From assembly GCA_031081585.1 (NCBI GenBank), contig JAVHLY010000007.1, forward strand, positions 42,626 through 100,322: a DNA stretch of 57,697 nucleotides. The letters run 5' to 3'. The translations under genes were made by a program, and so were the position numbers. The stretch is from Armatimonadota bacterium. GTDB taxonomy: Bacteria > Sysuimicrobiota > Sysuimicrobiia > Sysuimicrobiales > Humicultoraceae. A model generated the notes under the pieces. That model saw nothing but the letters and a program-made list of their open reading frames with translations, had not been told where the DNA came from and did no database searches. Below, piece by piece: positions 1-57,697 of the stretch. The stretch's first letter is position 1. Every line of letters begins with the position of its first letter.

Positions 1-2
1 TG

Positions 3-490
3 ATCGATGCCTGGCTGGCCGCCGGGATCACCCCGGTCTTCTCGGGGGGAACGCCGGGCCGGCCTGTGGGAGCACGAGCAGCCCCGGGGAGTACACGCGG
101 GCCTTCGCGGCCGGCGCCGTGGACAGAGAGGACCTGATCGCCCCATTCAGCAGCCGGGGACCGGCCTCGCCGGAGAATGGCGGGAGCATCAAGCCCGATG
201 TCGTGGCCCCCGGGGTGAGCATCCGCTCCGCAACCCATCTCTGCGACAGTTGCTACGGCCTGGCCAGCGGGACCTCCATGGCCGCCCCCCACGTGACCGG
301 TGTCGTGGCCCTGGTCCTCTCCAAGAACCCCACGCTCGCGCCCGGTCGGCAGCGGGTGATCGTTGAGCGGAGTGCCCGCGCGATCCAGGACCTGACCTGC
401 GGCGGCCGTCCAAGCGACTACAACGTGTACGGTTGGGGGCGCATCGACGCGCTGCGGGCTGTGAACGCCACGCCTGCGGTGTTGCCCTGA
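3..490 (+). CDS. Subtilisin-like (S8) serine protease, 3' part, frameshifted
   Basis: C-terminal part of a secreted subtilase whose 5' end lies outside the window. Downstream of about base 50 one frame gives the oxyanion-hole region GNAGPACG, then SSRGP, KPDVVAPG and the catalytic-serine motif GTSMAAPHV, ending YGWGRIDALRAV, all classic for family S8. The preceding residues (AWLAAGITPVFSGG) are in the neighbouring frame. The two join smoothly if the run of six G at 44-49 had seven, so either a base is missing from the sequence or the gene is broken. The Asp and His of the triad would lie upstream. The family call is secure; intactness is not. Confidence 0.85.
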   Translation, partial: RCLAGRRDHPGLLGGNAGPACGSTSSPGEYTRAFAAGAVDREDLIAPFSSRGPASPENGGSIKPDVVAPGVSIRSATHLCDSCYGLASGTSMAAPHVTGVVALVLSKNPTLAPGRQRVIVERSARAIQDLTCGGRPSDYNVYGWGRIDALRAVNATPAVLP

Positions 491-610
491 GAGAGGAGGT
501 GAGAGCCGCGGGCACCTCTGCGCCGGCCCGCTGACCGGAGGGACCATTACGAGGACGGAGGGGGTGATCGAGGCCGACAGGCAGGATTCCAACATAGAGG
601 AGGGACAGAG

Positions 611-1306
611 ATGCAGCGCGTGGTTCCGATGCTGGCGGTCTTCCTGCTGGGTGTGGCCCTCACCTGGGCGTCCTTCAGTGCCTCCTCGGCGGCGCAAGGC
701 GCCGCCCCCGGGGTCAACGGTGAAGGTGCCGAGATCGACATCCCCGCCGGGCAGGCGTTCTTCACCACGACGCACTTCACCACCGGGGTGGTGTTCCCCA
801 ACTTTGCGTTGATCCCGGGTGTCGTAGGAGCAAGCAACGGAACGGCGACTCGCACCGTCGTCGTCCGGTTCAGCGCTGATGCCTACAACTCTTCCAGCGC
901 CAGCCGTTCGGTGGTGAGGCTGCGCGTCGACGGCGGTCCATGCATCGTTGCTGGCCCGGAACTCTTCAACAACAGCCATACCGGTTCGGGTGTCCCCCTC
1001 GAGGTCCGCACCTGGCAGGGCGTCGTCCGGGCGGGGCCGGGCTTCCACACCTACCAGATGTGCGGGGCGGTCTTCCCGGCTGGCGCCGGCACCGCCTCCT
1101 GGGGCTTCCGCACCCTCACCGTCGAGGCACGCGCTAGCACGCCAGTGCAAGTCCGCTTCGCGCTCTTCCCCCGGAGGAAGCTGGCCGCGTGGGCGGCTTC
1201 CTCCGGGGTCCTGTTCCGGGATCCCCCGAATTCTCCGGGATCTCCCCGGGAGCCCAGCACCGAGCCCACCCCTGTTGACGCCGCCGTCGGTCCAGGCCAT
1301 CCTTGA
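611..1306 (+). CDS. Secreted protein of unknown function
   Basis: A 231-residue protein with a clear Sec signal peptide (residues 1-28: hydrophobic core VVPMLAVFLLGVAL, Ala-rich cleavage region ending SSAAQ). The ATG follows an AGGAGG sequence at good spacing. The mature part is rich in Ser, Thr, Val and Gly, contains two cysteines (near residues 110 and 148) that could form a disulphide, and looks like a beta-rich extracellular domain. The last 45 residues are Pro-rich and lie over a 13-bp inverted repeat, so the natural C-terminus may be altered. It follows the subtilase and may be exported with it. No family is recognised. Confidence 0.6.
   Translation: MQRVVPMLAVFLLGVALTWASFSASSAAQGAAPGVNGEGAEIDIPAGQAFFTTTHFTTGVVFPNFALIPGVVGASNGTATRTVVVRFSADAYNSSSASRSVVRLRVDGGPCIVAGPELFNNSHTGSGVPLEVRTWQGVVRAGPGFHTYQMCGAVFPAGAGTASWGFRTLTVEARASTPVQVRFALFPRRKLAAWAASSGVLFRDPPNSPGSPREPSTEPTPVDAAVGPGHP
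1169..1208 (+). terminator. Perfect 13-bp inverted repeat, possible terminator
   Basis: Arms 1169-1181 and 1196-1208 (CCCCGGAGGAAGC and its complement) enclose a 14-nt loop. The stem is very stable, but no T tract follows and it lies inside the 3' end of the secreted-protein ORF. It could be a terminator if that ORF really ends earlier, or an mRNA structure. Confidence 0.35.
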
Positions 1307-1316
1307 GGGGTAGTGT

Positions 1317-1334
1317 AGACCGACGCGTCGGTCT
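1317..1334. promoter_or_regulatory. TetR-family operator
   Basis: Perfect 18-bp palindrome AGACCGACGCGTCGGTCT located 30 bp before the tetR start codon. Its size, symmetry and GACCGxC half-site are typical of TetR/AcrR operators, so the regulator next to it very probably represses its own operon. A TTGACG at 1274-1279 may be the -35 box; no convincing -10 is seen. Confidence 0.75.
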
Positions 1335-1364
1335 CTTCCAGCAGGCACAAGGGGTTCTACGGAA

Positions 1365-2009
1365 GTGGCCAGATCTACCGCAGACACCGCCATGCGGGAG
1401 CGCCTCCTGGCCGCCGCCATGGAGGTCTTCGCCGCCCGGGGCTACCACGGTGCAGGGGTGGAGGACATCGTCGCCGCCTCCGGGGCTTCCAAAGGGGCCT
1501 TCTACCACTACTTCGAGAGCAAACAGGCCATCTTCCTCACCCTGATGGAGCGCCTGGCCGACCTGGTGGAGACCTCGGTCGAGGGGGCCATCGCCGCCGA
1601 GGAGGGTGGGGGAGCGCTGCGCAAGGTCGAAGCGGCACTGCGCACGGTGCTCGAGACAGTTGGCCAGCACCGGGACCTGGCGAAGATCTTGCTGGTCGAG
1701 GCGGTGGCGGTCGGTCCCGCCTTCGAGCAGAAGCGGCTGGAGATCCACCGACGGTTCGCCCGCCTCATCCAGCGCCACCTGGAACGGGCGGTGTCGGAGG
1801 GCTCGATCCCTCCCCAGGACACCGCCCTGGCCGCCCAGGCCTGGATGGGCGCGCTCGCCGAGATCGTCTCCCAGTGGCTCCTCCACGACACGGAACCGTT
1901 GGAGCCGCGCCTCCCGGCGCTGCGGGCCCTCCTGCTCCGCAGCATCGGGGCGCCGATGACACCGGGGGCCCTGGCCCAGCACGCCACCGCGGGGGCGGGT
2001 GAGGCGTGA
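1365..2009 (+). CDS. TetR/AcrR family transcriptional regulator
   Basis: A 214-residue regulator. The N-terminal helix-turn-helix spans about residues 10-56 (RERLLAAAMEVFAARGYHG, then EDIVAASGASKGAFYHYFESK), the TetR_N signature. The helical remainder would form the ligand and dimer domain. GTG at 1365 is used here; ATG at 1392 would also keep the whole HTH. It heads an operon with an FMN-barrel protein, an ABC importer and MenA, and overlaps the next gene by GTGA. The palindrome at 1317-1334 is its likely operator, giving autorepression relieved by an unknown small molecule. Confidence 0.92.
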   Translation: MARSTADTAMRERLLAAAMEVFAARGYHGAGVEDIVAASGASKGAFYHYFESKQAIFLTLMERLADLVETSVEGAIAAEEGGGALRKVEAALRTVLETVGQHRDLAKILLVEAVAVGPAFEQKRLEIHRRFARLIQRHLERAVSEGSIPPQDTALAAQAWMGALAEIVSQWLLHDTEPLEPRLPALRALLLRSIGAPMTPGALAQHATAGAGEA

Positions 2010-2476
2010 GCGTCGTGCGCCCTGTGCCGCTCGAGCGGGTGCTGGAGGCGGTGGAACAGCACCTGGCCAGCCGGCACGTCTGCACCCTGGCCACCTCCCA
2101 CCAGGACGTGCCCTGGGCGGCGACGAGCTTCTACGTGGCCTGGGGCCTGGACCTGGTCGTCTGCCAGGGACGGCGCGCCCGCACGCTGGCCAACATGCTG
2201 GCGAACCCGCGCACCGCCTTCGCCGTGGACGACCGCCGCGCCGACGCCTGGCTGCAGGGGCTGGGGCTGGCCAGGCGGCTGGAGGCGGACGAGGAGCGGC
2301 GGGCCCGCGAGGCGCTGCAGCGCGTCGCCCCGGAGTTCACGCACCACTTCACCAACCCCGACTACCCGGTGCTGTGCATCCGCGTCCAGGAGCTGACCTT
2401 CGCCGACCGCCCGCACGGGATCTACCCCCGGCAGCGGCTGGTGCGCCAGGGGGAGCGGTGGGCCTTCGGCGACTGA
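2006..2476 (+). CDS. Pyridoxamine 5'-phosphate oxidase-like FMN-binding protein
   Basis: A 156-residue single-domain protein of the FMN split-barrel (PNPOx-like) fold. It opens with LASRHVCTLATSHQDVPWAAT, the usual first strands, followed by LANMLANPRTAFAVD, the typical 'N.R.A' flavin-site region. Such proteins bind FMN, F420 or haem and act as small redox enzymes; the substrate is unknown. The GTG start overlaps the tetR stop (GTGA), so the two are translationally coupled. The link to MenA in the same operon could mean quinone-related redox chemistry, but that is inference. Confidence 0.75.
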   Translation: MSVVRPVPLERVLEAVEQHLASRHVCTLATSHQDVPWAATSFYVAWGLDLVVCQGRRARTLANMLANPRTAFAVDDRRADAWLQGLGLARRLEADEERRAREALQRVAPEFTHHFTNPDYPVLCIRVQELTFADRPHGIYPRQRLVRQGERWAFGD

Positions 2477-2486
2477 GGGAGGGAGC

Positions 2487-3548
2487 ATGACCGAGAGCAC
2501 CCCCCGGCGGACAGCCCACCGGCGGTTCTGCGCCGCTCGCCTCCTCGCCGCGCTGTGCCTGGCCGCGCTCGCGGCCGTGCCGGGTCATGATGCGGCCGCG
2601 CAAAGCCCGGGCCTCCTGCGCATCCGCGTGGTGCACGTGCCGGTGCTGATCTTCGCGCCGCTGTACGTGGCCATCGAGCGCGGCTACTTCGCCCGCGAGG
2701 GTCTCGAGGTCGAGCTGATCGGCACGCCCGGCGGCGCCTCCTCCTTCGTCGTCCTGGCCAGCGGCCGCGCGGAGGCGGTGGTTGGCGGGCTGGGCGCGGC
2801 CCTCTTCAACGCCGCCGCGCGCGGGCTGGACTTCAAGGTGGTCGGCCCCGCGCACATGGAGCGCCCGCCGGTGAGCACGCCGCTCGTGGTCAGCCGGCGC
2901 GCCTACGAGAGCGGGGAGATCCGCCGGGTGGCCGACCTGCGCGGCAAGCGCGTCTCCGTGAACGTGCTGGGCTCGGCCACGGAGTTCTGGCTGCACGCCG
3001 CCTTGCTGCGCGGCGGCCTGACCGTGGACGACGTGCAGATGGTGGCGGTGAACTTCCCCGAGGTCCCGGCGGCCCTGGCCAACGGGGCCATCGCGGCGGG
3101 GCTGCTGGGGGAGCCCCTGGCCACCCTGGCCGAGGACCGCGGGCAGATCGTCCGCCTCAGCGACGACTTCATCAACGGCATGCAGGTCACCGCGCTGTAC
3201 TTCAGCGGCGAGTTCATGCGCGCCCACCCGCGGCAGGCCACCGGCTTCCTGGTGGCCTGGCTGCGGGCGTCGCGCGACCTCCAGGGGGACGCCTACCGCC
3301 GCGACGACGTGGCGCGGATCGTCGAGAAGTACACCGGGGTCCCGGCGGCGGTGGTGAAGCGGGCCGCCCCGCCGGTGCACGAGCCCAACGGCCGGATGAA
3401 CTTCAATGACTTCAAGCGGCTCCAGGAGTACTTCAAGAAGCGCGGCGCGCTCACCTACGGGAAACCGCTCGAGCCGGCGGCGTACATCGACACCCGGTTC
3501 GTCCGGGAGGCGCTGCGGATCCTGGGCCCCTACACCGCGCAGCGGTGA
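2487..3548 (+). CDS. ABC importer substrate-binding protein (NMT1/SsuA-like)
   Basis: A 353-residue periplasmic or lipid-anchored binding protein. Residues 1-38 form a twin-Arg-containing signal region and a hydrophobic core ending AAAQS. The mature domain carries hallmarks of the nitrate/sulfonate/taurine family: VPVLIFAPLYVAIERGYFAREGLEVELI, then a Gly-rich GTPGGASSFVVLASG and FYL-type closing helices. It is followed by a matching ATPase (4-nt overlap) and permease. Ligand specificity cannot be read from sequence; sulfonates, thiamine-pyrimidine precursors and aromatic acids are all used by relatives. GGAGGGAGC precedes the ATG. Confidence 0.88.
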   Translation: MTESTPRRTAHRRFCAARLLAALCLAALAAVPGHDAAAQSPGLLRIRVVHVPVLIFAPLYVAIERGYFAREGLEVELIGTPGGASSFVVLASGRAEAVVGGLGAALFNAAARGLDFKVVGPAHMERPPVSTPLVVSRRAYESGEIRRVADLRGKRVSVNVLGSATEFWLHAALLRGGLTVDDVQMVAVNFPEVPAALANGAIAAGLLGEPLATLAEDRGQIVRLSDDFINGMQVTALYFSGEFMRAHPRQATGFLVAWLRASRDLQGDAYRRDDVARIVEKYTGVPAAVVKRAAPPVHEPNGRMNFNDFKRLQEYFKKRGALTYGKPLEPAAYIDTRFVREALRILGPYTAQR

Positions 3549-4414
3549 GCACGCCGCTGGCCGCGGCCCCCGCGGACACCCGCGCCCCGGCCGGGCGCGC
3601 GACGGAGCCGGCGATCCTGGTCGAGGGCCTCACCAAGGTCTACCCCGGGCGGGGCAGAGAGCCGGTCGTGGCATTGCAGGACCTCACCTTCACCGTGGGG
3701 CGCGGAGAGTTCTGCGCGCTCATCGGCCCGTCCGGGTGCGGCAAGACCACCCTGCTGCACATCCTGGCCGGGCTGCTCCCACCCACCGGGGGGACGGTGA
3801 ACGTCCCGGCCCCGTCCTCTCCGGGGCCCGCGCCGCCCCACCCGACCGGCGTCGACCGGACGTGGCCGGGAGCGGCGGCCGCGGTCGTCTTCCAGGGGGT
3901 CAGCACCTTCCCCTGGTACACGGTCACCCAGAACGTCGAGTACGGGTTGCGGATGATGGGCGCCCCGCGCGCCCTCCGTCGCGAGCGCGCGGAGGCCCTG
4001 ATCCGGCAGGTGGGCCTCTGGCCCTTCCGCCACGCCTACCCCCACCAGCTCTCCGAGGGGATGCGGCAGCGCGTGGCCATCGCCCGGGCGCTGGCCACCG
4101 ACCCGGCGGTGCTGCTCATGGACGAACCCTTCGCCAACCTGGACGAGCAGCACCGGCTGCTCCTGCAGGACGAGCTGCTGCGCATCTGGGAGGCGAGCGG
4201 CAAGACCGTCCTCTTCGTCACCCACAGCCTGGACGAGGCGCTGCGGCTGGCCGACCGCGTGCTGGTGATGACCGCCCGGCCTGGGCGCCTCAAGGCCGAA
4301 GTCCCGGTGCCGCTCCCGCGTCCGCGCGACTACCGGGAGGTGCGCCGCGACCCGCAGTACGGTGCGCTGAGCGCCCGGCTGTGGGAGCTGCTGCGGGCGG
4401 AGGTGGTGGCGTGA
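3545..4414 (+). CDS. ABC importer ATP-binding protein (SsuB/TauB-like)
   Basis: A 289-residue nucleotide-binding subunit. It has Walker A GPSGCGKTT, a Q-loop within VVFQGVSTFPWYT, signature LSEGMRQR (Glu in place of the usual second Gly), Walker B VLLMDEPF, D-loop ANLDE and an H-loop His in FVTHSLDEA. A Pro-rich insertion of about 25 residues lies between Walker A and the Q-loop, longer than in SsuB or TauB. It energises import by the neighbouring permease. The GTG start overlaps the binding-protein stop. Confidence 0.93.
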   Translation: MSTPLAAAPADTRAPAGRATEPAILVEGLTKVYPGRGREPVVALQDLTFTVGRGEFCALIGPSGCGKTTLLHILAGLLPPTGGTVNVPAPSSPGPAPPHPTGVDRTWPGAAAAVVFQGVSTFPWYTVTQNVEYGLRMMGAPRALRRERAEALIRQVGLWPFRHAYPHQLSEGMRQRVAIARALATDPAVLLMDEPFANLDEQHRLLLQDELLRIWEASGKTVLFVTHSLDEALRLADRVLVMTARPGRLKAEVPVPLPRPRDYREVRRDPQYGALSARLWELLRAEVVA

Positions 4415-4493
4415 GGCCGGCCGCGGGCCACGGAGGTGACGGGGTGAGGCCGCGCACCGGCGCCCCGACGCTCCTCCAGGCAGAGGTGGTCCG

Positions 4494-5246
4494 GTGAGCG
4501 CCCGGGCACCCCGCGGGCTCACGCTGCTCTCGCCCCTGCTCTTCCTCCTCACCTGGGAGGCGCTCAGCCGCGCCGGCGTGCTGGACCCCCGCTTCTTCCC
4601 TCCCCCCAGCGCGGTGCTGGCCACGCTGGCGGCCATGACCCGCAGCGGGGAGTTCCCCCACCATCTGGGCGTGAGCGTCCGGCGCATCCTGCTCGGCTTC
4701 GTGCTGGGCGCCGCCCCGGCCGTGGTGGCCGGGCTGGCCATGGGGCTGAGTGCCGCCGTGCGCGCGCTCCTGATGCCGCTCGTGGCGGCGATTTACCCCA
4801 TCCCCAAGATCGCCGTCTACCCGCTCGTGATCTTCTACCTGGGGATCGGGGAAGGGTCGAAGGTCACCATCGTGGCCCTCAGCATCTCCTTCCTCGTCCT
4901 GCTGAACACCATGGCCGGGGTGCTGGGGCTCGACCCCGCCTACTTCCGCATCGCCCGTGCCTACGGCGCCCGCGGCTGGGGGCTGTTCCGCACGGTGGCC
5001 CTGCCCGGAGCGGCGCCGGCGATCTTCACCGGGCTGAAGCTCGGCATGGGCTTCGCCCTCATCGTCATCGTCGGGGCGGAGCTGCTCGGCTCGGACGCGG
5101 GGGTGGGCTTCCTCATCTGGCGCGCCTACCAGATCTTTGCCGTGGACGTGATGTTCGCCGGGCTGCTGGTCACGGCGGTGCTCGGGTGGGTGGCCACGGC
5201 CGCCCTGGACTGGCTCGAGCGGCTGGCCCTGCCCTGGCGGCCATGA
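4494..5246 (+). CDS. ABC importer permease (SsuC/TauC-like)
   Basis: A 250-residue inner-membrane permease with about six hydrophobic segments. The cytoplasmic EAA loop is visible as ARAYGARGWGLFRTVALPGA, the site that contacts the ATPase. Size and order match the nitrate/sulfonate/taurine class. It starts at GTG after a 79-nt gap with no other gene and ends in an ATGA overlap with menA, so transporter and quinone enzyme are co-translated. Confidence 0.92.
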   Translation: MSARAPRGLTLLSPLLFLLTWEALSRAGVLDPRFFPPPSAVLATLAAMTRSGEFPHHLGVSVRRILLGFVLGAAPAVVAGLAMGLSAAVRALLMPLVAAIYPIPKIAVYPLVIFYLGIGEGSKVTIVALSISFLVLLNTMAGVLGLDPAYFRIARAYGARGWGLFRTVALPGAAPAIFTGLKLGMGFALIVIVGAELLGSDAGVGFLIWRAYQIFAVDVMFAGLLVTAVLGWVATAALDWLERLALPWRP

Positions 5247-6175
5247 CCGTCGAGCGGACGCCGGCGCCCCACGCGGCCCCGGGCGCCCGGCCGTCGGTCG
5301 CAGCCGTCTGGTGGCGCGCCGCCCGCCCCTTCTCCCTCACCGCCTCCCTGACCCCCGTGCTCGTCGGCGTGGCGGCGGCCCACCACGACGGGCGGTTCGA
5401 CCTCCTGCGCGCCCTGGCCACGCTGCTCGGGGCGGTGGCCATCCAGGTCGGCACCAACCTGATCAACGACTACTACGACTACGTCCGCGGGGTGGACGAG
5501 CCCGGCGTGGTGGGCCCCAGCGGGGTGATCCACCAGGGCCTGCTGCCGCCGGAGGTGGTGCGGCGCGGCGGGCTTGTCGCCTTCGGCGTCGGGGCGGCGC
5601 TGGGGCTGTGGCTGGCGGCCTCCGCCGGGTGGCCGATCCTGGTGCTGGGCGTGCTGAGCGTGCTGGCGGGCTACGCCTACACCGGCGGTCCGCTCCCTCT
5701 CGGGTACGTCGGGCTGGGCGACCTGGTGGTCTGTCTCTTCATGGGGCCGGGGATCGTGCTGGGGGCCTACTATGTGCAAACTCGGGCACTCGGGCCCACG
5801 CCCCTGTGGGCCTCGCTGCCGCTGGCCGCGCTCGTCACGGCCATCCTCGTAGTAAACAACCTGCGTGACCTGGAGAGCGACCGCCGCAAGGGCAAGCGGA
5901 CGCTGGCCACGCTGCTCGGGCGCAGCGGCACGCTGTGGGAGTACGCGCTGCTGGTCGCCGCCGCCTACGCCACCCTCGTCGGCGGGGCGGTGGCCGGGGC
6001 CCTGCCGCCGCTGGCGCTGGCGAGCCTCCTGACCCTTCCCGCGGCCTGGCGCACCTGGCAGGCGGTGCGCACGGTCACGGATCCGCCGACCCTCACGCGG
6101 GAGGGGCTGCGCGGCACGGCGCGCCTGCACCAGCACGTGGGCCTGGTGCTGGCCGCCGCCCTCGCCGTGACCTGA
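5243..6175 (+). CDS. menA: 1,4-dihydroxy-2-naphthoate polyprenyltransferase
   Basis: A 310-residue integral membrane UbiA-family enzyme that attaches a polyprenyl chain to DHNA in menaquinone synthesis. The first Asp-rich motif is NDYYDYVRGVDE (prenyl-diphosphate/Mg2+ site); the second is NNLRDLESDRRKGKRT. About eight or nine hydrophobic helices follow the usual spacing. The ATG at 5243 overlaps the permease stop; longer in-frame starts would reach back into the permease gene and are rejected. A quinone-synthesis gene inside a TetR-controlled importer operon is unusual. A different aromatic prenyl acceptor cannot be excluded. Confidence 0.88.
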   Translation: MTVERTPAPHAAPGARPSVAAVWWRAARPFSLTASLTPVLVGVAAAHHDGRFDLLRALATLLGAVAIQVGTNLINDYYDYVRGVDEPGVVGPSGVIHQGLLPPEVVRRGGLVAFGVGAALGLWLAASAGWPILVLGVLSVLAGYAYTGGPLPLGYVGLGDLVVCLFMGPGIVLGAYYVQTRALGPTPLWASLPLAALVTAILVVNNLRDLESDRRKGKRTLATLLGRSGTLWEYALLVAAAYATLVGGAVAGALPPLALASLLTLPAAWRTWQAVRTVTDPPTLTREGLRGTARLHQHVGLVLAAALAVT

Positions 6176-6196
6176 GGCTGACCCCTCGACCGCGAG

Positions 6197-6688
6197 TCAC
6201 GCTGTCCCCCCGGCCGGCGCCGCAGGCCTGCCGTTGAGCGTGTGCCGCAGCAGCCGCTGCGCCTCGCGGTCGAAGTAGAAGTCCCCCTCGAACGGGTGGC
6301 CGGCCAGCAGCAGCGGCAGCCAGTGGCGGTCGTCCTCCCACATCTCGTCGTAGGGGAGCGCCTCGACCGGGTGCCAGGCCAGGTGGCCCTCCCGTCCCGC
6401 CCGCGCCTCGCCGGCCACCGTGCCCGTGCGGAAGACGTGCACGATCCAGTCGGGGGCCTCCTCCTGGCCGAAGTAGAACCGCAGCAGCCCGGCCGGCTCG
6501 AGGTTGGAGACGCGCAGCCCCGTCTCCTCCTCCACCTCGCGCACCGCACCGGCCACCGGGTCCTCACCCGGCCGGAGCTTGCCCCCGGGGGCGTTCCACT
6601 TGTCCCCGCCCCACAGGTGCGGGGCCTTGCGCAGGAGGAGGACGCGGCCGTCCCGCACGATGTAGCAGAGCGTGGCGTGGACCGGCAT
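6197..6688 (-). CDS. NUDIX hydrolase (MTH1/MutT-like)
   Basis: A 163-residue NUDIX-family pyrophosphohydrolase. The NUDIX box is complete: GGKLRPGEDPVAGAVREVEEETGL, with the Mg2+-binding REVEEE glutamates. The N-terminal LCYIVRDGRVLLLRK and the W-N-PGGK sequence resemble 8-oxo-dGTP/2-OH-dATP diphosphatases of the MTH1 group, suggesting nucleotide-pool sanitation, fitting for a neighbour of nth and mutY. It lies 8 bp downstream of the M24 peptidase on the same strand and meets menA tail to tail with a 21-bp gap. Confidence 0.9.
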   Translation of the reverse strand: MPVHATLCYIVRDGRVLLLRKAPHLWGGDKWNAPGGKLRPGEDPVAGAVREVEEETGLRVSNLEPAGLLRFYFGQEEAPDWIVHVFRTGTVAGEARAGREGHLAWHPVEALPYDEMWEDDRHWLPLLLAGHPFEGDFYFDREAQRLLRHTLNGRPAAPAGGTA

Positions 6689-6696
6689 CGCTCCGG

Positions 6697-7782
6697 TCAG
6701 CCCTCCAGGACGCGCACCTCGCGCGGCAGGGCGCTCAGCCGTTCCCCGCCTTGCTCGGTCACCACCACGATCTCCTCCAGGCGCACGCCGAACTCCCCCA
6801 CCAGGTAGACCCCCGGCTCCACGCTGAAGGCCATCCCCACCTGCAGCGGCAGGTCCGCGGTCTCGGTGATGGAGGGCGGCTCGTGGCCGCTCAGCCCGAT
6901 CCCGTGGCCGGTGCGGTGGGTGAAGTGGGCGCCGTAGCCCGCGCGGGTGATGACGCCGCGGGCGGCGCGGTCCACCTCGCGCGCCGGCACCCCCGGCCGG
7001 ACGGCGGCCAGCCCGGCCTGCACCGCCTCCTCGACGATGGTGTGGATCACCCGGTAGCGCGGGGTGGGGGCGCCGAGGAAGGCCATGCGGGTGATGTCTC
7101 CCATGTAGCCCTCCACCCGGCCCCCCAGGTCCACCAGCAGCGGCTCCCCGCGCCCGAGCGGCCGGATGGTGCTGTGGTGGTGGGGGAAGGCGGAGTGGGG
7201 GCCGCCGGCGACGATGGCGAAGGGGACCTCGGTGGCGCCGTGGGCGCGCAGCGCCTCGCCGGCGACGCGGGCCAGGTCGACCTCGCGCAGCCCCGGCCGG
7301 GCGGCGGCGAAGACGGCCTCGACGGCGGCGTCCGCCGCCGCTGCGGCGCGGCGCAGGGCGGCGATCTCCTCGGGGGACTTCACCATGCGCAACGGGGCGA
7401 GCACCGTCGATGCCGGGACGAAGCGCGCCTCCGGCCAGGTGGCCTGCAGGAGGAGCAGGGCGTCCGCGCGCATCGTGTCGCCCACCGCGATGGTGCGCAG
7501 GGTGCCCAGCCGGCGGCGCGCCTCCCGAAGGGCCTCCGCCGGACCGGTGGCGTCGGCGTAGGGGAGCGCCTCGAACGGCACCCGCGGCGCCGCTTCCGCG
7601 GCGTTGAGCTCGGGGACGAGCAGCACCCCGCCGTCGCGGCCGATGAAGAGATAGCAGGGACGCTCGTCGGGGTGCGGGGAGTAGCCGATCAGGTAGAGGA
7701 AGTCGTCGCCCGGGGGGATCGCCACGAGGTCGAGGCCGGCAGCCGGCAGGCGGTCGCGCAGGGCGGTCAGGCGGTCGGTCAT
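6697..7782 (-). CDS. M24 family metallopeptidase (Xaa-Pro aminopeptidase-like)
   Basis: A 361-residue peptidase with an N-terminal creatinase-like domain and a C-terminal pita-bread catalytic domain. All five metal ligands are visible: Asp in LLVDLGG, Asp in MGDITR, His in GHGIGLSGHE, Glu in FSVEPGVY and Glu in VRLEEI. It probably removes N-terminal residues before proline or cleaves dipeptides in the cytoplasm. The chosen ATG follows GAGGAGGAG; an upstream in-frame ATG would add 50 unconserved residues and cross the divergent promoter region of nth. Confidence 0.92.
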   Translation of the reverse strand: MTDRLTALRDRLPAAGLDLVAIPPGDDFLYLIGYSPHPDERPCYLFIGRDGGVLLVPELNAAEAAPRVPFEALPYADATGPAEALREARRRLGTLRTIAVGDTMRADALLLLQATWPEARFVPASTVLAPLRMVKSPEEIAALRRAAAAADAAVEAVFAAARPGLREVDLARVAGEALRAHGATEVPFAIVAGGPHSAFPHHHSTIRPLGRGEPLLVDLGGRVEGYMGDITRMAFLGAPTPRYRVIHTIVEEAVQAGLAAVRPGVPAREVDRAARGVITRAGYGAHFTHRTGHGIGLSGHEPPSITETADLPLQVGMAFSVEPGVYLVGEFGVRLEEIVVVTEQGGERLSALPREVRVLEG

Positions 7783-7858
7783 GGCTCCTCCTCGCAGGAC
7801 GCGGACGGCACCGCGGCCGGTGTCACGCCTACGAGTGTACACGGGGTAGCATAGAGAC

Positions 7859-8725
7859 GTGCCCGCTCCCGACCTGCAGCTCCCCACCGGCGAAGCACCG
7901 GCCGCCGCGCGGCGCCGCGTCCGGCGGATCATCGCCCGGCTGGCCGAGCGCTACCCGCAGCCCCGCGTCCCCCTACGCCACCGCAACGCCTTCGAGCTGC
8001 TCGTCGCCACCATCCTCTCCGCCCAGTGCACCGACGCCATGGTCAACCGCGTCACCCCGCAGCTCTTCGCGCGCTTCCGCACGCCGGAAGCCTTCGCGCG
8101 CGCCGACCCGCGGGAGCTGGAGGCGCTCATCCGCCCCACGGGGTTCTTCCGCCAGAAGACGCAGGCCCTCCAGGCCATGAGCCGGGCGCTGCTGGAGCGG
8201 TTCGGCGGCCGCGTCCCCCGCACCATGGAGGAGCTGATCACGCTCCCCGGCGTTGGCCGGAAGACCGCCAACGTCATCCTGGGCGGGTACTACGGCGTCC
8301 CGGGGGTGGTCGTCGATACGCACGTGCGCCGGCTGAGCCAGCGCCTGGGCCTCACCGCCCACGACGACCCCGACGAGATCGAGCAGGACCTCATGCGGCT
8401 GGTGCCGCGGGAGGAGTGGTCGGCCTTCTCGCTGCGGCTGATCTTCTTCGGGCGGGAGGTGTGCACGGCGCGCAACCCCCTGTGCACCGCCTGCCCCCTC
8501 GCCGACCTGTGCCCGTCGGCACCCTACCGCGGCTCGCCGCCCTGGATGCGCCGACGCCGCCGCGGCGCCGGCGCGCCGGCCTCGGCGCGCGCTCCGGCGT
8601 CCCTGTCGAGTCCGGCGGGGCCCGCGCGGACGTCGGCGACGTCGACCGGGACCCGAGCGGCGCCTCGCCCATCGGCCGGGGCGCGTCCTGCCCGCCGGCG
8701 CGCCTCCGGTCCCAGCCGCGGGTAG
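7859..8725 (+). CDS. nth: Endonuclease III (DNA glycosylase/AP lyase)
   Basis: Base-excision-repair enzyme removing oxidised pyrimidines. It has SAQCTD, the helix-hairpin-helix LPGVGRKTANVI with the catalytic Lys, the catalytic Asp in VVDTHVRRLS, and a [4Fe-4S] loop with C-x6-C-x2-C-x5-C spacing (CTARNPLCTACPLADLC). The catalytic core ends near residue 222. The last 65 residues are an Arg/Ala/Pro-rich tail with no counterpart in Nth and lie antisense to the 3' end of mutY. The GTG start follows TAGCAT, a possible -10 box about 10 bp upstream. Confidence 0.93.
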   Translation: MPAPDLQLPTGEAPAAARRRVRRIIARLAERYPQPRVPLRHRNAFELLVATILSAQCTDAMVNRVTPQLFARFRTPEAFARADPRELEALIRPTGFFRQKTQALQAMSRALLERFGGRVPRTMEELITLPGVGRKTANVILGGYYGVPGVVVDTHVRRLSQRLGLTAHDDPDEIEQDLMRLVPREEWSAFSLRLIFFGREVCTARNPLCTACPLADLCPSAPYRGSPPWMRRRRRGAGAPASARAPASLSSPAGPARTSATSTGTRAAPRPSAGARPARRRASGPSRG

Positions 8726-9375
8726 GTGCGGCAGAGGTCGGTGAGGGGGCAGCGGTCGCACCGCGGGCGGCGGGCGGTGCAGATCAGCGCGCCGAAGTCC
8801 ATCAGGGCCTGGTTGTAGTCGTAGGCCCGCCGCGGCAGGAGCCGCTCGGCCAGCGCCCACAGCGCCCGGTCGGGCGCCGGGCGGCCGAAGAAGACGCGCT
8901 GCAGGACGCGGCGGACGTTCGTGTCGAGCAGGGCCGCGCGCCGGCCGAAGGCGAAGGAGAGTAGCGCCCCGGCGGTGTAGGGGCCGACGCCGGGCAGGCG
9001 CAGGAGGCGGGCGCGCTCGGCGGGGAGGCGGCCGCCGTGCTCCGCCAGCACGGTGCGGGCGATCTGCCAGAGCCTCACAGGGCGGGCGTTGTAGCCCAGC
9101 GGGTACCAGACCTCGCGCACCTCGGCGACGTGGGCGCGCGCCAGCGCCTCGAGGGAGGGGTAGCGGCGCAGGAACTCGCGGTACTTCGGTACGACGCGGT
9201 CGACCTGCGTCTGCTGCAGCATGACCTCGGAGACGAGGACGCGGTAGGGGTCGCGCGTGCGGCGCCAGGGGAGGCGCCGGCCGGCGGTGCGGTACCAGCG
9301 CAGCAGGCGGCGGACGAAGCGGCGCCGCCGGGTCGGGGACGGGGGCCGGGGCGGGCGGGAAGGCGATGACGGCAT
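8524..9375 (-). CDS. mutY: A/G-specific adenine glycosylase, short form
   Basis: Removes adenine mispaired with 8-oxoguanine. The motifs are LPWRRTRDPY, SEVMLQQTQV with the catalytic Glu, HhH LPGVGPYTAGAL, LLDTNVRRVL with the catalytic Asp, YNQALMDFGALIC, and a Fe-S loop CTARRPRCDRCPLTDLC with the same spacing as the convergent nth. At 283 residues it lacks the C-terminal NUDIX-like 8-oxoG-recognition domain of long MutY; the final 65 residues are Arg/Ala/Gly-rich. It overlaps nth by 202 bp tail to tail. The start may be slightly downstream, since the first 15 residues are low-complexity. Confidence 0.9.
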   Translation of the reverse strand: MPSSPSRPPRPPSPTRRRRFVRRLLRWYRTAGRRLPWRRTRDPYRVLVSEVMLQQTQVDRVVPKYREFLRRYPSLEALARAHVAEVREVWYPLGYNARPVRLWQIARTVLAEHGGRLPAERARLLRLPGVGPYTAGALLSFAFGRRAALLDTNVRRVLQRVFFGRPAPDRALWALAERLLPRRAYDYNQALMDFGALICTARRPRCDRCPLTDLCRTYPRLGPEARRRAGRAPADGRGAARVPVDVADVRAGPAGLDRDAGARAEAGAPAPRRRRRIQGGEPR

Positions 9376-9406
9376 CGACCGGGGAGGACGATTCGCCGGA
9401 CCGTCC

Positions 9407-9501
9407 GGGGAGCTCCTCTGCCGGCCGCGACCCGATGTTGGGGAGAGCTCCTCCGCCGGCCGCGACCAGACGCGCCGGGGAGCTCCTCCGCCGCGGCACC
9501 C
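9407..9501. repeat. Three imperfect direct repeats upstream of dppA
   Basis: Units of 25-28 bp starting GGGGAG(AG)CTCCTC and continuing (C/T)GCCGGCCGCGACC at 9407, 9440 and 9477, spaced 33 and 37 bp. Each holds a GAGCTC core. They occupy the mutY-dppA intergenic region and may bind a regulator or be decayed tandem duplications. There are too few and too imperfect copies for a CRISPR. Confidence 0.6.
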
Positions 9502-9535
9502 GACAGGGGCCCGGCCCTTGCCGCGGTGGGTGCTG

Positions 9536-9556
9536 ACAACGACATATCTTCGTTGT
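9536..9556 (+). promoter_or_regulatory. Inverted repeat, possible operator before dppA
   Basis: Perfect 7-bp inverted repeat ACAACGA/TCGTTGT around CATATCT, an AT-rich island in GC-rich DNA, 31 bp before the dppA start. A TTGCCG at 9518 could be a -35 box and ACATAT/CATATC a -10, placing the repeat over the promoter. The assignment is tentative. Confidence 0.4.
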
Positions 9557-9587
9557 GAGTGAAGGCGGTGCGGACGAGGAGGCAGCG

Positions 9588-10427
9588 GTGCGCGTCTACA
9601 TCTCCGTGGACATGGAAGGCATCACCGGCGTGGCGGTCTCCCGACACGTCCAGCCGACGGAGAAGGAGTACGACCGGTTCCGCCGGTTGATGACCCAGGA
9701 GGCCAACGCGGCGGTCGAAGGGGCGCTCGCCGGCGGGGCGACCGACGTGGTGGTGGCCGACGGCCACGGCCCCATGACGAACCTCCTGGTGGAGGAGCTC
9801 CACCCTGCCGCCCGCCTGCTGAGCGGCAGCGACCGGCTGCTGGGGCAGCTGGAGGGGATCGACGGCGGCTTCGACGCCGCCTTCTTCGTCGGCTACCACC
9901 AGCGCGAGGGCGGGGGCGAGGGGATCCTCAACCACACCTTCCTCGGGCGGATCGTCTACGAGGTGCGGCTCAACGGCGAGCCGGTGGACGAGGCGGCGGT
10001 GAACGCCGCGCTGGCCGGAGCCTTCGGCGTCCCGGTGGCGCTCGTCACCGGGGACGCCGCCGTCTGCGCCGACGCGCAGCGGCGTCTCCCCGGGGTGGTC
10101 ACAGCGCCGGTGAAGGAGGCCGTGGACCGCCTGGTGGTCCTCTCCCTCACCCCGGAGCGCGCCCACGCGCTGATCCGTGAGCGCGCGCAGCAGGCCCTGG
10201 CGGCGGTGGCCGCCGGTCGCATCCGCCCCACCCCACCGCCGCGGCCGGCCACCTTCGAGGTGGACTTCAAGCGCACCAGCCCGGCCCGCATGGCCACGCT
10301 CTTCCCGTCGGTGGAGCGGCGGGGCCCGCGCACCATCGCCGTGACCGACGACGACTACGTGCGCGCCTTCAAGCAGTTCTGGGGGGCGCTGGTCATCGGC
10401 TTCGCCACGGCGGAAGGCCTGTTGTGA
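9588..10427 (+). CDS. dppA: D-aminopeptidase (M55, DppA family)
   Basis: A 279-residue zinc peptidase releasing N-terminal D-amino acids from peptides such as D-Ala-D-Ala. It shows the family opening YISVDMEGITGV (Asp and Glu metal ligands), VADGHGPMTNL, GYHQREGG and NHTF (putative catalytic His). GTG at 9588 is chosen because GAGGAGG ends 5 nt upstream and relatives start at this point; an in-frame GTG at 9555 would add 11 residues. It is followed 16 bp later by a gamma-glutamyltransferase, suggesting joint use of peptidoglycan-derived or gamma-linked peptides. Confidence 0.92.
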   Translation: MRVYISVDMEGITGVAVSRHVQPTEKEYDRFRRLMTQEANAAVEGALAGGATDVVVADGHGPMTNLLVEELHPAARLLSGSDRLLGQLEGIDGGFDAAFFVGYHQREGGGEGILNHTFLGRIVYEVRLNGEPVDEAAVNAALAGAFGVPVALVTGDAAVCADAQRRLPGVVTAPVKEAVDRLVVLSLTPERAHALIRERAQQALAAVAAGRIRPTPPPRPATFEVDFKRTSPARMATLFPSVERRGPRTIAVTDDDYVRAFKQFWGALVIGFATAEGLL

Positions 10428-10458
10428 CCCCAGGATCGGCGGGATGAGGAGGACGCAG

Positions 10459-12078
10459 ATGCGCACGCGGTCGACCGTGATCGCCCAGCACGGCGTGGTG
10501 GCCACCGGTCACCCGCTCGCCTCGGCCGCCGGCCTGCAGGTGTTGCGCTCCGGCGGCAACGCCATGGACGCCGCCCTGGCGGCGGCGGGGGTGCTCGGCG
10601 TCGTCCAGCCCATGATGAGCGGGCTCGGCGGCGACACCTTCCTGCTGTGGTTGGACGGCCGCACCGGCGCGGTGACGGCGCTCAACGGCAGCGGGGCGGC
10701 CCCGCTGGGAGCGACGCGGGAGCACTTCGTCGGCCGCGGGTTCCAGACGATGCCGCTGCGGGGGATGGCCTCGGCGAGCGTCCCGGGTGCGGTGGACGCC
10801 ATGGTCACGGCCCTGGAGCGCTGGGGGAGCGGCCGCTGCTCCCTGGCCGACCTCCTGGCGCCGGCCATCGCCTACGCCGAGGAGGGAGCGCCGGTGGCCC
10901 CGCGCGTGGCGGAGTGGTTCGCCGAGAGCGCCGAGGTGCTGGCGCGCTTCCCCTCCTCCGCCCGGGTCTTCCTGCCGCAGGGGCGCCCGCCCCGGGCGGG
11001 CGAGGTGCTGGTGCAGCGCGACCTGGCCGCCTCCCTGCGCCTGGTCGCCCGGGAAGGGCGGCGGGCCTTCTACGAGGGGGCGCTGGCCGAGGCGATGGTG
11101 CGCTACAGCACCGCCCACGACGGGCTCTTCACGCTGGAGGACTTTCGCCGTCACCGCAGCGAGGTCGTGGAGCCGCTGGCCACCACCTACCGGGGCTGGA
11201 CCGTCTACACCACGCCCCCGCCCTCGCAGGGGATCATCCTCCTGCTCATGCTGAACCTCCTGGCCCAGGTCCCGCGGGAGCGGCTGCGCTGGGGCGACCC
11301 CGAGGGGGTCGTGCTGGCCGTGGCCGCCAAGCAAGCGGCCTTCGCCGACCGGCTGCGCCACCTGGGCGACCCGCGGATGGTCGCCAACCCGCTCGAGGAG
11401 TTGCTCAGTCCGGCACACGCACGCGAGCGTCTCGAGGAGATCCGCCGCGCGCTGGCGGCCGGCGTCCCGCGCGGCGCGCTGCAGGCCGCCGGCCCGTCGG
11501 GCGGGGACACTACCTACCTGTGCACCGCCGACCGGGAGGGGAACATGGTCTCCTGCATCACGAGCCTCTCGGCGAAGTTCGGGTGCGGTGAGGTGGTCGA
11601 GGGGACGGGGATCCTGCTGAACAACCGGGCGGGGCGCGGCTTCCCGCTGGACCCCGACCACCCCAACGTGCTCGCCCCCGGCAAGCGCACGATGCACACC
11701 TTGTTGCCGGTGGCCGCGACGGGTCCGGCCGGCGAGCGCCTGGTCTTCGGCACGCCCGGCGGTGACGGGCAGCCCCAGTGGAACCTGCAGGTCTTCCTGA
11801 ACCTGGTCGAGTCGGGGATGGAGGTGCAGCAGGCGGTAGACGCGCCGCGCTGGCTGCACGTCCCGGGAACCGACCCGGCCACGATCACGCGCGACCCCGA
11901 GGTGCGGCTGGAAGAGGGGTTCCCGCCGGCGGTGGCGGCCGCCCTGCGCGCAGCCGGCCACCGCGTGGTCCCCATGGTCACCGAGGAGGGGGGCGGGGCG
12001 CAGGTCATCCTGGCGCGCGGCGGGGTGTACGAGGCGGGGTCCGACCCGCGCGTGGACGGGCTGGCCATCGGCTGGTGA
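10459..12078 (+). CDS. ggt: Gamma-glutamyltransferase / gamma-glutamyl hydrolase
   Basis: A 539-residue N-terminal-nucleophile enzyme made as one chain and self-cleaved. The cleavage site is SGGDTTYLCTAD, where the Thr becomes the nucleophile of the small subunit. Other landmarks are SGGNAMDAALAAA, MSGLGGDTF and FGTPGGDGQPQW. No signal peptide is seen, so it is probably cytoplasmic, unlike E. coli Ggt. ATG 10459 is preferred because AGGAGG lies 6 nt upstream; ATG 10444 would start inside that SD. It may act on glutathione-like or poly-gamma-glutamyl peptides. Confidence 0.92.
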   Translation: MRTRSTVIAQHGVVATGHPLASAAGLQVLRSGGNAMDAALAAAGVLGVVQPMMSGLGGDTFLLWLDGRTGAVTALNGSGAAPLGATREHFVGRGFQTMPLRGMASASVPGAVDAMVTALERWGSGRCSLADLLAPAIAYAEEGAPVAPRVAEWFAESAEVLARFPSSARVFLPQGRPPRAGEVLVQRDLAASLRLVAREGRRAFYEGALAEAMVRYSTAHDGLFTLEDFRRHRSEVVEPLATTYRGWTVYTTPPPSQGIILLLMLNLLAQVPRERLRWGDPEGVVLAVAAKQAAFADRLRHLGDPRMVANPLEELLSPAHARERLEEIRRALAAGVPRGALQAAGPSGGDTTYLCTADREGNMVSCITSLSAKFGCGEVVEGTGILLNNRAGRGFPLDPDHPNVLAPGKRTMHTLLPVAATGPAGERLVFGTPGGDGQPQWNLQVFLNLVESGMEVQQAVDAPRWLHVPGTDPATITRDPEVRLEEGFPPAVAAALRAAGHRVVPMVTEEGGGAQVILARGGVYEAGSDPRVDGLAIGW

Positions 12079-12126
12079 GCGGCGCGACACGGTGCCCGGG
12101 AATCGCCCGGGTGCTGGACGCTCCAC

Positions 12127-12180
12127 CCGCGCGGCGTGATCCCGGCGTGAGTCTCCGCCGCGCGGCGTGATCCCGGCGTG
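12127..12180. repeat. 23-bp direct repeat preceding ndh
   Basis: Two identical 23-bp copies (12127-12149 and 12158-12180, containing GCGGCGTGATCCCGGCGTG), 31 bp apart start to start. The second copy ends in the GTG start codon of the NADH dehydrogenase, so the repeat spans the translation-initiation region. It may be a local duplication that moved a start codon, or a regulator site. Confidence 0.75.
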
Positions 12181-13434
12181 GGCGCCGCTGCACCGCGCGT
12201 CGTGATCCTGGGCGGCGGCTTCGCCGGACTGGCCGCCGCGCTCACCCTGGCCCGCCAGCGCACCGGTGCCGACGTCCTGCTCATCGACCGGCGCAACTAC
12301 CACCTCTTCACCCCGCTCCTCTACCAGGTCGCTACGGGGCTGGTCGACCCGGACCACGTGGCCCAGCCGCTGCGCTGGGCCGCCCGCGCGGGGTTCCGCT
12401 ACGAGGCCCGCACCGTGCAGACGGTGGAGTTCGGGGCGCGCCGCGTGGCCACCGCGCAGGGACCGGTGCCGTACGACGTGCTGGTGATCGCGCTCGGCAC
12501 GGTGACGCACGACTTCGGCCTCCCCGGGGTGCGGGAGTTCGCCTTGCCGCTCAAGACCCTGCCGGACGCCACCCGCATCCACAACGCCGTGCTGGCAGCC
12601 TTCGAGCGCGCCGCGCTGGAGGCGGATCGCGCGGCGCGCCGGCGCCTCCTCACCTTCGTCATCGTGGGGGCGGGGGCGACCGGGGTGGAGCTGGCGGGGG
12701 CGCTGGCCGACTTCATCCGCCTCAACCTGCGGCGGGACTACCCCACCGTGCCGGCCGACGAGCCGCAGGTCCTGCTGCTCGAGGTCGCCCAGACCGTGCT
12801 GCCGGGCCTCGACCCGCGCCTGGCCGGCCCGGCGCTGCGGGTGTTGCAGGCCCGCGGCGTGGAGGTGCGGCTGGGGGCGCGCGTGGCGGAGGTCCTCCCC
12901 GACGGCGTGCGCCTCGACGGCGGAGAGCGCCTCGTCGCCGGGACGGTCGTCTGGGCGGCGGGCGTGCGGCCCCACCCGCTCGTGGCCGACCTGGGGCTGC
13001 CGACAGGGCGCGGCGGGCGGGTCGTGGTGACGCCGGCCCTGGCACTGCCCGACCGTCCGGAGGTCTTCGTGGCCGGCGACCTGGCGCTCGTCCCGGACCC
13101 GCGCACGGGAGGCCCGCTCTCGCAGGACGCGGCGGTGGCCGTCCAGGAGGGCGAGGCGGTGGGCCGCGCCGTGGCGCGGGTCGTGCGCGGGCAGGCGCCC
13201 GCGCCCTTCCGCTACCGCCACCAGGGCGTGATGGTCTCCCTGGGCCGCCACGCGGCCGTGGCCGAGGTGCGCGGTCTGCACTTCAATGGGTTTGCGGCCT
13301 GGCTGGCCTGGCGTATCATCCACCTGAGCAAGATCATGACCCTCCGCAACCGGCTGGGCGTGGTGCTGGACTGGTCCTTCGCCTACGTCTACCGGCGCAA
13401 CACCGCCCTCCTGCGGGACGGCATCGACGAGTGA
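12178..13434 (+). CDS. ndh: Type II NADH:quinone oxidoreductase (NDH-2)
   Basis: A 418-residue non-pumping NADH dehydrogenase feeding electrons to the quinone pool. The FAD-binding Rossmann motif is VVILGGGFAGLAAAL near residue 8, the NADH-binding motif FVIVGAGATGVELAGAL near residue 160, and the second flavin motif VFVAGDLALV near residue 298. The C-terminal amphipathic region (WLAWRIIHLSKIMTLRNR) is typical for membrane attachment. GTG lies at the end of a duplicated 23-bp sequence and no strong SD is present, so the start is the least certain part. It fits with menA in a menaquinone respiratory chain. Confidence 0.93.
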   Translation: MGAAAPRVVILGGGFAGLAAALTLARQRTGADVLLIDRRNYHLFTPLLYQVATGLVDPDHVAQPLRWAARAGFRYEARTVQTVEFGARRVATAQGPVPYDVLVIALGTVTHDFGLPGVREFALPLKTLPDATRIHNAVLAAFERAALEADRAARRRLLTFVIVGAGATGVELAGALADFIRLNLRRDYPTVPADEPQVLLLEVAQTVLPGLDPRLAGPALRVLQARGVEVRLGARVAEVLPDGVRLDGGERLVAGTVVWAAGVRPHPLVADLGLPTGRGGRVVVTPALALPDRPEVFVAGDLALVPDPRTGGPLSQDAAVAVQEGEAVGRAVARVVRGQAPAPFRYRHQGVMVSLGRHAAVAEVRGLHFNGFAAWLAWRIIHLSKIMTLRNRLGVVLDWSFAYVYRRNTALLRDGIDE

Positions 13435-13470
13435 GGACGCGGGAGGCGGAGGTCTCCCGGGAGGTCAGGG

Positions 13471-14067
13471 ATGGGTGAGGTGCGCCGCGAGCGCACGCTG
13501 ATCTTCGTCAAGCCCGACGGGGTGCAGCGGGCGCTGGTCGGGGAGATCCTGCGCCGCTTCGAGCGCGCGGGGCTGCGCCTAGTCGGGCTGAAGATGGTGC
13601 ACCCCTCCCGCGACTTCCTGGAGCGCCACTACCCGGCCGACGAGGCCTTCATGCGCACGCTGGGCGGCAAGACGCGCGAGGCCTTCCAGGCGGCCGGCCT
13701 GGACGTGAAGGCGCAGACGGGCAGCGACGACCCGCTGGAGATCGGCCGGGCGGTCCGGGGCTGGCTGATCGACTACGTGGCCAGTGCCCCGGTGGTGGCG
13801 GCGGTGCTGGAGGGCATCCAGGCGGTGGCCACGGTGCGCAAGCTCGTCGGCGACACGCTGCCGGTGCGCGCCGCGCCCGGGACCATCCGCGGCGACTTCT
13901 CGGTGGACTCCCCCACGGTGGCGAACCTGCAGCGCCGCCCGGTGCGCAACCTGATCCACGCCTCGGGCACGCTGGAGGAGGCCGAGCAGGAGATCGCCCT
14001 CTGGTTCCGCCCCGAGGAGCTCTTCGAGTACCGGCGCGCCGACGAGGAGATCGTCCAGGGCCCGTGA
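13471..14067 (+). CDS. ndk: Nucleoside diphosphate kinase, long form with insertion
   Basis: Transfers phosphate between nucleoside di- and triphosphates through a phospho-histidine. It has TLIFVKPDGVQR at the start, IRGDFS near residue 140 and the active His163 in NLIHASG. Classic NDKs are about 150 residues; this one has 198, with roughly 50 extra residues between positions 53 and 105. Such long forms are known in some archaea and scattered bacteria. GGGAGG precedes the ATG. The next gene overlaps its stop by 4 nt. Confidence 0.9.
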   Translation: MGEVRRERTLIFVKPDGVQRALVGEILRRFERAGLRLVGLKMVHPSRDFLERHYPADEAFMRTLGGKTREAFQAAGLDVKAQTGSDDPLEIGRAVRGWLIDYVASAPVVAAVLEGIQAVATVRKLVGDTLPVRAAPGTIRGDFSVDSPTVANLQRRPVRNLIHASGTLEEAEQEIALWFRPEELFEYRRADEEIVQGP

Positions 14068-14273
14068 CGCGCGGCCAGCGGACGCTGCTCTGGGCGGTCG
14101 TGGCGGCCGCGACGCTGGTGGGGCTGGCGCTGCTGGCCGCCGGTGTGCCCGAGACCGCCGTCGAGCTGGGCCGGGTGGTGCGCCGGCCGGCCGACCCGGT
14201 GGCGCTCGGTGCCGGGCTCCTGCTATTGGCGGTCGCGGCGGTGGTGGCCTACCGGCTGCTCGGCCCCCGCTAG
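14064..14273 (+). CDS. Small membrane protein, two predicted helices
   Basis: A 69-residue protein with hydrophobic segments at about 8-28 and 47-65 joined by a short charged loop (GRVVRRPAD). The GTG start overlaps the ndk stop (GTGA), which supports real translation. No family is recognised; its only functional hint is coupling to ndk. Confidence 0.6.
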   Translation: MTRGQRTLLWAVVAAATLVGLALLAAGVPETAVELGRVVRRPADPVALGAGLLLLAVAAVVAYRLLGPR

Positions 14274-14301
14274 GTCCTGCCCCCCGGCGGACGGTCTCCG
14301 G

Positions 14302-15060
14302 TCAGCGGTCCGAGACGGTGCGGCCTACCACCCAGCAGGACGCAGCCAGGACGTTGTCCGGCCGCGGCTCCCCGGGGAGCGTCTCGCGGTCGGCGAGCAC
14401 GGTGACCTCGACCTCGCTGGCCACGTCCAGGCGCCAGTACGGTGCGCCGGTGGCGGCGTTGGTCAGGAGCCGCGCACGGACCACCACGCCCGTGATGAGC
14501 GCTGTGGCCTCGGGTTCGACCCCCGGCTCCGCGTCGGCGGTGTGGCTGCCGACCGCGACGAAGGAGCGCACCGGCGGCTGGTAGGTCATCTGCCGCACCG
14601 CTTCGTACGCCGCGGCGCTGGGGAAGAGGTGCGCTTCGTGTACGAGCCCGGCGAACTCCACGGTGAGCACCGTTCCCGTGCGCAGCGCCGGGCGCGCCAG
14701 GGGGAAGTCCACCAGGTCCATGCGCACCGGGAACAGACCGCTGAGCGGCTCGTCCGGCTCCCGGGGCTCCAGCCACCCTTCCACCCACCCCGCCTGCTCC
14801 TCCTCGGGGTCTTCGCCGTAAGCCGTCAGCGCCAGGCGGTGAATCCGGCCCGCGGCGTAGAACGGGGTGGCTTCCAACGGGTAGCCCGAGGGGTCGATCA
14901 GCGCCCAGACCTCCGGGCCGCCGCCGACCTCCCAGCGCGCCAGCGCCCCGCCGCCGACCAGCGGCAGGTGGCGTCCCCGCGCCGCCGCCTCCTGCAGCAG
15001 CGCGCGGTAGTCGGCCATCTCGCGCACGGGGAAGCCGATGGCGGCGAAGTGGCTGGACAC
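14302..15060 (-). CDS. Hypothetical protein, 252 residues
   Basis: A soluble, acidic protein starting at GTG. The N-terminal half (FAAIGFPVREMADYRALLQEAAARG, then WALIDPSGYPLEATPFY) has the alternating strand-helix look of glyoxalase/VOC-like or domain-of-unknown-function proteins; the C-terminal half has many beta-strand-like valine-rich stretches. Codon-position GC bias supports it as a real gene. It follows a 66-residue ORF on the same strand and is convergent with the ndk operon. The function is unknown. Confidence 0.65.
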   Translation of the reverse strand: MSSHFAAIGFPVREMADYRALLQEAAARGRHLPLVGGGALARWEVGGGPEVWALIDPSGYPLEATPFYAAGRIHRLALTAYGEDPEEEQAGWVEGWLEPREPDEPLSGLFPVRMDLVDFPLARPALRTGTVLTVEFAGLVHEAHLFPSAAAYEAVRQMTYQPPVRSFVAVGSHTADAEPGVEPEATALITGVVVRARLLTNAATGAPYWRLDVASEVEVTVLADRETLPGEPRPDNVLAASCWVVGRTVSDR

Positions 15061-15089
15061 GGGACGGCTGCAGGTCCCGGGTTCGGGCC

Positions 15090-15290
15090 TCAGCGGAGGC
15101 CGCGCACGGCCGCGTGCAGGTGCCGGAGCTCCACCAGGAAGGGACCGGGGAAGGCGACCTCGGCCACCGGCAGCCCCGGCCGCCGGCCGACCGCGATGCA
15201 GACGGTCGCCGGCGCACTCGGCAGCCCCGGCCGCCGGTCCGGGGCCTCGTTCAGGTCGCTGCGCGGGTCATAATACTCGCGGATGTCCAT
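15090..15290 (-). CDS. Small hypothetical protein, 66 residues
   Basis: Begins MDIREYYDPRSDLNEAP and ends VELRHLHAAVRGLR. ATG start, 29 bp upstream of the 252-residue gene on the same strand, so probably its operon partner. Composition looks coding rather than shadow-like (Asp, Tyr, Glu, Asn present). No family is recognised. It also decides the left limit of the divergent GH1 gene. Confidence 0.45.
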   Translation of the reverse strand: MDIREYYDPRSDLNEAPDRRPGLPSAPATVCIAVGRRPGLPVAEVAFPGPFLVELRHLHAAVRGLR

Positions 15291-15307
15291 CCCCGGGTTC
15301 CGCCTCC

Positions 15308-16678
15308 GTGTTGTGCCCGGATAGGGCCCGTCACCGCGACGAACCGCACCCGCCTACCTTCCACGCCGGGCGGTCCGAGCCCTCCGGTGCCTTCCACTTC
15401 CCCGATGGCTTCCTGTGGGGGACCGCCACCAGCGCCTACCAGGTGGAGGGGTTCAACACCAACGCCGACTGGTGGGAGTGGGAGCAGCAGCCGGGGCGCA
15501 TCGCCGCCGGCGACCGGTCGGGCGCCGCCTGCAACTGGTGGGTGGCGGCAGAAGCCGACTTCGACCGCATGGCGGCGCTGGGGCAGAACGCGCACCGCCT
15601 CTCCGTGGAGTGGAGCCGCATCGAGCCCGAGCCGGGCCGGTGGGACGAGACGGCGCTGGCCCGCTACCGCACCATGGTCGCCGGCCTGCGCGCGCGCGGG
15701 ATCACGCCCATGGTCACGCTGCACCACTTCACCTTTCCCCTGTGGGTGGCGCGGCGCGGCGGGTGGCTGTGGCCCGGGCTCCCGCAGGCCATGGCGCAGT
15801 TCGCCCGTCGCGTGGTCGAGGCCCTCGGCGACCTCGTCACGCTCTGGTGCACCCTCAACGAGCCGGTGGGCGCCATCGTCAGCGGCTTCCTCACCGGGCG
15901 CTTCCCGCCGGGGGGCGGGGGGCTGCGCCGGGCCCGGCGCGCCCTCGTGCAGGCGGTGCGCACCCACGCGGCCCTGTACCGCACCGTCCACGCCCTCCAG
16001 CCCGCCGCGCAGGTGGGGCCGACGGCGTACCTGCGCCTCTTCGACCCGGCGCGGCCCGTGCCGTTCGACCGGGCCGTGGCCGCGGTGCAGGACCGCCTGC
16101 TGAACTGGGTCTTCCTCGACGCCCTGCACACCGGACGCCTCCCCGCCCTGCTGCACCTCCCGCCGCTGCCGGAGGCCCGGGGGACGATGGACTTCGTGGG
16201 GGTGAACTACTACACCCGCGACCTCGTGGCGCTGGACCTGCGCGCGCCCCGGCGGCTCTTCGCCCGCAACTTCCACGCCCCCGGGGCGCTGATGAGCGAC
16301 GGGGGCTACGGCGAGATCTACCCGGAGGGGCTCTACCGGGTGTTGCAGCGGGCCCGCGCCTACGGGCGGCCGCTCTACGTCACGGAGAACGGCCTGCCTG
16401 ATGCGGACGACGACCAGCGGCCGGCCTTCATCCTCGACCACCTGCGCCAATTGAGCCGCGCGCTGCAGGCCGGCTGCGACGTCCGCGGCTACTTCCACTG
16501 GACCCTCGTGGACAACTTCGAGTGGGCGGACGGGTGGACACTGCGCTTCGGCCTGATCGCCCTCGACCCGGCCACCCAGACCCGCACCCCGCGCCCCAGC
16601 GCGGAGGTCTACGCCGCCATCTGCCGAAGCAGTATGGTGCCCGGGGTGCGCACCGTGTTCGAGCCTCCCGCGCGCTGA
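15308..16678 (+). CDS. Glycoside hydrolase family 1 (beta-glucosidase-like)
   Basis: Retaining beta-glycosidase with a TIM barrel. It opens FHFPDGFLWGTATSAYQVEG, carries the acid/base Glu in TLNEPVG and the nucleophile Glu in YVTENGLPD, and ends with FHWTLVDNFEWADGW, the GH1 aglycone/glycone-binding signature. From GTG 15308 it has 456 residues, normal for the family. ORF-wise it could begin at 15038, but that would add 90 Arg/Pro-rich residues across a divergent gene. No signal peptide is seen, so it probably hydrolyses imported disaccharides in the cytoplasm. The exact start is uncertain. Confidence 0.9.
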   Translation: MLCPDRARHRDEPHPPTFHAGRSEPSGAFHFPDGFLWGTATSAYQVEGFNTNADWWEWEQQPGRIAAGDRSGAACNWWVAAEADFDRMAALGQNAHRLSVEWSRIEPEPGRWDETALARYRTMVAGLRARGITPMVTLHHFTFPLWVARRGGWLWPGLPQAMAQFARRVVEALGDLVTLWCTLNEPVGAIVSGFLTGRFPPGGGGLRRARRALVQAVRTHAALYRTVHALQPAAQVGPTAYLRLFDPARPVPFDRAVAAVQDRLLNWVFLDALHTGRLPALLHLPPLPEARGTMDFVGVNYYTRDLVALDLRAPRRLFARNFHAPGALMSDGGYGEIYPEGLYRVLQRARAYGRPLYVTENGLPDADDDQRPAFILDHLRQLSRALQAGCDVRGYFHWTLVDNFEWADGWTLRFGLIALDPATQTRTPRPSAEVYAAICRSSMVPGVRTVFEPPAR

Positions 16679-16714
16679 CCGCGGGGCGACGGGGGACGGC
16701 ACCGGCGGAGGGTC

Positions 16715-18976
16715 GTGGCGGAGGGGCGCAAGGTCCGGGGGTTCGAGCCCAGGCTCTGGGCCAGCTGGAAGCCGTTCGGCATCGGCGAGCAGCGGCCCAA
16801 CAACTACCTGGAGATCGGGAAGGCGATCTGGGAGAACCGGGACCGCCTGCCCTACGCCTGGCGCATCCTGGCGCACGGGGTCTGCGACGGGTGCGCGCTC
16901 GGGACCGCCGGGCTGCGTGACTGGACCCTCCCCGGGATCCACCTCTGCAACGTCCGCCTCCGCCTGCTGCGGCTCAACACGCTGCCGCCGCTGGACGTGC
17001 GGCACCTGGTCGACGTCGCCCCCCTGCGCGGCCGGACCAACGACGCCCTGCGGCGGCTCGGCCGCCTGCCGGTCCCGCTGCTGCGCCGGCGCGGGGAGGC
17101 GGGCTTCCGGCCGGTCTCGTGGGACGCTGCGCTGGCGCTGGTCGCCGACCGCATCCGGGCGGCCGGGCCGGAGCGCCTCGCCTGCTACCTCACCAGCCGG
17201 GGGATGCCCAACGAGCACTACTACGCCGCGCAGAAGGCCGTCCGGGCCATGGGCAGCAACAACATCGACAACGCCGCGCGGGTCTGCCACGCGCCCAGCA
17301 CGTTCGCGCTAAAGCAGGCCCTGGGCGTGGCGGCCACCACCTGCTCGTACGCCGACCTGCTCGGCACCGACCTGGCGGTCTTCATCGGGTCGAACGTGGC
17401 GAACAACCAGCCGGTCATGATGAAGTACCTCTACTACGCCCGGCGCCTGGGCACGCGCGTCGTGCTCGTGAACACCTACCGCGAGCCCGGCATGGAGCGG
17501 TACTGGGTGCCGTCGGTGCTGGAGAGCGCCCTCTTCGGGACGCGCATGGCCGACCGGGTCTTCCTCATCACCACCGGCGGGGACATCGCCTTCCTGAACG
17601 GGACCCTGCGCTGGATGGTCGCCGAGGGGTGGGTGGACCGGGCCTTCATCGACCGCCACACCACCGGCTTCGCCGCGCTGGCCGACGCGCTGGCCGCCCA
17701 GCCCTGGGAGGCGCTGGAACGGCAGAGCGGGGCGAGCCGCGAGGAGATGCGCGCCTTCGCCCAGATGGTGGCCGAGGCGCAGACGGCGGTCTTCGTCTGG
17801 TCCATGGGGGTGACCCAGCACGACGTCGGCGAGGGGAGTGTCCGCGCTATCATCAACCTGGCCCTCACCAAGGGTTTCGTGGGGCGCGAGGGCTGCGGCC
17901 TCATGCCGATCCGCGGCCATTCCGGCGTGCAGGGCGGGGCGGAGATGGGCGCCTACGCCACCGCCTTCCCCGGCGGGCTGCCGGTCACGGCCGAGCACGC
18001 CCGGCGCCTGAGCGAGCAGTGGGGGTTCCCCGTGCCGGCGTCCCCGGGGCTCACCGCCCCCGAGATGGTGGACGCCGCCGCCGAGGGGCGGCTCGACGTC
18101 CTCTTCATGGTCGGGGGGAACTTCCTGGAGGTGATGCCCGACCGGGCCTACGTGCGGCAGGCGCTCGAGCGCGTCCCGCTGCGCGTGCACATGGACATCG
18201 TCCTCACGAACCAGATGCTGCTGGAGCCGGCGGAGGCGGTGCTCCTCCTGCCCGCCACCACCCGCTACGAGGTGCCGGGCGGCGTCACGCAGACCACCAC
18301 GGAGCGGCGGGTGATCTTCAGCCCGGAGGTCCCCGGCCCCCGCATCGGCCAGACCCGGCCGGAGTGGGAGGTCTTCATGGACCTGGCCCGGCGGGTGCGC
18401 CCCGACCTGGCCGACCGGCTGCACTTCGCCGGGCCCGCTGCCATCCGCGAGGAGATCGCCCGCGTGGTCCCCTTCTACGACGGCATCCAGCACCTGCAGC
18501 GGGAAGGCGACCAGTTCCAGTACGGTGGGCCGCTGCTGTGCCGGGGGTGGACCTTCCCCACGCCGGACGGCCGGGCGCACTTCGCCGTCGTCCCCCTGCC
18601 GACCCTGGAGCGGCCCGAGGGGGCCTTCCTGCTCAGCACCCGGCGCGGCCGGCAGTTCAACAGCATGGTCCAGGGGCGGCGAGACGCCCTCACGGGGGCG
18701 GCGCGCGAGGCCGTGCTCATGCACGAGGCGGACGCGCGGCGCCTGGGCCTGCGCGACGGCGACCGGGTGGTCCTGCGCAACGAGGTGGGGACGTTCCACG
18801 GCCGCGTCCGCCTGGCTCCGGTCATGCCGGGGACGCTCCAGGTCCACTGGCCCGAGGGGAACGTGCTCATCTCCGCGCGGCGCCGCTCCGCCGACGTGCG
18901 CATCCCCGACTACAACGCGGTGGTGTGGGTGGAGGTCCCCCCCGACCGCCCGCCGGAGGTGACGGCGTCACCGTGA
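16715..18976 (+). CDS. Formate dehydrogenase-like molybdopterin oxidoreductase (FdhF/YdeP type)
   Basis: A 753-residue bis-MGD enzyme of the DMSO-reductase superfamily. The N-terminus has HGVCDGCALGTAG (Cys57, Cys60) and a further Cys78, a YdeP-type pattern rather than the full four-Cys [4Fe-4S] site. The Mo-ligand position is Cys191 with the adjacent catalytic His192 (NAARVCHAPS), where E. coli FdhH has selenocysteine, so this is a Cys version. The C-terminal cofactor-binding domain starts near residue 640. FdhD, MobA and MoeA-MobB follow directly, supporting a role in formate oxidation or related chemistry. No partner electron-transfer subunit is present. Confidence 0.88.
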   Translation: MAEGRKVRGFEPRLWASWKPFGIGEQRPNNYLEIGKAIWENRDRLPYAWRILAHGVCDGCALGTAGLRDWTLPGIHLCNVRLRLLRLNTLPPLDVRHLVDVAPLRGRTNDALRRLGRLPVPLLRRRGEAGFRPVSWDAALALVADRIRAAGPERLACYLTSRGMPNEHYYAAQKAVRAMGSNNIDNAARVCHAPSTFALKQALGVAATTCSYADLLGTDLAVFIGSNVANNQPVMMKYLYYARRLGTRVVLVNTYREPGMERYWVPSVLESALFGTRMADRVFLITTGGDIAFLNGTLRWMVAEGWVDRAFIDRHTTGFAALADALAAQPWEALERQSGASREEMRAFAQMVAEAQTAVFVWSMGVTQHDVGEGSVRAIINLALTKGFVGREGCGLMPIRGHSGVQGGAEMGAYATAFPGGLPVTAEHARRLSEQWGFPVPASPGLTAPEMVDAAAEGRLDVLFMVGGNFLEVMPDRAYVRQALERVPLRVHMDIVLTNQMLLEPAEAVLLLPATTRYEVPGGVTQTTTERRVIFSPEVPGPRIGQTRPEWEVFMDLARRVRPDLADRLHFAGPAAIREEIARVVPFYDGIQHLQREGDQFQYGGPLLCRGWTFPTPDGRAHFAVVPLPTLERPEGAFLLSTRRGRQFNSMVQGRRDALTGAAREAVLMHEADARRLGLRDGDRVVLRNEVGTFHGRVRLAPVMPGTLQVHWPEGNVLISARRRSADVRIPDYNAVVWVEVPPDRPPEVTASP

Positions 18977-19007
18977 CCGGACCCGCGGCGGGGGCCACGC
19001 TGTCACC

Positions 19008-19913
19008 ATGATCCGGCGCCCCGGCAGCCAGGTGCGGACGACGGTGCACGCCGTGCGCGGCGGCACGGTGGAGAGGCGCACGGACGCGCTGGCCACCGAG
19101 GAGCCCCTGGAGGTCCGCCTGGCCGCGGGTGGCCAGCAGCGCACCGTCGCCGTGACGATGCGCACGCCCGGCAACGATTTCGAGCTGGCCGCCGGCTTCC
19201 TCTTCGGCGAGGGGGTGGTCGCCTCGCGAGAGGAGATCCGCCGCATCGCCTACTGCCTGGACCTCCCCGCCGAACAGCTCTACAACGTCGTCACCGTGGA
19301 GCTGCGCGCCGGCCGGCTCCCCGACCTGGCCCCGCTGGAGCGCTACGGCTACACGACCAGCGCCTGCGGCGTCTGCGGCAAGGGGAGCATCGAGGCCCTC
19401 ACCCGCCGCGGCTGCCGGCCGCCCGCGGGCGGCCTGCGCCTCACCCACGAGACCCTCGTGCAGCTCCCCGAGCGGCTGCGGGCCGGGCAGCGCCTCTTCG
19501 CCCCCACCGGGGGCCTGCACGCCTCCGCCCTCTTCGACGCGCGGGGGACCCTGCTGGCGGTGCGGGAGGACGTGGGCCGGCACAACGCCATGGACAAGCT
19601 CGTCGGCTGGGCCCTGCTGGAGGGGCGCCTGCCCCTGGACGACCACATCGTCATGGTGAGCGGGCGGGCCAGCTTCGAGCTCGTGCAGAAGGCGGTGGCC
19701 GCGGGCGTCCCCGTCTTCTGCGCCGTCTCGGCGCCGAGCAGCCTGGCCGTGGAGACGGCGCGGGCCTTCGGGGTGACCCTGATCGGCTTCCTGCGGGGCG
19801 ATCGTTTCAACGTCTACAGCGGGTTCGAACGGCTGGTCCCCCGGGCGCCGCTCTCCGGTGCGTCCCCCGCCCCGGGGATCTCCGCGCCCCCCGGCAGGTC
19901 CGCCTCGCGCTGA
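19008..19913 (+). CDS. fdhD: Formate dehydrogenase sulfurtransferase FdhD
   Basis: Carries sulfur from IscS to the bis-MGD cofactor of formate dehydrogenases. The active CxxC loop is SACGVCGKGSIE (Cys120, Cys123, matching E. coli 121/124). DVGRHNAMDKLVG and MVSGRASFELVQKA are conserved GDP/MGD-pocket motifs. It lies 31 bp after the molybdoenzyme, its obvious client. The last 33 residues (Ser/Pro-rich, after FNVYSGFERL) are outside the family and overlap the 3' end of mobA on the other strand by 100 bp. Confidence 0.94.
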   Translation: MIRRPGSQVRTTVHAVRGGTVERRTDALATEEPLEVRLAAGGQQRTVAVTMRTPGNDFELAAGFLFGEGVVASREEIRRIAYCLDLPAEQLYNVVTVELRAGRLPDLAPLERYGYTTSACGVCGKGSIEALTRRGCRPPAGGLRLTHETLVQLPERLRAGQRLFAPTGGLHASALFDARGTLLAVREDVGRHNAMDKLVGWALLEGRLPLDDHIVMVSGRASFELVQKAVAAGVPVFCAVSAPSSLAVETARAFGVTLIGFLRGDRFNVYSGFERLVPRAPLSGASPAPGISAPPGRSASR

Positions 19914-20539
19914 GCCCGCGCCAGCGCCTCCCGGTAGTCCGCCGGGGTGTTCACGTCGAGGAAGGAGACGAGGTCCGGGTCCGCCCGGCGCAGGTCCGCC
20001 TCTTCCACGAGACGCACGCGGAGGCGCCCCAGGAGGTCCCGCATCGCCCCGCCGCCCTGCGCCAGGACCTCCGCCGCCGCATCGGCCACGCTCCGGTGGT
20101 AAGCCGCACAGACCGGCTGCGACCGCCCGCCCACCACCGGCACGGCCGCGTCATGTCCCGCGGCCAGATCCGCCAGCAGCCGCAGCAGGGCGGGTTTGAC
20201 CAGCGGCAGGTCGCAGGCGACGCACACTGCGGTGTGGGTCTCCGTGGCCAGCAGCCCGGCATGGAGGCCGCTGAGGGGGCCGAGGCCGGGGAAGCGGTCC
20301 ACGACCACTTCGCCCGCCGGCAGGCCCGCGGGCCTGCCCGCCGGCAGGACGGCACGGTCGTCCTCGCCAGACAGGACGGCGGGATCGCGCACGACCACGA
20401 GCACGCGCGGGCAGACCTCGGCCACCCGGCGCACCACCCGACCGAGCAGCGTGGTGTCACCGAAGGGCAGCAGGGCCTTCGGCCGCCCCATCCGCCGGCT
20501 GCGCCCGCCGGCCAGGACGATCCCCGTGACCGCCCGCAT
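19814..20539 (-). CDS. mobA: Molybdenum cofactor guanylyltransferase
   Basis: Couples GTP to Mo-molybdopterin to form MGD. It begins with the nucleotidyltransferase signature GIVLAGGRSRRMGRPKALLPFG, followed by DRFPGLGPLSGLHAGL and the Mg-binding VACDLPLVKPALL. The 241-residue form from ATG 20539 matches the family; upstream extension is Arg/Pro-rich noise. It is divergent from the moeA-mobB fusion with 38 bp between starts, and tail-overlaps fdhD. Confidence 0.92.
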   Translation of the reverse strand: MRAVTGIVLAGGRSRRMGRPKALLPFGDTTLLGRVVRRVAEVCPRVLVVVRDPAVLSGEDDRAVLPAGRPAGLPAGEVVVDRFPGLGPLSGLHAGLLATETHTAVCVACDLPLVKPALLRLLADLAAGHDAAVPVVGGRSQPVCAAYHRSVADAAAEVLAQGGGAMRDLLGRLRVRLVEEADLRRADPDLVSFLDVNTPADYREALARAQREADLPGGAEIPGAGDAPESGARGTSRSNPL

Positions 20540-20577
20540 GCGCGGCTCATCGTACCATGAGGGCGAGGAGGGCGACG

Positions 20578-22371
20578 GTGGCGGTCGACCCGGAGACGGC
20601 GTTCCGACGGATCCTCGAGCACGCGACGCCGCTCGGGACGGAGCGCGTGCCGGTGCACGCTGCCGCCGGTCGCGTCGCCGCCACGCCTCTCCGCTGCAGC
20701 CGTCCCGTTCCCCACTTCCGCCGCGCCGCCCTGGATGGCTACGTCGTCTGGCGCGACGACGTGGCGGAGGCCTCACCCCGACGACCGGTGCGGCTGCGCG
20801 TCACGGGGGCGGTGCGCATGGGCTCGCCACCGGGCGAGGGGCCGGGCCGCGGGGAGGCCTGGGCGATTCCTACCGGCGGGGCGATGCCGCACCGAGGCGA
20901 CCGGGTCATCCCCGTCGAGCACGTCCGCCGAGAGGGCGACGGCCTCGTGCTCGAGGTACCCCCTTCGAACAAGACGCACGTCATCGAGGCCGGCGAGGAC
21001 ATTGCCCACGACACCCTGCTCGTCTCGCCGGGTGAGACGATCCGGCCGGGTGCCGTGGGGGCGCTGCTGGCGTGCGGGACGGCCGAAGTGGAGGTCTACC
21101 GCCGGCCACGGGTGCTGCTGCTCTCCACGGGGGACGAGCTCGTCCCCCTCCCCGCCGGAGCGCGCCCGCCGCACCGTTCCGTGCCGTCCGGGCGCATCCC
21201 CAACACCAACACGCCCGTGCTCGCCCTGGAGCTGGCGGCGGCCGGGTGCGCAGTGCAGACGGCCGGCGTGATCCCGGACGACCCGGCCGCGCTGGCCGAG
21301 GCGCTGGGAGAGGCGGCGGAAGGTCCCGCCGACGTCGTCCTCTCCACAGGCGGGGTCTCCGTGGGAGCGGCCGACCGCGTGCCGCAGACCTGGCTCGGGC
21401 TGGGCGCCCGCGAGGTCGTGGGCCGCCTCGACCTGAAGCCCGGGGGACCGTTCTTCGCGGGGCTCCTGGGGGCCAGGTGGGTGGTGGGGCTGCCCGGCAC
21501 CCCCGGCGCCTGCCTGGCCACCTACCACCTGCTGGTGCGTCCCGTGCTGCTCCGCCTGGCGGGGCACCGGCACGTCGTGCGGCCCATCCGTTATGCCCGC
21601 CTGCGGACCGACCTCAGGCGGCCATCCCACCGGACGCAGGCGCTGTGGGCCGTCACCTCGGGCGAGCCGCCCGAGGTGGAGGTGCTGGATGGCGGAGCCG
21701 GCCTGCGCGGAGCCGTGCGGGCGAACGCGCTCGTCCTCCTGCGGGCCGGGACCCCACCGCTGCGGGCCGGCTCGCGCGTGCCGACGCTCGCCCTCGACCG
21801 TCCGGAGGATCGGGCCGACCTGGTGATCCCGCCTGCGATACGATCGCCACTCGTCATCGGCGTGGTGGGTCCGTCGGGCAGCGGCAAGACCGCCCTGATC
21901 GAGGGCGTGGTGCAGCGGCTGCGGGCGGACGGCATCGCCGTGGGCGCGGTCAAGCACGCCGCCCACGGCTTCGAGGTCGACCGCCCCGGGAGCGACAGCG
22001 ACCGGATGGTGCGGGCCGGGGCCGCGCCCGTCCTCCTGTCAGGCCCGGAGGAGCAAGTCCTGCGCGTGCGCCGCGACGCCGCGGGGCTCCCCGTGGCGCG
22101 CCTGGCCGGTGCGGTCGTGGCAGTGGCCGAAGCGCTCGGGCAGCCGCTCGAGCTCCTCCTGGTGGAGGGGTTCCGCCATCCCGACCGGCCGTGGGTACGG
22201 GTGGAGAGTGAAACGCCGGCGGGCCCCCGCGACGATGGGGCGGGCCAGCCCTGGCGCCAGGTACCGGCACTGGCCGACCTGCCAGCCGCGCAGCGCGCTG
22301 CGGTGCTCGACGACCTGGCGGCGCAGATCCGTTCCTGGCTGCGGGAGGGGGCGCAGCCGGGCTCGGGGTGA
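20578..22371 (+). CDS. moeA: MoeA-MobB fusion for molybdenum cofactor assembly
   Basis: Two Moco enzymes in one 597-residue chain. Residues 1 to about 420 are MoeA (molybdate insertion): FRRAALDGYVV, TGGAMPHRGDRVIPVEH, LLSTGDEL, LSTGGVSVGAADRVP and VVGLPGTPGACL. Residues from about 425 are MobB: Walker [31 protein letters not shown] and LLLVEGFRH. MobB is thought to deliver GTP or cofactor to MobA, encoded divergently next door. GTG 20578 is preferred since GAGGAGG lies upstream at proper spacing; ATG 20557 would add 7 residues. Confidence 0.92.
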   Translation: MAVDPETAFRRILEHATPLGTERVPVHAAAGRVAATPLRCSRPVPHFRRAALDGYVVWRDDVAEASPRRPVRLRVTGAVRMGSPPGEGPGRGEAWAIPTGGAMPHRGDRVIPVEHVRREGDGLVLEVPPSNKTHVIEAGEDIAHDTLLVSPGETIRPGAVGALLACGTAEVEVYRRPRVLLLSTGDELVPLPAGARPPHRSVPSGRIPNTNTPVLALELAAAGCAVQTAGVIPDDPAALAEALGEAAEGPADVVLSTGGVSVGAADRVPQTWLGLGAREVVGRLDLKPGGPFFAGLLGARWVVGLPGTPGACLATYHLLVRPVLLRLAGHRHVVRPIRYARLRTDLRRPSHRTQALWAVTSGEPPEVEVLDGGAGLRGAVRANALVLLRAGTPPLRAGSRVPTLALDRPEDRADLVIPPAIRSPLVIGVVGPSGSGKTALIEGVVQRLRADGIAVGAVKHAAHGFEVDRPGSDSDRMVRAGAAPVLLSGPEEQVLRVRRDAAGLPVARLAGAVVAVAEALGQPLELLLVEGFRHPDRPWVRVESETPAGPRDDGAGQPWRQVPALADLPAAQRAAVLDDLAAQIRSWLREGAQPGSG

Positions 22372-22387
22372 AGGGGGCCTCGCCGCT

Positions 22388-24520
22388 TCAGGGGGCGAGC
22401 GAGATGGCCGGGGCCTGCGCGCAGGCCTCGGGGACGCGGGCCGTGAAGAGGAAGACCTGGCGCTGTCGCGCCGCCGCGGCGAGCAGCGCCGCCACCGCCT
22501 CGGCGCGCGCCGCGTCGAAGTGGGCGAAGGGCTCGTCGAGGAAGAGCGGCGGCGTGCGCCCCTGACAGACCAGGTCCACCAGGGCCAGCCGCACCGCCAG
22601 GTAGAGCTGGTCCGCCGTGCCGCGGCTCAGGTGCTGGGCGCCCTTCCACCCGCCGGCGCGGTTCACCCACACCTTCGGGACGAGGCCGCGCTCGTCGAGG
22701 CTGACCCGCTGGTAGCCGTCATGGGTGGCCTGACGGAAGTACTCACTGACCCGACGCTCCACGAGTTCCCGGGCCGGCACGAAGGACTGGCGGCGTGCTT
22801 CCTCCAGCAGCTGGCGGGTCAGGTCGAGGACCGCCGCCTCGGCCTGCACGGCGGCCTGCTGCGCGCGCAGCGCCGCCAGCCGCTCCTCCAGCACCAGGAG
22901 CTGCTCGGCGTGGTCGGGCATCTCGGCGAGTTGCCGCTGCAGCTGGGTGCGGCGGTCGCGCAGGAGCGCCGCCTCCTTCTCCAGCCCTTCCAGCTCGCGG
23001 GCCAGCCGCTCGGCCGGGGCTGCGGCCGCCGGGGCCGTCTTCCCCTCCGACCGGGCGCTCACCCGCGAGCGGAGCTGCGCCACCTCCGCCTCCAGGTCCC
23101 GCGCGCGCTGCTCCAGGGCCTCGCGCGTCTGGTTCCCCAGCAGCTGGTGGAAGGCCAGCCGCAGCTCCTCGTGCTGGTGCACCGCCTCGATGAAGGCGGC
23201 GTACTGCTGCTCCACCGCCTCCACCGAGGCCACGCCCAGCGCGTCCAGCCGGGCGCGGAAATCACGGGACGCCGCATCGAGCGCCCCGCGCGCCTGCTCC
23301 GCCTGCTGGCGCAGGCGCAGCACGCGTTGCTCCTGGGCGCGGTAGGCCGACTCGGTCTCGCTGACGCGCCCGCGCGTCCGCATCCCCAGGAGGATGACCA
23401 CCAGGCCGGCCAGCGTCGCGCCCCAGGCGCCGGGCAGGTCGCGCAGCAGGGCCAGCAACGTCCCCGCAGCGGTGGCGGCGGCCCCGAAGCCGCCCAGGAT
23501 CAGGCCCACGCCGCTGCGGCGGCGCGCCTCGCGGTGTCGCGCGGCCAGGTGCTCCAGGGTGCGCTCCTCGCGGTCCAGGGTCTCCCGCGCCGTACGCAGG
23601 GCCTGCTCCAACGCGGTGAGCTGCCGGCGGGCCTGCACCAGCTCGCGCAGCGCCGCCTCCCGCTGGTTGCTGACCTGCTGCGCCCGCGCCTCGAGCGCCG
23701 CCAGGCGCTCCGAGAGGGTGTTCAACCGCGCCAGCAGGTCGCGCGACTGGCTCAGCTCCCGCTCCACCTCCTGCAGCCGCCGGCCCAGCGTGGCCTCCTG
23801 TTCCAGGGCGGCCAGGCGTTCGCGGCGGGATGCCACCTCGCGCTCCACGGCGGTCAGCCGCCGGGTCACGGTGCGCAGCTCGACGGCCAGCGCTTCGGTG
23901 TGCTCGGCGCGGCGCTCCAGGTCGCGCCGTTGCGCCTCCAGAGCGGTCACGGCCTCGGCCCCGGAGCCCCGGCCCGCGCCGACGGTCCGGGCCCGGCGCT
24001 CGTCGAGCCAGCGCAGCGCCGCCTCCACGTCTTCGGTCCCCGCCCCGCTCAACACGCGCGCAAGCTGCCCGGCGATGTGCCGGCGGTCGTCGGTGAGGCG
24101 GGCCAGCTCCCCCTGGGCGACGAACGCTGTGGAGCGGAAGAGCGTCTCGGAGGGGACGCCCAGCCAGGCCAGCATGCGCTGCTGTACCGCACGGGTGTCC
24201 GCCGTGCGCTCACCGCCGTCCTGCCTCTGCAAGAGGGCCGTGCCGGCCTCGAAGTCCTTGCGCAGCAGGTAGGCCCGGCCGTCCGCCTCGAACTCGAGCG
24301 TGACCTCCCCGGCGCGGGTCTCGCCCCACGGGCGCACGCTCTCGACGAAGCCGGCCGGCGGCGCGGCCGGGTTCACCGCCAGGGCGGCGTAGAGCGCCTC
24401 CAGCACCGTGGATTTGCCGGCCTCGTTGGGTCCGCAGATGACGTTGAGGCCCGGGGCGAAGGTCCCGGTCCAGTCGGCGAACTTCTTGAAGCGGCGCAGC
24501 CGCACGCGCCGCAGGATCAC
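22388..24520 (-). CDS. SbcC/YhaN-like SMC-type ATPase
   Basis: A 710-residue ABC-type DNA repair ATPase. Walker A is GPNEAGKSTVLEAL near residue 36; the signature LSRGTADQLYLAVRLALVD and Walker B PLFLDEPFAHFD are at the C-terminus. Long coiled coils (for example the AALEARAQQVSNQREAALRE heptads) flank a hydrophobic stretch (GVGLILGGFGAAATAAGTLL and GATLAGLVVILLGM), as in YhaN-type proteins. No zinc-hook CxxC is seen. The GTG start overlaps the stop of the SbcD-like gene. It probably processes broken DNA ends with that partner. Confidence 0.87.
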   Translation of the reverse strand: MILRRVRLRRFKKFADWTGTFAPGLNVICGPNEAGKSTVLEALYAALAVNPAAPPAGFVESVRPWGETRAGEVTLEFEADGRAYLLRKDFEAGTALLQRQDGGERTADTRAVQQRMLAWLGVPSETLFRSTAFVAQGELARLTDDRRHIAGQLARVLSGAGTEDVEAALRWLDERRARTVGAGRGSGAEAVTALEAQRRDLERRAEHTEALAVELRTVTRRLTAVEREVASRRERLAALEQEATLGRRLQEVERELSQSRDLLARLNTLSERLAALEARAQQVSNQREAALRELVQARRQLTALEQALRTARETLDREERTLEHLAARHREARRRSGVGLILGGFGAAATAAGTLLALLRDLPGAWGATLAGLVVILLGMRTRGRVSETESAYRAQEQRVLRLRQQAEQARGALDAASRDFRARLDALGVASVEAVEQQYAAFIEAVHQHEELRLAFHQLLGNQTREALEQRARDLEAEVAQLRSRVSARSEGKTAPAAAAPAERLARELEGLEKEAALLRDRRTQLQRQLAEMPDHAEQLLVLEERLAALRAQQAAVQAEAAVLDLTRQLLEEARRQSFVPARELVERRVSEYFRQATHDGYQRVSLDERGLVPKVWVNRAGGWKGAQHLSRGTADQLYLAVRLALVDLVCQGRTPPLFLDEPFAHFDAARAEAVAALLAAAARQRQVFLFTARVPEACAQAPAISLAP

Positions 24521-25608
24521 GGTCCCTTCCCTCCCGTCTCCAGCAGCCACAGCCCCAGCCGGGCGGCCTGCGCCACCCGCCTGGCCTCCTCCGGGGTGCG
24601 GGCCTCGCCGAGGCGGCGCTGCGCCAGCGCCAGGAACTTCCCGCGGACGGTCACGTCGCCCGCCTCGGGGGCCTGCAGGCCCACCGTCGCCTCGTCGCTG
24701 ATCTCCAGCGCAAAGAAGCGGGGCCCCAGGCGCTCGCGCACCGCGGCCACGTCGAGGAAGTGCCCCGGCGGCACCTCACCGGTCAGCCGCACGTGCAGGA
24801 CTAGGTCGCCGTCCGCGTGGGTCTCGAGGGCGGCCGCCAGCGCGTCGATGGTGGCGAGCGACGCTGCCGCCACCGTGACGACCTCCGCGCGGCGCCGGCC
24901 GAGCCGCAGCGCGGAGACCTGCGGCGGCCCGTCGCCCAGCGTGACCAGGAGGCCGCCTTCGCCCTGCCCGTCCCGGTCCACCAGTTCGGGCGTCCCAGCG
25001 TACCAGGCGGGCACGCTCGCGGGGATCGTGTGGACCCGGTGGAGGCCCCCCAGGGCCAGGTAGGCCAGCCCGGCGTCCCGCGCCTGGGCCAGCGCCTCGG
25101 CGGCCTCCTTCACCCCGACATGCCCCACGCCCACGGTTGCGACGCCCGTCGCTGGCGCAGGCACGCGCCACGGCCCGCTCTCCCCGCGGCGTCGCGAGCG
25201 GCCGCTGATCGCGAGTGGAGCGTCGGGCACCTCGACGACGGCAGGCGTGGGCGGCAGGACGGTGACGCCCGGAACCCCCGCGAGCGCCCCGCCGGCGTAG
25301 GTGCCGTCCGCCTCCAGCGCGTCGGCCTCGCCGGCGGCGATGACGACGGGGATCCCCGCGGCCGTCACGCGGCCGAGCTGACCGGCGACGAACTCGGCCA
25401 GCTCGCGGGGCGGCCGCGGCGTGGCGAAGAGATCCCCGGCCACCACGACGGCGCGCACGTGCTCCGCCAACCCCTTCTGCAGCGCCCTGGCAAACGTCTC
25501 GCGCACCTGGCGGCGCTGGGCCGCCCCGCGCTCCCCCAGCCAGGGCAGAGGCGCCCCCAGGTGGACGTCGGCCAGGTGGAGGAGGCGCACCTTACCGGCT
25601 CTGGCCAT
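24517..25608 (-). CDS. SbcD/Mre11-like phosphoesterase with degenerate active site
   Basis: A 363-residue calcineurin-like phosphoesterase paired with an SbcC-like ATPase. Motif I HLADVHLG (Asp, His) and motif II AGDLF (Asp) are intact. Where Mre11/SbcD has GNHD, this protein has GEAD, losing both the metal-ligand Asn and the catalytic His. The usual GHxH near residue 190 reads GGLH, losing one more ligand His. Nuclease activity is therefore doubtful, while the structural partner role may remain. It overlaps the CorC-like gene upstream by 17 bp and the SbcC-like gene by 4 bp. Confidence 0.85.
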   Translation of the reverse strand: MARAGKVRLLHLADVHLGAPLPWLGERGAAQRRQVRETFARALQKGLAEHVRAVVVAGDLFATPRPPRELAEFVAGQLGRVTAAGIPVVIAAGEADALEADGTYAGGALAGVPGVTVLPPTPAVVEVPDAPLAISGRSRRRGESGPWRVPAPATGVATVGVGHVGVKEAAEALAQARDAGLAYLALGGLHRVHTIPASVPAWYAGTPELVDRDGQGEGGLLVTLGDGPPQVSALRLGRRRAEVVTVAAASLATIDALAAALETHADGDLVLHVRLTGEVPPGHFLDVAAVRERLGPRFFALEISDEATVGLQAPEAGDVTVRGKFLALAQRRLGEARTPEEARRVAQAARLGLWLLETGGKGP

Positions 25609-26887
25609 GGGTCACGATGGCCTCTCGCACGCCGTGGCCGGCGACGGCGGCCACCTCGAAGCGCACCCCCTCGTACACCACCACGTCCCCCACCCGGGCC
25701 GGCCGCTCCAGCAGGGCCAGGATGAGACCGCTCGTCGTGTCGACCTCCTCGTGCTCCAGTTCGACGCCCAGGTGCTCCCCCACTTCGTCCAGCCGCACGG
25801 TGCCGGCCACGTGGAGACGGCCGGCGGCGTCGCGCCAGATCTCCGGGCGCTCCCCGGCATCCGGCTCGATCTCGCCGACGATCTCCTCGAAGAGGTCCTC
25901 GATGGTGACGATGCCGCGCGTCCCACCCTGCTCGTCCAGCACCACCACGAGCTGGCTGCGGGACTGGTGCATCACCTCGAGGACCCGGTCGAGCGGCGTG
26001 GTCTTCGGCAGGTAGGCCACCGGGCGGGGCCGGTCGACCGCCAGCGGCCGTCCCTCCACCAGGCGGGCGAGGAGGTCCTTGACGTGCACGGCGCCGACGA
26101 TGTGGTCGAGGTCCTCACGGTAGACCGGGTACCGGGTGTGCGGGTCGGTCACCAGGATTTCCTCGATTTCCTCCGGCGTGGCGTCCTCGGGGATCCCGGT
26201 CACCTCCACCCGGGGGACCATCGCCTCCCCAGCGGTCAGCTCCCCGAACTCGAAGAGCTCCCGCAGCACCCGCCCGGCCTCGGGGCGCAGCAGGCCGGTG
26301 GCCTGGCTCTCCTCGACGATGAGCTGCAGCTCCTCGGGGGTGTAGTAGTACTCGGCGGCGCTGGGGCGCCGGGTGAACCCGACCAGCCGGAGCAGCCCGT
26401 TGCCGAGGGCGTTGAAGCCGACCACGAAGGGGTAGAGCAGGGTGCGGATCCACAGGACCGGCGGGGTGACGGTGAGCACGGTGGGCTCGGCGTACTGGAG
26501 CGCCAGCGACTTGGGCACCATCTCCCCCACGACGATGTGCAGGTAGGTGAGGACGGTGACCGCCAGCACGCTGCCGGCGGCGTGGGCGGCGATCCAGCGC
26601 GCCGCGCCCCACCCCTCCAGGTGCGTGGCGATCCACCCGGCCACCACGTGCTCACCGTACATGCCGAGCCCCAGGCTGGCGGCGGTGATGCCGAGCTGTG
26701 CCGTGGCGATGTACTGGTCCTGCCAGCGCGGGTCGCTCAGGATGCGCTGCACCAGGCGGGCGATCCGCTCCCCCGCCGTCGCCCGGCGGCTGATGGCCGG
26801 GCGCGGCACGCCCACGATGGCGAACTCCGCCGCGACGAAGAGGCCGTTCAGCAGGACGAGGGTGAGGATGACCAGCAGCGGGATCAC
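25592..26887 (-). CDS. CorC/HlyC family CNNM-CBS membrane protein, copy 2
   Basis: A 431-residue protein with an N-terminal CNNM (DUF21) domain of about four membrane helices (LLVILTLVLLNGLFVAAEFAIV, GEMVPKSLALQ), a tandem CBS pair (MVPRVEVTGIPEDA, TRGIVTIEDLFEEIVGEI) and a C-terminal transporter-associated domain. Relatives take part in Mg2+/Co2+ efflux. The GTG start overlaps the stop of a paralogue of the same architecture. A membrane ion transporter pair leading an SbcCD-like operon is probably positional linkage. Confidence 0.9.
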   Translation of the reverse strand: MIPLLVILTLVLLNGLFVAAEFAIVGVPRPAISRRATAGERIARLVQRILSDPRWQDQYIATAQLGITAASLGLGMYGEHVVAGWIATHLEGWGAARWIAAHAAGSVLAVTVLTYLHIVVGEMVPKSLALQYAEPTVLTVTPPVLWIRTLLYPFVVGFNALGNGLLRLVGFTRRPSAAEYYYTPEELQLIVEESQATGLLRPEAGRVLRELFEFGELTAGEAMVPRVEVTGIPEDATPEEIEEILVTDPHTRYPVYREDLDHIVGAVHVKDLLARLVEGRPLAVDRPRPVAYLPKTTPLDRVLEVMHQSRSQLVVVLDEQGGTRGIVTIEDLFEEIVGEIEPDAGERPEIWRDAAGRLHVAGTVRLDEVGEHLGVELEHEEVDTTSGLILALLERPARVGDVVVYEGVRFEVAAVAGHGVREAIVTHGQSR

Positions 26888-28224
26888 CGGCGTCCTCCCG
26901 CGACCTGCACCGGGCGCACGGCCACCGCCGCGACGGCGTGGTGCTCGACGGCCATCACCTCGACCTCCACGCCGTCGATGGTGACCCGCTCCCCCACCTC
27001 GGGGAGGTGGCCGAGCGCCTCCACCACCCGTCCCCCCACCGTGTCGGCCTCGCCGTCGCCGAGCGGGCCGATCCACGGCTCCGCCTCGTGCAGGCGCATG
27101 CGGCCGGGCAGCAGCAGCCGCCCGTCGGGGAGGCGCTGGGGCGCCGCCGCCTCGGCCTTGAACTCGTCGGGGACCGGCCCCAGCAGCTCCCGCAGGACGT
27201 CCTCCAGCGTCACGAGCCCGGCCACGCCCCCCAGCTCGTCGATGACGATGGCCATCTGCGAGCGGGACTCCCGCAGCAGCCCCAGCAGCCGGTCGGCCCG
27301 CACCATCTCCGGGACGCGCGGCACCGGGCGCATCGCCTGCCGCACCAGGTCCGGCGGGACGACGCGCTTCCCGCCGGCGGCGCGCATCGCCCGCACCCAC
27401 CCCACCGTGAGGTCGCGGGCGTGGACGATGCCCACGATGTCGTCGATGGTGCCCCGGTAGACCGGCAGGCGGGTGAAGGGCGAGGCGGCGACGGTGCGCA
27501 GCACCTCCTCCACGGGGTCGTCTATGTCCACGGCGACCATCTGCGTCCGCGGGACCATGAGCTGGCGCACCTTCCGCGTGGTGAGCTGCAGGGCGCGTTG
27601 CAGGCGGCGGTGCTCGTCGGGCTCGAGCAGACCGCCGTCGCGGCTCTCCGCCAGCAGCAGGGCGATCTCCTCGGGGGAGTGGACGTGCCGGTGCCGCGCC
27701 TGGGGGATGCGCAGCAGGCGGAGGAGCCAGAGCCCGCTGCCGTTGAGCAGGGCAATGAACCAGGAGAAGAGACCCAGGGACCACTGCATGGGGAGGGCCG
27801 TGGCCAGGGCCACGGCCGTGGGATTCTGCAACGCCACGGTCTTGGGCATCAGTTCGCCCAGCACGATCTGGAGGGCGGTGAGGCCTCCCAGGACGGCCAC
27901 CGAGGCCACGGAGAGGGCCAGCGCCTCGCCCCACCCGCCATAGGTCGCCAGCAGCGATGCCAGCGCCGGCGTCAGCGTGGCCTGGCCGTAGGCGCCCAGG
28001 GCCAGGCTGCTGAGGGTGATGCCGACCTGGCAGGCAGCGATGTAGCGGTCCAGCCGGCGCGGGTCCTCCAGGTGCGGCAGGAGGCGGCGGGCCAGCGTGT
28101 GCCCCTCTTCGGCCAGCTGGCGAACGCGGCTGCGGCGCACGCCCACCGCGCCGAACTCGGCCAGGACGTAGAGGGCGTTGACCGCGATGAGGAAGAGGAC
28201 AACGAACCCGACAGTGAGGCTCAC
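26884..28224 (-). CDS. CorC/HlyC family CNNM-CBS membrane protein, copy 1
   Basis: A 446-residue paralogue of the next gene: DUF21 domain (LFLIAVNALYVLAEFGAVGVRRSR, LGELMPKTVALQNP), CBS pair (MVPRTQMVAVDIDDP, GGVAGLVTLEDVLRELLG) and C-terminal CorC_HlyC domain. Tandem pairs of this kind are common and may form heterodimers. GTG start after GAGGGGAGG. The roughly 130-bp upstream region up to the dedA-type gene shows no recognisable Mg2+ riboswitch. Likely role: divalent cation efflux or homeostasis. Confidence 0.9.
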   Translation of the reverse strand: MSLTVGFVVLFLIAVNALYVLAEFGAVGVRRSRVRQLAEEGHTLARRLLPHLEDPRRLDRYIAACQVGITLSSLALGAYGQATLTPALASLLATYGGWGEALALSVASVAVLGGLTALQIVLGELMPKTVALQNPTAVALATALPMQWSLGLFSWFIALLNGSGLWLLRLLRIPQARHRHVHSPEEIALLLAESRDGGLLEPDEHRRLQRALQLTTRKVRQLMVPRTQMVAVDIDDPVEEVLRTVAASPFTRLPVYRGTIDDIVGIVHARDLTVGWVRAMRAAGGKRVVPPDLVRQAMRPVPRVPEMVRADRLLGLLRESRSQMAIVIDELGGVAGLVTLEDVLRELLGPVPDEFKAEAAAPQRLPDGRLLLPGRMRLHEAEPWIGPLGDGEADTVGGRVVEALGHLPEVGERVTIDGVEVEVMAVEHHAVAAVAVRPVQVAGGRR

Positions 28225-28356
28225 GATCCGCCTCCCCTCGGATCGTGCGGGACGGGCTCCCCTCCGGGGTCGGCCATGGGCACTCCCATCATACCATCCA
28301 GGGGTTCTATTGCCTTTGAGGGCGGTATTTCAGGCCTTCAGGCGGCTTTCTTGTGG

Positions 28357-28950
28357 TCACGGACCGTGGGCAGCCAGGGCGGCACGGTGCTGCCTGACCA
28401 GGTGGACGACCCAACCGACCACTCCGGCGACGGCGAGGAGGACAAGGGTGGCGCGGGGAAGCCACCCCCACTGGGCCCAGCGCGACGCCAGGTAGGCGAA
28501 GAGGGCCAATCCGGCCACGGTGTAGAGGAGCGAGCCGATGAGCGTCCACAGGAGGAAGGTCGGGAAGGGCATCAGGCCTACCCCGGCCAGGCAGGACCCC
28601 CAGGGGCGCAGCTGACCCAGGAAGCGGACGACCAGGATGGCCACGGCGCCGTGGCGGACGAAGAGGTCGCGGAGCGGCCGCTGGACGGCCGCCGCCCCCG
28701 GCCGTCCGGAGAAGGCGCGCCTGAGCAGCCAGCCACCCTGCCGGCCGACGAGGTAGGCCGCCACCGAGCCGAGCAGTTGCCCTCCCAGCACGGCCAGGAA
28801 CGCGACGGGATGGGGGAGGCGGATGGCCACCAGGAAAGCCGCCTCGGTGGGGAAGGGGACGAAAGCACTCTCCAGGGCGAACGCCGCGAGCACACCCCAC
28901 GCCCCGTAGCCCTCGACGACGGTCATGACGGCCTCGGCCAGGGAACGCAC
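28357..28950 (-). CDS. DedA family membrane protein
   Basis: A 197-residue polytopic protein with the DedA/SNARE-assoc pattern: ESAFVPFPTEAAF in the first re-entrant region, GSVAAYLVGRQGG, and VVRFLGQLRPWGSCLAG with the conserved Arg residues. DedA proteins act as lipid flippases (undecaprenyl phosphate, phosphatidylethanolamine) driven by proton motive force. It is the last gene of the amino acid transporter operon, 6 bp after the amidohydrolase. Confidence 0.88.
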   Translation of the reverse strand: MRSLAEAVMTVVEGYGAWGVLAAFALESAFVPFPTEAAFLVAIRLPHPVAFLAVLGGQLLGSVAAYLVGRQGGWLLRRAFSGRPGAAAVQRPLRDLFVRHGAVAILVVRFLGQLRPWGSCLAGVGLMPFPTFLLWTLIGSLLYTVAGLALFAYLASRWAQWGWLPRATLVLLAVAGVVGWVVHLVRQHRAALAAHGP

Positions 28951-28956
28951 GCGCGG

Positions 28957-29892
28957 TCAGGCCAGCCGGTAGACCCGGCGGGCGTTGCCGGCCAGGATCA
29001 GGGCGCGCTGCTCGGGGGTGAGCTCCAGCCGCTCCAGGATGGCCGTCTGCTCCGCCAGGATGTGACGCCGGTACTCCAGCGGGTTGGTGGAGTCGGTGCC
29101 GAAGAGGATGCGCTCGGGCCCGTAGGCCCGCAGGGCGTCGCGGAAGACCTCCTCCAGCGAGGGGGCGCCGGGGGTGAAGAGGCGCCAGTTGTTGGTCCCG
29201 GAGGTGTCCACGCAGACGTTGTCGGTGTGGTAGGCGAGGAAGAGCGTCTCGCGCAGGAAGCCGGCGCCGAAATGGGCGATGATGAAGGTGACCTCGGGGA
29301 ACTCCTTGACCGGCGCCGACAGCGGCAAGGGGCTGGCGTAGCTCAGGTCGTAGAAGGCCCCCACCGTGATGCCGAAGTGGAAGAGAACGGGCAGCCCCTG
29401 CTCGGCGCACGCCTCGTAGAGCGGGTAGAGGATGCGGTCGTTCGGCAGGAAGCGCTGGATGGGTGGGTAGAGCTTCAGGGCGCGCAGTCCCCGGGCGCGG
29501 AAGGTGCGCACCAGGCGCGGGGCGTCGGGGTGGAGGGGGTCCACCAGCGAGCCGATGACGTGCAGCCGGTCGGGCTGCACCGCCGTGAAGGCGGCCAGCT
29601 CCTCGTTGGCCTCGCCCACGGCGATGAACAGCCCGGCCGCCACCCCGGCCTCGTCGAAGGCGCGCAGCCAGCGGCGGGCGTGCTCCTCCACCGTGATGCC
29701 GCGCAGCGCCTCCAGGCGCTCCTCCAGGGTCCGCCCGCGCACGCGCGCCCGCTGGACCGCAGCCTCCCGCAGGGTCCCGTACCGCCTCACCGTGCGGCGC
29801 ACCATCTCCTCGGTGACCAGGTGGAGGTGGGCGTCGATGACGGTGGAGCGGGCGGGGGCGTCGGCCGGCCCGGGCGCTGTGGCGGCCGTCAC
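28957..29892 (-). CDS. Amidohydrolase family TIM-barrel metalloenzyme
   Basis: A 311-residue amidohydrolase-2 type enzyme. The metal-binding motif IDAHLHL near residue 19, His in VLFHFG, His in IIAHFG and catalytic Asp in LFGTDST are all present. This group includes ACMSD-like decarboxylases and lactone hydrolases; the substrate cannot be read. Its position directly after a polar amino acid importer (7-bp gap) suggests it handles an imported amino acid derivative. Confidence 0.85.
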   Translation of the reverse strand: MTAATAPGPADAPARSTVIDAHLHLVTEEMVRRTVRRYGTLREAAVQRARVRGRTLEERLEALRGITVEEHARRWLRAFDEAGVAAGLFIAVGEANEELAAFTAVQPDRLHVIGSLVDPLHPDAPRLVRTFRARGLRALKLYPPIQRFLPNDRILYPLYEACAEQGLPVLFHFGITVGAFYDLSYASPLPLSAPVKEFPEVTFIIAHFGAGFLRETLFLAYHTDNVCVDTSGTNNWRLFTPGAPSLEEVFRDALRAYGPERILFGTDSTNPLEYRRHILAEQTAILERLELTPEQRALILAGNARRVYRLA

Positions 29893-29899
29893 GGGGCGG

Positions 29900-30721
<822 letters not shown>

Positions 30722-30761
30722 TCTACGCCATGCGCCTCCCGGGAAGGTCCCGCATCGTCTG

Positions 30762-31793
30762 CTATCGCTCCCCCAGCCCGAGGCGCCGCTCCAGGGCACG
30801 GCTCCCGGCCGACATCAGGTAGGAGAAGACGAAGTAGACCACCAGCAGGAAGACGTACACCTCGCGCACGTCGTGCAGGTAGGCGGTCACCCCGAGCAGC
30901 GCCCGGCCGATCCCCACCAGCTCGGTCAGGCCGATGATCACCGTGAGCGAGGTGTCCTTGAAGAGGCTGATGAAGTGCCCCACCAGCGCCGGGATCATGT
31001 TCTTGAAGGCCTGGGGCAGCACCACGTAGGCCATCGCCTGCCAGCCGGAGAGGCCCAGCGCCCGCGCCGCCTCCCGCTGCCCCCGCGGCACGGAGAGGAT
31101 GCCGCCCCGCATGATCTCCCCGACGTAGGCCGCCGAGAAGACCGTCATGGCGATCATGGCCCGGTGCACCTTCGTCAGCACGTCCCCCGAGACCAGGGTG
31201 GCGAAGACGAAGAACCACAGCAGGACGGTGATCAGCGGGACGCCCCGGATCACCTCGATGTACACGGTGCAGACGACCCGCACCGCCGGCAGGGCGGAGA
31301 CCCGGCCCATCCCCAGGAGCACGCCCAGCGGGAAGGAGGCGCCGATGGCCACGACCGCCAGCAGCAGGGTCAGGTAGAGGCCGCCCACCTGTTCGATGCG
31401 GATCGGCGCGGCCAGCCACAGCACCGCCCCCACCGTCGCCCCCCACAGCCCCGCCAGCCCCCGCGGCGCCACCCGCGCCCGTACGCCGGCCGCGGTGAGC
31501 AGCGCCGCCGCCGCCACCAGCCCGCCCGCCCACCAGGCCCGCCAGAGGTGCTCGTGCGGCACCAGCCCCACCGTCCAGATGCGCAGGTTGTCGGTGACGA
31601 CGCCCCACCGGGCGTGGACCGCCCAGCGCCAGATGGCCCGGCCCAGGAAGAGGACGGCGGCGGCGGTGAGGACGGTGAGCAGGGCGTTGAACCAGCCGTC
31701 GAAGAGGTGGCGCCGGATCCAGCCCAGCGGCCCCAGCCGCTCCTCGGGCGGGGGGAGCTCCTGCGGCGGGAAGACCTCGGCGCGCGTGACCAT
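30762..31793 (-). CDS. aapM: Polar amino acid ABC transporter permease (AapM-like)
   Basis: A 343-residue permease: extra N-terminal helices, then the core PAAT permease with [18 protein letters not shown] and the EAA loop [20 protein letters not shown]. The long N-terminus and pairing with a second large permease match general L-amino acid transporters (AapQM, BztBC). ATG 31793 lies 2 bp after the aapQ stop. Confidence 0.93.
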
Positions 31794-31795
31794 GG

Positions 31796-32863
31796 TCAGG
31801 CCGGCAGGGCCAGCACCCGGCGGATCAGGTTGAGGACGGCGGAGATGGCCAGCGACATGGCCAGGTAGGCCAGCGTCACCACGGTGAAGGTCTCCAGCGA
31901 GCGGAAGGACTGGCTGCTGATGGTGCTGGCCACGGTGAGCAGCTCGGCGAACCCCACGCCGATGGCCAGGCTGCTGTTCTTCGTCAGGTTCAGGAACTGG
32001 TTGCCCAGCGGCGGGATGACGATGCGCAGGGCCTGCGGCAGGACGACGAAGCGCAGCGCCTGCGTGTAGGCCAGCCCCAGGCTGCGCGCCGCCTCCATCT
32101 GGCCGCGCGGGATGGCCAGGATCCCGCCGCGGACGATCTCGGCGATGAAGGCGGAGGTGTAGACGGCCAGCCCGACGACCAGCGCCGCGAACTCGCTGCT
32201 CATCTGGAAGCCGCCGTCGACGACGAAGCGCCCGAAGCGCTCCGCCACGGTGCCCCCCACGGCCAGCCCGCTGTTCGTCAGCACCACGGCGCCGCCCAGC
32301 AGCCGGAGCGGCGGGTGCTGCAGGGTGCCGGGCGGCAGCTGCAGGAAGACGGCGAAGTACCAGAAGAAGAGCTGGACGAGCAGCGGGGTGTTGCGCAGGA
32401 ACTCCACGTAGGCCAGCGCCAGCCGGTTCACCAGCCAGTTGCGGGAGAGGCGGGCCACCCCCACCACCAGCCCCAGGGCCGTGGCCAGGGCGATGCCCAG
32501 CAGGGCCACCTTCACGGTGTTGAAGGCCCCGGCGATCATCGCCTCCGCGTAGGAAGCGTCGGGGCCGAACCGGGTGAGGCTCCACGTCTCCAGGTCGATG
32601 GTGGGGCCCAGCGCGCTCAGGTGGAAGCCGGCGGGCCGGTCCCAGAAGCCCCAGTCCAGGTGGATGCCGCGGCGGGCCACGCCGCGGGCCACGGCCGTCC
32701 ACCCGGCCCAGCCCAGCCCGGCGACGGCGAGGAGGAAGAGGACCTGCAGCAGCACGGCCCGGGCGCGCGCGTTCGTCAGGAGCGCCGCGGCCCGGGCCGC
32801 CAGCGGCCGGGCGGTCCGGGAGGGCCTCGCCTGACGACGCTCCGGACCGCCCCAGGGCGTCAT
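31796..32863 (-). CDS. aapQ: Polar amino acid ABC transporter permease (AapQ-like)
   Basis: A 355-residue permease with a large loop between the first and second helices, as in AapQ/BztB. The core shows YVEFLRNTPLLVQLFFWYF, the membrane segment YTSAFIAEIVRGGILAIPRGQ and the EAA loop EAARSLGLAYTQALRFVVLP. It forms a heterodimer with the next permease. Thirteen bp separate it from the binding-protein gene. Confidence 0.93.
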   Translation of the reverse strand: MTPWGGPERRQARPSRTARPLAARAAALLTNARARAVLLQVLFLLAVAGLGWAGWTAVARGVARRGIHLDWGFWDRPAGFHLSALGPTIDLETWSLTRFGPDASYAEAMIAGAFNTVKVALLGIALATALGLVVGVARLSRNWLVNRLALAYVEFLRNTPLLVQLFFWYFAVFLQLPPGTLQHPPLRLLGGAVVLTNSGLAVGGTVAERFGRFVVDGGFQMSSEFAALVVGLAVYTSAFIAEIVRGGILAIPRGQMEAARSLGLAYTQALRFVVLPQALRIVIPPLGNQFLNLTKNSSLAIGVGFAELLTVASTISSQSFRSLETFTVVTLAYLAMSLAISAVLNLIRRVLALPA

Positions 32864-32876
32864 GCGCAGGGTCCGC

Positions 32877-33893
32877 CTAGCTGCGGAAGGGGCGGCTCGT
32901 CAGGGCGCCGCCGTCCCGCGCCAGCATGTTCCGCGTTCCCCGCCGCGGGATCTGGATCTGTGCCGCCGGACCGAAGTAGCGGTTGTAGATCTCGCCGTAG
33001 TTCCCCACCAGCCGCACCGCCCGCATCAGGGCGCCGCCGCGCGCCTCGATGAGCGGCTTGGCCACCGGGTTGCGCTCGGCGATCTCCCGCAGGCGCGTCT
33101 CCGAGCTCGCCGTGATCTGCGTGATGCGCAGCTCCTCGGCCAGGATGAGGCCGTAGACGGTCCAGTCCACCGTGTCGGCCCAGGCGGAGTCGTTCTGCGC
33201 GTACATGGGAGCCAGCGGCTCGTCGCTGAAGACCTCCCCCACGACCATGAAGTCCCGCGGGTTCGGCGCCGTCGCCCGGAAGGCGGCCAGCTGGCTGGCG
33301 TCGGTGGTGAAGGCGTCGCAGCGGCCCGCCACCAGCCCGTTGAAGGCCTCGGCGGCCTGGGCGAAGGTGATCAGCTCGAAGCGGAAGCCGCGCAGCCGCA
33401 GCTGGTCGGTGATGTTGCGCTCGCTGGTGGTCCCGGTGTGGACGCAGATGCGGGCGCCGTTGAGGTCGTTGAGGCTGCGGATCCGGGAGGTGCTGCGCAC
33501 CAGCAGGCGCTGCCCGTCGTAGAAGGTCACGGGGCCGAAGTCCACCTGCTCGTCCCGTCCGAAGGTCTGCGTCGTCGTGCGGAAGACGACGTCCACCGAG
33601 CCGGAGACCACCGCGGGGATGCGCGAGGCGGCCGTGAGGTTCACGAACTCCACCTCGTTCACCCCGGCGAAGGCAGCCACCGCCCGGCAGAAGTCGGCGT
33701 CGAACCCCCGCATCGTGTTCGTGCGGGGGTCGATGAAGGAGAACCCGGGGGTCGTGCCCGACACCCCGCAGATGAGCTTGCCCCGGGCGCGCACCACGTC
33801 CAGGCGCGACCGCGGCGCCTGGGCCTGCGCGACGTAGGCGGCCACGCCCACGGCCAGGAGAACCGCTAGCACCAGGGCGACGACCTGACGCAT
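32877..33893 (-). CDS. aapJ: Amino acid ABC transporter substrate-binding protein (AapJ-like)
   Basis: A 338-residue periplasmic protein with a signal peptide (VVALVLAVLLAVGVAAYVAQAQ) and the AapJ pattern: LICGVSGTTPGFSFID, MRGFDADFCRAVAAFAG and VVFRTTTQTFGRDEQVDFGP. The C-terminus ends GALMRAVRLVGNYGEIYNRYFG. AapJ-type proteins bind a broad range of L-amino acids. ATG 33893 is chosen for the signal peptide; longer ORF forms include Pro/Arg-rich junk. It heads an operon of six genes running to dedA. Confidence 0.94.
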   Translation of the reverse strand: MRQVVALVLAVLLAVGVAAYVAQAQAPRSRLDVVRARGKLICGVSGTTPGFSFIDPRTNTMRGFDADFCRAVAAFAGVNEVEFVNLTAASRIPAVVSGSVDVVFRTTTQTFGRDEQVDFGPVTFYDGQRLLVRSTSRIRSLNDLNGARICVHTGTTSERNITDQLRLRGFRFELITFAQAAEAFNGLVAGRCDAFTTDASQLAAFRATAPNPRDFMVVGEVFSDEPLAPMYAQNDSAWADTVDWTVYGLILAEELRITQITASSETRLREIAERNPVAKPLIEARGGALMRAVRLVGNYGEIYNRYFGPAAQIQIPRRGTRNMLARDGGALTSRPFRS

Positions 33894-34030
33894 CTTCCAC
33901 CCCCCCAAGGTTGGGCGGTCCCTGCCGGAACCGCCGGACCCCGGCCGGCTCGCTCCCGGGCCGCCGGAGCACCAGGAGTATTTTCCGATCCCGGGAGCGC
34001 TCCTGCCCAGAGGGACCGCCCGGCGCGCTC

Positions 34031-34738
34031 CTACCAGTAGGCCGGGAACCGTCGGGCCACCTCGCGGGCGCGGCCCCGGAACAGGAAGCCGATGGCCACC
34101 CCGGCCACGAAGCCGCCGATGTGCGCCCACCAGGCCACGCCGCCCTGGACGGCCCCGGGCGCGAGCTCGGCGGTGCCCTGGAGGAACTGGATGAGGATCC
34201 AGAACCCCAGGACCCAGACCGCGGAGAGCGGCACCAGCCGGATGACGTAGAAGGCGACGACCAGGGTGTCAATGCGCGCGTGCGGGAAGAAGACCAGGTA
34301 CGCGCCCATCACCCCGGCGATGGCGCCGCTGGCGCCGATGAGGGGGACCTGGGAGGCCGGGTCGACCAGGATCTGGCCGACGGCGGCGGCCACGCCCGAG
34401 ACCAGGTAGAAGACCAGGAACCCCAGGTGGCCGAAGACGTCCTCGACGTTGTTCCCGAAGATCCACAGGTAGAGCATGTTGCCGCCCAGGTGCAGCCAGC
34501 CCCCGTGCATGAACATCGAGGTGAACACCGTGGCGTAGACGGGCTGCGGGCTGGGCGGGGGGAGGTCGACGGCCCGGGTGATCTCGTAGGGGCGCATCCC
34601 GAAGGCCAGGACGAAGGCCTCCAGGCGCTGGGGCGGCATCTGCCACATGAAGAGGAAGACGAGGACGTTGACGACGATCAGCAGGTAGACGACGAGCGGC
34701 GTCCCCACGCCCGGGTTGTGGTCGCGCAGCGGGATCAT
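34031..34738 (-). CDS. Rhomboid family intramembrane serine protease
   Basis: A 235-residue membrane protease with six helices. The catalytic Ser lies in LIGASGAIAGVMGA and the catalytic His in WWAHIGGFVAG; the conserved HxxxN-type region appears as MFMHGGWLHLGGNMLYLWIFG. It cleaves helices of other membrane proteins; the substrate is unknown. ATG 34738 is preceded by AGAGAAGG. It lies 137 bp upstream of the amino acid transporter operon on the same strand. Confidence 0.92.
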   Translation of the reverse strand: MIPLRDHNPGVGTPLVVYLLIVVNVLVFLFMWQMPPQRLEAFVLAFGMRPYEITRAVDLPPPSPQPVYATVFTSMFMHGGWLHLGGNMLYLWIFGNNVEDVFGHLGFLVFYLVSGVAAAVGQILVDPASQVPLIGASGAIAGVMGAYLVFFPHARIDTLVVAFYVIRLVPLSAVWVLGFWILIQFLQGTAELAPGAVQGGVAWWAHIGGFVAGVAIGFLFRGRAREVARRFPAYW

Positions 34739-34813
34739 GCCTTCTCTTTTATCATCGGCCGCGAGGTCTCCTCTCGCGACCGCGCCGCCTGCCGTGTCCC
34801 TGCCGGGATGTGA

Positions 34814-34840
34814 GGAGGCCGGGACAGAGTCCCGGCCTCC
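34814..34840 (-). terminator. Perfect 12-bp hairpin, likely terminator
   Basis: Arms 34814-34825 and 34829-34840 (GGAGGCCGGGAC and complement) around a 3-nt loop, 29 bp after the stop of the YeaQ/YmgE-type gene and 70 bp upstream of rhomboid. Tight stem and loop suit an intrinsic terminator, though no T tract follows. Confidence 0.55.
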
Positions 34841-34869
34841 GGCCTGCTCTTGCGGAAATGAGGTTCGAC

Positions 34870-35130
34870 CTAGACCGGCCGTCGCACGACCAGCGCCCGC
34901 CAGATGGCGAGGAAGACGATCGCCCCGACGGTGGCGACGATGATCGACCAGATGTTCACGCCGGTCGCTCCCGGCTGTCCGAAGGCGGTGAAGATCCATC
35001 CCCCGACGATGGCCCCGACTACCCCGATGAGCAGCGTGGCCAGGAAGCCGCCGGGATCAGGACCGGGAAAGAGCGCCTTGGCCAGCCAGCCGGCCACCAG
35101 TCCCACGATGATCCACGCCAGGAAGCTCAT
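34870..35130 (-). CDS. GlsB/YeaQ/YmgE family stress-response membrane protein
   Basis: An 86-residue protein with three hydrophobic helices and the family pattern: WIIVGLVAGWLAKALFPG, GGFLATLLIGVVGAIVGGWI and the closing IVATVGAIVFLAIWR. Members ('transglycosylase-associated protein') are small Gly-rich envelope proteins induced by stress; the exact function is unknown. It lies 15 bp downstream of a collagen-like membrane protein on the same strand. Confidence 0.9.
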   Translation of the reverse strand: MSFLAWIIVGLVAGWLAKALFPGPDPGGFLATLLIGVVGAIVGGWIFTAFGQPGATGVNIWSIIVATVGAIVFLAIWRALVVRRPV

Positions 35131-35145
35131 CTCTCCACCCTCCCC

Positions 35146-35486
35146 TCAGTCGCGCACCACGGTGCGCGGGCTCCGCGAGACGGCGACGATCGCCACGATG
35201 ATGACGAGCACCAGCACCAGGCCGACGATGATGGCCCCGTGGTCTGGTCCATCCCGAAGATGGTGGGGCCTGGAGGGCCGAGCGGTCCGGGCGGTCCGGG
35301 AGGTCCCGGCGGCCCGGGCGCACCGGGAGCCCCCGGAGCCCCGGGGGCTCCCGGCGGAGCGGGCTCCGGTGGCGGTGGTTGCGGGCCTGGCGGTGCGGGT
35401 GGCGGCGGCTCCTGGGCCAGGACCAGCGGAGCACCAGCCAGGACGACGACGAGGAGGACCAGTGCGGTCCAGAGGATCCGTCTCAT
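35146..35486 (-). CDS. Collagen-like Gly-Pro-rich membrane protein, frameshifted
   Basis: Signal-peptide-like N-terminus (residues 1-24, ending LVLAQ), a Pro-rich stretch, then about a dozen Gly-x-x triplets (GAPGAPGAPGAPGPPGPPG) and TIFGMDQTT. The ORF as read then runs into Ser/Trp/Arg noise. In the adjacent frame the next codons give GAIIVGLVLVLVIIVAIVAV followed by SRSPRTVVRD and a stop, a convincing membrane helix. One extra G in the G run (CCCC at 35235-35238 on the plus strand) would join them. The intact product would be about 113 residues, a short collagen-like stalk held in the membrane. Confidence 0.6.
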
Positions 35487-35694
35487 GACACCCTCCTTCC
35501 GGGTAGGGTCGCGGCCATTTTTCCCCCGCCCGCGTGCGCCCGCCGGGGCGTCTATGGTTCGTTAAGCCGCGCCGTCGAGCCGCGCCGAGCCTTCGCAACG
35601 CCCGCGCCCCGTTCACGGGGCCGGACCCGTACCAAGAGGGCCCGGTCTGCCCGAGGGCGAAGACCTCTCCCACCCGACCTGACCACCCGGGACC

Positions 35695-36795
35695 ATGACC
35701 CCAGCCATCCCCGCCGCAGCGCGCAAGCTCGCCTGGGACGGCATCGCCCGACGGGCGCAGAGCCTCCGCATGCTCGGGGCCCGCTTCGTGCGGGACATGG
35801 GCGTCGACCTGGGCACCGCCAACACGCTCGTCTACGTCAGCGGGGAGGGCATCGTCGTCCGGGAGCCGTCGGTGATCGCCCGCACCGCCGACGGGCGGAT
35901 CCTGGCCGTGGGGGCAGAGGCGAAGCGCATGATCGGGCGCACCCCCGCGGACATCATCGCCGTGCGCCCGCTGCGTGAGGGCGTCATCGCCCACTTCGAG
36001 ACGACGACCGCCCTGCTGGCCCACTTCATGCGCCAGGCGGCCCCGGTGCGCCCCTGGCTGGGCCCGCGGGTGGTCATCGGGGTGCCCAGCGGCGCCACCG
36101 ACGTGGAGCGGCGCGCCCTGGTGGAGGCCACGCTGAAGGCCGGCGCCCGCGAGGCCTACCTGGTGGAGGAGCCCATCGCGGCGGCGGTGGGGGCCGGCCT
36201 GCCGGTGGAGGAGCCGGGCGCCAGCACCATCGCGGACATCGGCGGCGGGCGCACCCAGGTGGCCGTCATCTCGCTGGGAGGGATCGTGGTCAGTCGCTCC
36301 GCCCGCGTGGCCGGCGACGAGATGGACCAGGCCATCATCCAGTACGTCCGCCGCGCCTACAACATGGTCATCGGCGAGCGCACGGCCGAGGCGGTGAAGA
36401 TCGCCCTGGGGTCGGCGCACCCGCTGAGCGACGGCGACCGCACCGCGGAGGTGCGGGGGCAGCACGTCGTCTCCGGGCTGCCGCGCATCATCCGGCTGAC
36501 CGCGGCCGAGCTGCGCCAGGCGCTGGCCGAGCCGCTGCAGGCGATCGTGGACACGGTGAAGCAGACCCTGGAGCAGACGCCCCCGGAGCTCAGCGCCGAC
36601 CTCGTGCAGCGGGGCATCGTGCTCACGGGCGGGGGGAGCCTGCTGCCGGGCCTGCGCCGCCTGCTGGCCGACGAGACCGGCATCCCCGTGCGGCGCAGCG
36701 ACGACCCGCTCTCGGATGTCGCCCTGGGGGCGGGGCGCGCCCTCGAGCACCTCCGGGCGCGTCGCGTCGCGCTGGCGCCGTCGGGGAGCGCCTGA
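35695..36795 (+). CDS. mreB: Rod shape-determining protein MreB
   Basis: Actin-like cytoskeletal ATPase that guides lateral wall synthesis. It has the phosphate-1 motif VDLGTANTLVYV, GVPSGATDVERRAL, the phosphate-2 motif IADIGGGRTQVAVIS, and the adenosine motif GIVLTGGGSLLPGL. The first 34 residues before the actin fold are longer than usual; ATG 35797 would give a standard N-terminus. No mreC/mreD follows, so this may be a solitary second MreB (Mbl-like). Confidence 0.93.
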   Translation: MTPAIPAAARKLAWDGIARRAQSLRMLGARFVRDMGVDLGTANTLVYVSGEGIVVREPSVIARTADGRILAVGAEAKRMIGRTPADIIAVRPLREGVIAHFETTTALLAHFMRQAAPVRPWLGPRVVIGVPSGATDVERRALVEATLKAGAREAYLVEEPIAAAVGAGLPVEEPGASTIADIGGGRTQVAVISLGGIVVSRSARVAGDEMDQAIIQYVRRAYNMVIGERTAEAVKIALGSAHPLSDGDRTAEVRGQHVVSGLPRIIRLTAAELRQALAEPLQAIVDTVKQTLEQTPPELSADLVQRGIVLTGGGSLLPGLRRLLADETGIPVRRSDDPLSDVALGAGRALEHLRARRVALAPSGSA

Positions 36796-36918
36796 CCTGC
36801 CGGACCGTCGCCGACGCGCCGCAGCCGCTCCATCGGCGCGCAGGGCGCACGCGCCGCGCCGTCGTGCAGCGGGACAGCGGCGCCCCGTCGGGAGCCCGCC
36901 GGGGGCGCCGGCGTCACG

Positions 36919-36962
36919 TGAAGAAATCTTCATCCCACCTTCAGGACCCCCTCATCCTCCGG
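36919..36962 (+). promoter_or_regulatory. Phased TCA repeats and inverted repeat before the exporter gene
   Basis: Three units beginning TCA at 36930, 36941 and 36952 are spaced exactly 11 bp (TCATCC, TCAGGA, TCATCC), the spacing used by OmpR/PhoB-type regulators. They follow an AT-rich 14-bp inverted repeat TGAAGAAATCTTCA at 36919-36932. The OmpR-type regulator at 40085 is the obvious candidate to bind here. This is inference from spacing only. Confidence 0.4.
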
Positions 36963-36984
36963 GGGCACAAAGAGATCGAAGACC

Positions 36985-38841
36985 ATGGCTCCCGACGCCC
37001 TGCTCCGGCGCTCTGTGCGGGTCTGCCTGCCGGCCCTCCTCCTGGCCGGGTGTCTGACCCTCCTCCTGGCCGCGCTGGAACTGGCGGCCCCCTGGCCCCT
37101 GAAGATCGCCGTCGACCACGCCATCGGCGATGCGCCCCTGACGGGCCCCCTGGCCCCCCTGGACCCACTTCCGCCCCTGACCCTGGCGGCGGCGGCGGCA
37201 CTGGCGGGGCTGGCCCTCGTCGCCGCCGGAGGCGTCCTGCGCTTCCTGCGTGCCTGGCTCGTCGGTTCCACGGCGGAGCAGCTGGCCGCCGACCTGCGGG
37301 TGACGCTGTTCGCCCACCTGCTGCACCGGTCCCTGCGCTTCCTCGACCGTCACCCCTCGGGCGAACTCGCCACCCGCCTGTCCAGCGACGTCGCCCGCGT
37401 TCAGGAGCTCCTGGTGACAGTGCTCCAGAGTACCCTGCCGGACGTCGTGACGCTGGCGGGGATCTTCGCCATCATGGCGTGGATGGACATCCGCATGGCC
37501 CTGGCCGCGTTGCTCATCACGCCGGGGCTGGCCCTCCTCGTCTTCGGCATCACCCCGTGCATCAAGGCGCGGCAGCGGGAGGCCCGGGACCGCCAGGCCG
37601 CACTGACCGCCTGGTCGGTGGAGCGCCTGCGCCACGTCCGGGTCCTGCGCGCCTTCGGCCGGGAGGAGGAGGAGACGCAACAGTTCGCGGGCGCCTGCAC
37701 GGCCGTGGTGCGGAGCGTCCTGGAGACCCTGCGCCTCCAGGCGCTGTTCAGCGTTGCGGCCGACCTGGTCCTGGCCGCAGGCGGCGCGTTCATCCTCTTC
37801 AGCGGAGTCCGGGCGGTCCTGACCGGACGCCTGACGGTGGGGGACCTGCTGGTCATGCTCACCTACCTGGGCACCCTCTACCGGCCGATCCGGTCGTTGG
37901 CCCGGCTCAGCGGCGATGCCGCGAAGGCGGCCGCCAGCTGGGAGCGGCTGCGGGAGGTCCTGCGGGCGGAGAACGATGGCCACCCCGCGGCCCCCCGGCA
38001 GTCCGGCGGCGTGGAGCGGCCGCACCCTCGTGTCGGGCGGTGGTATGGCGGAGGGGGCCGCTCCGCCGCCCGCGTCCCCGCCGGCCCCGCCGTGATCGCG
38101 CTGCACGATGTCACCTTCGGCTACGACCCCTCCGCCCCGGTGCTGCGTGGTCTCTCGCTCCAGGTGGACCCCGGCGAGATGGTGACCATCGTCGGCCCTA
38201 ACGGCGCGGGCAAGTCGACCCTGCTGTGGCTGCTGCTGCGCCTCTACGATCCGGACAGCGGCAGCATCACCTTCGGCGGGCGGGACCTGCGCGACCTGGA
38301 CCCCGCCTGGCTGCGGCGGCACTTTGCGCTGGTCCCGCAGGACCCCTGGATCCTGGACGGGACGGTCGCCGAGAACATCCGCCTCGGTCGCAGCGACGCC
38401 ACCGAGGCGGAGGTCCGCGCGGCCGGACGGGTCGCTCTGGTGGAGGAGTGGGTGCGAACGCTGCCCGCCGGGTACGACACCCGCGTGGGCGAAGGCGGCG
38501 TGCGCCTCTCCGGGGGGCAGCGCCGGCGTCTCGCCCTGGCCCGGGCCCTGCTGCGGCAGGCGCCGATCCTCCTGCTGGACGAGCCGACGAGCGGGCTCGA
38601 CGCCGCCTCGGCGGCGGCGGTGCTGGGCGCGCTGCGGCGCACGGCGCACGGCCGTACAGTCGTCGTCGTCTCGCACGACCTGCGGTGTACGGCGCTGGCC
38701 ACGCGTGTCGTCGTGCTGCGCGGGGGCCGTGTGGTGGCGGAGGGAGGCCGGATGTGGCCGGTGTCGCCCGACGGATGCCGGCCCGGGTCCGTGCGGGAAG
38801 TCGTGAGCAGCGTCGCCGACGCGGCGGTGATCCCCACCTGA
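36985..38841 (+). CDS. ABC exporter, fused membrane and ATPase domains
   Basis: A 618-residue half-transporter of the exporter type. Residues 1-310 hold six helices (ABC_membrane), including SGELATRLSSDVARVQELL. The ATPase domain from about 375 has Walker A GPNGAGKSTLLWLLL, Q-loop VPQDPWIL, signature LSGGQRRRLALARAL, Walker B ILLLDEPTSGLD and H-loop VSHD. A Pro/Gly/Arg-rich linker of 50 residues joins them. No C39 peptidase domain is present. It is followed 41 bp later by a 41-residue Thr-rich peptide gene with a strong SD, making peptide export the best guess; lipid or drug export is the alternative. Confidence 0.9.
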   Translation: MAPDALLRRSVRVCLPALLLAGCLTLLLAALELAAPWPLKIAVDHAIGDAPLTGPLAPLDPLPPLTLAAAAALAGLALVAAGGVLRFLRAWLVGSTAEQLAADLRVTLFAHLLHRSLRFLDRHPSGELATRLSSDVARVQELLVTVLQSTLPDVVTLAGIFAIMAWMDIRMALAALLITPGLALLVFGITPCIKARQREARDRQAALTAWSVERLRHVRVLRAFGREEEETQQFAGACTAVVRSVLETLRLQALFSVAADLVLAAGGAFILFSGVRAVLTGRLTVGDLLVMLTYLGTLYRPIRSLARLSGDAAKAAASWERLREVLRAENDGHPAAPRQSGGVERPHPRVGRWYGGGGRSAARVPAGPAVIALHDVTFGYDPSAPVLRGLSLQVDPGEMVTIVGPNGAGKSTLLWLLLRLYDPDSGSITFGGRDLRDLDPAWLRRHFALVPQDPWILDGTVAENIRLGRSDATEAEVRAAGRVALVEEWVRTLPAGYDTRVGEGGVRLSGGQRRRLALARALLRQAPILLLDEPTSGLDAASAAAVLGALRRTAHGRTVVVVSHDLRCTALATRVVVLRGGRVVAEGGRMWPVSPDGCRPGSVREVVSSVADAAVIPT

Positions 38842-38866
38842 GGCACGTGGACCCGCCGGGTGACGG

Positions 38867-38877
38867 AAGGAGGTGAT
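38867..38877 (+). promoter_or_regulatory. Perfect extended Shine-Dalgarno sequence
   Basis: AAGGAGGTGAT is complementary over 11 bases to the conserved 16S rRNA 3' end and is the strongest ribosome site noticed in the window. It lies 5 nt before GTG 38883 and fixes that codon as the start of the small peptide, implying high expression. Confidence 0.8.
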
Positions 38878-38882
38878 GCGCG

Positions 38883-39008
38883 GTGGCGATCAAAGGGGTG
38901 CCACGGGTCTTCCATGGGGGCAACAGCGGGAGCGGTGGCGGGAGCACGGCCCCGACCCCGCCCACGCCTCCGACCCCTGCCACGGTCACGACGACCACGA
39001 CCGTGTAG
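38883..39008 (+). CDS. 41-residue Gly/Pro/Thr-rich peptide, candidate modified or exported peptide
   Basis: Starts MAIKGVPRVFHGGNS, continues with Gly/Ser (GSGGGST), then Pro-Thr repeats (APTPPTPPTP), and ends ATVTTTTTV. The GTG follows a perfect extended SD, and a strong hairpin follows the stop. The layout, a short basic leader-like N-terminus and a C-terminus dense in Thr, placed between an exporter and a protein kinase, resembles ribosomal peptide precursors. Nine of the last 20 residues are Thr, all potential phosphorylation or dehydration sites. No cysteine is present, so lanthionine rings are impossible. No known family is recognised; that it is expressed is well supported, its function is not. 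Confidence 0.7.
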   Translation: MAIKGVPRVFHGGNSGSGGGSTAPTPPTPPTPATVTTTTTV

Positions 39009-39014
39009 TGCGCA

Positions 39015-39045
39015 CGGGGGGAGGGCGTCGCTGCTCCTCCCCCCG
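39015..39045 (+). terminator. Strong hairpin between peptide and kinase genes
   Basis: Perfect 10-bp stem (39015-39024 with 39036-39045, CGGGGGGAGG and its complement), extendable by a G-U pair, with a 9-nt loop, starting 7 nt after the peptide stop. No T tract follows. Partial termination or 3'-end protection here would give much more peptide than kinase, as in many precursor-peptide operons. Confidence 0.6.
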
Positions 39046-39100
39046 GCGGCTGCCCCGCCCCCCCACGGGCCGAGTCGACCGCTCGCGTGGCGATGAAGGC

Positions 39101-40063
39101 ATGCTGACGCCGTTGCACCGCTGTCTGGACACCCCGCGACCGCAGGCCGCCCTCGGGGGCGAGACCTACCGCCCCGGCCAGCCCATCCTGCCGGGCCTCT
39201 ACGCCTGTGCTCGCCTGGGAGCGGGGCGGCGGTGCGAGGCCTGGCTCGTCTGGGCCGTCACGCGGTGGGCTGCGGTCGTGCTCAAGCTGCCCCGGCCGGA
39301 TCGGGCCGCCGACGAGCGCACCCGCAGGGCCCTGGCCCGCGAGGCGGCGATCCTGGCCTCCCTCGCCCACCCGGCGGTGCAGCGCCTGCTGGAGGCCCAT
39401 GCCGACGCCCCTCGGCCGTACCTGCTCTTCGAGTACGTGGAGGGGCCGACGCTGGACCAGGTGCTGCGGACGGAAGGGCCCATGCCGGTGGGGGATCTCC
39501 TGCGCCTGGGGATGCAGATCGCCGGCGCGCTGCACTACCTCCACCAGCAGGGGCTGGTCCACCTCGACCTCAAACCGGGGAACGTAGCGCTACGGGACGG
39601 TCGGGTGGTCCTGCTGGACTTCGAGCTGGCGCGGCGGGTGGGGGAGGCTGCTGAGAGACCCAGGCCCCGCGGTACCCCGCCCTTCATGGCGCCGGAGCAG
39701 ATCCGCGGCGAAGCCGCTTCTCCTGCGATGGACCTCTTCGCTCTGGGAGTCACGCTCTACCAGGCGGCGACCGGTTTCCTGCCCTTCCACCCCGCGCGGG
39801 AGGGCAGGGAGTACACCTTCCCTCAGCTGAACGCCGCGCCTCTCCCCCCGCGCGCGCTGCGTCCCGACCTCCCGCGCGAGGTGGAGGCCGCCGTGCTGGG
39901 CCTCCTGGATCCCGACCCGCGCCGCCGGCCCGCCACGGCGCTCGCCACGCTGGCCCTGCTCGGGCAGGCGCTCCCGCCAGGTGAGGAGGCCACCTGGCCG
40001 GCCTGGGCGGATCGGCTCCTGCCGGGGCCGTCCGGTTGCGCCCCGCACCGTGACCTGCCGTAG
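39101..40063 (+). CDS. Hanks-type Ser/Thr protein kinase
   Basis: A 320-residue soluble kinase without membrane or sensor domains. ATP-site Lys62 (VVLKLP), helix-C Glu81 (REAAIL), catalytic loop HLDLKPGN (Asp156; HRD is HLD), metal Asp173 in LDFELA (DFG is DFE), and activation/APE region GTPPFMAPEQ are present, so it looks active. Bacterial kinases normally carry C-terminal membrane and PASTA or other sensor parts; this one has only a short tail. It lies between a Thr-rich peptide and a two-component system. The peptide is a plausible substrate. ATG 39101 is chosen; the upstream in-frame part overlaps the peptide gene. Confidence 0.88.
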   Translation: MLTPLHRCLDTPRPQAALGGETYRPGQPILPGLYACARLGAGRRCEAWLVWAVTRWAAVVLKLPRPDRAADERTRRALAREAAILASLAHPAVQRLLEAHADAPRPYLLFEYVEGPTLDQVLRTEGPMPVGDLLRLGMQIAGALHYLHQQGLVHLDLKPGNVALRDGRVVLLDFELARRVGEAAERPRPRGTPPFMAPEQIRGEAASPAMDLFALGVTLYQAATGFLPFHPAREGREYTFPQLNAAPLPPRALRPDLPREVEAAVLGLLDPDPRRRPATALATLALLGQALPPGEEATWPAWADRLLPGPSGCAPHRDLP

Positions 40064-40084
40064 TGTTGTCAGAGGCGAGCGGCG

Positions 40085-40771
40085 GTGACGCCCCAGGTGC
40101 TGCTGATCGAGGACGACCCGAGGATCCGGGAGGTGGTGGAGCGCGGCCTGGGCGCCCGGGGGTTTTCCGTCCTCTCCGCCGCGGACGGCGCCTCCGGCCT
40201 CGACCTGGCGCGGACGCTGGACGTGGACGTCGTCCTGCTCGACCTGCGGTTACCCGACCGGCGGGGAATGGAGCTCCTGGAGGAGATCCGGGCCATCAGG
40301 CCGCGGCTCCCCGTCATCGTGCTCACGGCCCTGGGGGACCTCACCTCCAAGGTGGGCGGGCTCGAGGCGGGCGCCGACGACTACATCACCAAGCCTGTGG
40401 CCATCGAGGAGCTGGCCGCGCGGATCCGGGCCCGCCTGCGCGCCCGCGACGATGTGGCGGTGCTGCGGGCCGGGCCGCTGGTGGTGGACCTGGCCGCCCA
40501 CCGCGCCTTCCTTCACGGCCGGGAGGTGCCGCTGTCGCCCCGTGAGCTGACGCTACTGGCGGCGTTCCTGCGGCATCCCGGACGGGTCCTCTCCCGAGTG
40601 CAGCTCCTGCAACTGGTCTGGAACCTGGAGTTCGACCCCGGCTCCAACGTCGTCGACGTCCACGTGGCCGCCCTGCGTCGGAAGATCGGTGCAGCCTTCA
40701 TCGAGACCGTGCGGGGTGCCGGCTATCGCTTCGTCGTCCCCCCGTCCGGCCCCGCGGAGCCGCCTTCGTGA
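40085..40771 (+). CDS. OmpR/PhoB-family response regulator
   Basis: A 228-residue regulator. The receiver domain shows IEDDPRIRE (acidic pair), phospho-acceptor Asp in VVLLDLRLP, Thr in VLTALGD and Lys in TKPV. The C-terminal winged helix (LSPRELTLLAAFLRHPGRVL to VDVHVAALRRKIG) is OmpR-type. GTG start 21 bp after the kinase gene. It probably controls this locus together with the sensor kinase 270 bp downstream, binding 11-bp-spaced direct repeats. Confidence 0.95.
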   Translation: MTPQVLLIEDDPRIREVVERGLGARGFSVLSAADGASGLDLARTLDVDVVLLDLRLPDRRGMELLEEIRAIRPRLPVIVLTALGDLTSKVGGLEAGADDYITKPVAIEELAARIRARLRARDDVAVLRAGPLVVDLAAHRAFLHGREVPLSPRELTLLAAFLRHPGRVLSRVQLLQLVWNLEFDPGSNVVDVHVAALRRKIGAAFIETVRGAGYRFVVPPSGPAEPPS

Positions 40772-41058
40772 CCGCCGACGTCAAGGCGACGCTGGCGGCG
40801 TTGGCGGCGGCCCTCCTCTTCGCAGGAGGCATCCTGCTGGCGGGGACGCGCTTCCGCGGCGGCGGCGAGCTGCCGCTCCCCGCCGTGACCCTCGGCCCCG
40901 GGACCGCGGCAGGACCCGACGCGGGCATCCGCTCGACGGCGGACCGCCCGACCGTCCTCTGCCGGACCCTGGCAGAGTACGGCCCGCCCGTGCCCGGGGC
41001 TCCCCCTGCCTCAGGCCGGGAGCGACGGAGCCAGGAGGGCCGCGGTGACTGTCCGTAG
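40768..41058 (+). CDS. Small membrane-anchored protein between regulator and sensor
   Basis: A 96-residue protein with one N-terminal hydrophobic helix (LAALAAALLFAGGILLAG) and a Pro/Gly-rich outer part holding two cysteines. The GTG start overlaps the regulator stop (GTGA) and its end overlaps the sensor-kinase start by 14 bp, so it is translated in line with the two-component pair. It may be an accessory to the sensor. No family is recognised. Confidence 0.6.
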   Translation: MTADVKATLAALAAALLFAGGILLAGTRFRGGGELPLPAVTLGPGTAAGPDAGIRSTADRPTVLCRTLAEYGPPVPGAPPASGRERRSQEGRGDCP

Positions 41059-42568
41059 GCGAGCCCTGCCGCTGCGCGCCCGGCTGGCGCTGACGCAGGG
41101 GCTGCTGGTCGCGGCTACCCTCACCTTCGTCGTCGGCCTGACGGTCAACCTCACCCACACGTACCTGACCCGCGAGCTGGATGCCCGCCTGCTGGCCACG
41201 GTGCAGGAGTTCGCCGCCGGGCCGGCCCGGCGGATGCGCTCCGCCGACGAGCTGCCAGCTCGGGTCAGGGCCTGGCTGGCCACCCGGGCCATGGCCCCCG
41301 ACGAGGTCCTCGCCGTCCGCACGCGCGGAGGCCTGGTCATCAGCGCCGGGGGCCCGTTCGACCTGGCGCGGGTGGATGGGATCGCCGGGATCCTCCAGGC
41401 CACGACGCCCCGGTGGTTCATCCGCGACGGTCCCGGGGTCCGCGTCCGCCTGGCGGCGGTGCCCCTGCTGCTCGACGGGGTTCCGGTTGGGACGCTGGTG
41501 GTCGCAACCCCGAAGACACGGCTGCGGGCTTCGCTGCGGGCGCTCACCTGGAGGATCATCCTGCCCAGTGCCCTCGGCCTGGCCCTGGCGCTGATGGTGG
41601 GCTCCCTGGCGGTTCGGCAGTCGCTGCGCCCGCTGACGCAGATGCTGCAGCAGGTCGAGGCCATCCACTCCAGCCGGGACCTCTCCCGTCGCATCGGCGC
41701 CGCCGGTCCCCCCGATGAGGTAGGCCGGCTGGCCGCGGCCTTTGACCGGATGCTGGCAAGGGTGCAGGAGGTGTTCCGTGCCCAGCAGCGCTTCGTCGCC
41801 GACGCCGCCCACGAGCTCCGCACCCCGCTCACCGTGGCGCGGGGCCACCTGGACCTGCTGGCGCAGGCGGTGGGCACGGCGGACGAACGGCGCTCCGTGG
41901 CCGTGGCCACCCAGGAGCTGGACCGGATGGCCCGCATCGTCAGCGACCTCCTCCTGCTCGCCCGCCTGGACGAGGGGCTGCTGCTGGCGGCGGCGCCGGT
42001 AGACGTGGAGCTGGTGGCGCGCGAGGCGGTGCTGCGCAGCGTGGCGGCGGCCCCCCACGGCACCGAAGTGGCCGTGGAACCGGGACTGTCCGTGCTGGCG
42101 GACCACGACCGCTTGCTGCGGGTTCTGACGAACCTGCTCACCAACGCCGCAGTGCACGGGGGTGACGCGGTGCGCATTACCCTGCGCGCCTGGCGCGACG
42201 GCGACCATGGGGCGATCTGCGTGGCCGATACCGGCCCGGGCATTCTGCCCGAGGACCTGCCCCACGTCTTCGAGCGGTTTTACCGGGGCGCGGCGGCGCG
42301 TCGGGGGACGGAGGGTGTGGGGCTGGGGCTGGCCATTGCCGCCTCGCTGGTGAAGGCCATGCGGGGGGAGATCACCGTCCGGTCGGTGGTGGGGGCGGGC
42401 AGCGAGTTCACCGTCAGGCTGCCGCTGGCTTCGCCCCCGGCAGCGGGTCCTCCTGATGGACATGGGGCCGCGGTGGACGCGGCGGACGATGGTACAGGTG
42501 TCGGGGATCCGGAGAGCCCCGGCTGGGCCCCGCTGGCTTCCCGGTCATCCGGTCAGAGCTCAGCCTGA
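41045..42568 (+). CDS. Sensor histidine kinase, HAMP-HisKA-HATPase
   Basis: A 507-residue membrane kinase. A first helix near residues 17-37, an extracytoplasmic domain of about 140 residues, a second helix near 180-200, HAMP (RPLTQMLQQVEAIHSSRDLSRR), HisKA with phospho-His in DAAHELRTPLTVA, and HATPase with N-box NLLTNAAVHGG, G1 DTGPGI and G2 GVGLGLAIA. The 45 residues after FTVRLPLA are low-complexity and may mark the edge of the accessory region. It is the partner of the OmpR-type regulator. Confidence 0.94.
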   Translation: MTVRRRALPLRARLALTQGLLVAATLTFVVGLTVNLTHTYLTRELDARLLATVQEFAAGPARRMRSADELPARVRAWLATRAMAPDEVLAVRTRGGLVISAGGPFDLARVDGIAGILQATTPRWFIRDGPGVRVRLAAVPLLLDGVPVGTLVVATPKTRLRASLRALTWRIILPSALGLALALMVGSLAVRQSLRPLTQMLQQVEAIHSSRDLSRRIGAAGPPDEVGRLAAAFDRMLARVQEVFRAQQRFVADAAHELRTPLTVARGHLDLLAQAVGTADERRSVAVATQELDRMARIVSDLLLLARLDEGLLLAAAPVDVELVAREAVLRSVAAAPHGTEVAVEPGLSVLADHDRLLRVLTNLLTNAAVHGGDAVRITLRAWRDGDHGAICVADTGPGILPEDLPHVFERFYRGAAARRGTEGVGLGLAIAASLVKAMRGEITVRSVVGAGSEFTVRLPLASPPAAGPPDGHGAAVDAADDGTGVGDPESPGWAPLASRSSGQSSA

Positions 42569-42612
42569 AGAGGGACGGCAGGACGAAGTCCAGCTCCCTG
42601 GTAGACGAGAGC

Positions 42613-43230
42613 ATGCTGAGGCCGGCCTTCCGCCTGCTGGCGAAACGCCAGCCTCATCACCACTGGCTCCCCGAATGTAACAGTATTCGACGCGGCCGCC
42701 CAGGCTGGGCCGAGCCCGAGATCTGGTTCCGCATCGTCCACGTCGCCGTGGACGGCCCGAACGGCGCGCCCGTGGCCGCCTACCGCGAACAGACCGTCGA
42801 GATCGCCCTCGGGCCCAAGGGGGCCTTCGAGAACGGCAATATCTGCACCCTGACGCGCCGGGTGCCCGCCGACCGGGTCATCAACGCCCTCCCGCCCCGG
42901 GTCCGCAACCGGAAGCCGCCCAAGGCCCCACGGACGCCTCGGGTGGTCGAGCTCCTCCGCAAGGCCATCGAGTGGCAGGCCCTCCTGGCATCAGGCGAGG
43001 CCTCCAACCAGGCCGACATCGCCCGCCGGGAGGGCATCACCCGCGCCCGGGTGACCCAGGTCATGGGTCTCCTCCGCCTCGCGCCCGAGATCCAGGAGCA
43101 CGTCCTGTCGCTCCCCGACATGGTCCGCCGGCCCGCGATCACCGAGCGGGCGCTCCGGCCCATCGCGCAACTCGAGAAGGCGTCGGACCAGAAGGCCAGG
43201 TTCCAGGAGCTTGTGGCGCAGGTCCAGTAG
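42613..43230 (+). CDS. Helix-turn-helix protein of mobile-element type, 5' end uncertain
   Basis: Residues from about 38 (EIWFRIVHVAVDG) form a small beta domain; the C-terminal half has a ParB/KorB-like helix-turn-helix (SNQADIARREGITRARVTQVMGLLRLAPEIQEHVLSLP). Proteins of this shape occur next to serine recombinase genes. The first 35 residues look like non-coding DNA read through, and no recombinase follows, so this may be a leftover of an integrated element. It marks the left edge of the lower-GC accessory region. Identification is by pattern only. Confidence 0.6.
   Translation: MLRPAFRLLAKRQPHHHWLPECNSIRRGRPGWAEPEIWFRIVHVAVDGPNGAPVAAYREQTVEIALGPKGAFENGNICTLTRRVPADRVINALPPRVRNRKPPKAPRTPRVVELLRKAIEWQALLASGEASNQADIARREGITRARVTQVMGLLRLAPEIQEHVLSLPDMVRRPAITERALRPIAQLEKASDQKARFQELVAQVQ
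42636..42652 (+). terminator. Short GC hairpin near the accessory-region junction
   Basis: Perfect 7-bp stem (GCTGGCG and CGCCAGC) with an AAA loop, 67 bp after the sensor-kinase stop. It could terminate the two-component operon; no T tract is present. It lies inside the doubtful 5' end of the HTH gene. Confidence 0.3.
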
Positions 43231-43243
43231 GAGATGGGTCGGA

Positions 43244-43978
43244 TCACCGCGGTTGCAATTCGAGCACATGACCCTTCGGCATGCCATCCCACGTCCGTCC
43301 ATCGAGGACGCGGCCATTCCGCTTCTTCTGTACGCCGCCCCACTGCTTGAAGAAGAAGGGGACGCCTGCCGCGCGGCACTGTTTCCGAATCTCCCTCACC
43401 CACTTCGCCTCGATAGGTCGCGCGCCGGGTCCGCTCTCCCCGCCGACGATGACCCAGTGGATGCCGGAAAGGTCGAGAGTACCCAAGGGGCCCAGCAACG
43501 GCTCCAGCGACAGGAACCGCACGGCGGCCGGCACCTTCCGAAGGTGATCGGCCCGCCAGAGGTACTTGGCGGTCTCAATCGACACACCCATCCACACGTT
43601 CGGAGGCCAGTTCAGGTCCGGGGCGAGCTCGGCCAGCCTCTCCGACCGCTTGGTGAGGATCTGGAACGTGTGCCACGAGGCCCTCTCCATCGTGCTGAAC
43701 ACTCTCTGGACGAAGTCGAGGGGGACATTCTCGTGGAAGAGATCGCTCATGCTGTTCACGAAGATGGTCCTGGGCTTCTTCCAGGTGAGGGGAAGCTCAA
43801 GGCGATCCGGCCACAGGCGGAGGTCGAAGCCCTGCTCGTAGGGATGACCGGGAACGCCGCGCCAGCGTTCCGCGAAGGTCTCGGCGTAGCAGTGCTTGCA
43901 CCCCGGGCTGACCTTGTTGCAGCCCGTCACGGGGTTCCACGTCGAGTCCGTCCACTCTATCGTGGACTTTTCGCTCAT
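43244..43978 (-). CDS. Three-Cys-motif protein (DUF5131, phage Gp37/Gp68 type)
   Basis: A 244-residue protein beginning STIEWTDSTWNPVTGC. The three cysteines in CNKVSPGCKHCYAE have Fe-S-cluster-like spacing (C-x6-C-x2-C), reminiscent of radical SAM proteins. FVNSMSDLFHE, FQILTKRSERL, VWMGVSIE and WVIVGGESGPGARP are hallmarks of this phage-related family. Its partner TcmP is encoded immediately upstream with an ATGA overlap, the known pairing. The reaction is unknown. It is the last gene of the accessory operon. Confidence 0.88.
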   Translation of the reverse strand: MSEKSTIEWTDSTWNPVTGCNKVSPGCKHCYAETFAERWRGVPGHPYEQGFDLRLWPDRLELPLTWKKPRTIFVNSMSDLFHENVPLDFVQRVFSTMERASWHTFQILTKRSERLAELAPDLNWPPNVWMGVSIETAKYLWRADHLRKVPAAVRFLSLEPLLGPLGTLDLSGIHWVIVGGESGPGARPIEAKWVREIRKQCRAAGVPFFFKQWGGVQKKRNGRVLDGRTWDGMPKGHVLELQPR

Positions 43979-45096
43979 CTCTCCCCTCCTTCCTTCGGGG
44001 GGAGAAAGCGCACGCGGTCCTTCTTCTGCAGACCACGATCCGTCTTGGAACTGACCGGCGTGATCTCGACGAGGCCCTCCTCCTTCAGCTGCTTCACGAC
44101 AGAGCGATAATGCTTCTCGATGAAGGGCAGGTCCCAACTCTCCTCGCGGATCTGATCAAACTCGACCTGCTTCCCGGCGTACTCCCTCAGGAGCGCCTGT
44201 CGCAGTTCTTCTTCGCGCGGGGAACTTGAAAAGAGCATACCGTGCTTCTCGCCGCTGAAATCGAACAGACCTTCCTCGTCCCCGAGCGGCCACATCACCT
44301 CCTTCATGAGCAAGGCCGCCTTCGAGTGGTTGGATGCGTGGATGAGGTAGTACTTCGTGCGGCTCTGGGCCATTTCATCTTCGACGTCGAACCGGATGCG
44401 AAACGGCAGCTTGTAGCGCGCGTTGACCTTGGACATGAAGTACTCAAGGAAGCCCTGCTCCCGCTTCCACCCGCTCTCCCTCAAGAACGGCTGCGTCCGC
44501 CATTCGTCATTACCGAACATTTCGTCGAGGTGGTGCTGCACCTTCGCGTTACCGGCGTCCATGTTGATCCGGTAGAACATGAAGTTGATCAGCGCCTCCG
44601 TCTGCGGGCGTTTCAGGATGTCGTTCAGGATCGGGACCGTCAGCGGGTGCCCATACGGGTCCACCATGAAGAACGACGGTGCGAGCTTCGGGACTTGCCC
44701 AAGGAGCTTCGGCACGAACTCCTTGACGTCCTCCGCCATCACATGCACCTGCACTCCCTGTCCGTAGGGCTGCACGCCTTTCAGCTCGGCATCGAGCGAC
44801 GCTCTTTGCTTCTCGTCCTTCTCGACAAGGATCACGGTCATTTGGTGACCTTTCGCCTTGGCGAGATACTCCTGCGCCGCACGCACCGCGATGATGGGCG
44901 AGCCGTCAACCTTCTGCCCCTCGAACTCGTAGGCGCCGGGACCCGCGTAGCAATCGAAGTAACAGAGCCGACGGTTTCGGGAGCCCAGGATGTGTTCCCA
45001 CGAGGGCAGATACTTCTGCAGGATGATGTGCTTGATCCGCGAGACCTGCTTGAGGTGTTGCGGACCGTCATCATCCTGAATTGCGTCTGCGGCCAT
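43975..45096 (-). CDS. tcmP: Three-Cys-motif partner protein TcmP
   Basis: A 373-residue protein with a methyltransferase-like N-terminus: KHIILQKYLPSWEHIL, YFDCYAGPGAYEFEG (SAM-binding-like loop) and FFMVDPYGHPLTVPIL (DPPY-like). The C-terminal part has a winged-helix look (HYRSVVKQLKEEGLVEITPV). TcmP proteins are defined by their association with three-Cys-motif genes such as the one that follows. ATG 45096 follows GAGGAGG; upstream residues are not conserved-looking. It may modify a nucleic acid, but that is inference. Confidence 0.87.
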   Translation of the reverse strand: MAADAIQDDDGPQHLKQVSRIKHIILQKYLPSWEHILGSRNRRLCYFDCYAGPGAYEFEGQKVDGSPIIAVRAAQEYLAKAKGHQMTVILVEKDEKQRASLDAELKGVQPYGQGVQVHVMAEDVKEFVPKLLGQVPKLAPSFFMVDPYGHPLTVPILNDILKRPQTEALINFMFYRINMDAGNAKVQHHLDEMFGNDEWRTQPFLRESGWKREQGFLEYFMSKVNARYKLPFRIRFDVEDEMAQSRTKYYLIHASNHSKAALLMKEVMWPLGDEEGLFDFSGEKHGMLFSSSPREEELRQALLREYAGKQVEFDQIREESWDLPFIEKHYRSVVKQLKEEGLVEITPVSSKTDRGLQKKDRVRFLPPKEGGER

Positions 45097-45178
45097 TCCG
45101 GCCTCCTCTACTGAAAGGCCCCTTACACGCGGAACCGGGGGACACCCTACTTCCATCGGCAATCCTCGCCCCGACACA

Positions 45179-47947
45179 TCAGGCGTCGCGGATCTGCACC
45201 TTGTCTGCGAGCCCCAGGTCATCCAGGATCTGACGGAGGTCCGCCGTCAGGCTCCCCGCCACGTCGCGGTTGACCGTAACGGAGAAGTCCACGCCGACCT
45301 TGAGATCGGAGCCGGACCGGAGCTTCGGCAGGACCTTCGTCCCCAGTCGATTCCACACCTCGGGTGGGACAGCACCCACGAGGCGGATGGTCTTCGTCTG
45401 GACTCCAGGGGCAGGCCCCGGGCCGGGCTCGGGTTCGGGACCAGGTCCGGGACCCGGCACCGGAGGACCCGGCTGCGGTTCCGGCCCCGGAGCAGGCACT
45501 GGACCACCTGCCTTGAGCGCCTGCGCCTTGGCCTTGGTCAGCAAGAAAACACCCGAGTCGAACGCGACCTCGTCCGCAGTAACGGGCTCCTGGAACCAGA
45601 TACGCTCGTAAGTGCCGTCGGGCCTCTGTCCCGAAGCGAGACCGAAGTCGCCCCTTCCGACGAACTCGACGATCTTCCCCCGCAAGGTCATGTCGGGATC
45701 GAGCAGCCGCGTGAGCGAGCCGTTCAGGAAACTCTGCCGCAGGCTGGCGAGCGGCCACGCGCCGGACTCCTTCAGCGCAGGCGGCCAGTTCCGATCGATG
45801 TAGCCCGCACCGACGGACTCGTTGAGCAACGCCGCCGACTTGAGCGCGGCGATGACCCTGCCGCACAGAGTTTCGCCGCTGCTGGAGTGCCCAGCCCCCA
45901 GGTCGATGGTCTTGAGCCCGTCGGCCTCCTGGTGGTCGGCGATCACGGCGAAGCGATAGCCACCCCAGACCTCGTCCTTGGCGGCGTCCTCTGCGGCGGC
46001 GACCTTCGACTGGAGATCGGCGCGATCCGTCCGGTCGAAGTCTCCACCCAGCGTACCGTCGGCCACTTCACGGGCCACCCGCTGCCAGGCGAGCCACAGC
46101 TCAACCTTCTCGCGCAGGTCCCGGCCCGGCTTCTTGATGCACCACACGAGCGACCCCGGGTAGAGGCGCGGGGATCTGCCCCGTTGCTTCGTCCATTCAG
46201 CGATTTGCTCCCGCAGCGAACCACTGCCCGTCCACTCGGCCTCCGGCTCGGTTATCACGAGCGTTAGCCTTGGAGAGTCCGGGACCTCCGCGCCGTCCCG
46301 TGGGAAGAGCACGACGGGAATGCTGGCTCCCCGGCGGAACTCGTCCTCGACGAGCTTGCGAATTGCCGGCTTGATCTCGGTCTCGTCGTCCAAAGACGCT
46401 CGGCGGTCACTGACCACCTTCTTCATCGTGGGTTGGTGGCTGATCTTGAACCCGTCCGAGCCCACCTTGCGGATGAAGTAGGACTTGTCCTCCAGCGCGA
46501 AGGCGGCGTTGTCCACCGAGGTCGTGTCCACCTCCGGCTCGCCGAGGGCGAACCGCAGTTCCGGCAGGTGCGCGACCTTGTCTGTCTGGCCCCCCGACGA
46601 CTCGAAGAGGATCGCCGTTCCCACCCGGCGGTGGATGTCGCGGAGCGGGCCTTTTGTGTCCGCGTCCAGCGCCTTCGCGTGGGCCTGCTCGCCGGCGATG
46701 TCCGCGTCGATGGCCGCGACGAGCCGGGACTCCCCGAGCTGGCCGAGGATGACGCTGCGGAAGCCGGGATCGAAGAGCGGAGCCGACCCGAGCGTGATGA
46801 GGGGCTCCGTGCGGGCTTTGCGGAAGCTCTCCTGGGATGCGATGGCGATCCACTGGGCCAGCATCGCCAGCGTCCCACGCGTCTGCTGGTACTGCGAGAG
46901 GGCCTGCCACTTCCGCTGGAAGACCGAGAGCGTGGCCGGATGGAAGGGGTAGCAGGCCTCGAATCGGCGAAGGAGGAATTCCCGCGCCTTCGCCTCCGTC
47001 GCCGCCGTGTCCACGGCCGTCCACTCCGGCGGAAGCTGCGCCCGCCGTTCGAAGCACCAGTCGGCGAAGGCCTTCGCCACGTTCTTCCTGGTGCGCTCGC
47101 TTCCCAGGTCCTCGAAGAGACGCCGCCGGACGACTTCGCTGATCTCGGTCTCGTCGTTGGCGATGAGGTCCTTGGCGACACGCCGGACGACCTTGGTGAT
47201 CTTGTCCTGCCACTGCATGTCCCAGTCGGTCATTTCGACCTGGCTGCGCGGGAGGCTGATCACGGCCGCGCCGTGCGTCGTCCCCGTGGTGGCGACCGTC
47301 AGGTTCTGGATGAAGGCGTGGAACGACTCCGCCATGCCGCGATGCCGATTGAGGAAGTTGAGGACCTCGTCGAAGAGGAGGAGCACCGGCGCGCCCGCCG
47401 CCTGGAAGACGCGGGCGATGGACTCCGTCCCGGGCGGGGTCGTCTTCGCGGCCGTCCCGAGCACCTCGACGCCCTTGTCGCCCGCCAGCTGGCGGGCGAT
47501 GTCGATCCATGGGGTCTCCCGGCCATCCTGGGGGTCCCAGGCGTTCCCCACGAACACGCCCACACGCGCCTTGGGGACAGACGAGAGGCCAGCGTCCCGG
47601 AGCAGGTCGGAAACCCCCGAGTACCCGGCTGCCTTCTCGCCGCTCGTGCCAAGGTGGTAGAGGGCCGTCAGCGTGTGCGTCTTGCCGCCGCCGAACTGGG
47701 TGATCAGGGTCAGAACCGGAGCGGTGTTGTCGGTCTTGCCCGAGAGCCTTCGGAGCACCAAGCCGGCGTGCTCGCGGAGCGCCCTGGTGAAGCAGGTGCG
47801 GGAGAAGAACTGCTTGGGGTCGCGGTAGTCCTCCGGGGCCGTCTTCGCCACGACCTGCTCGAGGGCGATGGCGAACTCGTCCGGGTTGAAAGACCGTCCT
47901 TCCCGGACCTCCTTGCGCGGCGTGGCTACCCTGTACCAAGGTTCCAT
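45179..47947 (-). CDS. DUF499 AAA+ ATPase, defence-associated
   Basis: A 922-residue P-loop ATPase. It opens WYRVATPRKEVREGRSFNPDEFAIAL, has Walker A TQFGGGKTHTL near residue 85 and Walker B VLLLFDEVLNF near residue 188, then a long helical region. A Pro/Gly-rich spacer of about 30 residues (PAPGPEPQPGPPVPGPG) joins a small C-terminal domain (IRLVGAVPPEVWNRLGTKVLPKL). DUF499 proteins recur beside DUF1156 methylases and helicases in predicted anti-phage operons and resemble BrxC/PglY-like ATPases in role. It lies 10 bp after the nuclease gene. Confidence 0.9.
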   Translation of the reverse strand: MEPWYRVATPRKEVREGRSFNPDEFAIALEQVVAKTAPEDYRDPKQFFSRTCFTRALREHAGLVLRRLSGKTDNTAPVLTLITQFGGGKTHTLTALYHLGTSGEKAAGYSGVSDLLRDAGLSSVPKARVGVFVGNAWDPQDGRETPWIDIARQLAGDKGVEVLGTAAKTTPPGTESIARVFQAAGAPVLLLFDEVLNFLNRHRGMAESFHAFIQNLTVATTGTTHGAAVISLPRSQVEMTDWDMQWQDKITKVVRRVAKDLIANDETEISEVVRRRLFEDLGSERTRKNVAKAFADWCFERRAQLPPEWTAVDTAATEAKAREFLLRRFEACYPFHPATLSVFQRKWQALSQYQQTRGTLAMLAQWIAIASQESFRKARTEPLITLGSAPLFDPGFRSVILGQLGESRLVAAIDADIAGEQAHAKALDADTKGPLRDIHRRVGTAILFESSGGQTDKVAHLPELRFALGEPEVDTTSVDNAAFALEDKSYFIRKVGSDGFKISHQPTMKKVVSDRRASLDDETEIKPAIRKLVEDEFRRGASIPVVLFPRDGAEVPDSPRLTLVITEPEAEWTGSGSLREQIAEWTKQRGRSPRLYPGSLVWCIKKPGRDLREKVELWLAWQRVAREVADGTLGGDFDRTDRADLQSKVAAAEDAAKDEVWGGYRFAVIADHQEADGLKTIDLGAGHSSSGETLCGRVIAALKSAALLNESVGAGYIDRNWPPALKESGAWPLASLRQSFLNGSLTRLLDPDMTLRGKIVEFVGRGDFGLASGQRPDGTYERIWFQEPVTADEVAFDSGVFLLTKAKAQALKAGGPVPAPGPEPQPGPPVPGPGPGPEPEPGPGPAPGVQTKTIRLVGAVPPEVWNRLGTKVLPKLRSGSDLKVGVDFSVTVNRDVAGSLTADLRQILDDLGLADKVQIRDA

Positions 47948-47957
47948 GACGGTCCTC

Positions 47958-48953
47958 CTACGGTCTCTTCATGCGCGCGAACAGCTCGGTCGCGGACTTC
48001 TTCAGCCGTCCGAGGTTCGCGTATGCTATCGGCTCGAACGCGCTCTGGCAGGAATACATGCGGTAGCGGATGCCGTCGGTCACGACCACGTCCCGGGGTG
48101 TACCGAGCGCTTCCACGTAGCCCTTCGCTTGCTCCAGCGCTCCTTCGACGCCCGCCCCGAGGCGCTTCGCCTCGATCACGAGGTGGCAGTTCTCCGGGGT
48201 CCGCGGGAGAGCCCGGAACAACGCCACGTCGATGTAGCCCCTGCCTGCCGGCAGGCAGGGCCACTTGACGGCGATGCGTTCCGGCGGCCAGCCCAGCGCG
48301 CCCAAGAACGGAACCACGAAGTGGGCGATCAGTTCGTCCTCGCTCGGGTGCTCGCCGAACGCCTGCCGATCCCACAGGAGCGGGACGAGGTCGTTGGCCG
48401 CCGCCACGAGCCCCTGGAGGGCTGCAGGCACATCCTCCAGAGGCGGTTCCTCCGCCGGGAGATCCGGCAACGCGACCGTTTGCCAGTGCGTCGGCGGCGA
48501 ATTGAGGAAACGATCCGCGTAATCCGTCACCTCGTCGTTCCACGTCCGCGAGCAACGCGTCGGGTTGGCCCCGAACACCGGGGTCGTGAACGTGTGCTCC
48601 TGCGGGAGCTTGCACCAGCGCACGCGGCGGGCGTGCTGGAGGTCCCACCCGTTCACGTCGTCGAACTGGTTGAGATACAGGTAGTCGCTGGCCACGATCC
48701 CGACCGCGCAAATCCTCGAGATCCCCGTGCGTAGCAGGAAGACGTCGCCGATCTGGACCTCGCTGGCGAAGCGACGCACGAAGCCGCCCTCGAACTCGTC
48801 GTCGTCGCGTTCCGGCTTCCAAGGGCCCGCGTCTCCCGGACCGATGAGGCCGACGCCGTACTTCAAGAAGACGTCCGCATACGGCCGGGACGCCTGCCCA
48901 GCCGCCAGCTGCCAAATTCCCCTTGTGGTCGTCTTCTCGTTCATCGCCATCAT
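47958..48953 (-). CDS. EVE-like / PD-(D/E)XK nuclease fusion
   Basis: A 331-residue protein. The N-terminal part (residues about 8-150: GIWQLAAGQASRPYADVF, VQIGDVFLLRTG, ICAVGIVASDYLYL, RRVRWCKLP) has the look of EVE/PUA-like readers that bind modified bases. The C-terminal part resembles the HsdR_N nuclease: Asp242 in YIDVALF, Glu261-x-Lys263 in LVIEAKRLG and Gln275 in EQAKGY. Together these suggest a modification-sensing restriction nuclease, paired with the methylase just upstream (ATGA overlap). A perfect palindrome is inserted just before Asp242 and adds PCLPAGRG. Confidence 0.75.
   Translation of the reverse strand: MMAMNEKTTTRGIWQLAAGQASRPYADVFLKYGVGLIGPGDAGPWKPERDDDEFEGGFVRRFASEVQIGDVFLLRTGISRICAVGIVASDYLYLNQFDDVNGWDLQHARRVRWCKLPQEHTFTTPVFGANPTRCSRTWNDEVTDYADRFLNSPPTHWQTVALPDLPAEEPPLEDVPAALQGLVAAANDLVPLLWDRQAFGEHPSEDELIAHFVVPFLGALGWPPERIAVKWPCLPAGRGYIDVALFRALPRTPENCHLVIEAKRLGAGVEGALEQAKGYVEALGTPRDVVVTDGIRYRMYSCQSAFEPIAYANLGRLKKSATELFARMKRP
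48239..48260. repeat. Perfect 22-bp palindrome inside the nuclease gene
   Basis: Core CTGCCTGCCGGCAGGCAG, extended to 22 bp. It is read in frame as CLPAGR within the nuclease domain. A related inverted repeat with the same CTGCCTGC arm occurs at 55981-56017 in another gene of the operon, suggesting a dispersed REP-like element. Confidence 0.75.
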
Positions 48954-51892
48954 CTCGGGACCGCCAGGAGCATCGCGTCCAGCAGGCGCTTCTCCTCGCT
49001 GCTCTTCGGGTACAGGGCAGAGAGCGCGTTGGAGAGGCGGAGGAAGTCCGGCCCTCGCTCTTGCTCTGCCTTCAGCAAGGCGCGCAGGGCGTTAGCCCGA
49101 CCGCCGGCCTGAAGCAGCATGGCCATGTGAACGCGATCGAGTGTCGTCGCTTCGCGGCTGGTCTCCAAGGCCTCGTCGGGTACGTCCGCGCCTGCCTTTC
49201 TACGCCCGCGACCGCGTCCCTTGCCTTTCGCCTCTTCCTCGTTCTCCGAGAAGAGCATCAGTTGATGGATGTCCTCGGGAGGGGCTTTCTCCAGCCTCTG
49301 GGCGACAGCATCGGCACCATCTTTCCCGAAGAGGATTCTGGCGCGCTCCGCTACCGACAACAGCCGAACGACCCCCTTCTTCGTCTCGATGATCCGGCCT
49401 TCCCACTTGGGCAGGTTGATGCCCAGGGGCTGAGCGAATCGACGCACAACGTCGAAGACGAGCGTGTAGCCCTTAGCCTTCCCCTGGGAGGTCTCCTCTT
49501 CTTCGTCCTCCTCGGTGGAGACTTCCTCCTCGTCGATCTCCTCAGGTCCAGCTCCCGCAGATCCCCCGTTGGTGCTTTGGAGCGTCCAGAGGAAAAGCGC
49601 CGTCAGTCGCGCATCTTCCTCGACAGCTCCCGCAGCGCCATTCCGGGCCTTTGCCTCAGCGGTGCCGAGCACCTGCTCCAGGGCAGCACGTCCGACGACT
49701 TCCCACACCTTCTCCAGGTATTCGGCGAGCTTGACCTCCCGGCCATCGGCGGTCTCGACCTTGCGGTAGCGGCTGAAGATCTCCAGTGCGGGGCCTATGC
49801 AGGCGAAGACGAGATCCGCGCCGCGGATGCCTTCGGCCTGCAGCCGCTCCATCCAGTCTCCGACGCGCTTGGGCAGTTCCCGCAGGACCTCACCCCAGTC
49901 ACCGACCTTCGCGTTGTCCGGCCGCGGGCGACAGACTAGGTGCACGCTCGTCTCCAGTGCGGCGTAGCCCTGTCCGCGCATGCGCTGCTTTCTTTCCGTG
50001 GCTATCGGCCAAGAGCCGGTCGTTCGCCAGCCGGCATCCACAAGTGCTGAGACCAGCGCCTCCCAGCGGTCCGTCTCCTTGTGAGCGAAAACGACCGACC
50101 CGACGCCGTCTTCCCGGATGGTTCGTTTCATCTGGCCGAAGGCTTCTTTCATCCGGCTTTCGTACCAGTCCCGGTCATGGACGCCGCCGTCGCTGACGGC
50201 GCGGTTCTCCGTCAGCTCTCGCGCCTTTTCCGTCTCAACCGCCGAGAATGCCTGCGGCAGGCGGCCACGCAACCCGAGCCGGAGCCATCCGTAGAAGAAG
50301 TCGGACAGGTGGGCGTAGGGAATCTGATTCGCATACGGCGGATCGGTAAAGATCACGTCCACCGACTCCTCCGGCAGGACTGGATCAAGAGCGTTTGCGA
50401 GAAGCGGTGACGAGGGCTGATAGCGCGTCGAGGCCAGTTGCCGAAGGGCGCTGCGAACGCTTCGGACCGAGTAGCCCAGCCCTTCGCAGTTCGGGCTCAA
50501 CGGATTCCCTTCCACGAAGTCGGCACGCATCGGCACACCGGAACCCTGTATGAAGACCGATGTTACGCCCTCCGAAAGCCAGACGCAGAGCGAGGTGTGA
50601 TACTGGGCGTTGTCGGAGTAGGCCGTGTAGAGGCATGCCGCCAGGGCGATGAGCAGGTCCTTGTCCTTGACCCGTTGTCCCGCCTCCTTGAGCGCATCTT
50701 CGATGACCTCGTGGATGACCCAGCGGGAGAAGCGCTGGCGCGGGGCGAGGACATCCGCCCAGTTCGTGATCCCGAATGGCCGCGGGCGGAACCCGGTATC
50801 GCCCTCGGGAGGTGCAGGCGGCATCTCAATGTGAACCTCATTCGCCCTGCTCCGGGCCTCCTCATACGCAGCCAAATCGGCCTTTGCCGGCGTGTAGTAA
50901 TCCTTCCCTCGACCAGTCGAATTCTGTCTGACCACTGCCAGCAGGATGGCGTCTTCCGCTCCTCCACGCCTCTCTCGAAGCTGCGCTTGGACGCGCATGC
51001 GGCCCGTGACCATGTGACATTTCGGACAGGTCGCGTTATTGCCCGCGACCGTTCCGCGTTCGACCTCCTTATCGCTGGCCGGTTCGAACACCTCGATCCG
51101 AGGTTCGAGCGAGCCATTCGGATACAGGATGCGCAAGGCCTTCTTCCGGCCTTTGGCCTGGGATAGCCACAGGTTGCGGACCAGCGGAATCGTCGCGCCA
51201 CAGCCAGCAGCCTCGCACCTCACCACCCGCGCCCAAAGGTAGGCGAGGGGTTTGCGCTTCTGTGCGTCGGCCGGGTAGTACTCTTGCAGACGCAGCTCTA
51301 TCTGCTTCAGAACCCACTCCGACCATTCCTCGAACAGGTCGGCGAGTTCCGGCCCCTTGCGCCCGCACCACTCGAGCGCGATCTTGAGTTGGAGCCATGC
51401 GACCGGGTTGAGTTCCGATGCCGTCACCTCGCAGCCAAGGCGCAGCCCTTCGAGAGGAATTGAGCCGCCGCCAGAGAATGGATCGAAGAGGTGCGGCGTC
51501 GTGCCATGCGCCGCCTGGATCAGCTTCCGGGCTGTCGAGACGTAGCCTCCCTTGTTCACGAGGTTCCATTCAGCGAGTTCCGCTACGAACGTCAGTAGGG
51601 CGCGCAGCAGATCGAGGTCGGAAGGCCCCACCTTTCGGAATTGCTGGAGCTCCTTCCTGGCAACCGCCTTGAACGACTCCGGGCAGTGCGAATCGGTAGG
51701 ATCGGGTAACAAGAGGGTCAGCAGAAGCGCACGGCAAGAAGCGAGGGGGCGCCGGGCCCACCAACTATGCAGGAGCGAGATGTGGCCGCTGTCCACGCGG
51801 GTCTTGATGTTGTTCTCCCGAACGCACGCATCGTTGACCGCCGACAGGGCGAAGTCGATCTCGGCCAGACGCCGGCACTCTTTCAGAATCAT
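48950..51892 (-). CDS. DUF1156 adenine-specific-type DNA methyltransferase
   Basis: A 980-residue methylase of the COG1743 type. The N-terminal DUF1156 shows SLLHSWWARRPLASCRALLL; SAM motif I is FDPFSGGGSIPLEGLRLG; the catalytic motif is TDPPYANQIPYAHLSDFFYGWL. A zinc-ribbon-like CEAAGC plus CPKCH lies between. A very acidic patch (EEIDEEEVSTEEDEEEE) precedes the C-terminal domain. Such enzymes modify host DNA in BREX-like or other DUF499-linked systems. ATG 51892 overlaps the upstream stop; ATG 51913 lies inside that gene. Confidence 0.92.
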   Translation of the reverse strand: MILKECRRLAEIDFALSAVNDACVRENNIKTRVDSGHISLLHSWWARRPLASCRALLLTLLLPDPTDSHCPESFKAVARKELQQFRKVGPSDLDLLRALLTFVAELAEWNLVNKGGYVSTARKLIQAAHGTTPHLFDPFSGGGSIPLEGLRLGCEVTASELNPVAWLQLKIALEWCGRKGPELADLFEEWSEWVLKQIELRLQEYYPADAQKRKPLAYLWARVVRCEAAGCGATIPLVRNLWLSQAKGRKKALRILYPNGSLEPRIEVFEPASDKEVERGTVAGNNATCPKCHMVTGRMRVQAQLRERRGGAEDAILLAVVRQNSTGRGKDYYTPAKADLAAYEEARSRANEVHIEMPPAPPEGDTGFRPRPFGITNWADVLAPRQRFSRWVIHEVIEDALKEAGQRVKDKDLLIALAACLYTAYSDNAQYHTSLCVWLSEGVTSVFIQGSGVPMRADFVEGNPLSPNCEGLGYSVRSVRSALRQLASTRYQPSSPLLANALDPVLPEESVDVIFTDPPYANQIPYAHLSDFFYGWLRLGLRGRLPQAFSAVETEKARELTENRAVSDGGVHDRDWYESRMKEAFGQMKRTIREDGVGSVVFAHKETDRWEALVSALVDAGWRTTGSWPIATERKQRMRGQGYAALETSVHLVCRPRPDNAKVGDWGEVLRELPKRVGDWMERLQAEGIRGADLVFACIGPALEIFSRYRKVETADGREVKLAEYLEKVWEVVGRAALEQVLGTAEAKARNGAAGAVEEDARLTALFLWTLQSTNGGSAGAGPEEIDEEEVSTEEDEEEETSQGKAKGYTLVFDVVRRFAQPLGINLPKWEGRIIETKKGVVRLLSVAERARILFGKDGADAVAQRLEKAPPEDIHQLMLFSENEEEAKGKGRGRGRRKAGADVPDEALETSREATTLDRVHMAMLLQAGGRANALRALLKAEQERGPDFLRLSNALSALYPKSSEEKRLLDAMLLAVPR

Positions 51893-53118
51893 GACCGCCT
51901 CGGCTCCTTCCAAAGCCGAACCGTGAGGCGGCTCTCCTCGGGGATAAACTCGGGTTCGGTTCCGTTGTGGGCGCGCATGCCCGGGATGATCTTCTCGCGC
52001 ACTCCCATTCCTCGGAAATCCACGTAGCGGTAGTCGCGCATCACGTTGACCAGCGTCTGGTTCCGCGCGTAGCGCATGCCCGCCTTCATCCCTTCTAGGG
52101 TGACCGTGTTCGGCAACCTGCCCGGGCTCTGGATCTCGAGCCGATCCGAATAGACGGCGAGCGTGATGTCCGAGCCCGCCACGCTGTAGTCTCGGTGGAC
52201 GAGGGCGTTTACGACCGCTTCCCGGAGAACCGCAGGGGGGTAGGCAGGCCGATCAACCCTCTGCCCGCCCTCGAGGTGAGCAGTCGGCTCCGTGTTCCGG
52301 TTCACGAAGTCCAGCGCCTGTTCGACGAGGCCCGATTCGGTGATGGAACCATCAGCGGCGCAGAGAGGCACCAAGGGTCCCTTCAACTGTTCGTCCGCGC
52401 GGGTGGCGTAATCCGGCGTCGCGCCGGGATAGCACAATGCACGAATCCCCGACTGCGGCAGAAATCGCTTGGGCGTCCTCCCGAAGAGCAGCATGCCGTC
52501 AATGCTAGGCACAGCCTGGCCTGCGGACACGGTCATGAGATCCAGATTGCGCAGAAGCCTCTCCCACTCCTCGACGGCTGCTTCGGCGGGGACGCTTCCC
52601 CCGAGGACGCGGGCGAAGTAATCGCGGAGCCGCCGGTCGTCGAGATCTTCCAGCGTGGCACCGGGTACGGGCTTCAGACCATACTGGACTCGCCCGGACG
52701 CCTGGAACATGCGCTCGAGCTCTTCGCGGCTGGCCTCGCGGCTTGTACTCCCCACGCGGATGAAATAGGTGCGGCGGTTGTTGTGAACCCGTCCGTAGGG
52801 TTTGTCCGGGCCTTGGGAGACGCGAACGATCAGGACGTCTTTTCCAGGCTCAACCGCACGCACCCAGGAGAGGTGCGGCACGATGGGAGGCTCGATCTTC
52901 ACTCGGCAGAGCTCCGCGACCCATTCCTCGAGGTTGGGTCTCGAGGTCCCCGACACGGTGCCATCGTCCTCGATCCCGAGAAGGACGATCCCGCCCTCCA
53001 GATTCAGGAAGGCCACGAGTTCCTTGGCGAGCTCGTGGTTCTCAACGTCGTCGCGCTTGAACTCGACGCCGGAGTTCTCGCCGTTTTTCAGAAGTTCCAA
53101 GAGTTCGGTCTTCGTCAT
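51889..53118 (-). CDS. AlbA_2 domain ATP-binding protein (Schlafen-like), second copy
   Basis: A 409-residue protein. The AlbA_2 domain at the N-terminus shows ENSGVEFKRDDVENHELAKELVAFLN and GGIVLLGIEDDGTVSG; the C-terminal part has an HATPase_c_4-like fold (PPAVLREAVVNALVHRDYS, SDRLEIQSPGRLPN, RYARNQTLVNVMRDY). Annotated relatives are called putative transcriptional regulators or RecG-like proteins; several act in phage defence. It overlaps the methylase start by ATGA and sits 11 bp after the PHP-ATPase gene. Confidence 0.9.
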   Translation of the reverse strand: MTKTELLELLKNGENSGVEFKRDDVENHELAKELVAFLNLEGGIVLLGIEDDGTVSGTSRPNLEEWVAELCRVKIEPPIVPHLSWVRAVEPGKDVLIVRVSQGPDKPYGRVHNNRRTYFIRVGSTSREASREELERMFQASGRVQYGLKPVPGATLEDLDDRRLRDYFARVLGGSVPAEAAVEEWERLLRNLDLMTVSAGQAVPSIDGMLLFGRTPKRFLPQSGIRALCYPGATPDYATRADEQLKGPLVPLCAADGSITESGLVEQALDFVNRNTEPTAHLEGGQRVDRPAYPPAVLREAVVNALVHRDYSVAGSDITLAVYSDRLEIQSPGRLPNTVTLEGMKAGMRYARNQTLVNVMRDYRYVDFRGMGVREKIIPGMRAHNGTEPEFIPEESRLTVRLWKEPRRS

Positions 53119-53129
53119 CGTGTCCCTTC

Positions 53130-55829
53130 CTAGAAGCCGTACTTCAGGCGCCGCATCTCGAATGCTTCCCGTCCACCTTCCAGGACCTCCTCGACAAGCT
53201 CTCTGACGGGGCGGGCGTCGATAGACCCCATGTGCTCCTTCGGCATCCGCGCCCTGCCTTCCTGCCCGGCCTCACCGGAGGCGGTCAATCCGACGATGAG
53301 TTCGGCGTCCCCGAGCACGGGTATGTTCGCGTTGTGCGTCGCAAAAACGAACTGCCTGCGCCGTTTCTCCTCGCGCATCTTCGGCACGATACCCTCTGTG
53401 ATGAACCTGTTGTCCAGATCGTCCTCCGGTTGGTCCACCACGAGAGGGGCATCGGACTCGAGAAGCAGTAGGAGAAGAACGGCCGTCGCCTTTTGGCCCG
53501 TCGAGAGACCCTCGAGCTTCTGCCACCGAGCAGGTTGGCCTTCGCCTGCCACGTTCAACTCGATCTGGGTCGTGGGGGCCAAATCCAGCTCCTCGAGTTC
53601 CATGACCACTTCCGAGGGTGCCTGCGCGAGCCGGTCTGCTTGCGCTGGAGGCATCTTGTACCTTTGGGCGAGTGCGTCCCTTCCCGATCTCCAGGCGTCG
53701 GAGAGTTCCTTCAGGGAGAGGCTTTCGGCCTGCCGGAGCGCATCAAGCGCTTCTGAAAGTCGACCACCGACGCGCTCCTTGAGGAGTTGAAAAAGAGGCT
53801 CGCGATTTCCGGCAAAGGTCACCTGGACACGCACGCGTTCGGCGAGTTGCTTGCTGACCTTCTTCGCGGCGCGCTCGAGTTGCCGGAACTCCTCGGCCTT
53901 CACGTCTTCCCATTCTGCGAGCAGACTCCGGCGACGGTCTTCGTGCTCCTTCCTGGTTCGCTGGAGAATGGCCTGGCGCTCCCGAAGCGGCCGAAGCTCC
54001 TCGATCTGGCGCCTCAGACGAATGAACTCCTCTCCGTCGATCTTCGATTTCTGCAGCTCACGGAGGATCTTCTCGTAGGCCGCCTGAACTTCCTTCTTGC
54101 GTACTTCCCACTTCTTCTTCACGTCGGCCAGGCCGCGGTCGGCGACCTCGAGGGCCTCTTGCATCTGCCTGGCTACCGCTTCAAGTTCGCGGTTGAGCCG
54201 GGAGAGCACGGTCTCGATCTCTGCCAGGATCTCCTTGCCCGGCAGACCGTCGAGGGCCTTCTGCGAGACGAACACGCGGTCGACTGGCAATGCGCGTCGC
54301 AGATCCTCAAGCACCTGTCGGTACGGCGCAAGACGACCGCCGGCCGTCTTGAGAACCTGCTCCTCCCGCACCAGGAGGCTCTGTTCTTTGAGTCGCTCTT
54401 CCAGGCCCGCATCCTGGAATCGCTTCAGGGTTTCTTCGAGAGCCGGGAGCGCAGCCAGGCGCTCTTCGACTTGCAGAAGCTCTCTGTCCGAGTCGAGGAT
54501 CTTCGCTCGAGACTGCTCGAGCTGCCTCCTGACGTCGGCCTTGCGCTGAGCGAGTGCCGCATCCCGCTCCACGAAACGTTCGAGCAAGCGCGTGCGCTTC
54601 TCCGGGCTCTTCGCCAGCTCGGATATTTCATGCTGTCCGAACACTTCGACCTGCGGGACAATGGTCGCGGGAGTCAGATTCAGAATCTCGCCGTTCTGGA
54701 CTCGGATCACCGGTGGATTGGGAATGGTCCGCTCGATGCGATACTCCTGCTTGTTGGGTCGGTGAGAACGGACAAGCAGGGAGATCTTGGTGCCGTTCCT
54801 CAGGACGTTCCGCACGATGCCCTCGTGTGCCTTCCGGGCATCTTCGCCGAGCGGTTCCAGTCCAAGGACGTACCGCAGGCTCTCAATCACCGTGGACTTG
54901 CCGGTTCCTCGTCCGCCCACGAGCACATTCAGATTCTCGTTGAAGTGAATCGCGGCACCATCGAGGAACCCACCTTCCCAGGCGATGGTGACGAATTCGG
55001 CATGGTCTTCGGGAGAAGGAGCGCTGTTCAAGCGAATCCTTGAGCCCGGATCGAGAAAGGCCTGCCGGAGGCCCTCAACACCCACCTCGGACATCTTGAT
55101 CCAGCAGGTGGCGGAGGGGTCATCCAGGTCCCCGGGTGCCGCGACATCACGAGCGTTCACTACCGCGACGGCGAGCCCGTTGCCTGATACGTGCGGGCGA
55201 CGGTAATCGGGGTTCTTGTTCTCGACGATGACGCGGACGTCCTGGGGCAGGTCGTCAACGGGCCCCGGAATCTGAACGGCAAGCAGGTTGTCGTCCTTCC
55301 AGGCGCGGATTCTCGCCTGTCCGCTCAGCACTCTAAACAGACCGCCGTCGTTCGTTACGTGCGCCGCGATGGTCACTCCACCCTGCTCCCGGACGCAGCG
55401 GAGGATGTCCGTGAAGGTCTTGGTCGACGGCTGCGAGGACTGGTCCGTATTGCGAATGCCGAACTCCCCCAGGTAGCGCCCAAGGCGATCCTCGTCGGTG
55501 TCCGGGGGATAGATGCACAGCACATGAACCCCTTCGCTGCTCGAGAGCTCAAACCCGGGAAGCACGTGGATGTCACGGTCTTGAGCGGCCTCCCGGATGA
55601 GCGCGACGCCGCTCACGTGGTTGTGATCCGTTACAGCCAGCACGGAGACGCCCAACGCCGCAGCCTTGTCCACGACCTGGCGGGCATAGGTTTCGGCGTT
55701 CCCTTGGGCGGCCTTGCCGCGATAGGTCGTCGAATAGTGGTGGGGATTGATCTGGAGCGCGCACTTATAGAAGCGAGCCCCGCCGGGCAGCTTGAGAGCG
55801 TTCAGGAGAGGATCGGCTTTCGGCGTCAT
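53130..55829 (-). CDS. PHP-domain SMC-like ATPase (TrlF-like)
   Basis: An 899-residue protein. The N-terminal PHP-type phosphoesterase domain has INPHHYS, VTDHNHVSG and PGFELSSSEGVHVL (residues about 25-120). An ABC/SMC ATPase follows with Walker A GGRGTGKST near residue 330, long coiled coil (about 430-700), signature-like LSTGQKATAVLLLLL and Walker B LVVDQPEDDLDN, then ATHNANIPV. This pairing of a nuclease-like domain and an SMC motor matches AAA proteins called TrlF. It would sense or cut DNA ends or tRNA; the precise target is unknown. ATG 55829 overlaps the DUF3883 remnant stop. Confidence 0.88.
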   Translation of the reverse strand: MTPKADPLLNALKLPGGARFYKCALQINPHHYSTTYRGKAAQGNAETYARQVVDKAAALGVSVLAVTDHNHVSGVALIREAAQDRDIHVLPGFELSSSEGVHVLCIYPPDTDEDRLGRYLGEFGIRNTDQSSQPSTKTFTDILRCVREQGGVTIAAHVTNDGGLFRVLSGQARIRAWKDDNLLAVQIPGPVDDLPQDVRVIVENKNPDYRRPHVSGNGLAVAVVNARDVAAPGDLDDPSATCWIKMSEVGVEGLRQAFLDPGSRIRLNSAPSPEDHAEFVTIAWEGGFLDGAAIHFNENLNVLVGGRGTGKSTVIESLRYVLGLEPLGEDARKAHEGIVRNVLRNGTKISLLVRSHRPNKQEYRIERTIPNPPVIRVQNGEILNLTPATIVPQVEVFGQHEISELAKSPEKRTRLLERFVERDAALAQRKADVRRQLEQSRAKILDSDRELLQVEERLAALPALEETLKRFQDAGLEERLKEQSLLVREEQVLKTAGGRLAPYRQVLEDLRRALPVDRVFVSQKALDGLPGKEILAEIETVLSRLNRELEAVARQMQEALEVADRGLADVKKKWEVRKKEVQAAYEKILRELQKSKIDGEEFIRLRRQIEELRPLRERQAILQRTRKEHEDRRRSLLAEWEDVKAEEFRQLERAAKKVSKQLAERVRVQVTFAGNREPLFQLLKERVGGRLSEALDALRQAESLSLKELSDAWRSGRDALAQRYKMPPAQADRLAQAPSEVVMELEELDLAPTTQIELNVAGEGQPARWQKLEGLSTGQKATAVLLLLLLESDAPLVVDQPEDDLDNRFITEGIVPKMREEKRRRQFVFATHNANIPVLGDAELIVGLTASGEAGQEGRARMPKEHMGSIDARPVRELVEEVLEGGREAFEMRRLKYGF

Positions 55830-55835
55830 CGATGA

Positions 55836-55942
55836 CCTCCATAACCCGGGCTCTCCTCCCGCACCTGCATCGGCTTCGTCAGGGCATCCAGCGACAGGTA
55901 GTAATGCGCCACCTTGGTCGCCTCGTGCCAGTCGAGGCGGGC
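55836..55942 (-). repeat. Direct repeat copy A (DUF3883 gene tail)
   Basis: 107 bp aligning without gaps to 57590-57696; by hand, 13 differences, with an identical run of about 36 bp (covering DALTKPMQVREE). The pair brackets the Schlafen-like gene. Confidence 0.85.
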
Positions 55943-55980
55943 GGGGTGTTTGATCGGTTCTTGGAGCTGCGGGCTGGTGG

Positions 55981-56017
55981 TGCCTGCCTGCGCCGCGCCC
56001 GTTGCGGCAGGCAGGCA
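55981..56017. repeat. Imperfect inverted repeat related to the 48.2 kb palindrome
   Basis: Arms 55981-55991 (TGCCTGCCTGC) and 56007-56017 with a 15-nt GC-rich loop, read in frame within the DUF3883 remnant. It shares the CTGCCTGC/GCAGGCAG arms with 48239-48260. Confidence 0.65.
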
Positions 56018-56040
56018 GTTCGTGACCACATACAGCCAGT

Positions 56041-56110
56041 AGCAATTGCGCGCTGCCGTGCGATTATTTGCACGCGAGCGATTCGCAATTGCACGCGAGC
56101 AATTATTTGC
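56041..56110. repeat. AT-richer microrepeat block
   Basis: TGCACGCGAGC occurs at 56069 and 56090 (21-bp period), with ATTATTTGC at 56063 and 56102 and GCAATTGC twice. The block encodes the Arg/Ala/Asn-rich start of the DUF3883 remnant and looks like short tandem expansion with internal palindromes at the junction between two genes. Confidence 0.6.
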
Positions 56111-57583
56111 TCGGAATTCCATATCGGGTTCCTTTCGTCGAGCCGGCAATTCGCTGGATCTTCCCCAGCCTTTCGAGCCTCTTCAACAGCCGATAAGCCT
56201 GCATAGGATTCAGTCGGCAAAGTTCGGCTACCTCGCCCCGGTCAATGGAGCCGTGCTTGTGCACGAACTGCAAGACCATTTGCTCCTGCTGGATCGGTTC
56301 GAAGCCGCGTTGACGGACGTAGGCCGCCCGCTCGCCCAGCCGGCGATAGGTCGCGGCCGAGAGGTGCCACGTCCGACCCTTTCTCTCCCCGCGAGACTCA
56401 ACCAGACCGCCTCCACCAGCCGCTGGAGGAAGCTACGAGCCTCGGCTTGCGCTTTCTGAATGAGAGCGCCGGCCTTATCCGTCGTCAGGCAGCGCTCGAT
56501 CCACAGGTAGTTCAACAGCAGCAACTCATCGAGCCCCAGTGTGCGCCCTGCCTGACTTTCCTCGGCCACCATCCGGGCAAACTCGAGGTTGGCCTCGCCT
56601 CCAGGAAGGACGAGCACGACTCCGGTCTCGTTGCTGCGGGCATAGCTGGGGGCCGGGCGGCCGTTGCGCAGCTGCTCGAAGTAGATGGTGTCGATGCCCC
56701 GTGCCGTGCGCTCGACGATGCCGGCGCGCTTGAAGGCGTCGGCGAGCAGCGGATTGCGGGGCCGCGGTTGCGTGACCAGCAGGTTGTCGAGCCGCACGCC
56801 CTCGGGGAACCCGCCTGGGTTGCCGATCTCGATGCGGTCCTCGTGCCACTGCACATGAACGGCGCCGAGCCGGGTGTAGTCCCGGTGAATCAGAGCGTTG
56901 GCCAGGCCTTCGCGGAACACCGCCGGCGGGTAGTCGGGCACCGCAATGCGCAGCATCCCAACCAGCACTTCCTCCTCGCGATTGCGGGCGCGGAAGCGGG
57001 CCAGCAGCTCGTCAACGACGCGCAGCAACGGCCAGCGGAAAAAGTCGTTGACCTGGACCTGCTGCCCCGAGAGCACCTGGAACGCCACCTCGTGTGTCGG
57101 GAGCAGCCGGCGCAAAGCCTCTTCCCGTCCGAACAGCAGCAGGCCGAGCACCCGCACCGCGGACAGGTCGTGGCTGGCCTGGACGGCGCCGAGCGCCTTC
57201 GCCAGTTCGATGTCCGGCAAGTCTACGAGACCGGCGTCACCGCGCCCCTGGCTCTCGCGAACAAAACGGCGGAAACGGTCGAACTCTAGTGGGTCGAGAT
57301 CGTCCCACCGAGCGCCCCGGACCACGAGCCCCGAGTAGTCCAGCACGCCTCGGTCCGCCTGGAGCGCTTGCATCTCGTGAAAATGGAACGGAACGCAAGC
57401 GGGGCGGCCGTCGCCCCCGACGCCGATGAGGAGCCACGCCGGTGTATCGCCCGAGCGATTGGCCAGGCACACCACCGCCTCGACGAGCTCGCCGTCCGAA
57501 AGTGATTGCCGCTCTTCGCCCTTGAACTCCACCAGCAGCGTCTCACCCGCGCCGATGAGGCTCCTCAGATCCTCAAGGGTCAC
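56103..57583 (-). CDS. AlbA_2/Schlafen-like protein with winged helix, frameshifted near its 3' end
   Basis: An AlbA_2 domain (GETLLVEFKGEERQSLSDGE, then WLLIGVGGDGR), an HATPase-like region (PPAVFREGLANALIHRDYT, EDRIEIGNPGGFPEGVRLDN) and a Glu/Leu-rich helical part. As read, the frame turns to Ser/Arg-rich noise after LQRLVEA and ends at 56228. In the adjacent frame the sequence continues VESRGERKGRTWHLSAATY and FVHKHGSIDRGEVAELCRLN, a winged helix, ending GTRYGIPSK at 56103. One extra G (CC at 56407-56408 on the plus strand) restores it. The GTG start overlaps the DUF3883 gene stop. It is a paralogue of the gene at 51889. Confidence 0.82.
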
Positions 57584-57696
57584 GACGGTCCTCCATAAGG
57601 CGGGGACTCCTCCCGCACCTGCATCGGCTTCGTCAGGGCATCGACCGACAGGTAGTAGTGCGCGACCTTTGTAACCTCGTGCCATTCGAAGCGGGC
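57580..57696 (-). CDS. C-terminal end of a DUF3883 protein, truncated by the window
   Basis: The last 38 residues (ARFEWHEVTKVAHYYLSVDA, then LTKPMQVREESPPYGGPS) of a protein whose body lies beyond the window edge. DUF3883 usually closes large helicases or ATPases in defence operons, so the missing helicase of this system may be just outside. The tail overlaps the Schlafen-like gene start (GTGA). Confidence 0.75.
   Translation of the reverse strand, partial: ARFEWHEVTKVAHYYLSVDALTKPMQVREESPPYGGPS
57590..57696 (-). repeat. Direct repeat copy B (DUF3883 gene tail)
   Basis: Partner of 55836-55942. This copy is the tail of a longer gene running off the window, so it is probably the original and copy A the duplicate. 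Confidence 0.85.
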
Positions 57697-57697
57697 T

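Follow-up and report, generated by a model that had tools for sequence, protein, structure and literature searches.

The window, by which we mean the whole 57,697-nucleotide stretch analysed here, contains an anti-phage operon of the Hma (helicase-methylase-ATPase) type, a DUF499-centred system that was named by PADLOC (PMC8565338) and has been grouped with BREX-related systems, auxiliary HEPN, PIN, Schlafen, and TOPRIM effectors having already been catalogued for such operons (PMC12839542). The order is tail B, SLF2, tail A, TrlF, SLF1, HmaB, S331, and HmaC (Table 1), tails A and B being the two copies of a repeat discussed below. The likeness to Hma lies in HmaB and HmaC, which match the PADLOC models, and in the helicase end, which matches HmaA-type DUF3883 helicases. 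The PHP domain of TrlF is under the Pfam cut-off (22.7 vs 26.4), and membership of the family was found with NCBIfam NF045780. A search for TrlF found 41 loci, in nearly all of which, whatever the operon, TrlF is directly followed by an SLF1-like Schlafen protein (positions 51889-55829 in the window; L004-L044); the two genes seem to form a stable module. Beside HmaC, at 43244-45222, a TcmP-like protein and a DUF5131 protein match the PADLOC candidate pairs PDC-M30/PDC-M41.

Table 1. Features of the Hma-type operon in the window, in operon order.
Feature	Position	Strand	Remarks
Copy B (tail B), 3' end of an HmaA-like DUF3883 helicase gene	57580..57697	-	Cut by contig end
SLF2, Schlafen-like gene (AlbA_2 + HATPase_c_4 + wHTH), decayed	56103..57583	-	62% identical to intact G010 homologue behind HmaA
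AT-rich short-palindrome array at SLF2 3' end (GAGCAAATAATTGCTCGCG...)	56056..56114	-	Homologous to array in L011; join to tail A comes after array
Copy A (tail A), detached HmaA 3' end (from YWLYVV), about 225 bp	55826..56050	-	TrlF ribosome-binding site (RBS) and overlapping start lie within it
TrlF family PHP-domain/AAA ATPase, first cargo gene behind tail A	53130..55829	-	NF045780 534 bits, cut-off 350
SLF1, intact Schlafen-like AlbA_2/HATPase_c_4 protein	51889..53118	-	Regular TrlF partner
HmaB, DUF1156 DNA methyltransferase, core gene	48950..51913	-	PADLOC HmaB 293 bits; Pfam DUF1156
S331, cargo gene, second slot (HmaB-HmaC)	47958..48953	-	Partial homologue in same slot of L177
HmaC, DUF499 ATPase, core gene	45179..47947	-	PADLOC HmaC 315 bits; Pfam DUF499

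A direct repeat at 55836-55942 and 57590-57696, given in a preliminary description of this DNA as ungapped at about 88%, was confirmed by alignment and by blastn (87.85% over 107 bp, E=8e-33). The repeated sequence corresponds to the 3' terminus of a gene for a DUF3883-type helicase, the HmaA of the Hma system. Copy B has ...EESPPYGGPS* as its last residues, with its TGA overlapping the GTG with which SLF2 starts (GTGA); copy A correspondingly finishes in ...EESPGYGGHR*, its TGA overlapping the ATG of TrlF (ATGA), and in both copies the start is closely preceded by GGAGG. Copy A is homologous to the helicase C-terminus over more than the 107 bp, as far as about 56050 (YWLYVV...), and a palindromic insert lies inside it at about 55981-56014. 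The window ends where its contig ends (100,322 bp) and copy B touches the last base, so the repeat may be longer than 107 bp. Of an HmaA-type helicase, the contig holds the last 37 codons only, and when the rest of the assembly was searched the helicase body was absent; because it is missing there, that copy B is the end of a full helicase gene is something we infer. In G010, the homologous protein contains helicase domains as well as NOV_C, the DUF3883-like domain. Thirty-seven codons are too few for the phylogeny of tail B to be resolvable. Copy B is 85-87% identical over 75-89 bp to attached tails of other phyla; the 88% between copies A and B is barely above this, and a recent duplication in situ is therefore not needed, nor is it proven by identity alone.

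Judged from its sequence against the G010 homologue, SLF2 is damaged. It is without about residues 60-128 (~69 residues, AlbA_2), no complete AlbA_2 domain being found (E=0.03, 46/118 positions), and a 1-nt frameshift near 56400-56430 breaks the end of the winged helix. The open frame from the GTG stops at 56228; given the frameshift, the true reading end is 56103. The frameshift could be a sequencing error, which is less likely for the 69-residue gap. The array straight after the SLF2 stop is 77% identical over 73 bp between the window and L011 (9712-9800), and an array alike in style follows SLF2 in L197; folding is weak in the window and L011 (z -1.3 and -1.4) and stronger in L197 (z -3.3). 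The array was rejected as a genome-wide repeat, there being two sites only, both at this locus, and viral matches to it were rejected as chance. There were no relatives of SLF2 in the viral collection, and Rfam gave nothing above threshold over the region.

Both window junctions occur separately in relatives. A full DUF3883 helicase gene abuts the TrlF start in L004, L005, and L039, and the alignment of tail A-TrlF with L005 crosses the junction at 76% over 223 bp; among 392 genomes of the phylum of G044, the search for TrlF yielded nothing beyond three loci already known. In the window's own family, G010 (locus L053) lacks TrlF and carries, in this order, HmaA, the GTGA overlap, an intact SLF2 homologue, a sigma-like gene, HmaB, and HmaC. 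As both junctions exist apart elsewhere, the window joins two layouts at one new point, where the 3' end of SLF2 meets a site within an HmaA end. The order in L197 is HmaA (N-terminal part), SLF2 (C-terminal part), an HmaB head, an HmaA end, other cargo, and HmaB, and detached tails stand ahead of TrlF or other cargo in L007, L043, L173, and L197.

HmaA ends were searched for in four further phyla, and 48 loci were examined. With an HmaA-end profile, and also with tblastn, detached copies were found in L007, L173, L186, L188, L189, L196 (two), L197, L206 (two), and the window; fainter copies in L011 and L043 were recognised chiefly by eye. Leftover core-gene ends thus lie among the accessory genes of about ten to a dozen Hma operons from several phyla, and they are in every case ends that face an accessory slot. 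When whole core proteins were used in tblastn, the detached HmaA pieces, simple one-gene decay aside, all came from the last ~100 codons; detached HmaB heads were found in L043, L092 (twice), L173 (twice), and L183, and HmaB ends in L004 and L177, no interior HmaB piece being among the fragments. The sole detached HmaC piece is a head, in L177. An HmaB head is joined straight to an HmaA end in L043, L173, and L197. Most detached tails overlap or abut the start of the next gene, but coupling is not universal, because in L196 a gap of about 50 nt separates each of the two tails from the following start codon. The tails begin at varying HmaA codons, roughly 1060 to 1132, and no recombination site upstream of them is shared by all; plasmids contained no close HmaA ends.

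The slots between core genes hold TrlF-SLF1, Schlafen-like, MNT/HEPN-like, DUF1016/YhcG nuclease, Fic, ORF6N, UvrD, HerA-like, and AAA/OLD-like genes; of these names, MNT/HEPN and OLD were assigned by eye. Related Fic-family genes lie beside HmaA tails in two phyla (L188 and L206). The HmaB-HmaC slot of L177 (8992-14712) contains the HmaB end three times over, together with an HmaC head that runs into an HmaB end and part of an S331-like gene. A cargo protein of ~390 aa (MSMxSFLPWCRIDKAYDV...) is found in Hma slots of two phyla (L173, oriented, 8110-9309; L197:3845-5023); the L197 copy had no Pfam match when scanned, and the protein is a candidate new effector.

Several pairs of loci show a core-gene end and its cargo moving together. 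Between L189 and L196, the tail and its Schlafen-like cargo are 93.9% identical over 1387 bp, starting within the tail, whereas the helicases share 73.8% identity; the unit stands apart from the helicase end in L196. L173 and L197, though from different phyla, match at 80.7% over 2.27 kb, from the tail onward through the cargo and the HmaB head. The HmaB-HmaC slots of L004 and L177 hold the same two units of HmaB end and AAA cargo in reversed order. The loci L092 and L093, both chromosome-level records, share 97% identity from HmaA through cargo 1 to HmaB codon ~198; past that codon, L092 continues with new cargo, then a second head of HmaB, then a third cargo, and lastly a full HmaB at 89/86% to L093. 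The new block in L092 was joined downstream through one illegitimate join backed by homology. It is for this pair of relatives, and not for the window itself, that the combination of a homologous side and an illegitimate join is shown.

With a probability of roughly 0.72, we read the repeat as a scar left where two Hma-type operons that carried different accessory cargo were joined. The layouts joined would be an HmaA helicase gene with SLF2 and an HmaA end followed by TrlF, SLF1, HmaB, S331, and HmaC. The preliminary description had instead an ancestral HmaA-TrlF operon gaining a Schlafen-like cassette that brought or duplicated the HmaA end, a history that we think rather unlikely. The direct junction of the DUF3883 gene to the PHP-ATPase gene that it predicted is indeed present in the three relatives noted above, which constitute empty sites; its arrangement is topologically possible, copies A and B are the most similar pair, and tail A-TrlF does align with L005 across the junction. 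However, a genome of the same family (G010) has HmaA-SLF2 without TrlF, and in L197 an HmaB head and a passenger tail come after SLF2, in that order. The palindromic insert of tail A, moreover, is common to the detached tails of L173 and L197 and occurs in no attached tail aligned, which suggests that tail A is itself a passenger; a TrlF block that brought a passenger tail with it is no less probable as the newcomer than SLF2 is as the insertion. What endures from the earlier proposal is that modules travel with the end of the preceding gene: the overlapping starts were seen at both junctions, and independent cases back the arrival of modules in this form. That the Schlafen-like gene was the insert and that the tail was freshly duplicated from the local gene are either unsupported or not decidable, and the Schlafen-like module, with its gap and frameshift, is not intact.

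Decay of two complete tandem operons, tail A being the remainder of a second full helicase gene, is improbable; the head-to-end joins of L043, L173, and L197 are also expected from deletion between tandem operons, and HmaA genes are decaying in L095, L192, and L197, but two full-length DUF3883 genes in tandem, named beforehand as the arrangement that would speak for decay, were seen in none of the loci examined, and the fragments retain the slot-facing end, never an interior piece. Duplication of the HmaA end in tandem in situ, with cargo then inserted or diverging, is largely refuted: the cargo between the repeats is of another family than the cargo after them, neither L043b nor L011b is closer to the HmaA end of its own operon than to others, and the L196 tail matches the tail and cargo of another genome at 94%, even though direct repeats in slot 2 of L004, at 98%, look recent. 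Least probable is a chimeric contig assembled at a conserved tail. The position of the window at a metagenome contig end, with copy B reaching the last base, would fit such an artefact, but the join comes after SLF2, within the contig and outside the repeat itself, the order of SLF2 and then a tail recurs in L197 and L011, and the same kind of join is found in L092/L093. Metagenome assemblies supply most of the loci, and some of the joins may be chimeras, though the latter pair is chromosome-level and similar joins recur.

In this reading, the HmaA-HmaB and HmaB-HmaC gaps of Hma operons are places where effector genes can be exchanged. The end of the preceding core gene contains the RBS of the cargo and, at most joins, its overlapping start, so that the cargo would be moved and kept together with that end as a unit. 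New cargo would enter through recombination in which one side is anchored by a shared core gene and the other is an illegitimate join; truncated heads and ends of core genes would then be left between one cargo and the next. Homology-anchored, one-end-illegitimate recombination is the likely mechanism on our analysis; we infer both the recombination pathway and selection for tail retention through translational coupling. There is nearly an even chance that core-gene ends are general docking sites by which BREX-related anti-phage operons gather and trade effector genes, effectors traveling with the end that supplies their translation start, and that fossil ends record the order of acquisition.

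The recurring pattern is of more interest than the details of a single repeat. It suggests how anti-phage operons may gather interchangeable weapons, gaining effectors without losing expression; detached core-gene ends would then be a readable record of cargo gain, and orphan ends a simple search handle for new adjacent anti-phage effectors. It also carries a warning: an accessory gene of such an operon can be a decayed remnant, as SLF2 is here. In the open-licence literature we found no earlier paper that describes scars of this kind, made of core-gene ends, for anti-phage operons, and PMC12839542 mentions neither remnants, fragments, or truncated core genes nor TrlF/PHP.

Among known systems, integron gene cassettes are similar in that modules are added serially into a fixed slot; they differ in that Hma tails have neither a shared recombination site nor constant boundaries, the detached tails starting at different codons. 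The T6SS effector-immunity arrays and Rhs orphan 3' ends, for which homology-facilitated illegitimate recombination has been proposed, are also alike: a conserved stretch anchors, the far end is joined illegitimately, and older modules and gene 3' ends are displaced downstream (PMC5361080). The variable part there, however, is a toxin gene (or C-terminus) with its immunity gene, whereas in Hma the core gene stays whole, and it is separate effector genes that follow its end in an anti-phage operon.
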